Assembly: GCF_003390325.1 (NCBI RefSeq)
Contig: NZ_QUOK01000008.1
Coordinates: forward strand, 186,001-250,000
DNA: 64,000 nt
DNA from: Rhodohalobacter sp. SW132
GTDB lineage: Bacteria > Bacteroidota > Rhodothermia > Balneolales > Balneolaceae
Reading direction: 5' to 3'
A program made the translations under genes and the position numbers. Positions 1 to 64,000 of this stretch are shown here, one piece after another. Under the pieces are notes generated by a model. It was not told the DNA's origin. It was given only the letters and a program-made list of their open reading frames with translations, and did no database searches. Positions within the stretch are counted from its first letter, which is position 1. Every line of letters begins with the position of its first letter.

Positions 1-2130
1 TAAAGCACCCCATCGCATTTTAATGTGCTGATTTTGTCCGCCGATCGGGTTCGCCGATCCGTGCATCACGTGAGCGGTAGTCAGGCCGCCGGCGATTTGC
101 CGGTACATCCAGATGTTGTTGATGTTAAGTACATCACCCAGCCGAACTTCCGGCACGATTGCATTTCCTACTTCATTTACGCCATCGGTTCCGGAATGGA
201 TGTGGGCATCAATCAGCCCGGGAGTAACGTGCTTGCCTTCGGCATCAATGACAACCGCATTGCCCGGTGCACTCAGGTTTTGTCCAACTTCGGCTACTTC
301 CCCGTTGCGGATCAGCAGATCTGCATTCTCAAGAATTCCCTGGTCGCCCATGGTCCAGATTGTAGCATTTTGTACAAGTACAGCTGAGGGCTGATCGGGT
401 ATCGATTCGCGGCCGTATTCCATACTTGGACGGATATCAGCAAGTTCAAGTGTCCGTTCCGGCAGTGAGATCTCTTCGGGCTGATCCTGTTCCCCGGCAG
501 CCGTTCGCTCGCCGGTAAAACTGATCCGATCACCGTCCGGCATCTCTGCCCAGCCGATCAGTTCATCACCGGAAATGGATGCTGTCAGGCGTATTCTTCC
601 GGTCATCTCAAGCTCTTCTCCGGGGAATGTAGCTCTGAATCTCCGGGCCTGCTCTTCAACCGATACGGCGGATAGATCAATCTCTTCTCCGTTGATTGTA
701 ATGGTTCCGTTCAGACTGCCGACAGTTCCCTTCACTTCAATCACACCTTCAACATCTCCTGCAGATACGGCCCATTCACCTCTTGCATCAATGGTCGCCG
801 CCGGATTTACCCGGTAATGATCTCCATCAACCCAAACATCAAGAATTTTTGCCTCTGTATGAAACAGGTCGCCATTTGTGATAATCAGATTTGCGGCTTT
901 CCCCTCTTCAAGAGTTCCGTGGGTATCGCTGATTCCCAGCAGGCTGGACGGGTTGATCGTCAGAGCAGCGAGCGCTGTTTCGGCATCGAGGCCGGCATGA
1001 ACAGCTTTTCGAACGTTTGGAAGAAAATCGGAAAGATTATTAAGCCCGTCTGTAGTAAACGAAAAGAGGAGCCCGGCTTCGGCAATTCTCGCAGGATTTT
1101 CCGGTGCAAGATACCAGTGACGAAGCGTTGAGAGGTTTTCTCCAAGAGCATTTTCGGGACTGGTAACATCCGGTTTCTCCGGAAATGCGAGCGGCAGGAT
1201 CAGCGGTATGTCACGGCCTGACAAATAATCGACAATTCTGTACTCATGCCCGCTTCCCCGAATCCACGGCGTGATGTTAAATTCTTCCGTTAGACGGAGG
1301 CTTCTTAAGACTTCCTCTTCACTGTTTACGGCAAATAACATGGGCTGATTTCCCTGTGCCGCATCCCCAAGAGCGGCCAGCGCGGCATTCGATTCCGGAC
1401 GATTAAGGCCCTGGGGATTTGACCGGTATGTGTCATGTGCAGTTTGATACCAATCTGCATCATACAGAGTCTGACGGATGAATGCGATTCCGCCAATTGC
1501 CGAGGTTGGATAACTGTAACCAAGCGACCAGCTTCGGGTCAGTGACGCCCCCTGTGCTACCCTGTCCCGGATCACACGGTCTGATACCGAACCATTTCCC
1601 AGGCTCATTACTGCAGAATGGCCTTTAAAAATTCCGAGCGGAGGCACTGAATTTGCCGCTGTGAACCCGAGCTTTCGGAGCTCTTCACTTCCATCATCCT
1701 CCAGCTCATACTCTCCTTCGGCCGTTAAGTGCGCTCGAAGCTGAACATTCCAGGAGAGATTTCCGCGATCCAGATCTTCCCGTGGATTCTGCATTCCAAC
1801 TTCCGTATACGGGTCGATAAATCCGGGATAGATCGTTTTCCCTTCCAAATTCCACACCCGGGCGTCGGCGGGCGGCTCAATACCCGTACCAACCTGATCA
1901 ATTACGCCTCCCCGAACCACAATCGTTGCATTTTCAAGCGTTTCTCCGGGTGAAACCACAACCGTAGCATTCGTAAATGCATGAACTGACGGTGAGCTGT
2001 CCTGAATGCCGTTTACAGGTGAAGTTTGTGCACACGCGTTCAGCGGCAGTAAAAGTGCGGCTATAAAAAGTGTGAAGATCCTGCAGCCTGAAAACAGGCG
2101 CTGTTTAATCCGACGGTATCTGTTATCCAT
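1..2130 (-). CDS. Tandem amidohydrolase lipoprotein, 3' end beyond window
   Basis: This is an open frame from an ATG at 2128-2130 down to base 1, 710 codons with no stop, so the C-terminus lies outside the window. The N-terminus is basic, then hydrophobic, with a lipobox ending LNAC (Cys about residue 33), so the protein is probably lipid-anchored. Two imidazolonepropionase-like amidohydrolase modules follow. The first (about residues 50-440) has the composite-domain start 'NATVVV' and the strand 'GKTIYPGFIDP' but reads PYTEVG where the metal-binding HxH should be. It ends with the usual 'GTLEEGKAANLII' segment. After a beta-rich linker (about 450-600) the second module begins and has an intact DAHIHSG motif near residue 642. 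The family is common in Bacteroidota and related groups; the substrate is unknown. The likely reading is one catalytic C-terminal domain and one degenerate N-terminal domain. Confidence 0.85.
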   Translation of the reverse strand, partial: MDNRYRRIKQRLFSGCRIFTLFIAALLLPLNACAQTSPVNGIQDSSPSVHAFTNATVVVSPGETLENATIVVRGGVIDQVGTGIEPPADARVWNLEGKTIYPGFIDPYTEVGMQNPREDLDRGNLSWNVQLRAHLTAEGEYELEDDGSEELRKLGFTAANSVPPLGIFKGHSAVMSLGNGSVSDRVIRDRVAQGASLTRSWSLGYSYPTSAIGGIAFIRQTLYDADWYQTAHDTYRSNPQGLNRPESNAALAALGDAAQGNQPMLFAVNSEEEVLRSLRLTEEFNITPWIRGSGHEYRIVDYLSGRDIPLILPLAFPEKPDVTSPENALGENLSTLRHWYLAPENPARIAEAGLLFSFTTDGLNNLSDFLPNVRKAVHAGLDAETALAALTINPSSLLGISDTHGTLEEGKAANLIITNGDLFHTEAKILDVWVDGDHYRVNPAATIDARGEWAVSAGDVEGVIEVKGTVGSLNGTITINGEEIDLSAVSVEEQARRFRATFPGEELEMTGRIRLTASISGDELIGWAEMPDGDRISFTGERTAAGEQDQPEEISLPERTLELADIRPSMEYGRESIPDQPSAVLVQNATIWTMGDQGILENADLLIRNGEVAEVGQNLSAPGNAVVIDAEGKHVTPGLIDAHIHSGTDGVNEVGNAIVPEVRLGDVLNINNIWMYRQIAGGLTTAHVMHGSANPIGGQNQHIKMRWGAL

Positions 2131-2617
2131 AAACCCTAAGTATTTTGTATTGATATTAAATGTATTTGCCAGTCCCCGGTGGCGCGGTTCGTCCATATCA
2201 CAACCGATTGATAGTACCTACCATTCATGGGGCCATTTCAGGCAACATTCCACTAATAAATAATGTAATCATCTATTTGTTGAATGAAGGTATTCATTAT
2301 CAGCAGATGCAGCGGAATGTAACCGAAAATCAAATGCCGTACAATTTTGTTGAAAATAGTGTTTGGCTAAAGAGAATGAAGCTAAAAGATGTAAATGGGC
2401 ATAGAAAATTAAGTAGCAGTCAATCGGTTTACAACACGTTTGATTCATTTCGAACCCAGGGAAGAAATCATGGTAATCCTAATCAACCCTTCGAACTGAT
2501 TGCTCCTCATATATTTCCGCATCTGGTATACATCATAATTTATTTTTAGGAACCTCCTCTTCTACACGCACAAAATTTAATAATCACAGTGTAATAACGA
2601 CTATTATTTATCTTATT

Positions 2618-2627
2618 GAAGCGCTTC
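2618..2627. promoter_or_regulatory. Upstream AAGCGCTT palindrome (putative operator)
   Basis: GAAGCGCTTC is a perfect 10-base dyad. A second dyad with the same 8-base core lies 45 bases downstream, centre to centre. The shared core and the position before the nitrite/nitrate operon suggest a paired binding site. The regulator is unknown. Confidence 0.4.
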
Positions 2628-2655
2628 CATTTACTTTTTAATTGTAAAAAATGAG

Positions 2656-2682
2656 TTGACAAAAAGCGCTTTTCTTTATGAA
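2656..2682 (+). promoter_or_regulatory. Candidate promoter with embedded AAGCGCTT palindrome
   Basis: TTGACA at 2656-2661 is followed 15 bases later by TATGAA (2677-2682). The spacer contains the perfect 12-base palindrome AAAAGCGCTTTT (2662-2673). A protein bound there would cover the promoter. The spacing is short for a sigma70 promoter, so the promoter call is weaker than the palindrome itself. Confidence 0.35.
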
Positions 2683-2697
2683 AAGAGATATTATTGT

Positions 2698-2731
2698 TTG
2701 ACAAAATCATGTCTTCAATAAATAAATTTTG
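2698..2731 (+). promoter_or_regulatory. Candidate nirB promoter
   Basis: TTGACA at 2698-2703 is followed by TAAATTTTG at 2723-2731. The second element resembles the Bacteroidota -7 element (TAnnTTTG) with one extra base. It lies about 80 bases before the nirB start and downstream of both AAGCGCTT dyads. Confidence 0.35.
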
Positions 2732-2781
2732 AGTACAATCTTTAATGACATTATAATTTAAGGAGTTAGTATGCATTTGCA

Positions 2782-2795
2782 TTGATAATTGTCAA
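2782..2795. promoter_or_regulatory. CRP/FNR-like box TTGAT-AATT-GTCAA
   Basis: The half-sites TTGAT and GTCAA separated by four bases match the general CRP/FNR superfamily pattern TTGAT-N4-ATCAA with one mismatch. It lies 12 bases before the nirB ATG, inside the expected 5' leader. There it could act as a roadblock or be fortuitous. Confidence 0.3.
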
Positions 2796-2807
2796 TAATT
2801 TTATTTT

Positions 2808-5348
2808 ATGACTTCGAGCAATTCTGACAAATCAAATCCGGAGAGTAGTACTAAAAAAGTAATTGTTGTGGGAAACGGCATGGTCGGTTACAAGTTTTGT
2901 GAAAAGCTCCGACAAAAAGCAGCTCCAAATGAACTTGAAATTACAGTATATGGCGAGGAACCCCGGCCGGCTTACGACAGAGTTCATCTAAGCGATTTCT
3001 TCAGTGAAAAAAACAGTGAAGATCTGTTGATGGCTCCCCGAAAGTGGTATGAAGATAATGACATCACCCTGCATACCTCGCAGCTTGTGGTGGATATTGA
3101 CCGCGAAAACCGGTGCATCCTCACTCATAAAGGCAACCGGGACCTGTATGACAAATTAATCCTCGCTACCGGTTCCAGTGCATTTGTACCCCCGATAGAT
3201 GGCACGGATAAAGAGGGTGTTTTTGTATACCGCACGATTGAAGACCTGGAAGCTATTCAGCAATATGGACAAAAATGCAAACGGGTGGCTGTTCTTGGCG
3301 GAGGGCTGCTGGGACTTGAAGCGGCAAAAGCTCTGCTCGATATGGGCCTGGATACTTCCGTTGTAGAATTCGCTCCGCGGCTTATGCCCCGCCAGCTTGA
3401 CGAATCCGGAGCAGCTACCCTCCAGGAGAAACTTGAGAATCTTGATCTTGAAATTCTCACTGATAAACAAACGCAGAAAATTACGGGAAATGGGTCGGTG
3501 GAAAGTCTCAAATTTTCCGATGAAACCGAACTTAAGGTTGATATGCTGGTTATTTCTGCCGGAATACGACCCCGGGATGAATTAGCCAAAAAATGTGGCC
3601 TGGATACAGGCGGACGAGGTGGGATTCTGGTAAATGATTTAATGAAAACGAATGATGAATCCATTTACGCAATCGGAGAGGCGGCCTTACATAATGAAAT
3701 GGTATACGGACTGGTAGCGCCAGGATATGAAATGGCCGAAGTGGTAGCCTCGCAGATTGCAAACACTGACTACAAAGAATTCACTGGCTTTGATCTGTCA
3801 ACCAAGTTAAAGCTTGTTGGCATCGATGTGGCAAGTTTTGGGGATCCTTTTACGGAAAAGAACGCCATTCCCATTGTCTACCAGGACAGATTTAAAGGGA
3901 CGTATAAGAAAATTGTTGTTTCTGAAGACGGGAAAAAGCTGCTTGGCGGAATCCTGGTGGGAGATGCCCGCGCGTATACTCAACTCCATCAACGATTTAT
4001 AAATCAAATGGAGTGCCCTGAAAACCCTGAAGAATTGATTTTGGGCAACCGGGGAGAATCCGGAGGTGGAAATGGAGTCGAAGACCTGCCCGAGGATGCA
4101 CAGGTGTGTTCATGTGAAAATGTTTTGAAAGGGCAAATTACAGACCTCATCAAAAATGAGGATGTCACAGAAATGGGCGAAATCCGGGCTCATACGAAAG
4201 CTGGTACGGGTTGCGGCGGATGCACCCCCCTTGTAAAAGATTTGTTGAATCATACAATGGCAGAGATGGGTAAATCTGTAGACAAATCTTTGTGTGATCA
4301 CTTTGAATATTCCCGCCAGGAGTTATACGACATCATTAAAGTTAAAAACATTACCACGTATGATGATCTGCTTGATCAGTTTGGGAAAGGCGATGGCTGC
4401 GAAGTTTGTAAACCGGCAGTTGCTTCACTTCTGGCAAGTGCCTGGAACGACCTGATCATCAATCAGGATACGATTCAGGATACAAACGACCGTTTCCTGG
4501 CTAATATTCAGCGGGGCGGTACCTATTCGGTAATTCCCCGTGTACCCGGTGGTGAAATCACCCCTGATAAACTTCTTGTTATAGGCCAGGTGGCCAAAAA
4601 ATATGGTTTATATACCAAGATCACAGGCGGCCAGCGAATCGATCTGCTTGGTGCACGGGTAGACCAGCTGCCGGATATCTGGCAAGAACTGGTTGAAGCC
4701 GGATTTGAAAGCGGCCACGGTTATGCAAAAGCTTTACGAACCGTGAAAAGCTGCGTCGGCTCAACCTGGTGCAGGTATGGCCTGCATGATTCGGTTACGT
4801 TTGCCCTCGATATTGAAAAACGTTACCGGGGCCTGCGCGCACCGCATAAAATCAAAGGCGGCGTATCGGGATGCATCCGTGAATGTGCGGAAGCACGGGG
4901 AAAAGATTTTGGACTCATCGCTACAGAAAAAGGATGGAACCTGTATGTAGGGGGCAACGGCGGTTCCAAACCACAACACGCCATGCTTCTTGCCTCAGAT
5001 ATTGATGAAGAAACCTGCATACAATACCTGGATCGGTTTCTGATGTTTTACATCAAAACAGCAGAACCACTTACCCGCACTTCCACATGGATTAATAAAC
5101 TCGACGGCGGGCTCGAATACCTGAAAACAGTGGTCGTAGATGATGCCCTGGAAATTGGTGACGATCTGGAAAAAGAGATGCAAAGGCTGGTAGATGCATA
5201 CAAATGTGAGTGGAAAGAAGTGGTGGAGAATCCTGATCTGCAAAAGAAATTCCGGCATTTTGTCAATTCCGATGACCCGGATCCCACTATAAAATTCAAA
5301 GAATACAGAGAACAAAAAGTCCCGGAAGGATGGGGAGAAACCACATAA
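2808..5348 (+). CDS. nirB: Nitrite reductase [NAD(P)H], large subunit
   Basis: The enzyme reduces nitrite to ammonium in the cytoplasm using NAD(P)H, FAD, Fe-S clusters and siroheme. At 846 residues it has the normal NirB length. In order it has an FAD fold (VVGNGMVG, about 20-27), an NAD(P) fold (VLGGGLLGLEAA, about 162-173), a BFD-type [2Fe-2S] domain with C434, C436, C469 and C472, and the second BFD-like repeat seen in E. coli NirB (GCEVCKP, about 530-536). Next come the ferredoxin-like half domain and the siroheme/[4Fe-4S] ligands C649-x5-C655 and C689-x3-C693. All expected ligands are present. It is first in a co-directional run with nirD, the transporter and nitrate reductase, so the role is assimilatory. 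Confidence 0.95.
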   Translation: MTSSNSDKSNPESSTKKVIVVGNGMVGYKFCEKLRQKAAPNELEITVYGEEPRPAYDRVHLSDFFSEKNSEDLLMAPRKWYEDNDITLHTSQLVVDIDRENRCILTHKGNRDLYDKLILATGSSAFVPPIDGTDKEGVFVYRTIEDLEAIQQYGQKCKRVAVLGGGLLGLEAAKALLDMGLDTSVVEFAPRLMPRQLDESGAATLQEKLENLDLEILTDKQTQKITGNGSVESLKFSDETELKVDMLVISAGIRPRDELAKKCGLDTGGRGGILVNDLMKTNDESIYAIGEAALHNEMVYGLVAPGYEMAEVVASQIANTDYKEFTGFDLSTKLKLVGIDVASFGDPFTEKNAIPIVYQDRFKGTYKKIVVSEDGKKLLGGILVGDARAYTQLHQRFINQMECPENPEELILGNRGESGGGNGVEDLPEDAQVCSCENVLKGQITDLIKNEDVTEMGEIRAHTKAGTGCGGCTPLVKDLLNHTMAEMGKSVDKSLCDHFEYSRQELYDIIKVKNITTYDDLLDQFGKGDGCEVCKPAVASLLASAWNDLIINQDTIQDTNDRFLANIQRGGTYSVIPRVPGGEITPDKLLVIGQVAKKYGLYTKITGGQRIDLLGARVDQLPDIWQELVEAGFESGHGYAKALRTVKSCVGSTWCRYGLHDSVTFALDIEKRYRGLRAPHKIKGGVSGCIRECAEARGKDFGLIATEKGWNLYVGGNGGSKPQHAMLLASDIDEETCIQYLDRFLMFYIKTAEPLTRTSTWINKLDGGLEYLKTVVVDDALEIGDDLEKEMQRLVDAYKCEWKEVVENPDLQKKFRHFVNSDDPDPTIKFKEYREQKVPEGWGETT

Positions 5349-5435
5349 TAGTCGTTAGTGACTAAAAGGACCACTTTATAAGCTTTGTTTGCACTGATTG
5401 TGTATTCCTATCTGATTAACAAAAAACCTGCTATC

Positions 5436-5783
5436 ATGATGAATTCGGTTAAAGAAGCAGCAACCTGGTATAAAGCTGCACCTGTTAAAGAGTTTCCGCG
5501 TAACGGTGGATTATGTGTGAAAATTGACGACCTCCAGGTCGCCGTATTTAATTTCACGTCTCGTAATGAGTGGTTTGCCTGTCAGAATTTATGCCCGCAT
5601 AAATTACAAATGATTCTCTCACGGGGGATGATCGGAGATAAAAACGGTATCCCAAAAGTAGCCTGCCCTTTTCATAAAAAAACATTTTCCCTCGAAACGG
5701 GAGAAAACCTGGACGGTGAAGAGTATTCACTGCAAACTTTTCCGGTTAAAGTAGAAGCCGGTTATGTATATGTGGGGATATAA
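5436..5783 (+). CDS. nirD: Nitrite reductase small subunit, Rieske-type
   Basis: This 115-residue partner of NirB starts 87 bases after nirB. I chose the ATG at 5436; an upstream TTG at 5385 would add an unlikely hydrophobic extension. The Rieske fold is clear, and both ligand pairs are intact: C53-P-H55 and C77-P-F-H80. E. coli NirD has lost these ligands, so this protein is closer to the NasE/Rieske-bearing small subunits and probably holds a real [2Fe-2S] cluster. A four-residue 'GDKNGIP' loop separates the two motifs as in other small subunits. Confidence 0.92.
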   Translation: MMNSVKEAATWYKAAPVKEFPRNGGLCVKIDDLQVAVFNFTSRNEWFACQNLCPHKLQMILSRGMIGDKNGIPKVACPFHKKTFSLETGENLDGEEYSLQTFPVKVEAGYVYVGI

Positions 5784-5879
5784 AATGTACCCATACAGGA
5801 TCAGAAGAGAATCAGAAAGAGTAAAAACCTCCGTGACAAAATCTGTTACTAAATCGAACCCTTTTATAATTCTGTCGTT

Positions 5880-7304
5880 ATGAAAGATCGAAATACCGTT
5901 AAAGCTCCGAAAATCAATTTGTTCAGTTTGAGAAGCCCTCAAATGCGAACGTTCCATATCACCTGGTTTTCTTTTTTCCTCTGTTTTTTTGGATGGTTTG
6001 GCATTGCACCGCTTATGGCTGTTGTCAGGGAGGAGTTATCACTGACACAGACTCAGATTGGCAATACAATTATTGCTTCCGTTGCCATTACCATATTCGC
6101 CCGGTTGCTCATCGGCTGGCTTTGTGATCGTTACGGGCCAAGAATTACCTATACGGCCCTGCTTGTCTTCGGTTCTATACCGGTTATGCTGATTGGCCTG
6201 GCAAACAGTTACGAATCATTCCTCCTATTCAGATTGGCCATTGGTGTTATCGGAGCCGCGTTCGTCATCACCCAGTATCACACCTCTATGATGTTTGCTC
6301 CAAACGTAGTAGGCACGGCAAATGCTACAACAGCCGGATGGGGAAATCTCGGCGGCGGCGTAACTCAAATGATCATGCCTCTGATTTTTGGAGGCTTCCT
6401 GGCACTCGGTTTCACAGATGCTATATCCTGGAGGTTAGCGATGGTAGTTCCGGGCATAGCCATGCTGGTGATGGCTGTTATTTATTATAATTTCACACAG
6501 GATTATCCTGAAGGGAATCTTAGCGACTTAAAAAAGCTGAACCCTGAAAAATATGATGCACAATTCAAAGAGAGTAATAACGCATTTGGAAAGGCAGTAA
6601 AAGATTACAGGGTGTGGGCCCTCTTTTTAATATATGGAGCCAGTTTTGGAGTAGAATTAACAATCTACAATATCGCTGCCATTTACTATATCGACACGTT
6701 TGGTATGGATTTAAAAACGGCAGGTTTGATAGCAGGCCTTTTCGGTTTGATGAATATTTTTGCCCGGTCTACAGGCGGCTACCTGGGCGACCGGTTTGGG
6801 CTCAAATTTGGATTACGGGGCCGTGTATGGTTTTTGTTTGGGATTCTTTTTCTCGAAGGAGTTACACTTATTCTGTTTTCTCAAATGTCAGTGCTTCTCT
6901 ATGCTATTGCCGCTATGATATTATTCAGCCTTTGTGTGCAAATGGCAGAGGGAGCGACCTATTCGGTTGTCCCTTTTGTGAATAAAAAGGCAGTAGGTGC
7001 CATTTCCGGTATCGTTGGAGCAGGTGGAAATACAGGTGCCGTGGCCGCAGGATTTTTATTCAGATATGAGGAATTTTCCTATTCGGACGCTCTTTTTATT
7101 CTTGGATGCATTGTACTGGTGTGTTCCTTTGCAGCTCTTCTGGTTCGTTTTTCAGCACGGGATGAAGTGGAAACCCGGCGCGAGTTAAACCTCTCGTTAA
7201 AGGCCTATTCCAACGGTCAAAAAGAGATGAAAAACGGTTTTGATCCGAATATCAAACCTGTACCTGAAGAGAGTGAGAAAGCAGAAGTGGAGTCAGTTAA
7301 TTGA
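5880..7304 (+). CDS. narK: NarK/NasA-type nitrate/nitrite MFS transporter
   Basis: This is a 474-residue inner-membrane carrier of the nitrate-nitrite porter family with about 12 hydrophobic segments. Both family signatures are present: GWGNLGGGVTQ near residue 153 and GIVGAGGNTGAV near residue 377. The substrate-binding arginines are visible in helix 2 (FARLLIG) and helix 8 (FARSTGGYLGDR). The gene follows nirD after 96 bases. With an assimilatory reductase set around it, nitrate uptake is the most likely direction. A hydrophilic tail of about 50 residues closes the protein. Confidence 0.93.
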   Translation: MKDRNTVKAPKINLFSLRSPQMRTFHITWFSFFLCFFGWFGIAPLMAVVREELSLTQTQIGNTIIASVAITIFARLLIGWLCDRYGPRITYTALLVFGSIPVMLIGLANSYESFLLFRLAIGVIGAAFVITQYHTSMMFAPNVVGTANATTAGWGNLGGGVTQMIMPLIFGGFLALGFTDAISWRLAMVVPGIAMLVMAVIYYNFTQDYPEGNLSDLKKLNPEKYDAQFKESNNAFGKAVKDYRVWALFLIYGASFGVELTIYNIAAIYYIDTFGMDLKTAGLIAGLFGLMNIFARSTGGYLGDRFGLKFGLRGRVWFLFGILFLEGVTLILFSQMSVLLYAIAAMILFSLCVQMAEGATYSVVPFVNKKAVGAISGIVGAGGNTGAVAAGFLFRYEEFSYSDALFILGCIVLVCSFAALLVRFSARDEVETRRELNLSLKAYSNGQKEMKNGFDPNIKPVPEESEKAEVESVN

Positions 7305-7373
7305 AGCGGGTGATTCACCATGAAATTTAATTATAAGTGGTTTAATTCTCCGACCCTCTGGCACGGAAAGGAT

Positions 7374-7624
7374 AAAAGTCTCCCTTTGAGAGGGTGTGAG
7401 GAAATACTTAATAAAGAAGATATCGGCCATTTATTTTTACCACGAAAACGCAAAGCCACGAGGGTACACGAAGTATAACAAAATCAAATTACTAGCCTTC
7501 GTGATTCCTAATGTCATCGTGACTTCGTGGTAAAGTAGAATGTGTTTTTTAAATGCTTGTTGATTTATTTTCTCACAGCCTCTCGAAGGGGAAGCGATCC
7601 CGCCAGCTGTCGAAGGGACACTCC
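7374..7624. repeat. Inverted-repeat element, copy A (diverged, reverse orientation)
   Basis: The left arm (7374-7400, AAAAGTCTCCCTTTGAGAGG...) is inversely repeated at 7572-7592 (CTCACAGCCTCTCGAAGGGG). The outer right end, read on the minus strand, begins GGAGTGTCCC as copy C does. The interior holds nested dyads: TACCACGAA (7438-7446) with TTCGTGGTA (7524-7532), and CACGAAG (7467-7473) with CTTCGTG (7498-7504). It fills the 343-base gap between the transporter and nitrate reductase genes and has no coding capacity. Confidence 0.6.
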
Positions 7625-7647
7625 TTAGAAACTCATAATTGATAAAT

Positions 7648-10600
7648 ATGTCAGGCAATCAACCCGAGTCCTATAAAACAACCTGTTCCTATTGTGGTGT
7701 GGGCTGCGGAATTGTGGTTAATAAAGATCATAAAGGAAATATTTCCGTTCAGGGAGATCCGGATCACCCGGTAAATAAAGGGAAACTTTGTTCCAAGGGA
7801 TTGAACCTGAAGTATGTTGTTGAAGACCAGAGCGACCGGCTGTTGTATCCTGAAATGAAATGGAGTAAAGCGCACCCCTTCAAAAGAGTAAGCTGGGATA
7901 CGGCAATGGAACGGGCAGCCGCTGCATTTACATCCATCCAGAAAAAATACGGTCCCGACAGTGTTGGATTTTATGTATCAGGGCAATGCCTCACCGAAGG
8001 GTACTACCTGGCCAACAAACTGGTGAAAGGCTTTCTTGGCACAAACAACATCGATACCAACAGCCGCCTCTGCATGAGTTCAGCGGTGGCCGCCTATAAA
8101 AAAATGCTGGGAGAAGACGCTGTTCCTATCTGCTATGATGACATTGAGCAGGCCGACTGCTTCTTCATTACCGGAGCAAACCCGGCATGGTGTCATCCCA
8201 TTTTATTCCGGAGAATCGAACAGCATAAAGCCGAAAACCCGAATGTGAAAATCATCGTCGCTGATCCGCGAAAAACTCAGTCCTGTGAACTGGCGGACCT
8301 CCATTTGCCTCTGAATCCGGGTACAGATATTTATCTTTGCAATGCTATTGCGAGGGTTTTGATTGAACGCGGAGACATCAACCCGGAGTTTATCGAGAAT
8401 CATGTAGATGGGTTTGATGAATACCGAAAATCCGTTTTTAAATATTCCGTAGAAGAATCTGCTCAAATATGCGGACTTGAAACGGATCAAATACTTCAGG
8501 CAGCATCCTGGATTGGGGATGCCGAGGGATTTATCACCATGTGGGCGATGGGATTAAACCAAAGCGCAATCGGGGTAAAGAAAAATTTTGCACTCATCAG
8601 CCTGAACCTGATAACGGGGCAGATTGGTAAACCGGGCGCCGGCCCTTTTTCTCTCACCGGCCAGCCCAATGCTATGGGCGGGCGTGAGGTTGGCGGCATG
8701 GCTTCTCTATTGGCTGCTCACAAAGATTTATCTAATCCACAGCATAGACAGGAAGTGGCAGATTTTTGGGACGTTCCGGGTATACAGGAAAAACCGGGAT
8801 ATACGGCAACAGAAATGTTTGATGCCCTCGACGAGGGAAAATTGAAAGCCGTATGGATCATTGCCACCAACCCGATGGTGAGTTTACCGGACGTAAATAA
8901 AGCTGAAAGAGCCTTAAAGAAGGCCAGTTTTGTTGTTGTTCAGGATATATCCCGCAAATCTGATACGCTGGAATATGCAGATCTGATACTGCCGGCTGCC
9001 GGACATATGGAAAAAGAAGGCACGATGACCAATTCGGAGAGACGGATCGGCCATCTCCAAAAAATCGTCGACCCGCCGGGGGAAGCGCTGCCCGATTCGG
9101 AAATTCTGATGAGGTTCGCAAAAGCGATGGGTTTCCACGGGTTTGATTTTGAAACAACCGGAGAAATATTTGAAGAGTACAGCAGGCTGACCGCCGGAAC
9201 CAATATCAACATTTCCGGCCTGAAATATGAGCATCTGCAAGCCCAGAACACCGTGCAGTGGCCCTTAAACAACCTGCACTCCAGCGGCCAAAAACGTCTT
9301 TTCACGGATCATACATTTTATACCGATAACGGAAAAGCACAGCTTTTTCCGCTCGATTCACCTGCAAACACATCCAAAAAACCGACTGACAAATTTCCTC
9401 TTGTCCTCACCACCGGCCGTATTCGTGACCAGTGGCATACGATGACCAAGACCGGGAAAGTGAGTAAACTCAAACAGCATATTTCCAAGCCTTTTCTGCA
9501 GATTCACCCCAAAGATGCCGCAAACAGAAATATAAAAGATGGCGAAAACATCCGGATTCTGAATTCAAGGGGAGAAGTAAAGGTACATGCCCGGGTTACG
9601 GAGGATGTGCGAAAGGGATTGGTATTTCTGCCGATGCACTGGGGAAAATTAAATGGTAAATCAACTGCCAGGGCTAATAATCTAACCCGTAACCTGATTG
9701 ATCCGATTTCCAAAGAACCTGATTTTAAGTACAGTACCGTTCAGGTTGAAAAAATCACAAAAGAAAAAGAAAAGATTATTGTGATTGGTGCCGGAGCTTC
9801 GTCCTATCGTTTTGTGAATACCTACAGAGAGTTGAATCAAACAGATGAAATCCATGTCTTTTCAAACGAACCGACTCCTTTCTATAACAGGGTGCTGCTG
9901 CCGGAATATGTTACGGAGCACCTGAGCTGGGAGGATCTGCTTAAATTCAAGAAAAATGAAATAGACAAACTGAATATTCACCTGTACGATTCCACCTCAG
10001 TTACATCGATCGACAGGGGAAACAAAACAATAACAGACGATAGCGGTCAAATTCATTCATACGATAAGCTGATCGCCGGTACCGGAAGCCGTGCATTTGT
10101 CCCTCCCAACGAACCAGTGGACGAACCCGGTGTTTTTACCATGCGCACGCGTGCCGATGCTGATGCATTGAAAAAATATGTGAACAATGGGGCTCATGTT
10201 CTCATCATTGGCGGAGGATTGCTGGGACTTGAACTCGCGGCCGCATTAACCGAAATCGATATCGATATCACAATCGTCCAGCTTGCCTCCAGGTTGATGG
10301 AGCGTCAGCTGGATGCGCTGTCAGCCGAGTTGCTGATGGAATTTGTGGAACAGAAAGGAATTACGGTTCATGTGAACGACCAGGTAAAGCAAATCCATAC
10401 GCAGGCTCATCCCGAATATATACCTGAAGAGGGAATCGGTGCTATTTTAAAAAGCGGCAAAAAATTACACTGCGATGCTGTAGTTTTTGCTATCGGAACA
10501 CGGCCAAATATAGAAATTCTGAAAGAAGCCGGAGTTGATTGCGGAAGAGGGGTGTTGGTTGATGATACACTTCAAACGTCAGACCCATCGATTTTTGCCA

Positions 10601-11175
10601 TGGGAGAAATTGCCGAGCATCGCGGAAAACTGAACGGAATTACAGCCGCTGCGGAACAACAGGCGGATATAGTAGCCAAAAACCTGGCGGGAGATTCTCT
10701 TGCCTTATACGATGGCTCCATCAGCATGAATATTCTCAAGTTTTCGGATCTGGACCTCTGTTCTATCGGGCTGCCGGTTGTGCCATCCGGAGAAAAGGGA
10801 TATGAAGAGATTCTCTTTATTGACAAATCACAGCAATATTATAAGAAATGCATCATCAAGGATGACCGGCTGGTAGGTGCGATTCTGATGGGGGATAAAG
10901 ATGAATTTGCTGAATTTAAAAGCCTGATAGAATCAAAAATGGAACTGTCCGATTTACGGAAACAGCTGTTACGTTCGGGTAAATCGAGGGACCCGGTTAT
11001 CGGGAAAACCGTTTGTTCCTGTAACCATGTGGGCCGGGGGAATATTGAAAAACTGATTGAAAACGGATGTGAGGATTTTAATGATTTATGTGAAAAATCC
11101 GGAGCAGGACTTGGCTGCGGAAGCTGTAAACCAGAGGTGCAGCAGATACTGAACGAAAAATTTGTATTAGCATGA
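7648..11175 (+). CDS. nasA: Fusion assimilatory nitrate reductase (MopB + FAD reductase + BFD)
   Basis: This 1175-residue protein reduces nitrate to nitrite. I take ATG 7648 as the start; a TTG three codons upstream is less likely. The N-terminal [4Fe-4S] ligands are C13, C16, C20 and C48. The catalytic Mo ligand is probably C142 (SRLCMSS). The molybdopterin and dinucleotide-binding domains run to about residue 700. From about 710 a complete FAD/NAD(P)H reductase follows (IIVIGAGASS; IIGGGLLGLELAAAL), similar in layout to the NirB N-terminus. A BFD [2Fe-2S] domain ends the protein (VCSCNH ... GCGSCKPE, from about 1122). The separate electron-donor subunit of other systems is therefore built in. 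The last four bases overlap the next gene. Confidence 0.92.
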   Translation: MSGNQPESYKTTCSYCGVGCGIVVNKDHKGNISVQGDPDHPVNKGKLCSKGLNLKYVVEDQSDRLLYPEMKWSKAHPFKRVSWDTAMERAAAAFTSIQKKYGPDSVGFYVSGQCLTEGYYLANKLVKGFLGTNNIDTNSRLCMSSAVAAYKKMLGEDAVPICYDDIEQADCFFITGANPAWCHPILFRRIEQHKAENPNVKIIVADPRKTQSCELADLHLPLNPGTDIYLCNAIARVLIERGDINPEFIENHVDGFDEYRKSVFKYSVEESAQICGLETDQILQAASWIGDAEGFITMWAMGLNQSAIGVKKNFALISLNLITGQIGKPGAGPFSLTGQPNAMGGREVGGMASLLAAHKDLSNPQHRQEVADFWDVPGIQEKPGYTATEMFDALDEGKLKAVWIIATNPMVSLPDVNKAERALKKASFVVVQDISRKSDTLEYADLILPAAGHMEKEGTMTNSERRIGHLQKIVDPPGEALPDSEILMRFAKAMGFHGFDFETTGEIFEEYSRLTAGTNINISGLKYEHLQAQNTVQWPLNNLHSSGQKRLFTDHTFYTDNGKAQLFPLDSPANTSKKPTDKFPLVLTTGRIRDQWHTMTKTGKVSKLKQHISKPFLQIHPKDAANRNIKDGENIRILNSRGEVKVHARVTEDVRKGLVFLPMHWGKLNGKSTARANNLTRNLIDPISKEPDFKYSTVQVEKITKEKEKIIVIGAGASSYRFVNTYRELNQTDEIHVFSNEPTPFYNRVLLPEYVTEHLSWEDLLKFKKNEIDKLNIHLYDSTSVTSIDRGNKTITDDSGQIHSYDKLIAGTGSRAFVPPNEPVDEPGVFTMRTRADADALKKYVNNGAHVLIIGGGLLGLELAAALTEIDIDITIVQLASRLMERQLDALSAELLMEFVEQKGITVHVNDQVKQIHTQAHPEYIPEEGIGAILKSGKKLHCDAVVFAIGTRPNIEILKEAGVDCGRGVLVDDTLQTSDPSIFAMGEIAEHRGKLNGITAAAEQQADIVAKNLAGDSLALYDGSISMNILKFSDLDLCSIGLPVVPSGEKGYEEILFIDKSQQYYKKCIIKDDRLVGAILMGDKDEFAEFKSLIESKMELSDLRKQLLRSGKSRDPVIGKTVCSCNHVGRGNIEKLIENGCEDFNDLCEKSGAGLGCGSCKPEVQQILNEKFVLA

Positions 11176-12659
11176 ATAATAATAACAATGCGATCCCAAC
11201 ACCTCTTGTACGGGTTTTTGTAAAAGGTGGCGTCATATCACCGGCAGATCTGATCCGTATTATGGAAGCTTCCGGCAAAGCTGGTAATTCCTATGTCATG
11301 TTTGGGTCCCGCCAGGATATTCTGTTTCCGGTAGTGGATTCGGATGAAGAAAATGTTCGCTCTCATCTTGATGAAACAGGATTGAAATACAATTTTACCG
11401 ATTCCCAGCTCCTGAAAGCACCCTTACAGTATGAAAATATAGTAAGTTCCTATGTGGCCGTTAACATCACAGATAACACCTGGTGGCTGAAGGAAGACAT
11501 ATTTCACTATATACTCGACAGTTTCGATTATCAGCCTGTTTTGAAGGTGAATATTATCGATCCTATCCAAAGCCTGGTGCCTCTTTTTACCGGTCATTTA
11601 AACTTTATCGCCTCAAAACAGGAGCATTACTGGCATCTTTTTATTCGCCAGCCAACTGAAAACGGGAATAAAGCTCCTACACCCTGGCCTGCCCTGATCC
11701 ATGAAAATGAGATCGCCGTTATCGCTAAAGAAATTGAAAAAAAACTGAAAAAGTCTCCGGGGATGAATCATCGTCGTTTATTCGACGCAGTACAAAATGG
11801 TTCAACGTTCCACAGCGTAACTGCTGATGAAGAGATCGCATCGCCAACTGCCCTGTTCCCTTATTATGAAGGATTAAATGCAATGCAGAATAATTTATTC
11901 TGGCTCGGTTTATACTGGAGGAATAATTGTTTTGATATTGAATTTCTAAAAGACGCCTGTCGATTATGCCAGGAAACGAAAGTGGGCAAAATCAGCATCA
12001 CTCCGTGGAAATCTTTTATTATTAAAGGAATCCACCCAAAAAAACGGATTTACTGGGAAAAACTGATGGGCAGGTATGGCATTAATTTGCGCCACTCCTC
12101 ATTGGAACTGAACTGGCATCTGCCCGTGATGGATGAAGAGGCTCTGAAACTCAAAACCTATCTTGTGAGGGAACTGGATCAGCAGGATATCAGCACACAT
12201 GGGCTTACGTTTACAATCAAAACAAATCCCGATATGCTGTTGTTCACATCTGTGGTGATTGAAAAATCGTCGGAGACATCAGGGCTGAATGGCGAACCGT
12301 TATATAATATACTTTATGCACGTGATTTTAATCCGAATCATTCAGAATATTTCAATTTTTCCAAACATGTTGAAAAACGCCAGCTTCCGACTTTGCTGAT
12401 TAAATTAAGTAAGATCTATTTCCAGCAGCTGGCTACAGAAGAACCGGATGAAATTAAAACTGTATTTGAAAAAAAGAGTTCATATAAACAGGTTTCGAGC
12501 TATCAATGCAGCAATTGTATGACCGTATATGACAAAAAATATGGCGCCCCCGATAGCGGCGTAAAACCCGGAACACCTTTTGATCAATTACCCGGTGATT
12601 ATATCTGTCCGCTGTGCAGCAGTGCCAAAACAGAATTTATTCCGCTGGTTGAATATTAA
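11172..12659 (+). CDS. Siroheme-less sulfite/nitrite reductase-like protein with rubredoxin tail
   Basis: This 495-residue protein overlaps the nitrate reductase gene by ATGA, which indicates translational coupling. Residues about 10-70 (VKGGVISPADLIRI...GSRQDILF) and about 245-300 (KISITPWKSFIIKGI) resemble the two ferredoxin-like half domains of nitrite/sulfite reductases. In the catalytic domain between and after them, the C-x5-C and C-x3-C ligands for the [4Fe-4S]-siroheme centre are absent; there is no cysteine between residue 1 and the NNC near 258. A complete rubredoxin follows at the C-terminus with C446-x2-C449 and C479-x2-C482. I infer an electron-transfer or scaffold subunit of nitrate reductase rather than an enzyme. 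The rubredoxin call is firm; the fold call rests on motif spacing. Confidence 0.75.
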   Translation: MNNNNNAIPTPLVRVFVKGGVISPADLIRIMEASGKAGNSYVMFGSRQDILFPVVDSDEENVRSHLDETGLKYNFTDSQLLKAPLQYENIVSSYVAVNITDNTWWLKEDIFHYILDSFDYQPVLKVNIIDPIQSLVPLFTGHLNFIASKQEHYWHLFIRQPTENGNKAPTPWPALIHENEIAVIAKEIEKKLKKSPGMNHRRLFDAVQNGSTFHSVTADEEIASPTALFPYYEGLNAMQNNLFWLGLYWRNNCFDIEFLKDACRLCQETKVGKISITPWKSFIIKGIHPKKRIYWEKLMGRYGINLRHSSLELNWHLPVMDEEALKLKTYLVRELDQQDISTHGLTFTIKTNPDMLLFTSVVIEKSSETSGLNGEPLYNILYARDFNPNHSEYFNFSKHVEKRQLPTLLIKLSKIYFQQLATEEPDEIKTVFEKKSSYKQVSSYQCSNCMTVYDKKYGAPDSGVKPGTPFDQLPGDYICPLCSSAKTEFIPLVEY

Positions 12660-12707
12660 TGAGGAAAAAGCTTAATTACCTGAGTTCGATTCATAAATTA
12701 AGATTTT

Positions 12708-12852
12708 AAAAGTCCCCTTTGAAGGGGGCAATGGGGGATGAACAGTAGTGAAATTAAAGCCATAAATTAAATATTTGGATCAAATCAACGCTCAGCGGAT
12801 CATCCCCCAAGGCTCTTTCGAGCCTTTTCCCCCTTCTAAGGGGGACTTTTTT
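12708..12852. repeat. Inverted-repeat element, copy B
   Basis: The arms pair almost end to end: AAAAGTCCCC (from 12708) with GGGGGACTTTT (to 12852), AAGGGGG (12722-12728) with CCCCCTT (12829-12835), and GGGGGATGA (12733-12741) with TCATCCCCC (12800-12808). A side hairpin interrupts the right arm: AAGGCTC (12809-12815), loop TTTC, GAGCCTT (12820-12826). Copy C at 30833 has the same layout with a different side-hairpin sequence. It lies between the rubredoxin protein and hemD and could also end transcription. Confidence 0.8.
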
Positions 12853-12950
12853 ATCCATCGATTTTATCTTGAACTCACGTTAATTTATAGTTAAATCTAT
12901 ACTCTATTTCTCTCTGTTGATACTCATCCGGACTAAAAATTTATTCAGAT

Positions 12951-13796
12951 ATGACATCAGATAAACCACTATCGGGATTAAATGCTGTTTGTTTTGAAAG
13001 CCGATTATCCGAATCAGCCGCCAATCTTCTTGAGAAATATGGAGCGAATGTGATCAGTGCTCCCTCTATGCAGGAAGTGCCGCTCGAAAAGCACGACGAA
13101 GTTTTCGGGTTCGGTAAAAAACTTTTTAACGGTGAGATTGATATTCTCATCTGTACAACCGGCGTAGGTACTCAAATGCTGATTAATGCCCTCGAAACAA
13201 GGTATGAGCTGGAGAAAATACTGGACGCATTGAGAAGTGTCACAATTGTGGTTCGAGGGCCCAAACCAATTCGGGTACTAAAAAAATACAAGGTGTCGTT
13301 TGAGGTTACCGTACCCGCCCCTAATACATGGAAGGAGATTCTTGAATCGATGGATAATGATGAACAGACCAGCAGCCTGACAGAAAAAACAGTGGCGGTA
13401 CAGGAGTATGGTGAATCAAATGATGATCTCCTTCGTGAACTCAAACAGAGAGGAGCTGTCGTTTTACCGGTACGCGTATACCGCTGGGAATTACCGGATG
13501 ACACGAAACCTTTGATGAAGGGCATACAGGCCGTCTTGGATGGAAATGTAGCGATGGCGCTTTTTACAAGTAAAACGCAAATTGATCATGTTATGCAGGT
13601 GGCATCGGAAAAAGGGATGGAAAGCCCCTTGAAGGAAGCCATGAATAATCTTTTCGTTGCTTCAATCGGTCCAGTTTGCACCGGCGGACTTCATTCGTAT
13701 GGAATCAAGGTAGATTTTGAGCCTACACGATCTAAACTTGGTGTTTTTGTAAGAGAAATAAGTCATGAATTTGAAGATCCTTCCTCACAACTTTAA
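12951..13796 (+). CDS. hemD: Uroporphyrinogen-III synthase
   Basis: This 281-residue cytosolic protein is of the HemD family, which cyclises hydroxymethylbilane to uroporphyrinogen III, the precursor of siroheme and heme. It has the two-lobed alternating layout: 'ICTTGVGTQMLINAL' in lobe 1, and 'VYRWELPDD', 'ALFTSKTQIDHVM' and 'VASIGPVCTGGLHSYGIKVDFEP' in lobe 2. The last segment is the most typical HemD stretch. It sits 291 bases after the nitrate genes on the same strand, which suits siroheme supply for NirB. No siroheme synthase or methyltransferase is in the window. It may be a pathway-dedicated paralogue of a housekeeping hemD; I cannot tell from here. Confidence 0.85.
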   Translation: MTSDKPLSGLNAVCFESRLSESAANLLEKYGANVISAPSMQEVPLEKHDEVFGFGKKLFNGEIDILICTTGVGTQMLINALETRYELEKILDALRSVTIVVRGPKPIRVLKKYKVSFEVTVPAPNTWKEILESMDNDEQTSSLTEKTVAVQEYGESNDDLLRELKQRGAVVLPVRVYRWELPDDTKPLMKGIQAVLDGNVAMALFTSKTQIDHVMQVASEKGMESPLKEAMNNLFVASIGPVCTGGLHSYGIKVDFEPTRSKLGVFVREISHEFEDPSSQL

Positions 13797-14105
13797 TTGC
13801 AGAAGCATATCCACAAGTCGGGGCAACTCAATTACAGGAAAACATCGGGAAATGGCTGAGTTGGTCCAATTGTAATCAGATTATTGGGTGTCCCACTTTC
13901 GAACACGTGTTTCAAATTCTCATTTTGGAACAAATATCTGTCAGCTGAATAGTTATGTATATATCGCTATCAATAAACGGCTGCAAGATGGCTTATTCTT
14001 ACCATTTAATGATCAGAAATTGCGGAGAATAATTTTTCTTCTATTTTACCTGATGGATTGCAGCTTACAAACCGTTAAATAAAACCCAAATATACCTTAA
14101 CCACT
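13797..14105. other. Intergenic region with imperfect hairpin
   Basis: This 309-base spacer has no convincing gene. CAACTCA (13824-13830) pairs with TGAGTTG (13857-13863), and an ATTACA/TGTAAT pair overlaps it. A 64-codon frame at 13888-14082 has no family likeness and I do not call it. Confidence 0.4.
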
Positions 14106-14546
14106 ATGAAAACTATTAAGGCAGGTTTACTATTTACGATTGTTCTTTTCACATTCCAGACTTCCTTTGCACAGTCCGGCAGTTTCTCTGAAATATTTAA
14201 ACAGCATTTTAATGAAACAGTCCAAAAAGTTGAGCAGGCTGAAAGTGCAGATGAAAAACGGACTTATCTGAACGATTCATTTGACGATATGCTCACTGCC
14301 ATTGAGCGAATCGAGCGTTCAGCAAACCTTTCAGATGATGAACAGGCGCAGCTGATCTCATTTAAAGAAGATGTTGAAGAGAGAAAAAGCGAGCTTAACG
14401 GACTCGACGGATTTGACGAGATTGTAGATGAAGATCTCGATGATTTTTCCAATTTCTCTCAACAGATGATGGAACAGGCCAACCGGACGGTTACCATCAG
14501 CCTCACCTCTGCACTGCTAATTGTATTGATACTGCTGCTCTTGTAA
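14106..14546 (+). CDS. Small exported protein, helical, C-terminal membrane anchor
   Basis: I do not recognise a family. The 146 residues begin with a signal peptide (cleavage probably after FAQ, about 23). A charged, heptad-like helical region follows (about 30-115, rich in E, D, K and Q). The protein ends in a hydrophobic segment of about 16 residues (SLTSALLIVLILLLL) with nothing after it. It could be anchored in a membrane by that tail. A terminator follows, and the next gene on the strand is a clostripain-like lipoprotein. Confidence 0.75.
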   Translation: MKTIKAGLLFTIVLFTFQTSFAQSGSFSEIFKQHFNETVQKVEQAESADEKRTYLNDSFDDMLTAIERIERSANLSDDEQAQLISFKEDVEERKSELNGLDGFDEIVDEDLDDFSNFSQQMMEQANRTVTISLTSALLIVLILLLL

Positions 14547-14570
14547 CGCATATAACAATTCACTCACATC

Positions 14571-14606
14571 AGGCATCTTTCTGATTTAAGGAAGATGCCT
14601 GTTTTA
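14571..14606 (+). terminator. Intrinsic terminator
   Basis: AGGCATCTT and AAGATGCCT form a 9-base stem around a 12-base loop, followed by GTTTT. It ends the small exported-protein transcript. Confidence 0.75.
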
Positions 14607-14617
14607 TTCCTTACTTA

Positions 14618-15676
14618 TTGAACGATCACACATCTTTATTCACGTTTTTTTCACTTTTGCTCCTGCTCATTACGGGATGCAGCACCCATTCACTGGTTTC
14701 ACAAGAACCGGTTCCTGAAGAATCTCCCGATTATACCCTCTTTTTTTACATCCATGGTGATTCCGATTATCTCTTCCATCAATCCGGCGGAGAAGCAATT
14801 CATGCCGATGAACACGCCCTTGATAAAGCTCTGAATGCAGCAAAAAAAGCCGAAACAGGTGAGGTTTATATCTTTCATCATCGGGCGGAAAAGAACTTTC
14901 TGGGGTTGATTCCCCGCAGAAAAAGTCAGTTTTATCATTTCCAAAACGGACAGGAAATTCAGCGTATAAAGTATCGCCGATCCTCTGATGATCTATTTAT
15001 GGAGGCCGAAAACCGGCTGCATGCATTATATGGTTCAGATCCGGATCCGGCAGACAAACCGGCCTATTTTTTATATTTTGGCCACGAAATACCTTTGGAA
15101 GTTCACAGGGGATATAACGCATCCCATTCAAACACTGTGGTTGATACTAAGGCGTTTGCGACCGGGCTGAGCGCGTTTATCGGTGAAGATCACTCCTACG
15201 ATCTCGTTGCTCTTTCAAGCTGCAGTAACGGAACACCGGCCATGGCGAAATATCTTCAGGAAACCGCGCGATACCTGCTCGCATCTCCACAAAACCTGCA
15301 TCTGTCTCACATTAATTTCACATCCCTCGAATTACTTAACGAGTCTCCGGATATCGATCCGGGCCATCTTGCCGAAAAAATTGCAGCAGAGTCTTACGAC
15401 AGACTTACAGAATCTGTACAAACGGTTGTTTCGCTGGCTGTGTATGATCTGGAAGTTACAGGAGGATATATTGAAGAGTTGTATAGCAAAACCCGGGAGT
15501 ATTTGAATCACGAAACTCCAAACCTGTTCAAAGAAAACCGGGACTGCATAGAACTGCCGTTTTTTGATAAGGATCAATATTCGGATGGTGTTCGGCTCTT
15601 TTACCGACCACCCCGCTTCGGCTCGCGAAGTTCTTCTGAAACCCACTCCGGCTGGGGATGCAAAATCGTTGATTAA
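14618..15676 (+). CDS. Clostripain-like (C11 family) lipoprotein
   Basis: This 352-residue predicted lipoprotein has a lipobox LITGC with Cys21. The frame has no ATG near the front, so TTG at 14618 is the best start for a complete signal. The core (about 40-280) has the caspase-fold order of peptidase family C11: a first strand 'DYTLFFYIHGDSD', a catalytic His in 'YFGHEIP' (H156), a catalytic Cys in 'LVALSSCSNG' (C202), then 'AKYLQETARYLLASPQNLH', close to the family's 'adylvaSqe' segment. Known C11 enzymes cleave after basic residues; the substrate here is unknown. The His context lacks the usual HG(G) pair, so activity is likely but not certain. It converges with a minus-strand gene, overlapping by four bases. 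Confidence 0.7.
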   Translation: MNDHTSLFTFFSLLLLLITGCSTHSLVSQEPVPEESPDYTLFFYIHGDSDYLFHQSGGEAIHADEHALDKALNAAKKAETGEVYIFHHRAEKNFLGLIPRRKSQFYHFQNGQEIQRIKYRRSSDDLFMEAENRLHALYGSDPDPADKPAYFLYFGHEIPLEVHRGYNASHSNTVVDTKAFATGLSAFIGEDHSYDLVALSSCSNGTPAMAKYLQETARYLLASPQNLHLSHINFTSLELLNESPDIDPGHLAEKIAAESYDRLTESVQTVVSLAVYDLEVTGGYIEELYSKTREYLNHETPNLFKENRDCIELPFFDKDQYSDGVRLFYRPPRFGSRSSSETHSGWGCKIVD

Positions 15677-15942
15677 TCCAGGCTTCTGCCCGATTTCTGT
15701 TTCACACCCGGAATTTGTTCAAGTCTGTGGCACATCAAACCAATCAAAAATAACCAGGCGGAGAAAAGGCCTATCATAACAGAAAACAGATTTCCTCCCG
15801 GAACACCTGTCTGATTAACCGATTGTGTAAATGCATCAAACGTTCCTGATGAGATGATTTCTCCGTCACCTGCAAAAGCTATGGTAACAGCAAATAACAG
15901 AAGCACGATTGCAGCCACTGTTGTAATAATTATTGATTTCAT
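15673..15942 (-). CDS. Small membrane protein, unknown
   Basis: This 89-residue protein has two hydrophobic segments: a signal-like N-terminus ending 'TIAFAG' (about residue 24) and 'LFSVMIGLFSAWLFLIGLMC' (about 52-71). A short basic tail follows. I know no family. It converges on the clostripain-like gene and lies downstream of another minus-strand unknown. Confidence 0.55.
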   Translation of the reverse strand: MKSIIITTVAAIVLLLFAVTIAFAGDGEIISSGTFDAFTQSVNQTGVPGGNLFSVMIGLFSAWLFLIGLMCHRLEQIPGVKQKSGRSLD

Positions 15943-16042
15943 TTTATTCTCTTAACCCACAGTCATTTTAATTTCTGTTAAACTACAGTATCTATTCAAT
16001 TTCTCAAAGCTGCTTTCTGAAACTAGCTTAGATACGGATTTT

Positions 16043-16858
16043 TTACTGAACCCCATCTTCGTTGAAATCATCCCCGCCTTCATCAATAAATTGCACGTTG
16101 CCAAAGGCATTAATGTGAAATTCGAAGTAACGGGTGTGAATACAACCAGCAGGGCAATCTCCCCATTTCTTTTTATACCGAAACGAGATAAATGTTTCTT
16201 CAATCCCGGCAAGGATATCATTTCCATCACCTGCAATATTGTTTGACTCACTATTAATGATCTCTTCAATTTTCTCAAAGTCCATTGCCATCGCAACGGG
16301 GTTGAGAAGCTTTTCAGTAGCAAGAATTGCCGTTCCGTACGAATTGGTTTCAGTTTCAGAATAGCTTTCCAAGACCAGGTCATATTTTTGAATCAGCTCA
16401 TCCACTGCTGCATTCCCTGTTTCCGTTTCCCCTTCTCTCCAGGCCTGCAGCCAGTCCGATGCACCTTCTTTATCCGGCATCACTATAATTTCACCATGCT
16501 TCATGCGGGGCCTGGCTCGGATTTCGAATTCATTGGTTACCCGATTTGCTTCATCCAGTCCGCTATTTACCACATGAACGAGCGCATTATAGTACAGATC
16601 CACCAAACCGTCCGGAATTTCAACTTCTGTGGAGTCCGCCGAATTTACATCACGCAGCGCAAGTTCCACTGCACTTTTATACCACTCTTGGCGTTCGCCG
16701 GCTGTAAGATGGCCATCTTCAGCCTCAGCGATTGACTGTCCATTTTCCCAGTCAATAGGCAGGGTATCCTCACCGGAATCGAGCACGCTCTCGCAGGAGA
16801 AGAATATGGCTGAAATGATCAGAATCAACAGGGTATTCCATCTTTCTGCATGTAACAT
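16043..16858 (-). CDS. Lipoprotein of unknown function
   Basis: The 271 residues start with a hydrophobic segment ending 'IFFSC' (Cys22), so it is probably a lipoprotein. The mature part is acidic and mostly helical, with a C-terminal beta-like segment that contains a Cys pair (CPAGC, about 235-239) and ends in an acidic tail. No family is recognised. A 143-codon frame overlaps it in another phase and looks like a shadow. Confidence 0.7.
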   Translation of the reverse strand: MLHAERWNTLLILIISAIFFSCESVLDSGEDTLPIDWENGQSIAEAEDGHLTAGERQEWYKSAVELALRDVNSADSTEVEIPDGLVDLYYNALVHVVNSGLDEANRVTNEFEIRARPRMKHGEIIVMPDKEGASDWLQAWREGETETGNAAVDELIQKYDLVLESYSETETNSYGTAILATEKLLNPVAMAMDFEKIEEIINSESNNIAGDGNDILAGIEETFISFRYKKKWGDCPAGCIHTRYFEFHINAFGNVQFIDEGGDDFNEDGVQ

Positions 16859-17001
16859 AATGTGTGATATTTTTTCTTTTGGGTTTACCTTTTATACACA
16901 TCAGAAAATCAGACACCTACTTGACTGGAAAATGATTCTCGGGGAGAGCGGTTTTTTCTATAGAGAGTGCTGAACCAGGTAATCACATATACCACGATAG
17001 C

Positions 17002-19770
17002 CTAAAAGGATATCTGAAGACTTACCGATGGGTAGAACCCGGGCATCGTTCTTTCACCGGTTCTGTACCTTGTTACACTGCCATTTTCAAATACAGGCAC
17101 AAGGTTTTTTTCAAGTTCATTTTTCCTGTTGAGGATATTCACCAGGTCGAGACGGAGTTCCATATCGGCCCTCCCGGCTGACGGGGAATAGACCAGCGAA
17201 AAATCTACCTGACTAAAGGGGCTTAAAAAATCCTGCTCCGGGCTGCTAAAATCGAACCCTTCAGCATTGATCGGTTCAGCAAGCTGCAAATAGTTGTAAT
17301 ACGCCTCCCGATAAGCCCAGGTCCGCCCATAAATCCCCTGCCAGCGCACAGATGCCTTTAAGTCAGAGAGCACTCTCCACATCATTCGGAATTGCACACG
17401 ATGAGGGTCACTCCATGGAGCCGGAACCGTTTTCCCGAATTGCGATGTCATATCTACCCGGGTGAAGCTGTAATCGTAGCCGCCCATCAATGATATTCGA
17501 TCATTGGCAACCGACCGGTTCGCACGAATGCTTCCGCCCAGGGCTCTCATCTCAGTTGATTCGGCAAACGCGCTCACTTCCGAACGGTCTAAATCCTCTC
17601 CGGTAAGAAGGTTTCTGTATGATGTGATGTTCGTTACCGGCTGCCATTTATAGTACGCTTCCAGCCGAAGTGTACTGTTTTCTGAGGGTGCAAGATACCA
17701 TGATCCGGCAAGATGATACGCTTTTGGAATCTCTTCATTGCCGGCATGAGACCAGATTGAAAATCCCGGCACAACTGCCGAAGCTCCCGTATTTGTGATC
17801 GAATATTCATTAATAAACTGCCGGTATAGCCCCCCTGAAATCCGGGCCGACCAGTACCCGATGCGCGATTCTGCCTTGTCGTACTGTACGGATATTCTCG
17901 GCTCGGCATATACGGTTTGATTGCCGTCTAAATACGTCAGCCTGCTGCCTAACGACAGATGCCAAAAGCTTCCAAAACGGTAATTTCCCGTGAGATGAGA
18001 GCTGACCATTGAAGATTTTACATTGGAAAATGTAGGCAGGTAGTTTCCTTCTTCCACATCAACACCGGAACGGACGTGATCGAGATGTAAACCTGTTTCC
18101 ACTTCAAAGTTTGATGAAAAGCTGTAGGTCAGATCAGAACCGGCCCTGAAATGATGAATATTATTCCCCTCGATGGATCCCGGCAGTTCTGTAAAACTGC
18201 CCGAACCACCAATTTCATGTGAAAAAGATGCCCGGTCCAATGTAGTTGTAAACCATATAGGGGCATTTGTGGTACGGATGTCACTGCTGTGACTGAACGA
18301 ACCGTAACTATAGCTCATCTTCGTCCGGAAATTGATTCGCGGGGACAACAGACTGTTCCAGCTGATTTGCCCAACCCTGTTTTTCCATTGATACTGCTCA
18401 GCAGCATATAAAAAAGGCACCACATTCACGTCAGGGATAGAGCGATTCAGCACCGCTGTATTTAATTCGTTTTCCGATGCGTAAAATGAAGCATAGAGTT
18501 CATTAAAAGAGTTAATGGTAAGACGGGAAGCAAAATGAGCATCATAAAAATTGAGCTCTGAATCATGATCAACCGGACTGTAAAGTGCGGCATCGGTTTC
18601 AATCGCTTCCGTCTGATTTAGTATAAGCGGATCAATTTGATCCCAGGACCGGAGCGACTCTCGCAAAACCGGGTCTCTGTACGTATCCCAATAGCTGTTT
18701 CTGAACGCGCTCATCACCTGCAGTGAAGATTCATCACCCAAATCAAATGAATAGTCGCCCCGCAGGTTAATCGCCAGGGGATCTGCCTGAAGTGTGGCTC
18801 CCCGATTTCCCACAGCTCCTAAATCGTGGGATAGATCCACCGCACCTGACAGGCTGCTTGCTTCAGAAGCACCGAATCCTGCGCGGTTCAGGGTTACCCG
18901 CCCGATGGCGTGCGGACTAAACGCGCTGAACATCTTCCCGATTGAGTGCGGATTGTAGACCGGTGCCCCGTCCAGCAGCAGCCGGTTTTCGCTCTGCTGA
19001 CTGCCCTGCAGCTGAATTCCGTTCATAGGTAAACCGTGCTGAACTCCGGGCACAAGGCTCAAATCCCTGATAGGGCTACTCATCATGGCTTCCGCTTCAA
19101 GAGTTTCTCCGTTGTTCGGATTTGAATTCGAATAGCTGCCAAAAACTCCCGGGCGATGAGATTCAACAATTACAGGAGCAACAGTGAGCTGCTTCGGTTG
19201 CAAGCTCACTGTCTCCTGTATGCGCTCATTTGGCGGGATACGTACCGATTTAGTTACCGCTTCATATCCCACATAGCTAAAAATGATGGTGTACTCCCCG
19301 CTGATCAGCCTTGATATAGCAAAGTTGCCGGACTGTCCTGTACTGGTTCCGCCTGATGCATCTGCCAGCATCACGGTGGCTCCCGGAAGCGGGTGCCCGG
19401 TACGGCCATCAACCACTTTCCCCGTAAACACACCGTAGGCTGGGTCTTCCGCTGCAACCGTTACGATCACGATTGTCCCGGATGAAAGCGTGAGGAAATC
19501 AAGACCATGAGCGGACAGTACCGATCTTAGAAGGTCTCTGATTTCAAGATTTTGAACTCTCTGATACACCTCAGCACCCCGGATAATATCCGGATCGTAA
19601 ACAAGATCTATTTCTGCTTCTCGTGCTATTCGGTCGAGTACCGTTTCCAGCGACTCTCCCCTGAAATCAAAACTGAAACGTACCGGGTCACTATCCTGCG
19701 CAGCGGCCGGCACGCTAAAAACAGACAGCGCGGATACGGCCAAAACAATATAAATCCGGAGTAGCTTCAT
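17002..19770 (-). CDS. TonB-dependent receptor with STN signalling domain
   Basis: This 922-residue outer-membrane receptor has a signal peptide (AAAQ, about 25). An STN domain (about 30-100, 'FDFRGESLETVLDRIAREA') follows, then a carboxypeptidase-like beta-sandwich (about 115-195, 'GYEAVTKSVRIPP'), a plug ('LLLDGAPVYNP', about 265) and a 22-strand-type barrel ending in 'FYPSVSLQISF'. It lies 93 bases after fecR and an ECF sigma gene on the same strand. The arrangement matches FecA-FecR-FecI signalling: ligand binding outside, then STN contact with FecR. The ligand is not shown by the sequence. Confidence 0.88.
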   Translation of the reverse strand: MKLLRIYIVLAVSALSVFSVPAAAQDSDPVRFSFDFRGESLETVLDRIAREAEIDLVYDPDIIRGAEVYQRVQNLEIRDLLRSVLSAHGLDFLTLSSGTIVIVTVAAEDPAYGVFTGKVVDGRTGHPLPGATVMLADASGGTSTGQSGNFAISRLISGEYTIIFSYVGYEAVTKSVRIPPNERIQETVSLQPKQLTVAPVIVESHRPGVFGSYSNSNPNNGETLEAEAMMSSPIRDLSLVPGVQHGLPMNGIQLQGSQQSENRLLLDGAPVYNPHSIGKMFSAFSPHAIGRVTLNRAGFGASEASSLSGAVDLSHDLGAVGNRGATLQADPLAINLRGDYSFDLGDESSLQVMSAFRNSYWDTYRDPVLRESLRSWDQIDPLILNQTEAIETDAALYSPVDHDSELNFYDAHFASRLTINSFNELYASFYASENELNTAVLNRSIPDVNVVPFLYAAEQYQWKNRVGQISWNSLLSPRINFRTKMSYSYGSFSHSSDIRTTNAPIWFTTTLDRASFSHEIGGSGSFTELPGSIEGNNIHHFRAGSDLTYSFSSNFEVETGLHLDHVRSGVDVEEGNYLPTFSNVKSSMVSSHLTGNYRFGSFWHLSLGSRLTYLDGNQTVYAEPRISVQYDKAESRIGYWSARISGGLYRQFINEYSITNTGASAVVPGFSIWSHAGNEEIPKAYHLAGSWYLAPSENSTLRLEAYYKWQPVTNITSYRNLLTGEDLDRSEVSAFAESTEMRALGGSIRANRSVANDRISLMGGYDYSFTRVDMTSQFGKTVPAPWSDPHRVQFRMMWRVLSDLKASVRWQGIYGRTWAYREAYYNYLQLAEPINAEGFDFSSPEQDFLSPFSQVDFSLVYSPSAGRADMELRLDLVNILNRKNELEKNLVPVFENGSVTRYRTGERTMPGFYPSVSLQISF

Positions 19771-19863
19771 CTGACTTCGTTATTGATAGATTTTGAGCTC
19801 GGTCAACTCACGAAAATTCTTCATTTAATCCAAAGAAATTGCCTTTAAGTATAATTGGAGATG

Positions 19864-20781
19864 CTAATAAACCCTGAAACCGTTAGCGGTTCTCGCGTAA
19901 TTTAAGCCGGCCACGGTACAGATATCATCCAGCAGCGATTCAACACTCTCCACCTGCCGGTAATACCCGGTTAGCGTTTCTGTGGCAGCACGGCTGTTTT
20001 CCAGATCAACCCTCACGCCGAAACGACGTTCAACTTCCCTGAAAATATGGCCCAGCGGTTCATCATAAAATACGAACATTCGCTCCCGCCAGCCGGTAAT
20101 GAGTTCCATATCCGCCTCGGCTGGTTCTTCAGGCTTAACACTGCCGGCACTCCACGTTGATCTGTATCCTGCCGTGAGATTTACCCTGTTCTGATCCATT
20201 CCTTCCGGGAAAAAGAGAACCGAACCGCTTTTTACAGCTACACGGGTTTTATCACCTGGATCATCTGCCCAGGAGCGAACTGAAAATTCAGTCCCTGTAA
20301 CTTCGGTTACTGTTCCGTTGGCTTTCACGATAAATGGTACATTTCCGTTTTTCACATCAAACCACGCCTCTCCGTTAAGAGAAAGTGTTCGGTTGGTTAC
20401 CCCAAACAGACGGTTAAACTGCACAGTCGTACCGCTGTTCAGCTCAATGAGGCTGCCGTCGGGCAGCTCGAGCTCCGCAATCTCACCGTAGGGCGCGGTA
20501 ACATTCCGGGGCATAAAAAAGAGCACTGCGCCAAACAGGATCAGTGCTACTGCAGCGACCAGGTAACGGCTGTAACGGTGAATGTAGCCGGAAATCTCCG
20601 GTTTCTGCGACTCTGTTTCGAGCCGTATGTGCAGATCCTTCAGTGCATCTTCGGTTTCAGATTCCCCGGGCAAATCAAAATCTTTCCACTCATCTGCGCC
20701 GGCAGAAACATCCCATATCTTTTGCAGATCTTCATCTTGCAAAGGGTGGGTATCTTTCGGTTTTTTATCTTTCTCAGACAT
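19864..20781 (-). CDS. FecR-type anti-sigma factor
   Basis: This is a 305-residue inner-membrane regulator of the adjacent ECF sigma factor. I chose the ATG at 20781, which overlaps the sigma stop in ATGTCTGA and so couples the two; an ATG at 20814 would give a longer overlap. It has a cytoplasmic N-terminal part, one transmembrane helix (VAAVALILFGAVLFFM), the FecR domain ('ELPDGSLIELNSGTTVQF', 'GEAWFDV') and a C-terminal STN-like fold ('LGHIFREVERRFGV', 'LDDICTVAGL'). It probably passes the signal of the receptor encoded downstream. Confidence 0.9.
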   Translation of the reverse strand: MSEKDKKPKDTHPLQDEDLQKIWDVSAGADEWKDFDLPGESETEDALKDLHIRLETESQKPEISGYIHRYSRYLVAAVALILFGAVLFFMPRNVTAPYGEIAELELPDGSLIELNSGTTVQFNRLFGVTNRTLSLNGEAWFDVKNGNVPFIVKANGTVTEVTGTEFSVRSWADDPGDKTRVAVKSGSVLFFPEGMDQNRVNLTAGYRSTWSAGSVKPEEPAEADMELITGWRERMFVFYDEPLGHIFREVERRFGVRVDLENSRAATETLTGYYRQVESVESLLDDICTVAGLNYARTANGFRVY

Positions 20782-21358
20782 CCTGGATTTTGCTCTTTTC
20801 CTGTTGATATTCATCGTAACACTCCCTCAATGTCCGGAGTGCAGCCACGATATGATTGTTTACGGTTTTCGGGGATACATCCATAACCCCGGCAATTTCT
20901 TCATGGTCGAGCCCTTCAAACCGGCTTAGTTGAAAAGCTTCTTTTTGGCGTTCCGGCAGATCGCCAATCCAATTTGTAAACTTCTGCTGAAGTGAATCTT
21001 CATCGCCGGGAGCCGTTTCCGGATGTTCTGAATCTTCAACTGACTGACCAGATGCCACATCATGATCCACATAAACGCCTGACCTGTCACGAATCAGATT
21101 GAGTGCCCGGTTGCGCACCATTGTATACAAAAAACTTTTCAGGGATTTTTCCGGATCAACCCTTTCACGTCGTTTCCACAGAGTGAAAAAACACTCCTGT
21201 ACCACATCGCAGGCCGCGGTTCGGTCACGGGTATACCGCACCGCAAACCGTACCAAAACGGGATAACTGCTCCGAAACAGTTCATCAAAAGCCTTACGGT
21301 TTGACCGGCTGATCTGCTTCGCCCACAAAGTAAATTGTTGATCCGACGGATTATTCAT
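20774..21358 (-). CDS. ECF RNA polymerase sigma factor
   Basis: This 194-residue sigma70-family ECF factor has region 2 ('FDELFRSSYPVLVRFAVRYT', 'DVVQECFFTLWKRRE') and region 4 ('LPERQKEAFQLSRFEGLDHEEIA', then a helix-turn-helix 'DVSPKTVNNHIVAALRTLRE'). An acidic linker of about 30 residues joins them. It is first in an operon with fecR and the STN receptor, so it probably transcribes that operon when released. Confidence 0.93.
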   Translation of the reverse strand: MNNPSDQQFTLWAKQISRSNRKAFDELFRSSYPVLVRFAVRYTRDRTAACDVVQECFFTLWKRRERVDPEKSLKSFLYTMVRNRALNLIRDRSGVYVDHDVASGQSVEDSEHPETAPGDEDSLQQKFTNWIGDLPERQKEAFQLSRFEGLDHEEIAGVMDVSPKTVNNHIVAALRTLRECYDEYQQEKSKIQDV

Positions 21359-21743
21359 CTGTTTGTTCTGTCATTTATACACAAGCTTTAAAGCATGTAC
21401 CTATCGTGAACTTAAAATTTATTTCACAGAGCATCGAATTGCCCTTCACGTAACGGATGTTTTTCAAAATCTTTTTCAAATCATCACAAATTATCTTCTT
21501 TTTCCCGTTCAGATTCTCATACAGCACATATATTCTTCAAATTATTTAACTGCCAATTGTAAAATAATTTTCACTGATTATTAACCTGCTGCCCGTCAGT
21601 AAGATAGGCATTTCCACCTACTGAGATAGCATATTACCTGCGGGAACATTACTAAATCGCAGGTCGTTACAGCGTATGATTCAAATATACAGAGAGCATC
21701 TTTGTTGAAAGAATCCTTAACCCCCAATTAAACAACGAATCAA
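21359..21743. other. Divergent promoter region, sigma operon / fasciclin gene
   Basis: This 385-base AT-rich region has no gene that I can support. A perfect 7-base stem ACCTGCG (21636-21642) / CGCAGGT (21658-21664) lies 80 bases before the fasciclin gene, in its probable leader. Confidence 0.4.
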
Positions 21744-22271
21744 ATGACAATTATTAAAACCACTTTTGTGGCGCTGATTGCGATAACGCTTTTCGCAATG
21801 GCACCTCATACAACCACTGAAAAAGAACAGGATCACAATCACCATAATATTGTGGAACTTGCTTCTGAAAATGAAAACCTCTCTACACTTGTTGCAGCTA
21901 TAGATGCTGCAGGCCTTGTAGAGACACTTGAAGGTGACGGACCGTTTACTGTCTTCGCTCCCACCAACGAAGCCTTCGATGCACTGCCTGAAGGTACGCT
22001 GGAATCGTTGCTTCAGCCTGAAAACCGAGAACTTTTGGTTGAAATTCTCACCTATCATGTCGTACCGGGCAAAGTAATGTCTGGCGATCTGAGTGACGGC
22101 ATGAGTGCCGAGACTGTGCAAGGAAGCGAAGTTTCAATTTCGGTATCCGATTATGGCGTGCGTGTGGATGAAGCCTCCGTATCTGAAGCGGATATTGAAG
22201 CCAGTAATGGTGTTGTACATGTAATCGATTCGGTTATTTTACCTCCGGAAGATACCTCATCCGGTTACTAA
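21744..22271 (+). CDS. Fasciclin (FAS1) domain exported protein
   Basis: This 175-residue exported protein has one FAS1 domain. The N-terminal hydrophobic segment (about 5-20) is a signal or anchor. The FAS1 boxes are clear: 'LSTLVAAIDAAGL', 'GPFTVFAPTNEAFDALP', 'ILTYHVVPGK' and 'ASNGVVHVIDSVILPP'. FAS1 proteins act in surface adhesion; no partner is suggested by the neighbours. A strong terminator follows. Confidence 0.92.
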   Translation: MTIIKTTFVALIAITLFAMAPHTTTEKEQDHNHHNIVELASENENLSTLVAAIDAAGLVETLEGDGPFTVFAPTNEAFDALPEGTLESLLQPENRELLVEILTYHVVPGKVMSGDLSDGMSAETVQGSEVSISVSDYGVRVDEASVSEADIEASNGVVHVIDSVILPPEDTSSGY

Positions 22272-22293
22272 ATCCGTTCAATTTTTTACCCTA

Positions 22294-22330
22294 AACCACG
22301 TTCTGACATTCAGGGCGTGGTTTTTTTTAT
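22294..22330 (+). terminator. Intrinsic terminator
   Basis: AACCACG (22294-22300) pairs with CGTGGTT (22316-22322) and a T run follows, just after the fasciclin gene. Confidence 0.85.
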
Positions 22331-22430
22331 TTTACCCCGTCGTTGAAACTCTTTTCCAAACGATCCCGTAAAATTTCGAACAGAACATTTACAAGGCTTA
22401 AATGCCTTTCAATTCTTCATCTTCGAAATT

Positions 22431-22961
22431 ATGAAACCATCAAACCAGATTCTCTCTACTGCATTTCTTTTCATACTATTTCAATTTGCTCTTGCTGCCC
22501 AGGTTATTGGCCAATCGGGTGGTATCACCATTTCTGATGATGAAATGGACGTCTTTTTCACGGAACGAATTCCGCCTTCCGATGCAATTGAAGCTATACA
22601 AACCCGTGAGGGTTCAGTTGACCTGCTGCTGACCGAGAACGATCTCGTCATTCAATTTTCTAATAAAGGTCTGGAGAAGATGGCTGCGGAGATCCAGGGA
22701 GATAAAAGCGACTCCCAATTTGAAGCAATCATAAAGTCGATGGTAAGCAGCGGCGTGCAAACCTTCCTCGATCGCGCAATGATTATTCCCTATTATGAAA
22801 TAGATGAGATTTCATATTCAGACGGAAGGCTAATCATACTAAATAAAGATGGCAAAGAGATATTTGGTGATCTGGAATTCAACGATTCGAAGGTGGTAGA
22901 AAACTTTTCACGGCGTGATGCCCGCAAATTTGTATCGGCGGCAGAACGGCTTCTTTATTGA
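22431..22961 (+). CDS. Exported protein of unknown function
   Basis: The 176 residues have a signal peptide with probable cleavage after 'VIGQ' (about 28). The rest is a compact alpha/beta protein with 'MDVFFTERIPPSDAIEAIQ' near the front and 'EIDEISYSDGRLIILNKDGKEIF' late. I recognise no domain. It stands alone between two terminators. Confidence 0.7.
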   Translation: MKPSNQILSTAFLFILFQFALAAQVIGQSGGITISDDEMDVFFTERIPPSDAIEAIQTREGSVDLLLTENDLVIQFSNKGLEKMAAEIQGDKSDSQFEAIIKSMVSSGVQTFLDRAMIIPYYEIDEISYSDGRLIILNKDGKEIFGDLEFNDSKVVENFSRRDARKFVSAAERLLY

Positions 22962-22993
22962 TCCGGATGAAATTTGCAGATATATAACCTGAT

Positions 22994-23030
22994 AAAAAAA
23001 GCCGCGTCTCTTTCGAAACGCGGCTTTTTT
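22994..23030. terminator. Bidirectional intrinsic terminator
   Basis: A strong GC stem, AAGCCGCGT with AACGCGGCTT, is flanked by A and T runs on the two sides. It serves the 22431 gene and the convergent metalloprotease. Confidence 0.9.
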
Positions 23031-23059
23031 ATGTACTTATCTGATTTAATACCTTCGCT

Positions 23060-25546
23060 TTATGAAGGGTCCAGTATATTATCAATGCGCCTGTCTATAT
23101 CATTCAGGTGTGCAATGGTTGCACGATGATTTGTGCGGTTTTTAGCACTCTGCACATCACTCTGAAGTTGTTCAAGCTGTTCTCTTGCCATCGGGCGAAT
23201 ATCAGACTGGCTTACATTTACCTGTGTCCAACCTATTTGCTGCCGGAATGCTGCCGGAATGGAAGGAAGGTCTCCCGTCATCAAATACTCCATCCGTTCA
23301 ACGTAGGCTCTCTGCAGATTTCTGCGATAAACGTTGATTTCTGATCCGCCGCTCAGTTCCGTCCATACCGCTGACCGTACATCATCCATAAATTCAAATG
23401 GTGAGTAGACATTTTCGGCCCGGTTTTCATACTCAATCAACCGTGCAAGTCGCTGAGGATCGAGGATGTTATTCAGCACACTGGCCTGGCGACCGCGGAA
23501 AGAGTCCACAAAATCGGCCTGGTTGATACGGCTGAGAATATCTTCATTATATACCCAAGTTGGTGCCGTGAAAGCGTGTCGCTCAAGAAACTCCATCGCG
23601 CGTTTTTGGTCTTCTACAGATACAGGGCTGTATACAGCTCCATCCTGCTCAAACGTTTTATGATCTTCAAATACACCACCAATATTTGCGGCAACATGCC
23701 CCATATATCGTCCCCATTGTGCCACAACATTTCCATAGAGTTCTGAAAGGTGGCTGAAATCAGAGCCTTCTTCTGATATCCAGTCGATCAGGTTATCCGT
23801 GATGACCTGCAGGTTTGCCAGCCCATATTCACTGGCGCGCATGGCATCATCCCCGAGATCTTCATTTTGAGATCTTGGATCGATTCTGCTGGAGGTTTGC
23901 CTGCCGTAGAAATAGTGAGGATCGTCTGCACGCTCTCGAACCCATTTGTTCAGCGTATCACGCTGCTCTTCTATCGGCATATCTCCAAACCAGGTATATC
24001 CCCATTTTACAGACCATTTATCGTACTCACCCACACGCGGCAGGAAGTTTGTGACGCCGTCGCCGGGTTGCGCAATGTAATTAAATCGTGCATAATCCAT
24101 GATCGAAGGTGCCGTACCGTGGTTGTCGGTATACGTTGGTGATCGCAGGGAATCAACCGGCGTGGCATAACTGGAACCGAAGTTATGCGGCAGGCCAAGT
24201 GTATGCCCAACTTCATGAGCGGAAACAAATCGAATAAGTTCCCCCATTACTTCGTCATCCATATCCACAGCACGCGCTTCGGGGTTTGCAGCAGCAGTTT
24301 GTACGAAGTACCAGTTTCTAAGCAGGTTGGCAACATTATGGAACCATCCGATAGATGAGGTGATAATCTGCCCTGAACGCGGATCATTTACATGTGGCCC
24401 GTATGCATTTTGGGTCGATGACGCGAAATATCGGATCATGCTGTACCGAACATCTTCTGGACTAAAATCTGGGTCTTCCTCTTCAGTCGGAGCCATTTTA
24501 CCGTAAATTGCATTTTTGAAACCCGCAGCCTCAAATGCAACCTGCCAGTCATCCACACCCTGAATCAGCCACTCCCGGTAGCGTTCGGGAGTTGCCCGGT
24601 CAACATAAAAAATGATCGGTTCTTCCGGCTCAACCAGTTCTCCGCGCAAATACGCTTCTTTATCTTTTGGCACCAGGTTCCAGCGGGTGATGTTACGCAC
24701 CTGTTCTGCCCGGTGAACATCCCGCCCGTAATCGCGCTGAGTTGCGCTGAAGTAACCCACGCGTTCATCATATGTGCGTGCCTGTACCGGCTGTTTCGCC
24801 ATCAGGATCATGCTATGATTTACTTCCAGTGTGATGGCGCCGGTTGCTGAATTCGAGGGTGGATTTCCCGCTTCGTAAGTCAGCAGATGACGTGCTTCTA
24901 CATTTTCAGGGAAACTTCGAATACGTTCTATATAACTTCTGCTGCCGTCAAGCCGGCGTACCTGGTACTGCTGCCGGCGATTCTGCTGAAGGCCAAGCGC
25001 CGGGACATCCGTAGAAAAGAGGTTTGTAACATCAATTACCGTACCGGTTGAATCTTCATTCAGTGCCTTGATATCAAAAGACATGATGATCGGCTCAAAA
25101 TTTGAATTTCTTACCGCTTCATAAATCGGAAGAGAGTCGCTTGCCGTATTCTGGAACGACACCCGCCGAAGCAGAATATCATCCTGACGTCTCTCCCAGC
25201 GTAAAACCTGGTTACTGAGTCGCTCACCGCCATACCCGATGCCATCTGCTGTTCTGGATATTCGTGATACCATCAGCATTTCACGCCCCAGGAGTGAGTC
25301 TGGAATTTCGTAGTAAAACGTACCGTCGTCTTCATAAACCGTAAAAAGTCCGTCATCTTTCTCAAACGAATCTTCAATAACCTCACTAAAAGGTTTGATT
25401 TCATTATCGTTAGGGGCTGTTCTCGGCGGAGTGGGCCTGTCAGCGGGGGCGTCATCGGTAGATGAACCGAAAATTCCGCAGCCCGTAATCAGGAAAAGCG
25501 AAAGCGCTCCAATTAATAGTTTTGTAGCAATTTTGTGTATATACAT
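23060..25546 (-). CDS. Zinc metalloprotease lipoprotein, DUF5117/DUF4953 type
   Basis: This is an 828-residue predicted lipoprotein (LITGC, Cys23). The N-terminal half is beta-rich, as in DUF5117/5118 proteins. The catalytic part has the metzincin motif HEVGHTLGLPHN, with the first His at about residue 444. A Met-turn candidate 'PSIMDYARFNYIAQPGDG' follows about 40 residues later. It is a common exported peptidase type in Bacteroidota; the substrate is unknown. The gene is monocistronic, ending at the shared terminator. Confidence 0.9.
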   Translation of the reverse strand: MYIHKIATKLLIGALSLFLITGCGIFGSSTDDAPADRPTPPRTAPNDNEIKPFSEVIEDSFEKDDGLFTVYEDDGTFYYEIPDSLLGREMLMVSRISRTADGIGYGGERLSNQVLRWERRQDDILLRRVSFQNTASDSLPIYEAVRNSNFEPIIMSFDIKALNEDSTGTVIDVTNLFSTDVPALGLQQNRRQQYQVRRLDGSRSYIERIRSFPENVEARHLLTYEAGNPPSNSATGAITLEVNHSMILMAKQPVQARTYDERVGYFSATQRDYGRDVHRAEQVRNITRWNLVPKDKEAYLRGELVEPEEPIIFYVDRATPERYREWLIQGVDDWQVAFEAAGFKNAIYGKMAPTEEEDPDFSPEDVRYSMIRYFASSTQNAYGPHVNDPRSGQIITSSIGWFHNVANLLRNWYFVQTAAANPEARAVDMDDEVMGELIRFVSAHEVGHTLGLPHNFGSSYATPVDSLRSPTYTDNHGTAPSIMDYARFNYIAQPGDGVTNFLPRVGEYDKWSVKWGYTWFGDMPIEEQRDTLNKWVRERADDPHYFYGRQTSSRIDPRSQNEDLGDDAMRASEYGLANLQVITDNLIDWISEEGSDFSHLSELYGNVVAQWGRYMGHVAANIGGVFEDHKTFEQDGAVYSPVSVEDQKRAMEFLERHAFTAPTWVYNEDILSRINQADFVDSFRGRQASVLNNILDPQRLARLIEYENRAENVYSPFEFMDDVRSAVWTELSGGSEINVYRRNLQRAYVERMEYLMTGDLPSIPAAFRQQIGWTQVNVSQSDIRPMAREQLEQLQSDVQSAKNRTNHRATIAHLNDIDRRIDNILDPS

Positions 25547-26034
25547 ATAGTTGAATGATTTTTTTCAATGAATGGGGTTAAAGTCGTCTTATGCATACTA
25601 TGCATCAAGTAAAAAAAACAGCTTTATGTAAAATATTTAAAAATGGATCTCATTTTACCCTGTATCTTCTTAATACTACTATTTTCTAAAGTTTCAGTAT
25701 TGTGCTGACCTTTAATCCAGCCATTAATGAATTCGTTCACTTTGTTCATCTAATTAGCGGGTTACAAGAAGTTTCCAGCTCTTTAAATCACCGGATGAAT
25801 CATTCAGGGATCATGAATGGATCCGGTTCGAATAAATACCTCGGGGAAAAGCCCACGAGGTATCAACTTGGATCCATACCTTTTGGATCGGTATGGAGTT
25901 TATTCCGGAGCGTCCCATTTTAATTCTCCGGTAACAGGTTGACGCTGAACGAACTGCAACATATTTACATTATCTCACTACACACCACAGAATCAATCAT
26001 GGTGTGCACTCGAAAAAAGGGTATAGAATTGACG
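25547..26034. other. Divergent region with long structured leader
   Basis: This 488-base region separates the metalloprotease gene from an alpha/beta hydrolase gene. It begins AT-rich (promoters). From 25791 to 25931 it holds a run of hairpins (separate entry). A frame could be extended upstream from 26035 through ATG 25999 to TTG 25939, but the added residues look non-coding. Confidence 0.5.
25791..25931 (+). ncRNA. Structured leader or small RNA candidate (four hairpins)
   Basis: Four stems are visible. Hairpin 1 pairs CCGGAT (25791-25796) with ATCCGG (25821-25826). An outer stem pairs GAATAAA (25830-25836) with TTTATTC (25899-25905). It encloses hairpin 2, ATACCTCG (25836-25843) / CGAGGTAT (25856-25863) with an inner GGG/CCC, and hairpin 3, TCCATACC (25873-25880) / GGTATGGA (25890-25897). 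Hairpin 4 pairs CCGGAG (25905-25910) with CTCCGG (25926-25931). The middle part is a three-way junction. I know no matching RNA family. A palindromic DNA repeat is the alternative. Confidence 0.4.
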
Positions 26035-26790
26035 ATGGACAGTAAAGAGATACAATTTCGCGGGGCGATGGGCGACCGGCTTTCTGCAAGACTTGATGAA
26101 GCCGATGGCGAACCTAAAGCGTATGCATTGTTCGCTCACTGTTTTACATGCTCTAAAAATCTGAAAGCAGTAGGCCATATTACAAAATCACTGGCTTCTC
26201 ACGGAGTATCCACCCTTAGATTCGATTTTACAGGCCTTGGAAATAGCGAGGGTGAATTTTCGAATACCAATTTCTCTTCAAATATTGAAGATCTGATTGC
26301 CGCAGCCACCTACATGGATGAAAATCTTCAGTCACCTTCGATATTGGTCGGGCATTCACTTGGTGGAGCTGCCGTCATTCAGGCTGCTCACCAGATCGAT
26401 TCTGTGAAAGCCGTTGCAACCATTGGGGCACCTGCAGATCCGGTTCACGTAAAAGAAAATTTCTCAATTAAACTGGATGAAATCGAAAAAACCGGCGAAG
26501 CCACCGTTGAACTGGCCGGACGCCCTTTTAAAATCAAAAAACAATTTCTTGATGATTTGGAAGCCACCAAGATGGATGAGCGGGTCCGTAAGCTTAACCG
26601 CGCCCTGCTTATCATGCATGCCCCGCTGGATAAAACCGTTGGGATCAAAAATGCTGCTCATCTCTATAAACTGGCAAAACACCCAAAAAGCTTTATTTCA
26701 TTACACGAAGCTGATCACCTGCTGACCGACAAAACCTACAGCAAGTATACCGGCAGACTGATCGCTCAGTGGAGTGATGTGTACATCTGA
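26035..26790 (+). CDS. Alpha/beta hydrolase, OsmC-associated type
   Basis: This 251-residue cytosolic hydrolase is of the kind often fused or linked to OsmC. I chose the ATG at 26035 (MDSKEIQFRG), where family similarity begins; ATG 25999 is possible. The nucleophile elbow is GHSLGG, the acid is likely in 'MHAPLDKTVG', and the His in 'HEADHLLTD'. The 'AHCFTCSKNLKA' segment near residue 33 is typical of the subfamily. No osmC gene is adjacent. The long structured leader before it is unusual. Confidence 0.88.
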   Translation: MDSKEIQFRGAMGDRLSARLDEADGEPKAYALFAHCFTCSKNLKAVGHITKSLASHGVSTLRFDFTGLGNSEGEFSNTNFSSNIEDLIAAATYMDENLQSPSILVGHSLGGAAVIQAAHQIDSVKAVATIGAPADPVHVKENFSIKLDEIEKTGEATVELAGRPFKIKKQFLDDLEATKMDERVRKLNRALLIMHAPLDKTVGIKNAAHLYKLAKHPKSFISLHEADHLLTDKTYSKYTGRLIAQWSDVYI

Positions 26791-26829
26791 ACTATCCGTA
26801 ACCCGTAACTTCAAAACAATTAAATCGAT

Positions 26830-27393
26830 ATGCTTGATACTATTAAACTCACATTGATTACATTTTCACTCATACTGTTTGCAGGTTGTGCTGAACAGAA
26901 TAACATGAACCATCAAACTGAGGCTGAAAACGCCGATTTTTATGAACTCGTTACTGTCCTGCATCCAACCATGGGAAGTCAGGCAGAAGGTGTCGTTCGA
27001 TTTTACCAGACAGATGAAGGAATTCGCGTAGTAGCGGAAATCAGTCAGCTCGAACCCAATAGCGCACACGGATTCCACATTCACGAATTTGGCGACTGCA
27101 CCGCTCCTGACGGCACTTCAGCCGGCGGGCACTTTGATCCGCATGATCAGCCACACGCCGGTCCGGAAGATGACGAGCGCCACGTAGGCGATATGGGGAA
27201 CCTGGTTGCCGATGAGAACGGAATCGCCGATATCGATTATGTTGATCCCGTTCTTTCATTCACCGGGGAAGATTCTATTCTTGGCAGAGGTGTGATTGTT
27301 CATGCAGGCGAGGACGACCTTGAAAGTCAGCCAACCGGGGATGCCGGTGCGCGTCTTGCTTGCGGCGTCATTGGAGTTGCTCAATCTGAGTAA
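26830..27393 (+). CDS. sodC: Cu/Zn superoxide dismutase lipoprotein
   Basis: This 187-residue periplasmic enzyme dismutes superoxide. A lipobox 'LFAGC' (Cys20) predicts membrane anchoring. Metal ligands are visible: 'HGFHIHEFGDC', 'SAGGHFDPHDQPH', 'RHVGDMGN' and 'VIVHAGEDD'. The disulfide partner Cys is in 'GARLACGVIG'. It follows the hydrolase by 39 bases, so the two may be co-transcribed, and ends at a terminator. Confidence 0.95.
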   Translation: MLDTIKLTLITFSLILFAGCAEQNNMNHQTEAENADFYELVTVLHPTMGSQAEGVVRFYQTDEGIRVVAEISQLEPNSAHGFHIHEFGDCTAPDGTSAGGHFDPHDQPHAGPEDDERHVGDMGNLVADENGIADIDYVDPVLSFTGEDSILGRGVIVHAGEDDLESQPTGDAGARLACGVIGVAQSE

Positions 27394-27422
27394 CTTAAAA
27401 GCTGAAGGTCTTTTATAAATCT

Positions 27423-27460
27423 AAAGCCTGCCGTACATTCCCTGCGTCAGGCTTTTTTTC
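27423..27460 (+). terminator. Intrinsic terminator after sodC
   Basis: AAAGCCTG (27423-27430) pairs with CAGGCTTT (27448-27455), with a T run after it. Confidence 0.85.
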
Positions 27461-27484
27461 TGTAATGCATTTGTTCTTTTTTTT

Positions 27485-28873
27485 ATGAAATTTTTCACTC
27501 TCTTTGTTAGTATCGTCATTTGTTCGGTATCGGGCCTTTTTGCACAGGCAAACTCATATCTTGATGGCAACTGGGAAGGTGTTATCGATTTTAGCGGGGA
27601 ACGCATGTCCTTTTCGGTCATCTTCAACACCATTTATGAGGAGACAGACGGCGCCATAAATATCCCGCAGCATGCATCGTATGAACTTCCGGTTGAAGTA
27701 CCGTATTTAACGGCTGACTCTCTTGTTTTCACATTTCAAACCGGCAGCGGGGCTGCTGAATTCAGGGCTTCTTTCACAGAATCATCACCAGACTTCATCA
27801 GCGGAACCTATCTGCACGGCGGTTCAGAATATCCATTCACGTTGTCAAAAGAGTTATCGGGCCCGGACTCCCCTATTGGCGATCATACGGAACAGGAAAT
27901 TACCATCCCTTTCGATACTCATGAAATCACGGGCAGCCTGGTTACTCCAAACTCGTTTAATGATTCAACACTGATCATTCTGGCTACCGGCAGCGGTGAT
28001 CAAACCCGTGATAATACCATTGGAGGATTTGATCTTTTCCGTGAACTGGCAATTCAGTTTGCGGATCGTGGATTTTTTACGTTTCGCTATGATGAACGGG
28101 GCACAGGATCCTCAACTGGCGTTCAGGATGCGAGTATCCCGGAACTTGCCGAAGACCTGAAAGGAGTTGCAACATTTTTTTCCGGCGATACGGCAGAGAA
28201 TTCATTCTCCACCACGATCTATCTTGGTCATAACCAGGGTGGTGTGGTTGCCCTGCTTGCAGCCCGGGAGCTTGCTCCGCAAAAACTTGTGTTGATGGCT
28301 ACACCCATTCTTCCCGGTGATGAAGTGATTACCGCTCAAATTGAACGGATTGCTGAATTACAGGAGATCCCTGATGACGTTGTGGAGCAAAACCTGGAAT
28401 TTCAAAATAAAGTATTTCAAGCCGTGCGAAGCGGTGACGGATGGAGTGAGCTTGAAGAGGATATTGCCGGACGACTCCGGGACCAGATTGAAGAATTGCC
28501 GGAAGCCCAGCAAAGAACTCTTGGTGATATGGAGAGCTTTATCGATTCACAGGTAAACCGTCAGCTTGAAGGTGCCAAAAGCCGTTGGTTTAAATCATTT
28601 ATAGAAACTGACCCGCGCGATGCACTTTCAGAACTTGAAATTTCCATGCTGGCAATCTTCGCAGAAAACGACGCCCAGGTAATTTCCGAAAAAAACATCG
28701 CCGAACTGGAACCCTACAGTGAGTTTCTTGAATACGTGATTATTCCTGATACCAATCATCTGTTCCAGGTTTCTGAATCCGGTCTCCCTGGTGAATATCA
28801 AATGCTTGACCGTTCGTTTTCTGATCGTTTTCTGATGGGGTTATTTCAGTTTCTGAATCAAAAAACCGACTAA
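27485..28873 (+). CDS. Exported alpha/beta hydrolase-fold protein with Asn nucleophile
   Basis: The 462 residues start with a signal peptide (LFAQA, about 20). A beta-rich N-terminal domain (about 25-130, '[11 protein letters not shown]') precedes an alpha/beta hydrolase fold (about 135-460). The family is the serine aminopeptidase/BD-FAE-like group that usually carries GHSEGG. Here the elbow reads GHNQGG: codon 250 (28232-28234) is AAC, Asn. The oxyanion-side motif '[11 protein letters not shown]', a downstream Asp in 'FAENDAQV' and a His in 'PDTNHLF' are kept. The protein is probably catalytically dead or changed, unless this is a sequencing error. Confidence 0.82.
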
Positions 28874-28908
28874 TTTACCAAACAAGGTTTTTTCGGTACC
28901 TTTCAGCT

Positions 28909-29733
28909 ATGAAACAGTCTTTTATCGATACCCTGCTGGCTTCACACCGGGATGCATCTTCATGCCCTCCCCCGGATGAAGTCATTCGTTTTTTTGACAA
29001 ACTTGTCGGAACGCTTTTTCCTGAGTTTTCAGCTAACCGCGTGGAGAATGAATCTGCACTTCGGGAGATGTTCAACACCCTGAACAGTGAACTCAAAACC
29101 ATCCTGAGCCAAAACCGGGAGTGTATCCGCAGCGGTGAGAAGGAAATTGAAGAGCGATTTTTCAGCGCGCTGCCTGATATCCATTCGCGCCTGCTGATGG
29201 ATATCGATGCCATGTACCTGGGGGATCCGGCAGCTAACAGCCGGGCGGAGGTGATCCGGACTTATCCAGGGTTTTATGCCATCACGGCTCACCGAATCGC
29301 CCATGAAATGGTTTCCCTGGGCGTGAAATTGATTCCGCGAATTATTTCCGAACACGCCCACCGACAAACCGGGATAGATATTCATCCGGCAGCAACCATC
29401 GGTGACCACTTTTGCATTGATCACGGTACGGGAATTGTAATTGGCGAAACCACAGAAATCGGCTCAAATGTAAAGATCTACCAGGGCGTTACGCTGGGTG
29501 CGCTCAGCGTTAAAAAAGAAGATGCACGTAAAAAACGGCATCCAACAATAGAGGATGACGTGGTTCTTTATGCCGGGGCGTCAATCCTTGGCGGAAAAAC
29601 TGTGATCGGTAAAGGCAGTACTATCGGCGGCAATGTTTGGCTGACTGAAAGTGTGCCGGAAGGTTCAAAAATCTATTATCAGGCCAAAATGACGAACAGC
29701 GATGGCGAAACGGATACGATTACGTTCCGGTAA
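28909..29733 (+). CDS. cysE: Serine O-acetyltransferase
   Basis: This 274-residue enzyme acetylates serine with acetyl-CoA, the first step of cysteine synthesis. An N-terminal helical domain (about 1-150) is followed by a left-handed beta-helix: '[17 protein letters not shown]', '[22 protein letters not shown]', and '[21 protein letters not shown]'. The His in 'CIDHGTG' is the catalytic one. The N-terminal extension is longer than in E. coli CysE-core plant-type forms, as in the EpsC/Bacteroidota type. cysM follows after 142 bases. Confidence 0.92.
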
Positions 29734-29875
29734 TTTTGTAAACCTGCAAAGCCGCGGGAACACGAAGGATTAAAATGATGGTAAATTAATTAATACAGTT
29801 CGCGATTTCTATACATCAATACTGTACACCGAATTCTTTTAATAAATCTATAAACCTGTTCAACACCCTTTTACA

Positions 29876-30754
29876 ATGAATATTGAAGACCTCGTCGGAA
29901 ACACGCCCATCATCAAACTGCAGCAGATTCCAGCCAATAAAAATGTGAGCATTTTTTGCAAGCTGGAGGGTCAGAATCCCGGCGGCAGTGTAAAAGACCG
30001 CCCGGCGCTTGGTATGATCAGCGGCGCACTAGAGCGGGGAGATATCAAACCGGGAGATACACTTGTTGAAGCAACCAGCGGCAATACCGGGATTGCACTG
30101 GCTATGATTGCATCCGTAAAAGGCCTGAATATGAAACTCCTGATGCCGGAAAGCGCCACAGCTGAGCGGATCAAAACGATGAAGGCGTACGGTGCCGAAG
30201 TGATTCTCACCCCGGCAGATAAAACGATTGAATACTCGCGTCAGCTCGCCCAGGAAATGGCGGATGAGAAAGGGTATTTCCAGCTTAACCAGTTTGCCAA
30301 TCCGGATAACTACAAATTTCACGAACAGACAACCGGCCCTGAAATCTGGCGGGATACCGATGGAAAGATCACGCACTTTGTCTCCGCAATGGGAACAACC
30401 GGTACCATCATGGGCGTTTCGCGCTATCTGAAACGTCAAAATCCCGATATTCAGATTGTTGGAACCCAGCCTACGGAAGGATCATCCATTCCCGGAATCC
30501 GAAGATGGTCGCCCGAATATCTGCCGAAGATTTTTGAAGCTGACCGGGTGGACCGAACCATTGACGTAAGTGAGAAAGAAGCCCGCGAAATGACCCGCCG
30601 AATGGCCAGAGAGGAAGGTATTATGGGCGGAATGAGCAGCGGAGGCGCGCTTACTGCAGCGATCCGGCTATCTGAAGAACTAAGTGATGGATTGATTGTT
30701 TGCATCACCTGCGATCGCGGCGATCGTTATTTGAGCTCTGACCTGTTTGAATAG
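29876..30754 (+). CDS. cysM: Cysteine synthase B
   Basis: This 292-residue PLP enzyme makes cysteine from O-acetylserine and sulfide or thiosulfate. The PLP lysine is in 'NPGGSVKDRPA', the substrate loop is 'EATSGNTGIALA' and the phosphate loop is 'MGTTGTIMG'. 'SSIPGIRRW' is the mark of the CysM rather than the CysK branch. It is encoded next to cysE, giving the whole two-step pathway. Confidence 0.93.
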   Translation: MNIEDLVGNTPIIKLQQIPANKNVSIFCKLEGQNPGGSVKDRPALGMISGALERGDIKPGDTLVEATSGNTGIALAMIASVKGLNMKLLMPESATAERIKTMKAYGAEVILTPADKTIEYSRQLAQEMADEKGYFQLNQFANPDNYKFHEQTTGPEIWRDTDGKITHFVSAMGTTGTIMGVSRYLKRQNPDIQIVGTQPTEGSSIPGIRRWSPEYLPKIFEADRVDRTIDVSEKEAREMTRRMAREEGIMGGMSSGGALTAAIRLSEELSDGLIVCITCDRGDRYLSSDLFE

Positions 30755-31058
30755 TTGGAATCCCGGTAAGTTATCTTCAGAGATGAGTACAATTCCTATG
30801 GTATTTAATTCTATTGATTGAAATAATTTAAAGGAGTGTCCCCCCTCTCGAAGGGGCAATGGGGGATGAAGTGTAGAGTTTTGAGCTCTAAAAATACGTT
30901 ATTGTTTGAATCAAGGCTATCAGGTCATCCCCCTGACACACTTTGTGTGTCTTTCCCCCTTCAAAGGGGGACTCTTAAAAACCTAATTTATTAATCAAAC
31001 TGAGGTTTCAGGCGTTTCGGTTATATATAGGATAGAACCCGATCTAAATCCACGTTCG
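30755..31058. other. Convergent intergenic region holding repeat copy C
   Basis: This 304-base gap between cysM and the convergent 5'-nucleotidase is mostly the inverted repeat listed separately. The flanking bases are AT-rich and show no gene. Confidence 0.6.
30833..30977. repeat. Inverted-repeat element, copy C
   Basis: The layout is that of copy B: GAGTGTCCCCCC pairs with GGGGGACTC, AAGGGG with CCCCTT, and GGGGGATGA with TCATCCCCC. The side hairpin is GACACAC (30935-30941), loop TTT, GTGTGTC (30945-30951). It replaces the AAGGCTC/GAGCCTT stem of copy B, so the pairing is kept while the bases differ. A further small hairpin (TAGAG/CTCTA) lies in the central loop. Confidence 0.8.
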
Positions 31059-33050
31059 TCAGCCTCTTTTCAACCTGCGCCTTCGGTACAGCAGCGCCAT
31101 CAAACCGCCCGCCAGCAGAATCACTCCCACAAGCGGCCAGAAGTAAAGTGACCGGGCTTCCACCCGAATCAGCCGATTTCCCGGTTCTTCGTACACCGCT
31201 GGAATTACCGATTCTTCTGAATCTTCATCAGAAAACGATAGTGCGTAATTTGCTACCGTCTGCCATACTTTCAGCTCACTTCCATTCTGTTTCACAATTG
31301 CGTCGTCCAGTTCTATAATATCGCCCCGGCTATTTTTAAATTCGATTCCCAGGCTCGGTAAAAGCTCCCCAACCATCGGTAAAAAACCGGCGATGTAGTA
31401 GTCGGTAACCACATGATAGAGCTCCTGATCACCCTTTTCCAGCGGACGCATGCCATCCTCCTGCTGAATACCATCGCCTTCATATAACGATGCATTCAAA
31501 ACAGACCGGGAACTTGGAATCGGCTGATCAATAACCGGCACCGTTAGCCAGAGCGCCCTCTTGGGATCATACTCCATGGATGCGCCGGAAAATTGCAAAA
31601 AGTAGTTGTCCATCAGCATTTCGGAAAGTAAAACGGAAACTTCCATCGCGCGGCGCACCTCCTCCCCGGTAAGATAAAATGCTACAACCGGGTAACCCGG
31701 TTTGCCATCAGGACCGGAACCGAGCCCGGTGGTAATCATTAAATCATAAAAAGAGACCTCCCCTTCCGACCATGGCATTGTTCCCGGGCGGATGCTTCCG
31801 CGAATGGCTCCGTTCGCCTGAACCGCCACATCAACCCGCTCCCCGATCGCGCGGCCGGTTTCAATCCGCATGGCATCTGTAATGAAATTCCCGATGGCCG
31901 ACTCCTGTTTGTAAGCACGGTTCAGTGAAAACCGGGAGTGCATTATGGTTTGATGAATATCATTCACGAATCCGCCGGTCATCTCTTCCACTAAGGCATT
32001 CAATTCCTGCTCATACATTCTCACACGCTCTGCAATCTCCCGATCCGGTTCAACGGAGGAGTCGAGCCGGATGAGAAATGGGTTATCGTACTCCGGGTTT
32101 CGGATCTCCACTTTATTATCATCCGGCAGCCAGTATAATTCAAGCCGTCCCAGGTATTCCGTGTATGACCCGGCCTGAACAATTACCGTTTCGCCTTCAA
32201 CAATCGGCTCGTATAACGGAGTGTGAAAATGGCCGCCAACAATCACGTGAATCCCCTCCACTTCTCTCGCCAATATCTGGTCTTCAATCTCACCGGAATG
32301 ATTTACGGAGATAATCAGCTCAGCGCCTTCTGCCTTCAGCTCAGCCACAGCTTCTTCGGCGGCTTCAAGATAATTTCTGAATTCGACCGGTTCGGGAAAA
32401 GCTGTTTTACTGATCGCATCATCCCCAATCAGACCAAAAACTCCAATCTTCAGACCATTGTCGAGCGTTTTTAAAACTGTTGTTTTGATATCTGCTTCGG
32501 CAAGCGGGTGATCTTCAGGAACAAGGTGGTTGGTTCCAAGCACGGCGGTGTGTTCATGAGCCTCCGGGTATCCTGCCGCCGCCAGGTATTCTGCAAGTAC
32601 TTCGGTTCCAAAATCGAACTCATGATTTCCAATTACGACGGCATCGTAACCGATTTCCTGCATCAGGGTGAGTTCAGCTGCATGTCCCGAAAGCGCCAGC
32701 CAGCCAAACGATGGCCCTCCAATAAAATCTCCGCCGGAGAAGAGTAGTACCGGCTCCCCATTTCGCTCTTTCTCCTGCCTGATCTCATTCACCTTTCCGG
32801 CCAGCCGGGCAAATCCGCCAATTGCGGGGTTTTCGCGTTCCGGGTGATGATCCACGGCGGGATGCGGTATCAGGTGCGAATGTTCATCATTGGTATGCAG
32901 AATGGTAATGGGGATCCGATCCTGCGCTTCAGCCGGAACAGATATCAGAAAAATCAGAAAGAGAAGTAGCGTACTGAGTTGGAGAACCCATCTAAAAAAA
33001 ATTTTTTGTATACCGTTCTGCTGTTTTTCTTTCGGTTTGATAGAACGCAT
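31059..33050 (-). CDS. 5'-nucleotidase / UDP-sugar hydrolase family, membrane-anchored
   Basis: This 663-residue exported metallophosphatase is of the UshA family. It has an N-terminal signal (about 20-45), metal-binding motifs 'ILHTNDEHSHL', 'SGGDFIGG', 'VIGNHEFDFG' and 'VGGHFHTPLYE', and the C-terminal substrate domain ('QANGAIRGSIRPG', 'FLQFSGASMEYD'). A C-terminal transmembrane helix with a basic end (LLYRRRRLKRG) is unlike E. coli UshA and should anchor it. Its role is nucleotide scavenging in the periplasm or on the surface. Confidence 0.9.
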   Translation of the reverse strand: MRSIKPKEKQQNGIQKIFFRWVLQLSTLLLFLIFLISVPAEAQDRIPITILHTNDEHSHLIPHPAVDHHPERENPAIGGFARLAGKVNEIRQEKERNGEPVLLFSGGDFIGGPSFGWLALSGHAAELTLMQEIGYDAVVIGNHEFDFGTEVLAEYLAAAGYPEAHEHTAVLGTNHLVPEDHPLAEADIKTTVLKTLDNGLKIGVFGLIGDDAISKTAFPEPVEFRNYLEAAEEAVAELKAEGAELIISVNHSGEIEDQILAREVEGIHVIVGGHFHTPLYEPIVEGETVIVQAGSYTEYLGRLELYWLPDDNKVEIRNPEYDNPFLIRLDSSVEPDREIAERVRMYEQELNALVEEMTGGFVNDIHQTIMHSRFSLNRAYKQESAIGNFITDAMRIETGRAIGERVDVAVQANGAIRGSIRPGTMPWSEGEVSFYDLMITTGLGSGPDGKPGYPVVAFYLTGEEVRRAMEVSVLLSEMLMDNYFLQFSGASMEYDPKRALWLTVPVIDQPIPSSRSVLNASLYEGDGIQQEDGMRPLEKGDQELYHVVTDYYIAGFLPMVGELLPSLGIEFKNSRGDIIELDDAIVKQNGSELKVWQTVANYALSFSDEDSEESVIPAVYEEPGNRLIRVEARSLYFWPLVGVILLAGGLMALLYRRRRLKRG

Positions 33051-33143
33051 TCCCGGAAGTCCCGTTTCGAAGATTTAGAATTTCAGTGTATTCTGGATAC
33101 CGGAAAGAGTCAAATAGAATCCAACGCTGATTCTTTGTGCCGG

Positions 33144-35939
33144 TCAGCTGAATGATCTGAAATTGTAGCTGAAAGAAAAAATCGCATATCGGGTCAGCAC
33201 GTTGGTTCTGTAATCTTCAATATAATCTTCCAGAATATTCCGGTTGATGTTATTGTTCTGCCCAAGAATATCAAAAATGGTTAGTTTGAACTCTGCCGCC
33301 CGGTCTTCCAGGAATTTGTAGCCGATCGAACCGTTCCAAAAGAATGTGGATTGATTGAAATCATCACCCAAACCTTCGTAGTGGCGAAAATTCAAATCGC
33401 TTGAAATATTGAGTCCTCCCCACGGCATCAGGTTAAAACCTGTACTTCCCCGGCCGGTGTAGTAATTATTGTTCATCTCAGGACGAATGGAATTATTCAC
33501 AATAGAGTAGTTTGCATAGTAGGCCATACGGAAATCCACCCGTTCACTGATGTTGCTGCTGACCGAGGCACCGCTGCTCAATCTTGTGTTATCGGTCTCG
33601 TTTCTGCGGCTGTCGATAAACGAAGGGTTTCTCGAAAAGTTGACTCCGGCACTCAGGTTGGCATTGCTTTGAATAAGATCTACCGGGAAACTGCGATCAA
33701 CTCTTGAATAGAGATTCAGGCCACTTCCGATATTGTCCGGTGCCACCAGCCTCCCGCCCTGTCGCAGAAGCACATCACCGGAAAGCAAGGTATCGGTGGC
33801 AGCTACTTCAGTACGGTTTCCAATATAATTTTCCGTGTAGTTCATCGACACAAACAGTGATGTGGAACTCCCCTTTTCCGGATTGGTATGACGCATTCGC
33901 ACTGAAAAACGGTGATCAAACTGCTGTTCAAGATCCGGGTTTCCGGTGGTGAACCGAAGCGGATCGGAGTTATCAATCACACCCTGAAGCTGCCGTGCCG
34001 ATGGCGTTCGGGTACCGGTGTTATAACGTATTCGAATGTTTGATCTTCTTCCAAAATTATACCGATACTCCGCATCGGGCATTAAATTCTGCCACGTTTG
34101 GCGGGTTACCGCATCCACCGGGAAATGCTGTTCACCATCCAGCGCCGTATGCTGCCACGAAAGGCTCACATTTACCCGGTAGTTCTCCCTGTTTAACTGA
34201 TAGCTTCCGCGCATCCGGCTGGTGATCACACGATTATCAAAACTGCTGGAAAGAGTAGAGTCAATCAGGCTGTAACTGTTGGTCATTTCATCATACCTGA
34301 ACAGATCCTGCTCCGAACGGCTATCGTCATACGTTGAACGGTAACTTACCAGCAGACGGGAATTTTCCGTCAGCGGCTCGGTATAGGTAAGATTTCCACG
34401 CAGATCATACCCGCCGTGAAACGTTTCGCTCTGCTGATCGTTCGTAACCCGGTTATCCGGCTCATCGAATTGCAGGCTCTCATCAAACTGATTTCTGAAT
34501 GAGCTGCGGTCGTTAACATTTGTTCGGAAATTTGCAGAAAATGTGCGTCCGTCGGTTTCAAAACTGTGCCGGTATAGAATGGTGTTGTTTAAGGAAAAAG
34601 CGGACTGTTCATCGCTATTTTCTGTGAGGATTTCGTTGATCAGCCGCCTGTCGGAATCGAGTGTAAATCCATCCACCGTGCGGGAACTGGTGTTCTGCTG
34701 CAGACTGATTTGCGGTGAGATGATAAGCGAACGCCGGTCATCTATGGAGTGCTCCAGGCGCATATCAAACCTGTGATTGGAATTATCGCTGTTGCCAAAA
34801 GCATCTTCATCGTACAGCTGATCCGCGGAAAATCCGGTCAGATATTGACGTTCGCGATTGATATTCTGCGTGTTGTCGGTCAGGTTAAAAAAGTAGCTCG
34901 CATTTACTCGCCAGTTATCGTTCCACTGGTCGTTATAATTGATCCCGGTTGAGTTCACGGAACTGATGCCGCTTTGTCCGCCCGTCATAAAATTACGGGT
35001 GGCGCGACCGCCGCGTCCCCGCCTCCCTGAGCCGGAAGCTTCTGAAATCCCCAGCAAATCTTCACTTGAAAAATTTTGCTGGTTTACATTATTGCTCATT
35101 CCCAGAACTGAAATCCGCTGATCTCCCCGAAAATAGTTGTAGTTTCCGCCCGCCATATACCGGTCGAGTGAACCATACCCGGAGTGGATGCGGCCAAACT
35201 GGCCTCGATTCAGTCCATCTCGCGTAACAATATTTATTGTTCGTTCTGTATCGCCGCTGCTAAATCCCGTAAAGCGTGCCTGTTCGCCATCGCGGTCGAA
35301 CACTTCAATCTCCGCAACAATCTCTGCCGGGAGATTCTGGAGTGCGAGCATGGCATCATCCCCAAAAAACTCTTCACCATCAATCAATACTCTCCCCACA
35401 TCTTCACCCTGTGCCTGTAAACGGCCATTTTCCATCATAAATCCAGGCATCCGTGTGACCAGATCCTGAACGTTTGCGTCCCGGTTAGCTCGATAACCAT
35501 CAGCATGAAAAGATGTGGTATCGCCTCGAATTTCAACCCGGGGGCGCCTTGCGGTTACCTGAAACTCATCGAGCTCCATCGCTGCCGGTTGAAGCACAAT
35601 TTCCAGCGGTTCAGAAAGCTCATCTAACAGATACGACTCAGCATGACTCAAAAACCCAAGATAAGAGATCTGAAAATAGACCGACTCATGTTGTGCCGGA
35701 ATTCGAACGCTGAACTCTCCTGCCCTGTCAGTCGCGGCTCCTGTTATGCGAACGGTATCGGGAAGTGAAAAAACCTGAACAGTTGCCCCGCTCAGCTGTT
35801 CATAACTGTCATCACCCGGGGTCAGCACGGATCCTGTTACCTCAGTTTGTTGCGAATAGGACACACCGATAGAAACAAGACTTAAAACTAATGCCTGGCT
35901 CAGCATTAAAAGCGGAAGTAGCACTGCCCGTAGATTCAT
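33144..35939 (-). CDS. Outer-membrane beta-barrel receptor, TonB-dependent type
   Basis: This 931-residue protein has a signal peptide (SYSQQ, about 30). A carboxypeptidase-like sandwich (about 33-125) is followed by a plug-like domain ('VQDLVTRMPGFMMENG', 'VLIDGEEFFGDDAMLALQNLPA', about 150-215) and a large beta-barrel of the 'outer membrane protein beta-barrel family' kind, ending 'YAIFSFSYNFRSFS'. Gly/Arg-rich loops (GRRGRGGRATRN, about 300) stand out. No SusD partner is next to it. It lies 93 bases upstream of the nucleotidase on the same strand and may be co-transcribed. The substrate is unknown. Confidence 0.87.
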   Translation of the reverse strand: MNLRAVLLPLLMLSQALVLSLVSIGVSYSQQTEVTGSVLTPGDDSYEQLSGATVQVFSLPDTVRITGAATDRAGEFSVRIPAQHESVYFQISYLGFLSHAESYLLDELSEPLEIVLQPAAMELDEFQVTARRPRVEIRGDTTSFHADGYRANRDANVQDLVTRMPGFMMENGRLQAQGEDVGRVLIDGEEFFGDDAMLALQNLPAEIVAEIEVFDRDGEQARFTGFSSGDTERTINIVTRDGLNRGQFGRIHSGYGSLDRYMAGGNYNYFRGDQRISVLGMSNNVNQQNFSSEDLLGISEASGSGRRGRGGRATRNFMTGGQSGISSVNSTGINYNDQWNDNWRVNASYFFNLTDNTQNINRERQYLTGFSADQLYDEDAFGNSDNSNHRFDMRLEHSIDDRRSLIISPQISLQQNTSSRTVDGFTLDSDRRLINEILTENSDEQSAFSLNNTILYRHSFETDGRTFSANFRTNVNDRSSFRNQFDESLQFDEPDNRVTNDQQSETFHGGYDLRGNLTYTEPLTENSRLLVSYRSTYDDSRSEQDLFRYDEMTNSYSLIDSTLSSSFDNRVITSRMRGSYQLNRENYRVNVSLSWQHTALDGEQHFPVDAVTRQTWQNLMPDAEYRYNFGRRSNIRIRYNTGTRTPSARQLQGVIDNSDPLRFTTGNPDLEQQFDHRFSVRMRHTNPEKGSSTSLFVSMNYTENYIGNRTEVAATDTLLSGDVLLRQGGRLVAPDNIGSGLNLYSRVDRSFPVDLIQSNANLSAGVNFSRNPSFIDSRRNETDNTRLSSGASVSSNISERVDFRMAYYANYSIVNNSIRPEMNNNYYTGRGSTGFNLMPWGGLNISSDLNFRHYEGLGDDFNQSTFFWNGSIGYKFLEDRAAEFKLTIFDILGQNNNINRNILEDYIEDYRTNVLTRYAIFSFSYNFRSFS

Positions 35940-36188
35940 CTATTATTCCAGGTTAGGAAGTATAATCGTGTGAAATTTGTATCAGATAGTTGTCGACCTG
36001 ACAACGTTAAATTTCAATTTTTCAGCCCGCTGATGTTGTAAAAGTTTATTTTCAAAATTCTCAGACCAGCTATCCAAACAGTTTCTTATTCTGAACTTCA
36101 GCCGATATACTGCAGAAATGCTGCTTTTAGCAAAGATAGGATTTAAGTAAGTTAGCTTTCCTTTACAAATTATAACCCCTGCTTTCGA

Positions 36189-38717
36189 ATGACCAGACTA
36201 ACAACGGCCTTTTTATCACTCTTTTTATTACTCTTTTTTTCAACCCAGGCTTCAGCCCAGCTTCAGACACCTGACCAGTTTTTGGGATATGAACTCGGCG
36301 AACGCTACACGCCTCACCACAATGTTCTCTCTTATGTGCGCCACGTGGCAGAGGAATCAGACCGCGTAACACTGCACACCTATGGAGAAACCTATGAGCA
36401 CCGGGAGCTCGTCTACCTGGTGATCTCCTCACCTGCGAATCAGCAGCAAATTGAAGAAATCAGAACAAATAATCTGAAAATGACCGGCCTGATGGAGGGT
36501 GAAGCCACAGATCTGAAGAAAGCGATAATTTGGCTCAGTTATAACATTCACGGGAATGAAACCTCCAGCAGCGAAGCGGCACTGAAAACACTGCATGAGC
36601 TGGCAGATCCGGCCAATCAAAAAGCGGCTGAGTGGCTCGCTGAATCGGTTGTTATTCTGGATCCGATGCTAAATCCCGATGGAAGAGACCGCTATGTGAA
36701 TTGGTTCCGAACGATGGTTGGTTCGGAATATAATCCTGATGTAAACACCCGGGAACACCGGGAGCTGTGGCCGGGCGGACGATCCAACCACTACTACTTC
36801 GACCTGAACCGCGACTGGGCGTGGCAGGTGCAAAAAGAGTCACAGCAGCGCTCTGAAGTGTATCAGCAGTGGATGCCCCATGTTCACGTAGATTTTCATG
36901 AGCAGAGCTATAATGCACCCTACTATTTTGCGCCTGCTGCTGAACCGTTCCACGAAGCGATCACCGACTGGCAGCGGGAGTTTCAGACCACCATCGGGAT
37001 GAACAACATCCGCTATTTTGATGAGGAAGGGTGGCACTATTTTACCCGTGAACGGTTTGATCTGTTCTACCCAAGTTACGGGGATACCTGGCCCACATTT
37101 AACGGCGCGATCGGGATGACCTACGAACAGGCCGGGCACGGGCTTGCCGGTGCTGCGGTGATCACCCAGGAGGGAGACACGCTGACACTGAACGACAGGC
37201 TGACCCACCATCACATCACAGGAATTTCTACGATTGAGGTGACGGCAGAACACGCTGAACGAGTGGTTTCTGAATTTGAAAACCAGTTCAGGCAGGCAGC
37301 AGAAAACCCGGCCGGAACCTACCGGTCGTTTATTGTTAACGCCGGTAATCATCCCGATAAAATACACAACCTGCTAAGGTATCTTGATTCGCAGCAAATC
37401 CGGTACGGGCGCGCAGGTTCATCCCGATCAGCGAATGGATTTAACTATCAAACCGGAGAGACGGAACGATTCTCCATATCTGAGGAAGATATTATTATCA
37501 GTGCTCATCAGCCGAAATCGCAGCTTGTCCGTGTACTTTTTGAGCCGGATCCCGCTCTTTCTGATTCACTCACATACGATATCACGGCGTGGGAAACGCA
37601 CTACAGGTTCGGCCTCGACGGCTTTGCAACCGAAACCCGGATAGATCCCCAATCCGAATTGAATGCTGATGATCTGCGTAATTTTGAATATAGCGGCGCT
37701 GAAAGGCCGTACGCTTATGTATCCGAGTGGGGAAGTATGGATGATGCCCGGTTCCTTGCAGAGCTGATCAGAAATGGTGTAAAAAGCAGATTTTCAACCG
37801 TACCGTTTGAGATTTCCGGAAAAGAATTTGGCCGGGGCACACTGGTGATTACACGAGACAACAATCGCCGGCTTGGAAATGATTTTGACACGATTGTCCG
37901 GGATGCTGCCGAACAACACCAACGCTCCATTTACGGCTCATCCACGGGATTTGTAGACACCGGATCAGATTTTGGATCGGCAAATGTTCAGTTTATCGAA
38001 GCCCCGAATGTTGCGCTTTTTCTGGGTGATGGAACGTCGTCACTTGCAGCAGGTGAAGTGTGGCACTTTTTTGACCGGCAGCTCAACTACCCGGTCTCGC
38101 TTTTTCACACACACCATTTTAACCGAACCGACCTCACCGGTTTTGATACCATTGTGATGCCGGGCGGAACCTATTCCGATATGCTCAACGACAGCGGAGA
38201 GCAAAAACTCAGTGAATGGGTTCGAAATGGAGGCAACCTGATCGCAATCGACCAGGCGGTGCAGGTACTTTCCGGAATCGATGGTTTTAGCATCAGCCGG
38301 AAAACTGCAGCGCTTGACTCGGATAACGAGCCGGAATCGGCACTTCGAATCTATGAAGACCGCAGCCGTGAAGCAGCCATGAACCGCACACCGGGCTCCA
38401 TTTTCAGAACCACACTGGATAACACTCACCCGCTGGCATACGGATATGATTCAGACTATTTCTCACTCAAAGGAAATGCCACCGCATATAACTACCTGAA
38501 CAGCGGTTGGAATGTTGGAACGGTTCGTGAAAATGCACACATCAGCGGATTCGCAGGCGTTCATGCTAAAGAGAATCTTGAAAGCAGCCTCACATTTGGT
38601 GTTCAGTCAGTAGGTTCAGGGCAGGTAGTCTACATGGTAGATAATCCGCTCTTCCGCGGCTTCTGGGAGAATGGAAAACTCCTCTTTGCCAACGCCCTCT
38701 TCTTTGTAGGACAATAA
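36189..38717 (+). CDS. M14 family zinc carboxypeptidase, exported
   Basis: The 842 residues start with a signal peptide (ASAQL, about 24). The M14 domain (about 40-340) shows zinc ligands H121-G-N-E124 in 'YNIHGNETSSSE', the substrate residues 'DPMLNPDGRDRY', and a third His in 'HVHVDFHEQSYNAPYY'. A C-terminal part (about 580-840, 'IVMPGGTYSDML') resembles a glutamine-amidotransferase-like fold used as an accessory domain in this subfamily. It is transcribed divergently from the outer-membrane receptor. Confidence 0.9.
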   Translation: MTRLTTAFLSLFLLLFFSTQASAQLQTPDQFLGYELGERYTPHHNVLSYVRHVAEESDRVTLHTYGETYEHRELVYLVISSPANQQQIEEIRTNNLKMTGLMEGEATDLKKAIIWLSYNIHGNETSSSEAALKTLHELADPANQKAAEWLAESVVILDPMLNPDGRDRYVNWFRTMVGSEYNPDVNTREHRELWPGGRSNHYYFDLNRDWAWQVQKESQQRSEVYQQWMPHVHVDFHEQSYNAPYYFAPAAEPFHEAITDWQREFQTTIGMNNIRYFDEEGWHYFTRERFDLFYPSYGDTWPTFNGAIGMTYEQAGHGLAGAAVITQEGDTLTLNDRLTHHHITGISTIEVTAEHAERVVSEFENQFRQAAENPAGTYRSFIVNAGNHPDKIHNLLRYLDSQQIRYGRAGSSRSANGFNYQTGETERFSISEEDIIISAHQPKSQLVRVLFEPDPALSDSLTYDITAWETHYRFGLDGFATETRIDPQSELNADDLRNFEYSGAERPYAYVSEWGSMDDARFLAELIRNGVKSRFSTVPFEISGKEFGRGTLVITRDNNRRLGNDFDTIVRDAAEQHQRSIYGSSTGFVDTGSDFGSANVQFIEAPNVALFLGDGTSSLAAGEVWHFFDRQLNYPVSLFHTHHFNRTDLTGFDTIVMPGGTYSDMLNDSGEQKLSEWVRNGGNLIAIDQAVQVLSGIDGFSISRKTAALDSDNEPESALRIYEDRSREAAMNRTPGSIFRTTLDNTHPLAYGYDSDYFSLKGNATAYNYLNSGWNVGTVRENAHISGFAGVHAKENLESSLTFGVQSVGSGQVVYMVDNPLFRGFWENGKLLFANALFFVGQ

Positions 38718-39012
38718 TATAAATTAACAGTATACAGCAGGCAGCTGGTAGTTTTACAAACCTGGTAGAGTTCCCGCGTGCATTTCGCGGGATCCTGCCA
38801 GAGTTTGCTAAGCTATAACTGACATTAAGCTCACATGATTACCAACGTCATCGCGGACCCCGATCCGTGATCTCGCGTCTTCGCATCGTGTAACAATTGC
38901 CAATTGCAGGATCCACAGTTCGAACCAGAATGAGAGATGCCGCATCTGAGTGTGCCATGACTTTGGAAGGTTCAGAATTCAATCAACGAGTGGGTGAGTC
39001 CACCTTCGCTTT
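38718..39012. repeat. Intergenic REP-like palindromes
   Basis: The spacer between two convergent genes holds a nested hairpin: CTGGTAG (38762-38768) with CTGCCAG (38795-38801, one G-T pair) around CCCGCG (38773-38778) / CGCGGG (38786-38791). A second GC-rich dyad-like stretch runs from about 38852 to 38880 (CGCGGACC ... GATCTCGCG). No gene is supported. Confidence 0.5.
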
Positions 39013-40254
39013 TCAAAACAGAACGTCAGCCCCTTCGCCACGGGCAATTTTTGACGTGTAGCTTTCAAGTTTATCGATGACGCTTGGATCGGTCAGATCG
39101 ATAGTTCGTTTCTCTTCCGCAGAAAGATATGCGGCCTGGACAATCCTGGATATTTCGAGGCCATACTCCCAGGTAAGCGTGCCGTTTTGACCCTTCAAAA
39201 ATGCATCCACGGCATCCCTCAACTCAGCGACGTAGCCATACAGATCGGCTTCGTTGGGCTGGATGGCCAGCAGGCCTCTGGTTGAAGTTGATTTCTCAAG
39301 CGCAGCTTCCGAATCGGCCACAGCCTCAGCCGCCTCATCGCCTATGAATATTTCAGAAGGCGATATCAGCGTGTTCACCTCCAAGGCATATCCCGGCCCG
39401 AGTCCATCCATGGAAAGACGTAGGCCCTGCTTATCGAACATCCAGGAATCTGTGAACTGGCCCTTTACAATCTGTCCGGTTTCCGGATTTTGAAACGCTA
39501 CAATTCCCGTGGCAAAATCTTCGGCCGGTGTTTTTGAATAGTCCACACCATACGTGTCCAGAAGCTTCTTCCTGTATTTAGGCTGACCCCATTTCAGCAG
39601 GCTCATATCGCACTGCATCGACACCGGTTTTAGAAATGACGGATCTTTACCGGGCGGTGTAAGCATGTGACGGCATACGGCTACACTGTGACAGCCCATA
39701 TCCGACATGGCTCCCCCGCCCTGCTGTGTCGGGTCCCAGAACCAGGAACTGTGTGGACCCGCATGCTCTTCAGTACTGCGGGCTATCATCAGTCCACCCA
39801 TCGACTCCATCTGCGGGCGAAGCTGTTCCAGCCCGCTATTAATGGCGCTCATAAACAGCATGTTTTCAAAATATGCTGTTTTTAGACCGGCTGATTTGGC
39901 CAGGTCCACCATTCTCTGTGATTCCTCCACATTCCGGCCCAGCGGCTTTTCACAAATCACGCCTTTCAACTCCGATCCGGATTCTACCGCCCCGGCGATC
40001 TGCTCCATGGTAGTTACACGTGCAAAATTTGTCGTCAAAATCGCAACGGCATCACTGGCGTCCACAATCTCTTTAATAGAATTTGAGACAATCGGATCTC
40101 CCAGGCCATTAGCAGCTGCAAACCCTGCGAGCTGTTTGGAGTCAGAACGTTCATAAATAGCGGAAATCTCGCAGTGGCGCACCTGTATCATCGCTTTTGC
40201 AATGAATCGCGCAATAAATCCGGACCCGATAAAACCAATTTTTAGATTTCTCAT
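39013..40254 (-). CDS. Gfo/Idh/MocA family oxidoreductase
   Basis: This 413-residue NAD(P)-dependent dehydrogenase is of the glucose-fructose oxidoreductase/inositol dehydrogenase family. The Rossmann motif is 'GFIGSGFIARFIAKAM' (about 7-22) and the catalytic lysine is in 'CEKPLGRNVEES'. The C-terminal domain has 'GGGAMSDMGCHSVAVCRHM' with the typical His. The substrate (a sugar or inositol-like polyol) cannot be read from the sequence. It stands apart from the next operon by 59 bases. Confidence 0.9.
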   Translation of the reverse strand: MRNLKIGFIGSGFIARFIAKAMIQVRHCEISAIYERSDSKQLAGFAAANGLGDPIVSNSIKEIVDASDAVAILTTNFARVTTMEQIAGAVESGSELKGVICEKPLGRNVEESQRMVDLAKSAGLKTAYFENMLFMSAINSGLEQLRPQMESMGGLMIARSTEEHAGPHSSWFWDPTQQGGGAMSDMGCHSVAVCRHMLTPPGKDPSFLKPVSMQCDMSLLKWGQPKYRKKLLDTYGVDYSKTPAEDFATGIVAFQNPETGQIVKGQFTDSWMFDKQGLRLSMDGLGPGYALEVNTLISPSEIFIGDEAAEAVADSEAALEKSTSTRGLLAIQPNEADLYGYVAELRDAVDAFLKGQNGTLTWEYGLEISRIVQAAYLSAEEKRTIDLTDPSVIDKLESYTSKIARGEGADVLF

Positions 40255-40313
40255 AGTATAGCAGGATTATGTGTGAAATGATTTAATGAGGACTTCAAAG
40301 ACCCTTTATTTAT

Positions 40314-40751
40314 CTATTTATATTTCTTTGATGCAGTCACGGCAATTCGGTCCACCCGGTTATTGAGTTCGTTCGTGGAGTGGCCCTTCACTTTGATCCA
40401 TTCAACGGAATGAGGCTCCATCACCTTCAGCATCTCCTCCCAAAGATCCCGATTCTCCACCGGCTTTTTATTTGATTTTTTCCAGCCCCTTTTCAGCCAG
40501 TTCTTCACCCAGTTTTGTTTAAATGCATTTATAATGAGAGCACTATCGCTGTGTATTTTCACCTTGCACGGCTCTTTCAGCGCCTTAAGGCCTTCAATAA
40601 CGGCCTTCATTTCCATCCGGTTATTTGTCGTATGCGTTTCACCGCCCGATAACTCTTTTTCCTTACCATTCCAGATCAGGAGTGCGCCCCAGCCGCCGGG
40701 GCCGGGATTTCCGCTGCAGGCTCCATCGGTATACAGTATAATCGTTTTCAT
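40314..40751 (-). CDS. rnhA: Ribonuclease HI
   Basis: This 145-residue enzyme cleaves the RNA strand of RNA-DNA hybrids. Catalytic acids are visible in 'YTDGACSGNPGPGGW' (D9), 'NNRMEMKAVIEGL' (E48), 'IHSDSALII' (about D69) and 'NNRVDRIA' (about D134). It overlaps the 3' end of pyrF by four bases and is probably translated from the same message. Confidence 0.95.
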   Translation of the reverse strand: MKTIILYTDGACSGNPGPGGWGALLIWNGKEKELSGGETHTTNNRMEMKAVIEGLKALKEPCKVKIHSDSALIINAFKQNWVKNWLKRGWKKSNKKPVENRDLWEEMLKVMEPHSVEWIKVKGHSTNELNNRVDRIAVTASKKYK

Positions 40752-41614
40752 TCCTGGTGTGTCAGATATTTTTTTGTGATTTCCATGAGTGATACGCGTG
40801 TTTCCGCAGCTTTTTTCTGCACCAGCTCTTCCCAGTTTTCCATGTCCCCGCCTGCATAAATAATCGACCGCGATGAGTTGATAATAGGAATTCCACGGTG
40901 ATCTTTCAGAAGCTCTTCAATGAGATTTAGGTCTCCACCCTGCGCACCAATGCCAGGCATCAGCAGGTGTGCATTCGGGTTCACCTTAAGAACCTGGCGG
41001 GCAGAATCGGGTTGTGTAGCACCAACAACCATCCCCAAATGTGTGGCTGATTTATTCTGTGCTGCAGCAAGATGCTCAGCAATATATTCTCCAACGGATG
41101 CCCGCCCCATCACAGGAAGACGCAGCAGATCAGCTGAACCTTTATTTGATGTGATGGTGAGTACAAATACCGCTTTGCTCTCATCATAAAAGTAGGGTTC
41201 AAGTGTATCGAAGCCCATCAGCGGATTCAGTGTTACCGAATCGGCATGCAGTTCATCAAAAAAAGCTTCTTTATACTTTTCAGCTGTTGTACCGATGTCA
41301 CCGCGCTTAGCATCTGCTATTGTTACTTTTGCGGCAGGGATCAGATCCATCAGCGCATCCAGAACGCGCCAGCCGCCGGGCCCGAGTGCTTCAAAAAATG
41401 CAAGGTTTGGCTTATAAGCCGCGGCTTCCGTTTTTGTAGCCTCAATAATACGTCTGCAAAATTCAAAAACGAGCTCTTCTTTATCTGGAAATTGTGCTTT
41501 TAGAGGCTGCGGAATCTTTATTGGATCGGGATCAAGCCCAACACTTAAAACAGAATTGGAAGATCTCACACTCCTTTGTAGCTTTTGCGTAAATGTCATC
41601 ATTGTATTTTTCAT
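40748..41614 (-). CDS. pyrF: Orotidine 5'-phosphate decarboxylase (type 2)
   Basis: This 288-residue enzyme makes UMP from OMP. The catalytic segment 'IADAKRGDIGTTAEKYKEAFF' and 'SVGLDPDP' near residue 25 mark the longer, bacterial type 2 PyrF. Start choice: ATG 41614 or an ATG four or five codons later (41602); both keep the domain. It is coupled to rnhA. Confidence 0.94.
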   Translation of the reverse strand: MKNTMMTFTQKLQRSVRSSNSVLSVGLDPDPIKIPQPLKAQFPDKEELVFEFCRRIIEATKTEAAAYKPNLAFFEALGPGGWRVLDALMDLIPAAKVTIADAKRGDIGTTAEKYKEAFFDELHADSVTLNPLMGFDTLEPYFYDESKAVFVLTITSNKGSADLLRLPVMGRASVGEYIAEHLAAAQNKSATHLGMVVGATQPDSARQVLKVNPNAHLLMPGIGAQGGDLNLIEELLKDHRGIPIINSSRSIIYAGGDMENWEELVQKKAAETRVSLMEITKKYLTHQE

Positions 41615-41693
41615 CAGGTTGGGGCAAAGATAGTAAAAACCTCAACACATGTAAGATGCTTAATCTCAGAATCCTGTTTCAAAAATCTTATTA

Positions 41694-42434
41694 ATGAGCT
41701 GGTATAAAGATTGGTTTGACAGTCCGCTGTATGAATTATTGTACGCCTATAGAAACGAAGAAGAAGCAAACAAACTTGCCGATTTAATCGAACAGAGAAT
41801 TCCACGGGAAGAGTATCCTAAAATCCTGGATGTGGGGTGTGGAAGAGGCCGCCACTCCATCTCACTTGCCGAGCGGGGATACCACGTTACCGGCTTCGAT
41901 CTTTCACCCCAGGCGATAAAAAAAGCACAGGCAATCGCCCGGAAGCGTAATCTTAGAAATGTATCTTTTGTCGTCAATGATATGCGAAATCCGCTCCCGG
42001 ACACTTTTGATGCGGCTCTAAACCTGTTCACCACGTTTGGGTACTTCATGGTTGAAAATCAGAATATTGAGGTGCTCAAAAACGTGCGAACCATGCTCAA
42101 AAAAAACGGCCTTTTTCTGATCGATTTTATGAACGCCAAAAAAGTGGAGCGAGAACTGGTTCCATCCGAATCAGGAGAACATAACGGTATTCAGTACAGC
42201 ATCACCCGGTATATTGAAGATGGGTTTGTCTATAAAATAATTCGATTTGACGGAGGCCATAACCATTCTCCAAAAGAGTATACCGAACGTGTTCAGCTGT
42301 TCGATAAAAACTGGTTCGCTGAAAACCTGACCTCATCCGGGTTTGAACCGCTCAACGTCTGGGGAGATTACAACGGAGGCTCGTTTGATGTGCAGCATTC
42401 GCCACGCCTCATTATTCTATCAAAAGCAGTCTGA
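41694..42434 (+). CDS. Class I SAM-dependent methyltransferase
   Basis: This 246-residue cytosolic methyltransferase has motif I 'ILDVGCGRGRHSISLAERG' (about 44-62), then 'VTGFDLSPQAIKKA' and 'FDAALNLFTTFGYF'. The substrate is not deducible. It is transcribed divergently from pyrF and converges on an unknown gene. Confidence 0.88.
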   Translation: MSWYKDWFDSPLYELLYAYRNEEEANKLADLIEQRIPREEYPKILDVGCGRGRHSISLAERGYHVTGFDLSPQAIKKAQAIARKRNLRNVSFVVNDMRNPLPDTFDAALNLFTTFGYFMVENQNIEVLKNVRTMLKKNGLFLIDFMNAKKVERELVPSESGEHNGIQYSITRYIEDGFVYKIIRFDGGHNHSPKEYTERVQLFDKNWFAENLTSSGFEPLNVWGDYNGGSFDVQHSPRLIILSKAV

Positions 42435-42465
42435 TGACCCGTCATGAAATGAGTTTTTTGAAACT

Positions 42466-43125
42466 TCAAAGAACCGTTTCGGGAAACACCTCTTCCGCTC
42501 CGTGTGGCGGCCGTTCGAGGGTCCATGTTTCAAAATAAAATTTTCTCTCGGACCGCACCCGCTTTCCGTTGATGCTGAAGAAACGAAACTGCTTATTCAC
42601 AAGGGCTTGCAGCGGATAGAACAGATCCCTGTAGATATTGTTCTTTGAGAAAAGATGCAGATCAAACCCGTTATGAGCCTGTTCTTTGTAGAGTAAGAGA
42701 TCGTCTGATTTTAATAGCTCTGCAATGGACTCTTTTTTATGTCCCGCATTGCTGTTGAAATCCACAACCAATGATTTGAGATTCCATGAAACTTCACTTT
42801 GTTTCGAAATCACAATCGGTTCTCCGATTTCTGCTTTTTCCACAGCCTCAGAAAGCAATTCAGATCTACCCAAAACATGAATGTGATATTCATCAAACAG
42901 AAAATCGAGAGCTTCCATGATCTCATCATACCGGTCGAGTATGTTCAAGCCAAACTGCTCTTTGTCGAGCCGTGTGCCGGTAAAGTAAAATTTGGAGTAG
43001 GTAAGATCGGGCTTCAAAAAATCTTCAAGAGTGGATGAGATATCCTGTGTGGATCGGTCGGTGTGCCTGTTTTTCAGCTGGTCTAACCTGAGATCGTGCT
43101 CATATATCAGTTTGAAAATATCCAT
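42466..43125 (-). CDS. Conserved-looking protein of unknown function
   Basis: The 219 residues have no signal peptide or membrane segment. They read as a soluble alpha/beta protein, with 'TYSKFYFTGTRLDKEQFGLNI' and 'FRFFSINGKRVRSERKFYF' as marked segments. I recognise no family. It precedes no gene on its strand before the convergent methyltransferase and lies 38 bases downstream of pth, with which it may be co-transcribed. Confidence 0.75.
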   Translation of the reverse strand: MDIFKLIYEHDLRLDQLKNRHTDRSTQDISSTLEDFLKPDLTYSKFYFTGTRLDKEQFGLNILDRYDEIMEALDFLFDEYHIHVLGRSELLSEAVEKAEIGEPIVISKQSEVSWNLKSLVVDFNSNAGHKKESIAELLKSDDLLLYKEQAHNGFDLHLFSKNNIYRDLFYPLQALVNKQFRFFSINGKRVRSERKFYFETWTLERPPHGAEEVFPETVL

Positions 43126-43163
43126 GCTTCTCCGGTTTGATTTAGGTTTGATCGGTTTACATC

Positions 43164-43724
43164 TCAGCTATTGTGATGATTCATCGCCATATCAATGCCG
43201 GCTCTGAGAAATGTGAAAACGGCTTCGACAGAATCTTCAAGGGCTCGATCCACTTCTTCACGCTGAACGCTGGTAAACTGCCCCAGCACGTAGTCGGATT
43301 GCCGGCCTCTTGAAAAGTCGTCGCCTATTCCAATTCTCAGGCGCGGAAACTCCCTTGATTGCATCCGGTCGATTATGTTCTGTATTCCGTTATGTCCGCC
43401 AGCACTGCCAGACGGCCTCAGCCGTATTTTCCCAGGCGGCAGGTTGATATCATCGTAACAAACCAGGCAATCTTCAAGACGGCTGCCGGTTAGAGCCAGC
43501 GCACTTGAAACAGCACGGCCACTAAGGTTCATTAGCGTAGTTGGTTTGATGATATGAACCGGTTTCCCTTTAAAAGAGCCTTCCGCAATCAAAAAAGGCC
43601 CGCCATCCGTTCTGAATGAAACGGATAATTCGCGGGCCAGTTTGTCTGCCAGCTCAAAACCGATGTTATGGCGGGTTCCTTCAAATCTGGAACCGATATT
43701 ACCCAAACCAACGATCAGAGACAT
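43164..43724 (-). CDS. pth: Peptidyl-tRNA hydrolase
   Basis: This 186-residue enzyme recycles peptidyl-tRNA. Hallmarks are 'VGLGNIGSRFEGTRHNIGFEL' split across residues 5-25 with the catalytic His in 'TRHNIGF', 'KPTTLMNLSG', 'CYDDINLPPGKIRLRPSGSAGGHNGI' (residues about 90-115), and 'LRIGIGDDFSRG'. It follows the L25/Ctc gene by 34 bases, a common pairing. Confidence 0.96.
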   Translation of the reverse strand: MSLIVGLGNIGSRFEGTRHNIGFELADKLARELSVSFRTDGGPFLIAEGSFKGKPVHIIKPTTLMNLSGRAVSSALALTGSRLEDCLVCYDDINLPPGKIRLRPSGSAGGHNGIQNIIDRMQSREFPRLRIGIGDDFSRGRQSDYVLGQFTSVQREEVDRALEDSVEAVFTFLRAGIDMAMNHHNS

Positions 43725-43758
43725 AAGCTATTTATTTAAAAAGCCGGAGGGACTGATG

Positions 43759-44460
43759 TTATTTTTCAGCCTCTTCAGCTTCATCACCTTCTTCAGACTC
43801 ACCCTCTTCGCCTTCAAGCTCTTCACCCTCTTCGAGTTCAGCATCTTCCTCAGCTTCATCTTCAATACCGGCTTCGGCGATAGATGATGTAAAGAGAGCT
43901 TCTGATTTCGGTGGTGCAATCGTTACGATGGTTCTGCTGTCGTCATCCAGCGCTTCTGCGCCTTCCAGTTCAATATCACTTACATGAATTGAATCTCCGA
44001 TTTCCAGATTTGTAATGTCCACCTCAAATTGCGCAGGGATTTTATCTGGCAGTACCCGGATACGAACAATACGCATCGGCTGGAACACACGTCCACCACC
44101 GTCACGAACACCAATTGCCGTACCTTTAATGCGAACAGGAACATTCAGTGTAACCGGAACATCTGAATCGAGAACGTAAAAATCGGCATGAAGAGCACGA
44201 TCTGAAACTGGATCAAAATCCACATCCTTCAGCATGGTGCGGTATTCTTCACCATCCACTTTAAGTGTTTGAAGTTTCGTCTGGCTTACGGCGAGAATTT
44301 TTTCAAGATCACTTTCAAGAATTGAAAAATGAAGATTCTCTTTTATTTTCGGACCGTAGAGTACGGCAGGAATTCGAAGTTCATCACGCAGCCTGTCTGA
44401 CTCCTTTCTGCCTGATTCTCTTTTAGTTCCCTCTAATGGGTATATTTCTGGTTGCGTCAT
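43759..44460 (-). CDS. rplY: 50S ribosomal protein L25 / general stress protein Ctc
   Basis: This 233-residue 5S-rRNA-binding protein is of the two-domain Ctc/TL5 type. The N-terminal L25 domain (about 1-95) holds 'RIPAVLYGPKIKENLHFSI'. The TL5 C-domain (about 100-185) holds 'VPVRIKGTAIGVRDGG' and 'IPAQFEVDITNLEIGDSIHVSDI'. The last 35 residues are almost wholly Glu and Asp, a longer acidic tail than in most bacteria. It forms an operon with prs upstream and pth downstream. Confidence 0.94.
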   Translation of the reverse strand: MTQPEIYPLEGTKRESGRKESDRLRDELRIPAVLYGPKIKENLHFSILESDLEKILAVSQTKLQTLKVDGEEYRTMLKDVDFDPVSDRALHADFYVLDSDVPVTLNVPVRIKGTAIGVRDGGGRVFQPMRIVRIRVLPDKIPAQFEVDITNLEIGDSIHVSDIELEGAEALDDDSRTIVTIAPPKSEALFTSSIAEAGIEDEAEEDAELEEGEELEGEEGESEEGDEAEEAEK

Positions 44461-44478
44461 GGTTCTATCAATTATTGA

Positions 44479-45411
44479 TTAATCATCAAAAAGTGCACTG
44501 ATCGTATCGTTGGTATGGATACGCTGTATCGCTTCAGCAAAGATGTTGGCGACACTTAAAACTTTAATTTTCTCCGATGGTTTCCTTAACGGAATGGTAT
44601 CGGTAACCAGTAATTCATCAATGGGTGAATCCTCAATTCTCTGATACGCCGGCCCGGAAAGTATCGGATGGGTGGATGCCGCCCGGATACTTAAAGCGCC
44701 GCGTTTCTTCAAAGCAACGGATGCATTTGTAAGTGTTCCGGCGGTATCGATCAGATCGTCTACCATCAGAACATTTTTCCCTTCAACTTCACCGATGATG
44801 TTCATCACCTCGGCAACGTTCTGTTTGGGCCTGCGCTTATCAATAAACGCGAGGCTGGCTCCCAATCGTTTTGAGTAGGAACGCGCCATTTTTATACTTC
44901 CCACATCCGGAGCTACTACTACAAGATTTCCAATCTGGTTTTTCCGGTAATGGTCAACAAACACACGGCTTGCATACAGATGATCCAGGGGTATATCAAA
45001 AAATCCCTGGATTTGTGATGCGTGCAGATCCATCGTTAACACGCGGTCTGCACCCGCTTCGGTCAATAAATTCGCAATCAGCTTTGAGGTAATCGAAACA
45101 CGAGGCTGATCTTTCCTGTCTTGCCGGGCGTATCCGAAATAGGGAATAACCGCGGTTACACGCTTCACCGACGCACGCTTTGCCGCATCCAGCAGCATAA
45201 GCAACTCCATTATATTATCACCCGGAGGAGGCGTCGACTGAATCAAAAAAACATCTTCACCCCGAATACTCTGTTCATATTTTGCATACAACTCACCGTC
45301 TGAAAAAGACTTAATTGTAATATCTCCAAGCTTTGTACCGTAACTTTCAGCGATGGCTCTCGAGAGTGCAAGATTACTTCTCCCGGAAAATATGGCTAAG
45401 GGCGTATCCAA
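44479..45411 (-). CDS. prs: Ribose-phosphate pyrophosphokinase
   Basis: This 310-residue enzyme makes PRPP from ribose 5-phosphate and ATP. Hallmarks: 'IQSTPPPGDNIMELLM', 'VIPYFGYARQDRK', 'DLHASQIQGFFDIPLDHLYAS' and the PRPP loop 'DDLIDTAGTLTNAS'. I chose TTG 45411 (reading MDTPLAIFSG), which fits the family's N-terminus. An ATG at 45462 in the same frame lies inside the hairpin of the tRNA terminator and would add 17 foreign residues. Confidence 0.93.
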   Translation of the reverse strand: MDTPLAIFSGRSNLALSRAIAESYGTKLGDITIKSFSDGELYAKYEQSIRGEDVFLIQSTPPPGDNIMELLMLLDAAKRASVKRVTAVIPYFGYARQDRKDQPRVSITSKLIANLLTEAGADRVLTMDLHASQIQGFFDIPLDHLYASRVFVDHYRKNQIGNLVVVAPDVGSIKMARSYSKRLGASLAFIDKRRPKQNVAEVMNIIGEVEGKNVLMVDDLIDTAGTLTNASVALKKRGALSIRAASTHPILSGPAYQRIEDSPIDELLVTDTIPLRKPSEKIKVLSVANIFAEAIQRIHTNDTISALFDD

Positions 45412-45434
45412 TGATACAGGGTTCAAAGGTGAAT

Positions 45435-45470
45435 AAAAGAAAAAGGATGACCGATCCGGCATCCTTTTTG
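45435..45470 (-). terminator. Intrinsic terminator of tRNA-Gln
   Basis: On the minus strand AAAAAGGAT pairs with ATCCTTTTT, followed by TCTTTTATT. It lies just after the tRNA and before prs. Confidence 0.8.
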
Positions 45471-45475
45471 AAATG

Positions 45476-45546
45476 TTGCCCGGGGAGGATTCGAACCCCC
45501 ACTGACTGGACCAAAACCAGCTGTCCTGCCATTAGACGACCGGGCA
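45476..45546 (-). tRNA. tRNA-Gln (anticodon UUG)
   Basis: On the minus strand the acceptor arms TGCCCGG and CCGGGCA form seven pairs. The T-arm carries GGTTCGAATCC. The anticodon loop TTTTGGT lies between CTGG and CCAG, giving anticodon TTG, which reads CAA (glutamine). CCA is not encoded. The tRNA is followed by a terminator and then prs. Confidence 0.93.
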
Positions 45547-45596
45547 TCTTTGCTAAAGTTAACAGACACCAAAGATAGAAAGGGATTTATTTTCAG

Positions 45597-46802
45597 TCAA
45601 GAACAAATTGCTTTTTTAAACACTTCGCATTGATGGCACTTACCGGCCCTGCAATACCGCTTTAATTGATGTGCAAGGCCCGGTTTTTTTGTTTTTTGGT
45701 TTATCTCGAAACCAGAACTGCTGAACGGTTTTTGTACTTCCGGTGGCACCCCGCCGCAAATCGATCTCCACTCTGAGTATGCCGCAGATTTTATCCGGGC
45801 CGAATGCAGCAAATCTCCTAAAAGATATTCTGCCGGCAGAAATATGGTTTGCCGAAGAATTTTCTCCATCTGACCACCCGGCTTATGTTCTGCAGGAAGC
45901 ATCTCCATAATTTTATTCCAGCTGCTTAACTCCGGATCTAAATATTGTTTAAATGGCAACTGATTCACCGTATAAAAAAGAGCCGCAGCCTGCCCTGCTC
46001 TTTTTGCAGGCCTGCTTGCGGGCCTCATCCCAGTGCTTTCCCAACCAATTTTCTCAAGATCTTCATCACCGCCTGAAAATGCGATGTATTGTGCTTTCTC
46101 AACAAATCGCTGAATAGAATCCTGTTCTGTTATATCTCCTGCATTTGTTGCCAGCTCACGATGGAAGTGAAGCATGGCCTTTCGGTTTCGCGGTATGCCC
46201 AGAGTTTCAAACAAGCCGGCTGTAAAAAGATAGCGCCAGGCATCAGGGATCGGGAGTTGTGCCGGATAGTGCTTCAAAAGCTCCGCAATTTTGTATTCAA
46301 AATAGCTCTTATGTGCTTTCTCTACTTGCTTTTCAAAAGCACTCTGATTTATGAATTGAATATGCCCGGAACAGGGTAACCCGCGGACCTGGCTTTTTTC
46401 AAAAAGGTGCTGCAACGTTTTTTGTACGTACGGCTTTAGAACTAAAAGCGGCGGAGATGTTCCGTCCGGTCGTTTTACGGCACCCGATCTTACTTCTTGT
46501 TTATCCTCAAAAACAACATGCAGCACTACCCGGTTGTACAAAACAGAATTCTCATGTTTGTGCTCAACCCATCCGCCCGGCCTGATATGAAGTTCAACAT
46601 CCCCATGGTATTCGAGAGAATCCATTACAATTGAAGCTCCTGAAAAATCTGGCCCTTCACCCGAATTTCTTTTGCCTTGATAAATTATGGTTACGGACTT
46701 CCCGCACTGCGTGCGAAGATTTTGTGTAGAAAACTCGAGGTTTTGCCAAATCCACTGCAGCAGAGATTCGTCATACGGATATGAATTGGCTCCGCTACTC
46801 AC
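45597..46802 (-). CDS. DUF2851 family protein
   Basis: This 401-residue protein starts with GTG at 46802, overlapping the end of the upstream 74-codon gene by eight bases. Family marks are 'SGEGPDFSGASIVMDSLEYHGDVELH' in pieces (about 45-75), 'VLHVVFEDKQEV', and the C-terminal Cys cluster 'CRAGKCHQCEVFKKAIC'. The function of DUF2851 is unknown; the four C-terminal cysteines suggest metal binding. Confidence 0.88.
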   Translation of the reverse strand: MSSGANSYPYDESLLQWIWQNLEFSTQNLRTQCGKSVTIIYQGKRNSGEGPDFSGASIVMDSLEYHGDVELHIRPGGWVEHKHENSVLYNRVVLHVVFEDKQEVRSGAVKRPDGTSPPLLVLKPYVQKTLQHLFEKSQVRGLPCSGHIQFINQSAFEKQVEKAHKSYFEYKIAELLKHYPAQLPIPDAWRYLFTAGLFETLGIPRNRKAMLHFHRELATNAGDITEQDSIQRFVEKAQYIAFSGGDEDLEKIGWESTGMRPASRPAKRAGQAAALFYTVNQLPFKQYLDPELSSWNKIMEMLPAEHKPGGQMEKILRQTIFLPAEYLLGDLLHSARIKSAAYSEWRSICGGVPPEVQKPFSSSGFEINQKTKKPGLAHQLKRYCRAGKCHQCEVFKKAICS

Positions 46803-47019
46803 GGTTCATGAGCTGGGATGACAGGTCGAACCCGGTGATATTTTCATCAAATTCCGGAATCACAGGTAAGAATCCTGTTTTGATCCCGCGCTTATTCAAT
46901 ATTCCAACAGACATCATCGGTAACGCTTTACGGGAAATATACGAACCGATATAGCCCGCAATAACACCGGTTGCGAATATCCCGGTTGATTTAATCGGAA
47001 ACTTTACTCTTTTCTCCAT
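46795..47019 (-). CDS. Small membrane-associated protein, unknown
   Basis: The 74 residues have one hydrophobic stretch (about 11-27, 'TGIFATGVIAGYIGSYI'). The end couples to the DUF2851 start. I know no family, but the tight overlap and the spacing argue that it is real. Confidence 0.6.
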   Translation of the reverse strand: MEKRVKFPIKSTGIFATGVIAGYIGSYISRKALPMMSVGILNKRGIKTGFLPVIPEFDENITGFDLSSQLMNRE

Positions 47020-47138
47020 AGTCTTGTGAATTTTAGGTGATGTGGTTTGTAACGATCAGATCTCTTTTCTGTTTCATATCGAAACTTAAAATGGATAAAT
47101 TGATCACGAAATTCTACGATAATTTATTTTTTATTTTA

Positions 47139-47624
47139 ATGATTTTACTCGATCAAAATCGTCTGCAGCGTATACTCAAACGAATGGCCTATCAGCTTGT
47201 TGAAACATCTGCCGGCCGGAATATCGACCTGGTTGGTCTTAATGAACGCGGTTACTCCGTTGCTTCAGTGCTGGAAGAGCATATGACCAAAGAGATTAAT
47301 ATCGATGTATCTCTTCACCAGCTTTTCGTAGACGGTACAGCTGAAACATCAGGTTTCACCAGGAAAAATAAAGTTCTTATCGCAGCAGATGATGTCATCT
47401 ACAGCGGAAAGACGATGTTCAAAGCCCTCAATCACATCGAGGAACTTTACGATTACGAAGACGTTTATGTTGCTGCTGTCATCGACAGAGGGCACCGAAA
47501 ACTGCCGGTTGAAGCCGGTATTGTAGGAGTTGAAGTGCCTACAAAAATAAATGAACACGTGGATTTCCAACTCAAAAATAATAAACCGCATCAGGTTTTA
47601 ATTACCAAAATCAACCCCGAATAA
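47139..47624 (+). CDS. PyrR-like phosphoribosyltransferase
   Basis: This is a 161-residue phosphoribosyltransferase. I chose ATG 47139 (MILLDQNRLQRIL), which fits PyrR-family N-termini; starts up to 47037 add a hydrophobic tract without likeness. The PRPP loop is 'ADDVIYSGKTMFKAL' and 'VIDRGHRKLPVEAGIVG' is the PyrR-type segment. PyrR proteins regulate pyrimidine genes and have uracil phosphoribosyltransferase activity. No pyr operon is adjacent, so which of these roles holds is open. Confidence 0.8.
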   Translation: MILLDQNRLQRILKRMAYQLVETSAGRNIDLVGLNERGYSVASVLEEHMTKEINIDVSLHQLFVDGTAETSGFTRKNKVLIAADDVIYSGKTMFKALNHIEELYDYEDVYVAAVIDRGHRKLPVEAGIVGVEVPTKINEHVDFQLKNNKPHQVLITKINPE

Positions 47625-47626
47625 AC

Positions 47627-48502
47627 ATGTTAAAAAAGTTTACCCTTCTCGCTGCATTCATTTTATTAACAACATTACAGGTAAAAGCCCAGGAATCAAT
47701 TGTCGTAAGTGACACACTCGTTGGATGGGATCAAGGCTGGGTTACAGGCCTGAATGGAGCACAGGCAGCTTACTCTAACTGGTCACAAGGTGGTGTAAAT
47801 AATATTTCCTTTAGCGGAAATTCAACCTACCGGGCCTACTACCGTGAAAAACGGTTTTCATACGGATTTTTAATTAACACCCGCTACGGTCTTACACGGT
47901 TTGATGGCGAAGGAACGCGAAAAACAGATGACCGTTTCTCTATCAGAAACCGGTTTTTATACGATATAGGTGCAGAAGAAAGTGATTTTTCACTCTATGC
48001 AAATTTAAACTTCAGAACTCAATTCGACCAGGGATTCGACTACGGCGCCGGGCCTGACGGTGGTGATCGGCTGATTTCAAATTTTTTAGCTCCCGCCTAT
48101 ATTTCTCAAAATGCTGGTTTATCATACAGCCCCGGCGATCATTTCACATTTGAAACAGGGATTGGTTTACGGCAGACGATTGTGCGGGAAACCGAACTTG
48201 CACCGCTATACGGCCTCGATGAGGGAGACTCCTTCAGAAATGAAGCCGGTTTTAACCTGGGCGCGAGTTACGAACAAAGCATAGCCACTAACATGGTGAT
48301 GAGCTCATCTATTGAGACATTCACAAACATTAACCGGGCTCTGAGCAGTACCAATGTCTTTTTCTCAACCGAAGTTTTGGGCCGGATTAATAATTTGATG
48401 AATGCTTCTGTACGCCTCGATTTGGTATATGACGATAATTTCTCAAACCAGTTACAGGTTCGTCAGTCTCTATCGCTGGGAATATCATTCATTTTGATTT
48501 AA
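47627..48502 (+). CDS. DUF3078 outer-membrane protein
   Basis: The 291 residues have a signal peptide (KAQES, about 22). The mature part is a beta-rich protein opening with 'GWVTGLNGAQAAYSNWSQGG', the mark of DUF3078, a Bacteroidota family predicted to form a small barrel. It ends in 'LSLGISFILI', a barrel-type last strand. It follows the PyrR-like gene by two bases and may be co-transcribed. Function unknown. Confidence 0.88.
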   Translation: MLKKFTLLAAFILLTTLQVKAQESIVVSDTLVGWDQGWVTGLNGAQAAYSNWSQGGVNNISFSGNSTYRAYYREKRFSYGFLINTRYGLTRFDGEGTRKTDDRFSIRNRFLYDIGAEESDFSLYANLNFRTQFDQGFDYGAGPDGGDRLISNFLAPAYISQNAGLSYSPGDHFTFETGIGLRQTIVRETELAPLYGLDEGDSFRNEAGFNLGASYEQSIATNMVMSSSIETFTNINRALSSTNVFFSTEVLGRINNLMNASVRLDLVYDDNFSNQLQVRQSLSLGISFILI

Positions 48503-48511
48503 CCCAGAATA

Positions 48512-49879
48512 GTGAATCGATACGAAGCATACCTGCCCATTTTACAATCTGCACTGCGTAAGCTCGATGACTGGCGAACACAATTTGGTGAAGAGCAGCT
48601 GGTTGGATTTACGGAAACTCCTCAGATCATTGAAATCGTAGAAGAACTAAAGGAGCGACTGAAAGGAAACTATCCCTTTCATCATCCGCAATATGTCGGA
48701 CAGATGCTGAAACCGCCACATCCCCTGGCGTGGATTTCTTACGCAATGGCGATGACCGTAAACCCGAACAACCACGCTCTGGATGGCGGTCCTCCAACAT
48801 CACAAATGGAGAAAGAAGCCGTAGAGAAGCTCGCACGGATGGTGGGGTACCAGGGGGATTATCTCGGGCATTTAACATCTGGCGGCACCATTGCAAACCT
48901 GGAGGCACTTTTTGTAGCCCGTGAGATCCATCCGGAAAAAATGATCGCCGCTTCAGCAAATGCACACTACACCCACCGGCGCATGTGCCGGGTGCTCAAT
49001 ACGCCTTTTTTTGAAATACCGGCGAATCCTGACGGAACTATAAAGTGGGATGCGCTTGATAACAATCTCGATGAAATCGGCACTGTTGTGATTACGATGG
49101 GAACGACAGGCCTGGGAACGGTTGAACCGCTGGCTGAACTCCTTCCAAAACTTAAAAACGCAGGGATCAGAGTTCATGTGGATGCCGCCTACGGTGGGTT
49201 TTTCAAAATTATTGAAGATTCCCTCTCAACCTCAGAACACTGGAGTGTCCTTTCTGAAGCAGACAGTATCGTTATCGATCCGCACAAACATGGGCTTCAG
49301 CCCTACGGCTGCGGCAGCATTCTTTTTAAAGACCCCGGAGTGGGGCAATTTTTCAAACACGATTCACCCTACACTTACTTTACTTCTGATGATCTTCACC
49401 TTGGGGAGATCAGTCTTGAATGTTCACGCGCAGGGGCGTCGGCTGCCGCATTTTGGGCTACCCTTAAGCTTTTCCCCCTCACGGAGGACGGACTGGGAGT
49501 CTACCTGAAATCTACCGTTCGGGCCGCAAAAGGTTTTTATCAGCTACTCAAAAGATCCGACCAATTTGAATGTTACAGGGAACCAGATCTCGATATTCTG
49601 GCCTATTTTCCAATTCCCAGAGAAATGAAAGTGAGTGCCGTCACTGAAATAAGCAAAAAACTGTTTCAGTCAGGTATAGAAGCAGATCCAAAGAGTGGTT
49701 TTCATCTCAGTCTGTATACCGTAAATGCCACAGAGTTTTGTTCTGCTTTCCCGGAATATGAAGCAGATTCAGAAACGGCTTCCATTTTACGAAGTGTTCT
49801 CATGAAACCGGAGCATGAACTTTTCATTACAAAACTCACCGCGAGACTTCATACTCTTCTGGATTCAACTCAAGAATAA
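48512..49879 (+). CDS. Group II PLP-dependent decarboxylase
   Basis: This 455-residue enzyme of the aromatic/glutamate decarboxylase fold starts with GTG at 48512. It has 'HLTSGGTIANLEAL' (about 129-142), 'VHVDAAYGGFF' (PLP-ring Asp) and the PLP lysine in 'SIVIDPHKHGLQPYGC'. The substrate could be a tyrosine- or tryptophan-like amino acid or glutamate; the sequence does not decide. It lies ten bases after the DUF3078 gene. Confidence 0.88.
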   Translation: MNRYEAYLPILQSALRKLDDWRTQFGEEQLVGFTETPQIIEIVEELKERLKGNYPFHHPQYVGQMLKPPHPLAWISYAMAMTVNPNNHALDGGPPTSQMEKEAVEKLARMVGYQGDYLGHLTSGGTIANLEALFVAREIHPEKMIAASANAHYTHRRMCRVLNTPFFEIPANPDGTIKWDALDNNLDEIGTVVITMGTTGLGTVEPLAELLPKLKNAGIRVHVDAAYGGFFKIIEDSLSTSEHWSVLSEADSIVIDPHKHGLQPYGCGSILFKDPGVGQFFKHDSPYTYFTSDDLHLGEISLECSRAGASAAAFWATLKLFPLTEDGLGVYLKSTVRAAKGFYQLLKRSDQFECYREPDLDILAYFPIPREMKVSAVTEISKKLFQSGIEADPKSGFHLSLYTVNATEFCSAFPEYEADSETASILRSVLMKPEHELFITKLTARLHTLLDSTQE

Positions 49880-50019
49880 ACTACTTCTGTGTCATTGATG
49901 TATCGACGGGTATGTTTGGTGCAAATATTCACCGGATGAATTCGCTTCAACCGGTGAATTGTCTAACCTTTATATTGTCCAGTGCATAAGCTGACAGAGT
50001 AACAGGTAGCCCTATCAAC

Positions 50020-52902
50020 TCAAAACTGCCTCGCCAAAACAGCTGTTTCTTTCATTTGAACACGGTTTCCAGTCGAACTGTTATAGGCTTCGATATGAAT
50101 GATATAGATCCCAATTCGTCCGGTTATCCCGCGATCTGACCGCCCGTCCCAGACTAAAGCCCCCTCAAAACCGGCCGGGTGCGAATCGGCAAGTGACCGA
50201 AACAGGCGGCCGTACCGGTCAAAAATTCTAACGCGAAGCATATAGTTTGGATCATCAAACCTATAGTTGATAAAAAGGTGATCTTCATGGCCGTCGCCAT
50301 CCGGTGAAAAAGGGTTGGGCTGCAGATGAATCATTCGGGAATCCGATACAGGCTCCGGCACCTGGAAAATTGAGTTTTGCCTGCCCGGAGTTCCGCCTGC
50401 CGGCACTGTGCTCGATCCCCAGTTCGACGGATCATTCGTCTCCCCATTCGGATTGATTCGCTCCAGCGAAATTCCTTTCGTGTCCACCAGGTTGGGATTG
50501 TGCCAATCGGGACTGTAATCCACCCCATCAATGACGGCCCCGAGGCTGTCAGCCAGGTACACTTCCCTGCCGGCCATCGGCAGGCCCAGCGTGGCACGAT
50601 TAAAATTCAGAATATGACCGGCCAACTCATCAGAAAACCCAAAAAACTCTGCATTTCCATCTGAGGCCACTGTTTCGCCCGTTTCTCCCGCCTGAAGCAG
50701 TGCATATCCTCCGGCCGGAATCCAGGCTGATCGGGTACTCTCCGGATGCATCTTGCTAACCTCTCCATTTTCATCAAACCTGTCATGCAGATAGATTCCT
50801 TCCAGCGAAATCGAAACGTTTCTTCTGTTCCTAAGTTCAATGTATTCGGTTTGATTTGGCAGCCCGTCGTAATCGTCCTGCAGTGGATCGAACATAATTT
50901 CGTTGAACACCACCGCGCCGGACTCTATCGGCCTTGAAACCGGAATGATCAACTGTTCCGCTGCATTCAGCTGATAATCATACAGATTTTCTGCCCGCAG
51001 TTCTACCTCTCGATTGCCCGGAATTTCAGAAACATGAAATTGTAATTCAGATCCCGGTGGCAACCCGGTAATCGGGGTAATAGGTGTCCCATCAAGGAAA
51101 AATCGTGTACGGGATTCCTGTTTAACAAATTTGTTGAATCGAGCCGAAAGAATTCCATATTTGGAATTATACCCGGCAAAAATGATTTTTGGTGGTTCGA
51201 TGTCCGGACGATACCGGCTGTTCTGCTCAAGCGGTGTCATTCCATTTTCCGCACGACTTTCCGCCCAGTTAACCGGGTCGATGGAGATCGCATTCGGATC
51301 TTTTCTTTCAAGCGACACACCCGCCCGGTTACCGCCCCACCCCGGTGTGTAGGTAAGGCTGTCAATCACAGCACCATCTGCATCTCTCAGCACCACCATA
51401 TCTCCTGTTGTCCTGAGAGGGACAAATCCGTCCAGGTACAAAATCCGATCATCGAGTCCGGCAAAATGAGGAGAATCTGTAATCACGAGAAAATTGTCCC
51501 CACTGATCGTGATTCCATGACCGATCGCTGCCGATCCCCTTCCGGTTTCGAGCTGCCATCCCGAAAGTTCAAACCGATGTTCTGTCCGGTTATAAATTTC
51601 CACAAACTGCGGGCTTGCGGAATCAATTCGGCGGTACAAAATCTCATTGATCACAACATCATTTCCTGCAATCTCACCAAAACGGTATGCATCAGTAACA
51701 GTTCCGTTCCTTATCCTCCACCCCTCCTCGCTTTCCAGCCGATTCATCTCAATTTCAATTTCGCCAGGCGGCAGATCCATTCCAAATCTGAGAATAACTT
51801 GTCCGTCATTTTCCTGATCCACTTCAAGCGGAATGATCTCCCGGTTGATCAGAAAATTTCCGGGATCTGCGGATGCTGTCGTCAGCCTGAGACTAAACTT
51901 CAACTCAATTTCACGTTCACCCGTAACCGAAGCAGCTGACAGATAGAGCGGATTTTCAAAACTGAAACCGAGTTCTGTTGACCCTGTAACGTGATCACCG
52001 AATTCGCTCCGTACATTTTCCACATTTACGGAGTAAGAACCGTCCTCGATTAGATCTTCAAAACTAATAACCGCTTCTGTACCGCTAACCTCAGCAGAAA
52101 TAGCAGCCGGTAACCCGGAAAACTGAATGTTTTGCGGAGAAACCGATGACGGATCAAGCGGATAATTGAACAGTATTCGCACCTGATCGGCTCGCACTAC
52201 CCCGGCCGAAACGGCTTGAAATGGTTCAGAATTTTTGATCTTGATATCGCCGAAATAAAATCCTTCGGTATTTGCGGATGAATACCTCATCAGCAATCCA
52301 AAATATTCTGATGACTGATGAACAAGATCTGTGACCGGTTCCGCATCAGCTGCTGGAACTGAATCAAATCCTTCAGAAAGATAGAGCTGCCAGACACCGT
52401 CTTCCGACCGCGTAACGTTCACCCGGTACTCACCACCCTCCTGCAGCTCAGTTTCCGATTCAGTTAATACCGTTTGATTTCCATTGTCAAATCGAACCAG
52501 TTTCATTCGCCGGGGAGTATCGTTGTCACCCGTTCGTACCGCATAGCCATTCACGCTGCTTCCGTCCAAGTAATTGAGATCGGCCCGGTCGGCCATCAGA
52601 AAAATAAACGCGCGATTCAGGTTGGATGGATTGAACTCCTGCCGGATGTAAAATTCCCAGCTTCCGGTTGCAACTGCAGAGGGTGTTGCAATTTGAGTAC
52701 GGCTGGGGTCGGGATTGGCGCTGAGCTGAAGAAGGGTATTGCCGTTTTCCACCGTAAATGAAAAATCATGAAGATCGCCCGTCCAGGCCGGGTTGCTGCT
52801 CAGATCCTGATCTTCGAACGTTTCGTGCATCACCAGAACCTGTGATTCAGCATGCTCAAAACAAAACAGCATACAAATAAGAATATACCAAACGTGTTTC
52901 AT
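50020..52902 (-). CDS. Lamin-tail-domain surface protein, T9SS/gliding-type C-terminus
   Basis: The 960 residues have a signal peptide (about 1-20, 'ILICMLFCFEHAES'). A laminin-G-like front (about 25-210) is followed by beta-sandwich Ig-like parts. Two lamin-tail domains come next (about 410-560 'VVINEILYRR', and about 660-840 'VVFNEIMFDP'). The end is a FlgD/gliding-type C-terminal domain ('NPFSPDGDGHEDHLFINY', about 870-960). Such ends are the secretion signals of the type IX system in Bacteroidota. It is probably a surface-exposed adhesin or DNA-binding/structural protein. Confidence 0.85.
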   Translation of the reverse strand: MKHVWYILICMLFCFEHAESQVLVMHETFEDQDLSSNPAWTGDLHDFSFTVENGNTLLQLSANPDPSRTQIATPSAVATGSWEFYIRQEFNPSNLNRAFIFLMADRADLNYLDGSSVNGYAVRTGDNDTPRRMKLVRFDNGNQTVLTESETELQEGGEYRVNVTRSEDGVWQLYLSEGFDSVPAADAEPVTDLVHQSSEYFGLLMRYSSANTEGFYFGDIKIKNSEPFQAVSAGVVRADQVRILFNYPLDPSSVSPQNIQFSGLPAAISAEVSGTEAVISFEDLIEDGSYSVNVENVRSEFGDHVTGSTELGFSFENPLYLSAASVTGEREIELKFSLRLTTASADPGNFLINREIIPLEVDQENDGQVILRFGMDLPPGEIEIEMNRLESEEGWRIRNGTVTDAYRFGEIAGNDVVINEILYRRIDSASPQFVEIYNRTEHRFELSGWQLETGRGSAAIGHGITISGDNFLVITDSPHFAGLDDRILYLDGFVPLRTTGDMVVLRDADGAVIDSLTYTPGWGGNRAGVSLERKDPNAISIDPVNWAESRAENGMTPLEQNSRYRPDIEPPKIIFAGYNSKYGILSARFNKFVKQESRTRFFLDGTPITPITGLPPGSELQFHVSEIPGNREVELRAENLYDYQLNAAEQLIIPVSRPIESGAVVFNEIMFDPLQDDYDGLPNQTEYIELRNRRNVSISLEGIYLHDRFDENGEVSKMHPESTRSAWIPAGGYALLQAGETGETVASDGNAEFFGFSDELAGHILNFNRATLGLPMAGREVYLADSLGAVIDGVDYSPDWHNPNLVDTKGISLERINPNGETNDPSNWGSSTVPAGGTPGRQNSIFQVPEPVSDSRMIHLQPNPFSPDGDGHEDHLFINYRFDDPNYMLRVRIFDRYGRLFRSLADSHPAGFEGALVWDGRSDRGITGRIGIYIIHIEAYNSSTGNRVQMKETAVLARQF

Positions 52903-53314
52903 CTCGCCTGACCTCTCTCATCGGTTTTTAATTCTCTCTTCCTGGGGTAAAAAATAAAAGCCGGAGGATCAACCCCGGCTTTTTGAAGGACATTTGGGAA
53001 GTGTTGCTCTGTCACTCCCAAATTTGTCTACGTGTATCGTGTTCTCTGTATGTATGGTCCAAAAAACAGCAAACCCTTACAGATTTTTTTAAATCTTTTT
53101 TTCGCTGTTTAATGATCCTGGGAAAGGAAATGACCGCACATGAGCTCCGGTATTTTAAAAAACCTGTACCTTAACAGTGCGTGTTGTGCGTGGCAGGGTG
53201 CCCCGGCATTCGTCGGGACCGGAAAAGGCACCGGCAGGGTGCAGGGAAGTTGGCTGCGTCAACTTATGCCCTGACACACTGAATTCTGACACACTGCTTA
53301 ACTGCATCTCCTGT
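52903..53314 (-). other. Long structured 3' region of asd, possible small RNA
   Basis: The 412-base gap carries several hairpins: ATTTGGGA-AGTG / CACT-CCCAAAT (52992-53023), GGTGCC/GGCACC with nested CCGG pairs (about 53198-53232), AAGTTG/CAACTT (about 53247-53265), and a direct repeat of CTGACACACTG (53271-53281 and 53286-53296). A terminator closes it at 52956-52983, about 330 bases after the asd stop. I see no protein gene. Confidence 0.5.
52956..52983. terminator. Intrinsic terminator downstream of asd
   Basis: AAAAGCCGG pairs with CCGGCTTTT. On the minus strand it is followed by ATTTTTT, so it should stop transcription from asd before the lamin-tail gene. Confidence 0.75.
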
Positions 53315-54370
53315 TTACAGGTATTTTTTTCGCACCAGCAGTTCGGCGTTCAGAATGGCACCGCCGGCTGCTCCGCGCACGGTGTTGTGGGCCATCGCTA
53401 CGTACGACAGATCCAGCACGTTCGAGGACCGCATTCGCCCGACTGAAGTGCGCATCCCTTTTTCGGCATCTGCATGCATACGGGGCTGGGGATACCGCTC
53501 ATCATCATGATAAAATATCGGGTACTCCGGAGCCGATGGCAGATCCAGGTCCGCAATGGGGCTTTTCCAGTTTCTGTACAACTCTTTCACCTCTTCAGCG
53601 GAACCGGGTTTTTTCTTCAATCCAACCGTTACTGCAAGCATATGGCCGTTAATCACCGGAACACGTGTTGCCGTTGCCTGAACCGGGAAATCGGCATGGG
53701 TTAGTTTTCCATCTTCCAGGTTTCCAAGAAGTTTCAGAGGCTCAGCATGGATTTTAGGCTCTTCATCAGAGATCAGCGGGACCACATTTCCCAAAATATC
53801 GAGACTTGGCACTCCGGGATAACCCGCGCCGGAAATTGCCTGCATAGATGTGAGAATCACGCTTTCTACTCCATACTCATCAAACAGAGGCTTCAGCGAT
53901 GTAGTTAGCGGAACCGCCACACAGTTGGGATTGGTGATAATCCATCCGGACCCATCTTCAGTAAATGATTGGGATTTTATCAGATCGATATGATCCGGGT
54001 TCACTTCCGGGATCAGCAACGGAACGGTTGGGTCGGTTCTGAAATTTTTGGCGTTGCTGATCACAGGAATTCCCGCCTCAGCAAATGCGCGCTCCACTTT
54101 TCCCGCAACAGAAGAATCAAGTCCTGAGAATACAAAATCAACATCGGGAAACTGGCCGGGTTCGCACTCTTTAACAGTCAGGCCCGATACAGATTCCGGC
54201 ATTGCGGTAGCTTCGATCCAATTTGCGGCTTCGCGGTATGTTTTTCCTGCCGACCGGCTTGATGCTCCCAGGGATGTGATGTTAAACCAGGGGTGACCTT
54301 CAAGCAGCCGGATAAATTTTTGCCCCACAGCGCCGGTTGCGCCAAGTATTCCTACACGATAATCAGACAT
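53315..54370 (-). CDS. asd: Aspartate-semialdehyde dehydrogenase
   Basis: This 351-residue enzyme of the aspartate pathway (lysine, threonine, methionine and cell-wall diaminopimelate) is the branch with 'ILGATGAVGQKFIRLL' and the nucleophile Cys in 'NPNCVAVPLTT'. Its length and motifs fit the archaeal/fungal-like Asd class rather than the E. coli class. It is divergent from glyS across a palindromic region. Confidence 0.93.
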   Translation of the reverse strand: MSDYRVGILGATGAVGQKFIRLLEGHPWFNITSLGASSRSAGKTYREAANWIEATAMPESVSGLTVKECEPGQFPDVDFVFSGLDSSVAGKVERAFAEAGIPVISNAKNFRTDPTVPLLIPEVNPDHIDLIKSQSFTEDGSGWIITNPNCVAVPLTTSLKPLFDEYGVESVILTSMQAISGAGYPGVPSLDILGNVVPLISDEEPKIHAEPLKLLGNLEDGKLTHADFPVQATATRVPVINGHMLAVTVGLKKKPGSAEEVKELYRNWKSPIADLDLPSAPEYPIFYHDDERYPQPRMHADAEKGMRTSVGRMRSSNVLDLSYVAMAHNTVRGAAGGAILNAELLVRKKYL

Positions 54371-54404
54371 TGTATTCGTTCAGTTTTCGATGTTTAAAAT
54401 TACA

Positions 54405-54483
54405 ATTCAGAGATCTATTTGAACCGGCAACACTCTCACCGTATATAATTCGCGCGGTTTTTTGGACGGTTCAACTTCTGAAT
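54405..54483. promoter_or_regulatory. Large dyad around the putative glyS promoter
   Basis: ATTCAGA (54405-54411) pairs with TCTGAAT (54477-54483), and TTGAACCG (54419-54426) with CGGTTCAA (54467-54474). TATAAT at 54444-54449 lies in the centre. The dyad lies between divergent asd and glyS and could be an operator or an RNA hairpin in a leader. Confidence 0.4.
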
Positions 54484-54595
54484 AGCTTTAAAAATAGGAA
54501 ATCATTCAGACAATCGATTCATCAAAGGAGAGATTTTTGCTATCTTTGCAGGCTAATCGGAAATGTTAAACCAAAATCTGATCACAAACCGCACG

Positions 54596-56053
54596 ATGTC
54601 CGAGAAAAATTTAGACAGCCTCGATAAAATTGTATCGCTCTCAAAATCAAAGGGATTCATCTACCAATCTTCCGATATTTACGGAGGTCTTGCTGCGGTT
54701 TACGATTACGGTCCGCTTGGTGCGGAATTGAAAAAGAATATCCGCGATCAATGGTGGAATGCCATGACGCGCAAGCACGATAATATCGTGGGGCTGGATG
54801 CGGCCATTTTCATGCATCCGAAAACATGGGAAGCGAGCGGCCACGTGGAGGGTTTCAACGACCCGATGATCGACGATAAACAGTCGAAAAAACGGTATCG
54901 CGCCGATATGCTGATTGAACAGCATATTCTTAAACTGCGTGAAAAAGGAAAAGAGGAGAAAGCCGACGAGCTTCAGCAGCAGCTCGATACCACCGGTACA
55001 CGAAAAGGACTTTGTGAAGATCTCTACGATATCATTATGGAGGAGGAGATTCGTGCGCCGGAATCGGGTGCGTTTGACTGGACCGACGTTCGCCAGTTTA
55101 ACCTGATGTTTAAAACACATTACGGCGCTACTTCTTCCGGCGATGATGATGCCATCTACCTCCGCCCGGAGACTGCGCAGGGAATTTTTGTGAACTATAA
55201 AAATGTGATGGATACCGCACGGGCCCAGGTACCCTTCGGTATTGCACAAATCGGAAAGGCATTCCGGAACGAGGTTGTTGCGCGTCAGTTTATTTTTCGG
55301 ATGAGAGAGTTTGAACAGATGGAAATGCAATATTTTGTGAAGCCGGGTGATGATGAACAGAATTACGGCGACTGGCTTGAAAAGCGCCTGCAGTGGCACA
55401 AAGATATGGGAATCCGCGAGGAGAATCTGCGTGTGGCGGATCATCCCGAAGATAAACTGGCGCACTATGCGCGGGCTGCGGCCGACATCCAGTACCACTA
55501 CCCGATCGGATGGCAGGAAGTGGAAGGAATTCACAACCGCACCGATTTTGACCTGTCGCGCCACCAGGAGTACTCCGGCAAAAAGATGGAGTATTTCGAT
55601 CAGAAAGATAAAGAGCGCTACATCCCCTATGTGATCGAAACTTCCGTGGGGCTCGATAGAACCTTCCTGATGGTGCTGTGCGACGCATATCGCGAAGAGG
55701 AAGTGGATGGCGATACCCGAGTTGTGCTGAAACTCCATCCAAAGCTCGCACCAACGAAAGCGGGGATCTTTCCGCTGGTGAAAAAGCCGGAACTGCAGGA
55801 ACTCGCTCACAAAATTGAGCAGAATCTGAATGAACACTTCATGGTCAGGTATGATGAATCAGGCTCCATTGGGAAACGGTACCGCCGCCAGGATGAAGCC
55901 GGAACCCCATTCTGCATCACCGTGGATTTTGACGGCCTTGAGGACAACACCGTAACCATTCGCCATCGCGACGATATGGAACAGGAACGCGTAAAAGTGG
56001 ATGAGCTCGAAACCGTCATCCGCAAACGGATGAACAGCTGGAAAGCGAAGTAA
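54596..56053 (+). CDS. glyS: Glycine--tRNA ligase (alpha2 type)
   Basis: This 485-residue class II synthetase charges tRNA-Gly. I chose ATG 54596 (MSEKNLDSL); ATG 54563 would add eleven residues. Motifs: 'FIYQSSDIYGGLAAVYDYGPLG' in pieces at the N-terminus, motif 2 around 'YLRPETAQGIFVNY' and 'ARQFIFRMREFEQMEM', and motif 3 near 'ETSVGLDRTFLMVL'. It is the single-chain, Thermus-like form. A 396-codon antisense frame over it is a coding shadow. Confidence 0.95.
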   Translation: MSEKNLDSLDKIVSLSKSKGFIYQSSDIYGGLAAVYDYGPLGAELKKNIRDQWWNAMTRKHDNIVGLDAAIFMHPKTWEASGHVEGFNDPMIDDKQSKKRYRADMLIEQHILKLREKGKEEKADELQQQLDTTGTRKGLCEDLYDIIMEEEIRAPESGAFDWTDVRQFNLMFKTHYGATSSGDDDAIYLRPETAQGIFVNYKNVMDTARAQVPFGIAQIGKAFRNEVVARQFIFRMREFEQMEMQYFVKPGDDEQNYGDWLEKRLQWHKDMGIREENLRVADHPEDKLAHYARAAADIQYHYPIGWQEVEGIHNRTDFDLSRHQEYSGKKMEYFDQKDKERYIPYVIETSVGLDRTFLMVLCDAYREEEVDGDTRVVLKLHPKLAPTKAGIFPLVKKPELQELAHKIEQNLNEHFMVRYDESGSIGKRYRRQDEAGTPFCITVDFDGLEDNTVTIRHRDDMEQERVKVDELETVIRKRMNSWKAK

Positions 56054-56132
56054 GTAAATTTCTCCCTTCGGTAAAAGTTATTCTTTAGATATTCTCGGAT
56101 AGCAATTCGGAGATTTTATCATAATTTGGATT

Positions 56133-56168
56133 ACGCATTCAGGAGTTAAATATGAATTCTGAATGCGT
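56133..56168. terminator. Hairpin between convergent glyS and amidase genes
   Basis: ACGCATTCAG and CTGAATGCGT form a perfect 10-base stem with a 16-base loop. There is no long T run, so it is a terminator-like stem rather than a certain terminator. Confidence 0.45.
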
Positions 56169-56183
56169 CTTCAATCCGCTGCA

Positions 56184-57650
56184 TCAACGAATGTACACCA
56201 TCTTTTTCATTTGCCTGAATTCTCCGCTGATAAGTTCGTAATAATAAACCCCGCTCGATAGTCCATTCATATCGAAGGTATGTTCATGCCCGCCCTCTCC
56301 TCGCAAACCGCTAAACAGCTCTCTGATTTTATCTCCCCTCACCGAATACAGGATAATCTCAACCATAGATTCTTCATCCAGCTCATACGGAATTGTTGAA
56401 GTTGTTCGGAAAGGGTTTGGATAATTTTGATGCAGATCAAACGGTACTTCCTCAGCCACAGGCTCGCCAATATTCACTCCGTTGCGAATATCAGGCAGCA
56501 GGGCATGCAGGTTTTCGCCGGGGCATGCTGTGCCGCTCACATCCCGGTGGCCAAAAATTGTTGGGACATTTTGGACGCCCGACGGATTCACAGGAATCAC
56601 ACCCGAACCGAGAGGATCGATACCGTTCTGATCAAATCTCCACGATACCAAGCGTACCAGTGCATCAAGGGCCAACGATTCGGGATCACCCACCTGAGGA
56701 TTGGCACCCGGTTCGAACTGCCCCATCAGCGCAATCCCAACGCTGCTGCTGTTCGCATTTCCTGCATGCGCACCCTGAACATCAGTTGATTGAAGCCACG
56801 GATTGTACCGGCCCTGAAAAATTCTCCCATTATGATCGATCAAAAAGTTATACCCGATATCGATCCAGCCATTATCGTTCACGTGCCAGTCCCAGATCTG
56901 TCGGACGACCTGCGCAGAGTTTGGCGGACGATTCGCCGTAACCGTGTGATGAACCGCCGCATGGCTGATCGAAATTTGTCGTGGCGTATATTCCGGTTCA
57001 AGTTCACCGGCCGGGAGATTGCCCCACCAGCCCGCCCGACTCGTAATTTCCGGCTGCCCGCTATGATCCGTCTGATACCGTGATTTCTCTTCTATTTCCG
57101 AATCCCTCTCCAAACGAGCATCGGCTGCAGTTATCGTCAGGTATGAAATAGAGCTGTTTTCGGGCACCGTAATCTCTACCTCAAACCGGGTATGGGCACT
57201 GCCATCCGGGGTTATGTAGAGCATCGACCAGTAAAGCCCTGATGGAGAATCACCCGGCTCCAGGTATCCTGTTGTGTGAACCCATTCCGGCCACTCCTCA
57301 CCTGGAACTCCTGATCTAACCCTTAATCTAAATTCATCTGCATTATGAGTATCACCATCGCTGTTCCACCCAATCGACAATCCCGTAAAAGGTTCAGATT
57401 CATCTATTTCAAAAACGTAGGAAACCTCTCCTGCAACTTTCAAAACCTCGTTCTCATCCGGAAGTATTTCCCGGTGCCACTCAAATTTTGAACCCGGCAA
57501 GCGGGTATCGTAATCCAGGCTGATTGTCTGTGGTTCAGCAGATATAGTTCTATGGCTTTGAGAATAAAGCCGCTCAGAAAATGAGCTGACCGTAAGAAGT
57601 ACAAACAAAGCCATTATCAGTCGGATGACACTCATTTTATTTTTACTCAT
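56184..57650 (-). CDS. PGRP/N-acetylmuramoyl-L-alanine amidase with T9SS sorting domain
   Basis: The 488 residues are taken from ATG 57650; an ATG at 57710 gives 20 more that look unlike a signal. A signal peptide (about 5-30) is followed by a beta-rich front (about 40-180) and a peptidoglycan-recognition/amidase-2 domain (about 190-390) with zinc-site residues in 'HAAVHHTVT', 'GYNFLIDHNGRIFQGR' and 'IFGHRDVSGTACPGE'. The end is a type A T9SS sorting domain ('QNYPNPFRTTSTIPYEL', 'LSSGVYYYELISG'). It should be a secreted muralytic enzyme, active on peptidoglycan of its own or of other cells. Confidence 0.9.
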   Translation of the reverse strand: MSKNKMSVIRLIMALFVLLTVSSFSERLYSQSHRTISAEPQTISLDYDTRLPGSKFEWHREILPDENEVLKVAGEVSYVFEIDESEPFTGLSIGWNSDGDTHNADEFRLRVRSGVPGEEWPEWVHTTGYLEPGDSPSGLYWSMLYITPDGSAHTRFEVEITVPENSSISYLTITAADARLERDSEIEEKSRYQTDHSGQPEITSRAGWWGNLPAGELEPEYTPRQISISHAAVHHTVTANRPPNSAQVVRQIWDWHVNDNGWIDIGYNFLIDHNGRIFQGRYNPWLQSTDVQGAHAGNANSSSVGIALMGQFEPGANPQVGDPESLALDALVRLVSWRFDQNGIDPLGSGVIPVNPSGVQNVPTIFGHRDVSGTACPGENLHALLPDIRNGVNIGEPVAEEVPFDLHQNYPNPFRTTSTIPYELDEESMVEIILYSVRGDKIRELFSGLRGEGGHEHTFDMNGLSSGVYYYELISGEFRQMKKMVYIR

Positions 57651-57930
57651 ACAAATTTTGAAATACAGCAGCGCCGGTATTCTGCTGTCTGATTGTGATG
57701 ATTTGTACACTTACTGGTGAACTTGATGTATCAAGTTAGATTTATCGGAAAGAACAGCCCCAACATCAGCAAAATGTAGAAAACTTATGCGATTTTTGTT
57801 CCTGATTTTATGTTTATAAAAATCTGTGAGATCACGGTCATTATAAATTTCGAGAAACATTCAGATTCTTTTTTTCAGAATAATTGAGTAGAATGCTCGC
57901 ACTCAAACAAGAATTTTAGACCTATCGCAT

Positions 57931-59439
57931 ATGAAATTCAGCCTCAAATCAGATCCTGTCTTAACCATATTCTTCGGAATAATCCTGTTCACAACCTTTG
58001 CAGTTATACCTGCTGATGCTCAGCATAGCTGGAATACATCCACCGAAAAAGAAGAGCGTCCGCTTTTCACAAAACACTTTTCGCAAGCCGAGTTTAGTGA
58101 GAGAAGAAACAAAGTCTACGACCAGATCGGCAATGATTCCTTTGCCATTCTCCAGGGAGCTCCCATGCCGATGGGATTTCAGTTTTTCCGGCAGAACAAT
58201 GAATTTTATTACCTCTCAGGGATTGAATCACCCTATGCCTACCTGATTCTTGACGGACCCGATAGAGTTGCCACGGTTTACCTTCAGGACAGAAATGAAC
58301 GCCGGGAATATGGTGAGGGAAAAGTGCTCTCTTACCAGGATGCAGATCTGGTAAAAGATCTCTCCGGTATTGATGCGGTTAAACATATTGATGATCTGAA
58401 ACCCGACATTGAAGCTCTCAATGAAGATCGCGGCTATTCAAATGTATTTACCCACCTGAGCCCGTACGAAAATCTTGGAGTTACGCGCTCCATTGCCAAC
58501 CGGACACTGAACGACCGGCAAAACGATCCGTTTGATGAACGTCCCGGCCGTCATCAGGAATTTATCGAGCATCTTGAAAAACTGACCACGACCCTGGAAA
58601 TGCAGAATCTGGACCCCATCACCGATGAGATGCGAAAGATTAAAAGTGCAGCGGAAATTGAATTGATCACTAAATCAAGTGATCTGCAGGGACATGCTAT
58701 TATGGAGTCCATTCGCTCAACCAAACCGGGGATCAAAGCGTACGAAATGGAAGCAATTGCGCGGTACATTTATTGGAAAAACGGTGTGGAGGGTGAAGGG
58801 TATTATGCTTTGACTCATATCGGACCAGATGCATACATGAATCATTATCATGGCAGTGAACGGTCCGCCCGTGACGGGGATATGATCCTGATGGATTACG
58901 GTCCCGTCTATGACTATTACACCAGTGATATGGCACGCATGTGGCCGGCTAATGGAACCTTCAATCCGGTTCAGCGTGAGCTTTATTCCTTCTATCTCGA
59001 GTTCTATGAAGCGATTCTTTACAACATCGAGATTGGTCGTACTCCGGAAGAAATAATGAGAAAAACCCTGAATGAATTTGAAAACGTTTTTGCTGATATG
59101 GAGTTTTCGAAAGAGATCTACAGGCAGGCGGCTGAAGAGTTTATTGTCTCTTACCAACAGCGTCTGAACCCAAATATGGGGCTGGGTCATGGAGTGGGTC
59201 TTGCTGTCCACGATGTAGGTGATTACTCAACCCCTATCGAACCCGGAATGGTTTTTGTAATTGAACCACAATTCAGAGTCCCGGAAGAGAATATTTATCT
59301 TCGGCTGGAAGATATGATCGTCGTAACGGAAGATGGAGTGGAGGTGATTACCGATTTTGTACCGCGTGATATTGATGGAATTGAAGCATTGATGGCAGAA
59401 GAAGGAATGTTGCAGAGATTTGATTTTACGCTTGAATAA
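57931..59439 (+). CDS. Exported Xaa-Pro aminopeptidase (M24B)
   Basis: This 502-residue dimetal aminopeptidase has an N-terminal signal (ADAQH, about 30). The creatinase-like N-domain (about 45-210) is followed by the pita-bread fold. Metal ligands: 'LMDYGPVYDYYTSDMARMWP' (two Asp), 'GLGHGVGLAVHD' (His), 'MVFVIEPQF' (Glu) and 'LRLEDMIVVT' (Glu). It removes residues before proline from peptides, here outside the cytoplasm. Confidence 0.92.
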   Translation: MKFSLKSDPVLTIFFGIILFTTFAVIPADAQHSWNTSTEKEERPLFTKHFSQAEFSERRNKVYDQIGNDSFAILQGAPMPMGFQFFRQNNEFYYLSGIESPYAYLILDGPDRVATVYLQDRNERREYGEGKVLSYQDADLVKDLSGIDAVKHIDDLKPDIEALNEDRGYSNVFTHLSPYENLGVTRSIANRTLNDRQNDPFDERPGRHQEFIEHLEKLTTTLEMQNLDPITDEMRKIKSAAEIELITKSSDLQGHAIMESIRSTKPGIKAYEMEAIARYIYWKNGVEGEGYYALTHIGPDAYMNHYHGSERSARDGDMILMDYGPVYDYYTSDMARMWPANGTFNPVQRELYSFYLEFYEAILYNIEIGRTPEEIMRKTLNEFENVFADMEFSKEIYRQAAEEFIVSYQQRLNPNMGLGHGVGLAVHDVGDYSTPIEPGMVFVIEPQFRVPEENIYLRLEDMIVVTEDGVEVITDFVPRDIDGIEALMAEEGMLQRFDFTLE

Positions 59440-59521
59440 CTAATTGAGAACCGCAGAATGTCGAGTATCTAATTGTGAAGTTGAGGCATTACGAAATTTA
59501 CGGTTCTTCTTTTCTTTGAAA

Positions 59522-59546
59522 AAAGTGTCGATAATTTCGACACTTT
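59522..59546. terminator. Hairpin terminator between convergent genes
   Basis: AAAGTGTCGA (59522-59531) pairs perfectly with TCGACACTTT (59537-59546), flanked by A and T stretches on either side. Confidence 0.6.
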
Positions 59547-59619
59547 ATAAATAGAAGTCGATTATTATTGCATATTTCGACAAGCTTTCAAGCTTAGTAA
59601 ATCACCTGCGCTAATCAAA

Positions 59620-59919
59620 TTACCCTCGCTGGCTCAAGCTGATTTCAATCCTATTTACAGACTCACCCAGTTTTGAAAAAGCGATTAGTAACACTCCTGC
59701 AATTGAACCTTGAATCATTACCATTAAACCGGATATCAAACCGATAAAATTCCCCCCAGGTACACGCATACCCATTCCTGCTGCAACATTCGTAGTTATA
59801 GTTTGAATAAGTAAGTATAGACCGACAATTACAGAAATCGCAATCATTGCCATTCCAATTATGTTAATAATATGCCAGATTCTATTTACAGATTTCAGGG
59901 ATTCTATATTTTCGCTCAT
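59620..59919 (-). CDS. Small integral membrane protein, unknown
   Basis: The 99 residues have two long hydrophobic segments (about 18-38 and 57-80) with a Gly-rich loop between them. I recognise no family. It lies alone between the convergent peptidase and mnmE, which is 170 bases further on. Confidence 0.6.
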   Translation of the reverse strand: MSENIESLKSVNRIWHIINIIGMAMIAISVIVGLYLLIQTITTNVAAGMGMRVPGGNFIGLISGLMVMIQGSIAGVLLIAFSKLGESVNRIEISLSQRG

Positions 59920-60089
59920 AGTTAAATAGTTAGATTTGAACTTTTATTTGCTTGATGAATTCATGGACTCATTCTTAATTAGTGTATTTATAAAAATCAT
60001 ATGGTTTTATCAAATTGGACAAAACTTATCATACTCTGCTTTTCAGCAAGATATTGCATCTAAAAAATAAAAAGTGGGCGGAGACAGTA

Positions 60090-61466
60090 TTACTTACCAA
60101 TACAAAAACGCGAGAAAATCGAATCAAGCAGGTGTTCGTTGGTGATCTCTCCTGTAATGGCGCCCAGTTCTTTGAGTGCAGCCCGAAGGTCGATGGAGAG
60201 AAAGTCACCGGTCATTCCCCTGTCGAGTGCCTGAATGGCCCGCTGTACATTTTCACGTGCCTTCTGCAGTGCGTCGCGGTGACGCGAGGAGGTAACCAGC
60301 AAGCTGGATGTATCGTAATCTTTGCTCTCCAGTGCCCGCTGTTTCATCTGTTTTTTTAGTCTGTCGATGTTTGTGTTATCGACAGAAGAGATTTTCAAAT
60401 CAAAGTGGATACGTTCCTCTTCAGACGGCAGTTCGAGATCGAGCTTGGTGCCGACCAGAAGGAAGGGTGTCTCCCCCGCCCGTTTCTGGAAAGCGGCAAT
60501 TTCTTCCCGTTCACTGCTGTCCATCGGCAGTGACAAATCCTTCAGATAAACCACCAGATCCGCCTGCTCAAATGCTTTTTGTGATCGTTTAACTCCTTCC
60601 GCCTCAATCACATCTTCAGTATCGCGGAGCCCGGCGGTATCAATCAGTTTAAACAGAAGGCCGTCGTAGCTCCAGTCGGCATCGATCGTATCACGGGTGG
60701 TTCCGGCAATTTCGGTTACAATAGCGCGCTCACTTCCGACCAGTGTGTTCAGCAGCGTAGATTTTCCCGCGTTGGGTCTTCCGATGAACACCGTTCTGAC
60801 ACCATCTTTCACCAGCCGCCCGGTTTCGTAGGTTTCGAGCAGTGTGTTGATCTCCTGCTCCACATCAAGGAGCAGTTTTCTCAGCTGATCTTTATTCGCG
60901 AACTCCACATCTTCCTCAATAAAATCGAGTTCCAGCTCCACCATCGCGGTAGCGTCGATAATCTGCTGACGAAATGTTTTGATGTGCTCCCCCAGCTTTC
61001 CCTCAAGCTGCTGATGAGCTGCGTCCACCGCCTTTATACTTTTGGCGTGAATGAGGTCGGCCACTGCTTCCGCCTGCTCCAGGTCGAGTTTTCCGTTCAG
61101 AAATGCGCGCTGGGTAAATTCTCCCGGCTCAGCAGCGCGTACATTTTGTTCGAGGATAGTTTCGAGCACTGCCTGGGTGACCAGCACACCGCCGTGGCAG
61201 GATATTTCAACCGTTTCTTCACCGGTGTAGGACCTTGGAGATCTGAAAATGGTTGCCAGCACTTCATCCACTACACGGCCATCTTTTTTGATGATTTTCC
61301 CAAAGTGGACTGTGTGTGAATCTGCATCCGTCAGATCTTTCCCGCGAAAACATGCGTTCACTTTTTTTATTGACTCGCGGCCTGAAACACGAATCACGGC
61401 AATCCCCCCTTCTCCAACAGGAGTGGCAATAGCTGCAATGGGCTGATTTTGAATGATGTCTGACAA
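60090..61466 (-). CDS. mnmE: tRNA modification GTPase
   Basis: This 458-residue enzyme, with MnmG, modifies wobble U34 of several tRNAs. I chose TTG 61466 (reading MSDIIQNQPIAAIATP), matching the family; a frame start at 61547 adds 27 unlikely residues. Motifs: 'GEGGIAVIRVSG' at the N-terminus, P-loop 'GRPNAGKST', 'DTAGLRDTED', 'GTKLDLE', and the invariant C-terminal 'FCIGK', whose Cys is needed for activity. Length agrees with other MnmE proteins. Confidence 0.95.
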   Translation of the reverse strand: MSDIIQNQPIAAIATPVGEGGIAVIRVSGRESIKKVNACFRGKDLTDADSHTVHFGKIIKKDGRVVDEVLATIFRSPRSYTGEETVEISCHGGVLVTQAVLETILEQNVRAAEPGEFTQRAFLNGKLDLEQAEAVADLIHAKSIKAVDAAHQQLEGKLGEHIKTFRQQIIDATAMVELELDFIEEDVEFANKDQLRKLLLDVEQEINTLLETYETGRLVKDGVRTVFIGRPNAGKSTLLNTLVGSERAIVTEIAGTTRDTIDADWSYDGLLFKLIDTAGLRDTEDVIEAEGVKRSQKAFEQADLVVYLKDLSLPMDSSEREEIAAFQKRAGETPFLLVGTKLDLELPSEEERIHFDLKISSVDNTNIDRLKKQMKQRALESKDYDTSSLLVTSSRHRDALQKARENVQRAIQALDRGMTGDFLSIDLRAALKELGAITGEITNEHLLDSIFSRFCIGK

Positions 61467-61589
61467 TTTCCGGGGATTTGCTTGAATTTTAAATGAGTAG
61501 AAATTAACCAAACATTTTTGAAAAAAATTATTTATTCTCGGATACAAGCAGAGATTAAAACAACATCAAAATCAAAAAAAGAGATCATC

Positions 61590-61865
61590 ATGAGTTTATT
61601 TGCGGATATACTACTTGTCGCTTCAATTATTACATTTTTCATCGGCTTTGCATCAACAGTAATCAAACAAATCCGAATTAAGGGGAAAATCCGGTACTAT
61701 TTTATCGCCAGTATATTTCTGTTTACCAGCGGATTAATCTTTGGATGGGAAGATTTCAAAGCCGGCTTTAACGATTGCAGAGTCGATACAAATCAAATTG
61801 AAACAAAAGTTCCTGAAAACGGGGTTATGGCAGCATCTAATAGTTGCTGCTGCTGTGAAAACTGA
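61590..61865 (+). CDS. Small membrane protein ending in a Cys cluster
   Basis: The 91 residues are read from ATG 61590. Two hydrophobic segments (about 5-22 and 37-51) are followed by a hydrophilic tail that ends SNSCCCCEN. Four cysteines in a row at the C-terminus suggest metal binding, acylation or a disulfide-rich end. No family is recognised. It stands between mnmE and a convergent CPBP gene, seven bases apart. Confidence 0.6.
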   Translation: MSLFADILLVASIITFFIGFASTVIKQIRIKGKIRYYFIASIFLFTSGLIFGWEDFKAGFNDCRVDTNQIETKVPENGVMAASNSCCCCEN

Positions 61866-61872
61866 TGCCGTA

Positions 61873-62802
61873 TCACTGATGAGTTTCTGGATCACTTATT
61901 TCACTTGATGAAGCGGTTCCCTGGTCTCCAAAAGGATTCATATTTGTTACAGTACTCCAGTTCTCTTTCAGGAACCAGACAAACCACGCCATTACCGCAG
62001 CAAACAGCAGGATGCCTATCCATGCGTTTTCTATATACGGTGTGACGGTTTCCCACGCGGCGAAATCGAAGCTCTCTTCTGTGAAGATTAAAAATGTTGC
62101 GATGGCATTATTGGCCATATGGATGAGAACCGGAAGCATGAGAGACCGCGTTTTCAGGTATAAAATCCCCAGGATCAGTCCGAAAATTGTGGCTGAAATG
62201 AAGCTGACGTGCAGAAATCCAAAAAATACCGACGACGTTATGAGCGCGCTTGTATACCCGAACTTCCTGCCCAGCCTCTCGATTAAAATCCCCCGGAAAA
62301 CTATTTCCTCTACGATCGGCGCCACGACTGCGATCACCCCAAAAATCAAAAAATATTGAATGAATGTGGTATCGTCACCGATATCGAACATTTCAATACT
62401 GTTCAGCCAGTTAAGATGCGATTCAGCCCAGCCGGGATCGACCGCATGGAGCAGAATAAGGGTAACCCATATTGTGCTGATGGTGATGGTAAACAGAATG
62501 AAGACGTAGGCTGTCTTCGGTAAATTTTTCTTCTCCCCGATAAAAACCGGCGTTACAGGAAGCCTGTCCCATTTTAATACCCAGAGAGTCAGAAGTAAAG
62601 GAACAGCATAAACCGCATAAAAAACAATTAGCTCGAAGGTTGTCTGATCCAGGTCAAAACTCTGATATAAATAGTACAGGGCAATCCCACCGATTCCTCC
62701 CCACAGCAAAAGTGCAAAAAAGCTTTTTGCGATGGGAACCCTGCTGAAGCGCTCTCTGATTTTTTCTGAATTGTTGAATAATACACCGTCTCTTTCTCTC
62801 AT
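61873..62802 (-). CDS. CPBP family intramembrane metalloprotease
   Basis: The 309 residues have about eight transmembrane segments. The CAAX-protease/bacteriocin-processing motifs are intact: 'EEIVFRGILIERL' (about 170), 'FFGFLHVSF' and 'LIHMANNAIATF'. The active site should lie inside the membrane. Substrates are unknown for most of this family. Confidence 0.9.
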   Translation of the reverse strand: MRERDGVLFNNSEKIRERFSRVPIAKSFFALLLWGGIGGIALYYLYQSFDLDQTTFELIVFYAVYAVPLLLTLWVLKWDRLPVTPVFIGEKKNLPKTAYVFILFTITISTIWVTLILLHAVDPGWAESHLNWLNSIEMFDIGDDTTFIQYFLIFGVIAVVAPIVEEIVFRGILIERLGRKFGYTSALITSSVFFGFLHVSFISATIFGLILGILYLKTRSLMLPVLIHMANNAIATFLIFTEESFDFAAWETVTPYIENAWIGILLFAAVMAWFVWFLKENWSTVTNMNPFGDQGTASSSEISDPETHQ

Positions 62803-62895
62803 AGATCCTGATTTATCTTACAAAAAAAATATCAAACAGAAACAGGTACGGAGATAAGCACCACTGGTTGCATTAAGATTATTAGAATTTAACTG

Positions 62896-63867
62896 CTACC
62901 TGTCTGATTGCTCCACTACGCTGTCCAGATCCCTGTCAAATCCCTCAATTACGCGGATGATCGTGCGGACTGAATTCCTGTAAAACTCAGGATTGATATT
63001 CTCAAACGTATCGGTCGGTGCGTGATAGTGATCGTGATCTTCCACTCCGAAATAGACAAACGGAACGCCCTGCTGATGAAACGGACCGTGATCGGATGAC
63101 AGCGTCCAGTCCTGATCCCACTCATCAGAATCATAGCCAAACAGCACATCAATCGAAGCATCTGCTGTATACTCCTCAATCATCGGTTTCAGGTAGGGAT
63201 AGTGGTATGTGCCCACCGCGTAAAGTTCATCCTCAAAATTAGTGCTGATCATATCCATATTGATGTTCAACACCATATCTTCAAGGGAAACAACCGGATT
63301 TTCAACAAAGTATCGTGCGCCTCCAAGCCCCTGCTCTTCCGCATCAAAAGCGATAAACATGATGCTGTTTTCGGGTTGATTATCGGTAAAATAAGCTGCT
63401 GCTGCCATCAAACCACCGGTTCCGGATGCATTATCGTCCGCTCCGTTGTAAATTTCACCATCACTGATTCCCAGGTGATCGTAATGTGCTGTCACAACGA
63501 TGTACCGATCCTGGTTTGCACTCCCTTCTATGTACCCGATCAGGTTTACAGCGTCGGTAAACTCTTCATTCGTCCGGCGATTGGTGTGATCAAAAAGATG
63601 ACGGTAACTTTCGCCGAATGTCTGCAGACCGAGGCTTTCAAACCGGTTTTCAATGTAATCCTGCGCCATCCGGTTTCCTTCAGTTCCGGTACGCCGGCCC
63701 TCCAGTTCATCCGATGCAAGATACTCCACATCTTCAAGAGCCTGGTCAAGCAGTGTTTCAGGGATTTCGGAAACATCTTGTTGTTCTGTTGCCGGATCCT
63801 CGCCGCTGCACGAGGTAATTGCGAACAAAAAGAGGGCTGAAAGGAGAACGAGATTTAACTTCTTCAT
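62896..63867 (-). CDS. M28 family aminopeptidase lipoprotein
   Basis: This 323-residue zinc peptidase is read from ATG 63867, which gives a clean lipoprotein signal (ITSCSGED, Cys about 20); the frame is open further upstream. Metal ligands: 'TAHYDHLG', 'NGADDNASGTGG', 'FDAEEQGLGGARYF', 'INMDMIS' and 'SSDHGPFHQQGVP'. It is probably a periplasmic or surface aminopeptidase. A 212-codon antisense frame over it is a shadow. Confidence 0.93.
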   Translation of the reverse strand: MKKLNLVLLSALFLFAITSCSGEDPATEQQDVSEIPETLLDQALEDVEYLASDELEGRRTGTEGNRMAQDYIENRFESLGLQTFGESYRHLFDHTNRRTNEEFTDAVNLIGYIEGSANQDRYIVVTAHYDHLGISDGEIYNGADDNASGTGGLMAAAAYFTDNQPENSIMFIAFDAEEQGLGGARYFVENPVVSLEDMVLNINMDMISTNFEDELYAVGTYHYPYLKPMIEEYTADASIDVLFGYDSDEWDQDWTLSSDHGPFHQQGVPFVYFGVEDHDHYHAPTDTFENINPEFYRNSVRTIIRVIEGFDRDLDSVVEQSDR

Positions 63868-64000
63868 AAATAGATCGGATTTATTTTTTTGAAACCGCTC
63901 CAAAATAATAGTTCTGATCATTAAACAACGAAATAATTTTTGAAGGATAACTTTCTTCAAAATTTGACGTAATATCAAAATAGTTTTCTATCAGAACAGA

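Follow-up and report, generated by a model that had tools for sequence, protein, structure and literature searches.

Palindromic repeats between genes rank among the most frequent features of bacterial genomes that still lack an explanation. Two copies of one such repeat, B and C, lie in the 64,000-nucleotide stretch of Rhodohalobacter sp. SW132 DNA analyzed here (the window), and they raise the question of what they are and what moves them. An earlier note, made from the letters of the window, had described both as intergenic, about 145 bp long and built on a common arm pairing. Its coordinates (12708-12852 for B, 30833-30977 for C), arms and differing side hairpins were all confirmed; both copies also have outer palindromes, and the side hairpin is at the right end only. 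The features are as follows.

11172-12659, plus strand: NIR_SIR_ferr and rubredoxin protein, a neighbor outside the element
12708-12852, unstranded: copy B, complete and probably non-autonomous element of about 145 bp
12714-12728, unstranded: left outer palindrome of copy B, CCCCTTTGAAGGGGG
12733-12741, minus strand: left inner arm of copy B (GGGGGATGA), set off from the palindrome by CAAT, without a side hairpin
12800-12808, plus strand: right inner arm of copy B, TCATCCCCC
12809-12826, unstranded: side hairpin of copy B, AAGGCTC-TTTC-GAGCCTT, right end only (p = 0.007 versus shuffles)
12829-12844, unstranded: right outer palindrome of copy B, CCCCCTTCTAAGGGGG, followed by ACTTTTTT (terminator-like)
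12951-13796, plus strand: hemD, uroporphyrinogen-III synthase (PF02602), a neighbor outside the element
30833-30977, unstranded: copy C, complete and probably non-autonomous element (genome match on contig C8, 216842-216976)
30842-30856, unstranded: left outer palindrome of copy C, CCCCTCTCGAAGGGG
30861-30869, minus strand: left inner arm of copy C (GGGGGATGA)
30924-30974, minus strand: match to Rfam RF01762, 'whalefall-1 RNA', which is the right end unit of copy C (palindrome, side hairpin and arm)
30925-30933, plus strand: right inner arm of copy C, TCATCCCCC
30935-30951, unstranded: side hairpin of copy C, GACACAC-TTT-GTGTGTC, right end only (p = 0.01 versus shuffles)
30955-30970, unstranded: right outer palindrome of copy C, CCCCCTTCAAAGGGGG

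Each end unit consists of a C-rich/G-rich palindrome at the outer end, an optional side hairpin and an inner arm that pairs with the arm of the opposite end. The arms have five exact matches within the window, against 0.78 expected. When folded as DNA, B and C reached z scores of -7.1 and -5.6, respectively, and none of 200 shuffles of either was equally stable. Copy B is flanked by the NIR/rubredoxin gene and hemD, which run in the same direction, and copy C by a gene for a PLP enzyme and a convergent gene for a 5'-nucleotidase. About 25 to 40 bases beyond the palindromes, outer inverted words ACCTGAGTTC ... GAACTCACGTT were seen at loci L014 and L029 and around copy B (window 12680-12900).

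Using copy B as query at E values up to 10, we searched the genome that contains the window (45 contigs totaling 5.08 Mb). The 68 matches merged into 39 places, the weakest of which are short and may be due to chance. The earlier note had made its proposal of a dispersed structured element, possibly non-autonomous and mobile, depend on the existence of further copies and on their side hairpins; the side inserts of the other copies were again mostly hairpins (19 of 34 fold, see below), B and C contain no gene, and the proposal of a dispersed, structured, non-autonomous and probably mobile element holds. Multiple dispersed gene-less copies with terminal inverted repeats, as seen at the 39 places, are one feature of MITEs. 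In the available text of a review, prokaryotic MITEs are likewise short, multi-copy, gene-less elements with inverted repeats, and they are traced mainly to IS elements (PMC10969869). In contrast, the partner gene of B/C-type elements encodes a nuclease. Neither B nor C showed a target-site duplication; at the hemF and leuS insertions described below, the empty-site junctions were too diverged to read one. A search of four genomes of the genus for an empty orthologous site of B or C returned element matches only.

At least 16 of the copies sit midway in a larger, REP-like composite repeat with hairpin ends TGAACTACCTCGGGGCAGAGCCCGCGAGGTATC ... GACCCAGAGGGTCGGGGAATTAAACCACTTATGATTAAA (contigs C3, C6, C14 and others of this genome, G000; loci L081-L110). 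This larger repeat has spread as a composite, and B and C lie outside it. Some copies are variants: nearly complete deletions, one palindrome on its own, and palindromes with additional hairpins in their tip (L081, L089, L106, L084). The composite paralogues L081, L089 and L106 were considered as clean empty sites and discarded, as they look like internal deletions or solo palindromes instead.

The nuclease gene in question encodes DUF559 (PF04480), still a domain of unknown function. The window's genome has four genes for this Vsr-like nuclease, two of which adjoin arms of the B/C type, one of them between two arms. A clean unit is found at L034, where the gene lies between CCCCCTTTGAAGGGGGCTGGGGGGATGA and TCATCCCCCTGTCCCCCTTCGAAGGGGG, with CTCCCCCTTTGAAGGGGGCTGGGGGGATGATC before it and GATCATCCCCCTGTCCCCCTTCGAAGGGGG after it, and where the ends have no side hairpin. 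The gene at L033 is preceded by a GGGGGCAATGGGGGATGA end, which is the typical left end of the gene-less copies; it forms an in-frame fusion with the end of hemD, and an inverted unit without a gene comes after it. At L031 and L032, DUF559 stands between repeats of other sequence with a similar layout of palindrome, side hairpin and arm. The closest DUF559 among the named genomes searched is 91% identical and belongs to a member of the Balneolaceae (L171), and relatives from the same family (L173, L177, L180) have both ends around the DUF559 gene, with differing side hairpins. We therefore regard B and C as probable non-autonomous (MITE-like) derivatives of elements in which one small DUF559 (Vsr-like PD-(D/E)XK) endonuclease gene lies between two inverted end units.

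A comparable arrangement occurs in Escherichia coli, in which the DUF559 gene ycjD adjoins a palindrome, CCCCTCACCC...CCCTCTCCCC...GGGG, that is clear on one side only and is dispersed over a median of 17 places per genome. We take this palindrome to be BoxC, which on that assumption would resemble B/C-type ends in being both dispersed and found beside a DUF559 gene. BoxC of E. coli is listed as a 50-bp repeat family in the available text of PMC2267715.

The association was quantified as the score of the best inverted repeat formed between the two 350-base flanks of a gene, with a threshold of 29, the 99th percentile of 1475 control windows from the same regions as the first DUF559 set. In that set, which was drawn from better-scoring PF04480 matches, 44 of the 58 usable loci (60 regions) exceeded the 95th percentile and 38 the 99th. 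Scores above 29 were likewise obtained for 47 of 75 usable named loci (80 in all; control windows, 10/1065), for 18 of 22 usable loci (25 in all) from the phylum of a Syntrophaceae genome (control windows, 0/84), and for 10/10 usable loci of 13 from five further genomes, which repeat some of the named DUF559 loci (control windows, 0/34). Because L150 and L175 are one locus and the first set came from better-scoring matches, these sets are not fully independent. Small control ORFs in the same regions exceeded 29 in 1 case out of 51, and 20/58 and 28/75 DUF559 loci scored 29 or less. The association of DUF559 with such ends holds across several phyla. We had considered GIY-YIG genes as a neutral control, and rejected them in favor of the small ORFs and control windows since 12 of 23 usable GIY-YIG genes scored above 29 with repeat sequences of their own; flanking inverted repeats are thus not unique to DUF559.

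The Rfam match of copy C bears on whether the end units act as RNA. The right end of C scored 38.8 bits against the RF01762 covariance model (gathering score, 37), and copy B was not listed at gathering; Rfam families scoring below gathering around copy B looked like chance hits, none of them convincing. 'Whalefall-1 RNA' was described as a non-coding RNA known from environmental sequences only, according to the available text of Weinberg et al. (2010; PMC2864571). Its layout (palindrome, short spacer, side hairpin of free sequence with a variable stem, and arm) is that of the end unit of B/C-type elements, as at copy C and several DUF559 elements, the difference being that here it makes up one end of a DNA element whose other end is its inverted counterpart. 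RF01762 matches were found at E ≤ 0.001 in at least 26 of 296 genomes of the phylum, at least 13 of which have matches above the cut-off. Among the genes and matches listed, 9 of 26 DUF559 genes in genomes with such matches had a whalefall-1 end within 600 bp, against 0.10 expected, and 5 of those 9 had such ends on both sides. 'Whalefall-1 RNA' is one end of DUF559-type elements.

Thirteen whalefall-1-type units of equal or near-equal length, chosen from 30 loci, kept the named pairs in 90.9% of cells, a count that leans toward pairing, as a model of the same structure had served to find the units. Their covariation score was 0.486, versus 0.212 for shuffles (0/500 as high) and at most 0.156 for slid registers.

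If B and C were instead transcribed regulatory RNAs or bidirectional terminators that spread for that reason, one would expect the terminator-like sites that both contain (two in B and one in C, versus 0.4 expected each), the Rfam listing of the end unit as a small RNA, and the position of copy C between convergent genes. However, the genes on either side of copy B share one direction, and end units occur in inverted pairs around nuclease genes and also in frame inside proteins. Because they enclose protein genes, stand in frame inside proteins and pair across a gene, the end units fit DNA ends better than RNA, and we consider spread as an RNA or terminator very unlikely. A secondary role as regulatory RNA may still attach to the terminator-like hairpins of what are probably ends of DUF559-type DNA elements.

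The earlier note had interpreted the differing side hairpins of B and C as covariation. Pairing is indeed kept with different bases, but B and C differ over the entire hairpin in both sequence and length, which argues for replacement of the whole hairpin rather than base-by-base compensation. We scanned the collected loci for arm, insert and palindrome, with no hairpin required of the insert, and obtained 119 distinct units with 61 distinct inserts, which were either 1 to 6 bases long (such as ATTG) or mostly 17 to 34 bases. Among inserts of at least 17 bases, 19 of 34 distinct sequences were more stable as folded DNA than their shuffles (p ≤ 0.05). At the level of clusters, 9/14 folded significantly (combined Fisher p = 3e-9, with crude clustering). 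Ten of the 15 inserts without significant folding belong to one class that reads GYGARC-GNA-GYGARC on the other strand, where it would fold into a GNA-loop hairpin containing tandem G-A mismatches; both motifs are stable in DNA. At the 13 distinct sites of this class, pair 5-11 is A-T in 10 and G-C in 3, with no mismatch, and pair 2-14 is C-G in 10, T-A in 2 and T-G in 1; nine of the 13 sites are identical. True paired substitutions are thus found in this subclass and in the whalefall-1-type ends. In other sequence types, side inserts are mostly short, and 4/14 and 5/6 inserts were significant, the search pattern having joined some across unrelated repeats. The side hairpin is kept as a shape, mostly by replacing the whole hairpin and less by base-by-base compensation. 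At L084, L106 and L013, the terminal palindrome or the side hairpin contains further hairpins (CCCGACAGCTGTCGGG, CCGCGGGCATCCCTTCGGGGG), a possible route for whole-hairpin exchange.

Loci and genomes were compared for signs of mobility. Pairs of DUF559 loci with only the element in common were found on one contig (L227/L245 and, separately, L200/L229), within one MAG (L192/L197), and between a planctomycete and a deltaproteobacterial MAG (L207/L247, 85% identity over 453 bp, with contamination possible). In L227/L245 and L207/L247, homology runs as far as the outer edges of the terminal palindromes and no further. It extends past the palindromes in L200/L229 and L192/L197, in the latter up to separate outer inverted repeats, AATGCGAATT...AATTCGCATT, which bound the duplicated unit and have 3-bp direct repeats outside them (read by eye). 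Four of 12 congeners carry the element at the hemE-hemF junction and eight lack it; in those four, the right end reads in frame into HemF (read by eye). In leuS, besides the case of genome G056, an insert was present in 1 of the 13 genomes examined and missing in 12, one of which has a single end. According to Pfam, DUF559 lies inside or is fused to LeuS, two HsdR, HsdM, two other methyltransferases, a GATase_5 protein and HemD. Many DUF559 domains occur in frame within restriction-modification proteins (HsdR, HsdM and methyltransferases), as at L050, L051, L056, L063 and L071, which may reflect either tolerance of such insertions or targeting.

Such sites recall homing endonucleases. DUF559 could be a passenger, or a homing-type nuclease that settled in and is carried by hairpin repeats that another enzyme moves. 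A profile of four DUF559 sequences matched PDB entry 3hrl at E = 8.6e-25 and the homing endonuclease entry 3r3p ('mobile intron protein') at E = 1.3e-5. One DUF559 gene has been assigned to the Vsr-like EDxHD homing endonuclease family in the available text of PMC9403480. The EDxHD enzyme of 3r3p, I-Bth0305I, is a sequence-related nuclease and shares with DUF559 elements the insertion inside conserved genes and the presence or absence between relatives; unlike it, DUF559 elements end in inverted repeats with hairpins, occur at many unrelated sites and have dispersed copies without the gene, and no intron or intein was seen at the DUF559 element loci examined. Because of the boundary repeats of L192/L197 and the copies within the REP-like outer repeat, some copies were spread by something else, and these two observations keep the passenger or homing explanation alive as the main rival. 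We nevertheless hold it to be unlikely, as homology stops at the DUF559 palindromes in L227/L245 and L207/L247, the same end architecture accompanies DUF559 in several phyla, and the arms are missing from all seven loci of the genome that encode a Y1 transposase.

Those loci had a particular bearing on the enzyme, since the earlier note had suggested a REP-associated transposase (RAYT) as partner. REPs moved by an IS200/IS605-like Y1 transposase would be consistent with the seven Y1_Tnp matches of the genome, with the hairpin-ended outer repeat around many copies, and with the inverted repeats that flank the Y1 loci themselves (5 of 6 score 30 or more). However, the arms and palindromes of B and C are missing from all seven loci, each of about 3 kb, and B and C lie outside the outer composite. 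The suggestion of a RAYT was thus not borne out, the associated gene being that of the DUF559 nuclease, and we give an origin of B and C as REPs only the slightest chance, the smallest of the alternatives. By analogy, RAYT/REP would nonetheless be the closest working parallel to DUF559-type elements. In the available text of Nunvar et al. (2010; PMC2817692), a small nuclease-type gene lies between two inverted palindromic repeats that are also dispersed without the gene, and the palindromes change in sequence while keeping their pairing; the enzyme there is a HUH tyrosine (Y1) transposase, unrelated to DUF559. DUF559-type ends add the arm and the optional side hairpin.

A DUF559 gene enclosed by hairpin-forming inverted repeats is apparently a widespread and undescribed kind of bacterial mobile unit. 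The link of the repeats to DUF559 appears to be new: no paper tying DUF559 to inverted or mobile repeats was found in the open-licence literature searched. The DUF559 gene is under purifying selection, with dN/dS values of 0.04 to 0.28 in all 11 pairs. A Caulobacter DUF559 protein is reported, in the available text of PMC12907096, to cause an SOS response in cells without a methyltransferase, which suggests that at least one member damages DNA in vivo.

From the genomic comparisons, we propose that the ends are mobilized by DUF559. The protein would recognize the ends in their folded state, most likely that of a single strand or an extruded cruciform, and would nick there, after which the unit might be copied or joined elsewhere; gene-less copies such as B and C would be acted on in trans. 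The side hairpin would be a part of the end that is recognized by its shape, so that its sequence is free to be exchanged, and the model thereby offers a reason why shape and not sequence is conserved. Ends that are open as reading frames would make insertion into or before protein genes tolerable (hemD, hemF, leuS, hsdR, hsdM), which would aid persistence of the nuclease gene. With such a link, several orphan repeat families would gain an enzyme, an Rfam 'RNA' would be reinterpreted, the DUF559 domains within LeuS, HemD, HsdR, HsdM and methyltransferase proteins would be accounted for, and E. coli K-12, with ycjD and its neighboring repeats, would become a convenient test system.

A broader reading, for and against which we would give equal weight, joins these observations. 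In it, a bacterial superfamily of elements with hairpin ends would have DUF559 proteins as its dedicated mobility enzymes and would be an independently evolved second counterpart of RAYT/REP, whose gene-less ends have already been catalogued piecemeal ('whalefall-1 RNA', probably BoxC, and many unnamed CCCTCACCC...GGGAGAGGG repeats). As shape-recognized ends stay open as reading frames, the elements could live in essential genes, and a parallel system, with TGTCATCCTGAG...TCGAAGGATGA ends, may belong to GIY-YIG nucleases. The stand-alone GIY-YIG loci L272, L273, L275, L276, L285 and L300 have inverted repeats, several of which read TTGTCATCCTGAG...TCGAAGGATGA, and the GIY-YIG flanks hint at such a parallel nuclease-repeat system.

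Two further repeats were observed. At L101 and L104, a different inverted-repeat element, GAGAGGCTGTGAGAA ... TTCTCACAGCCTCTC, lies in the tip of a CCCCCTT-AAGGGGG palindrome, and palindrome centers seem to attract insertions. In the window itself, the gap between ORFs at 7436-7534 contains an imperfect 38-base inverted repeat with a 23-base spacer.
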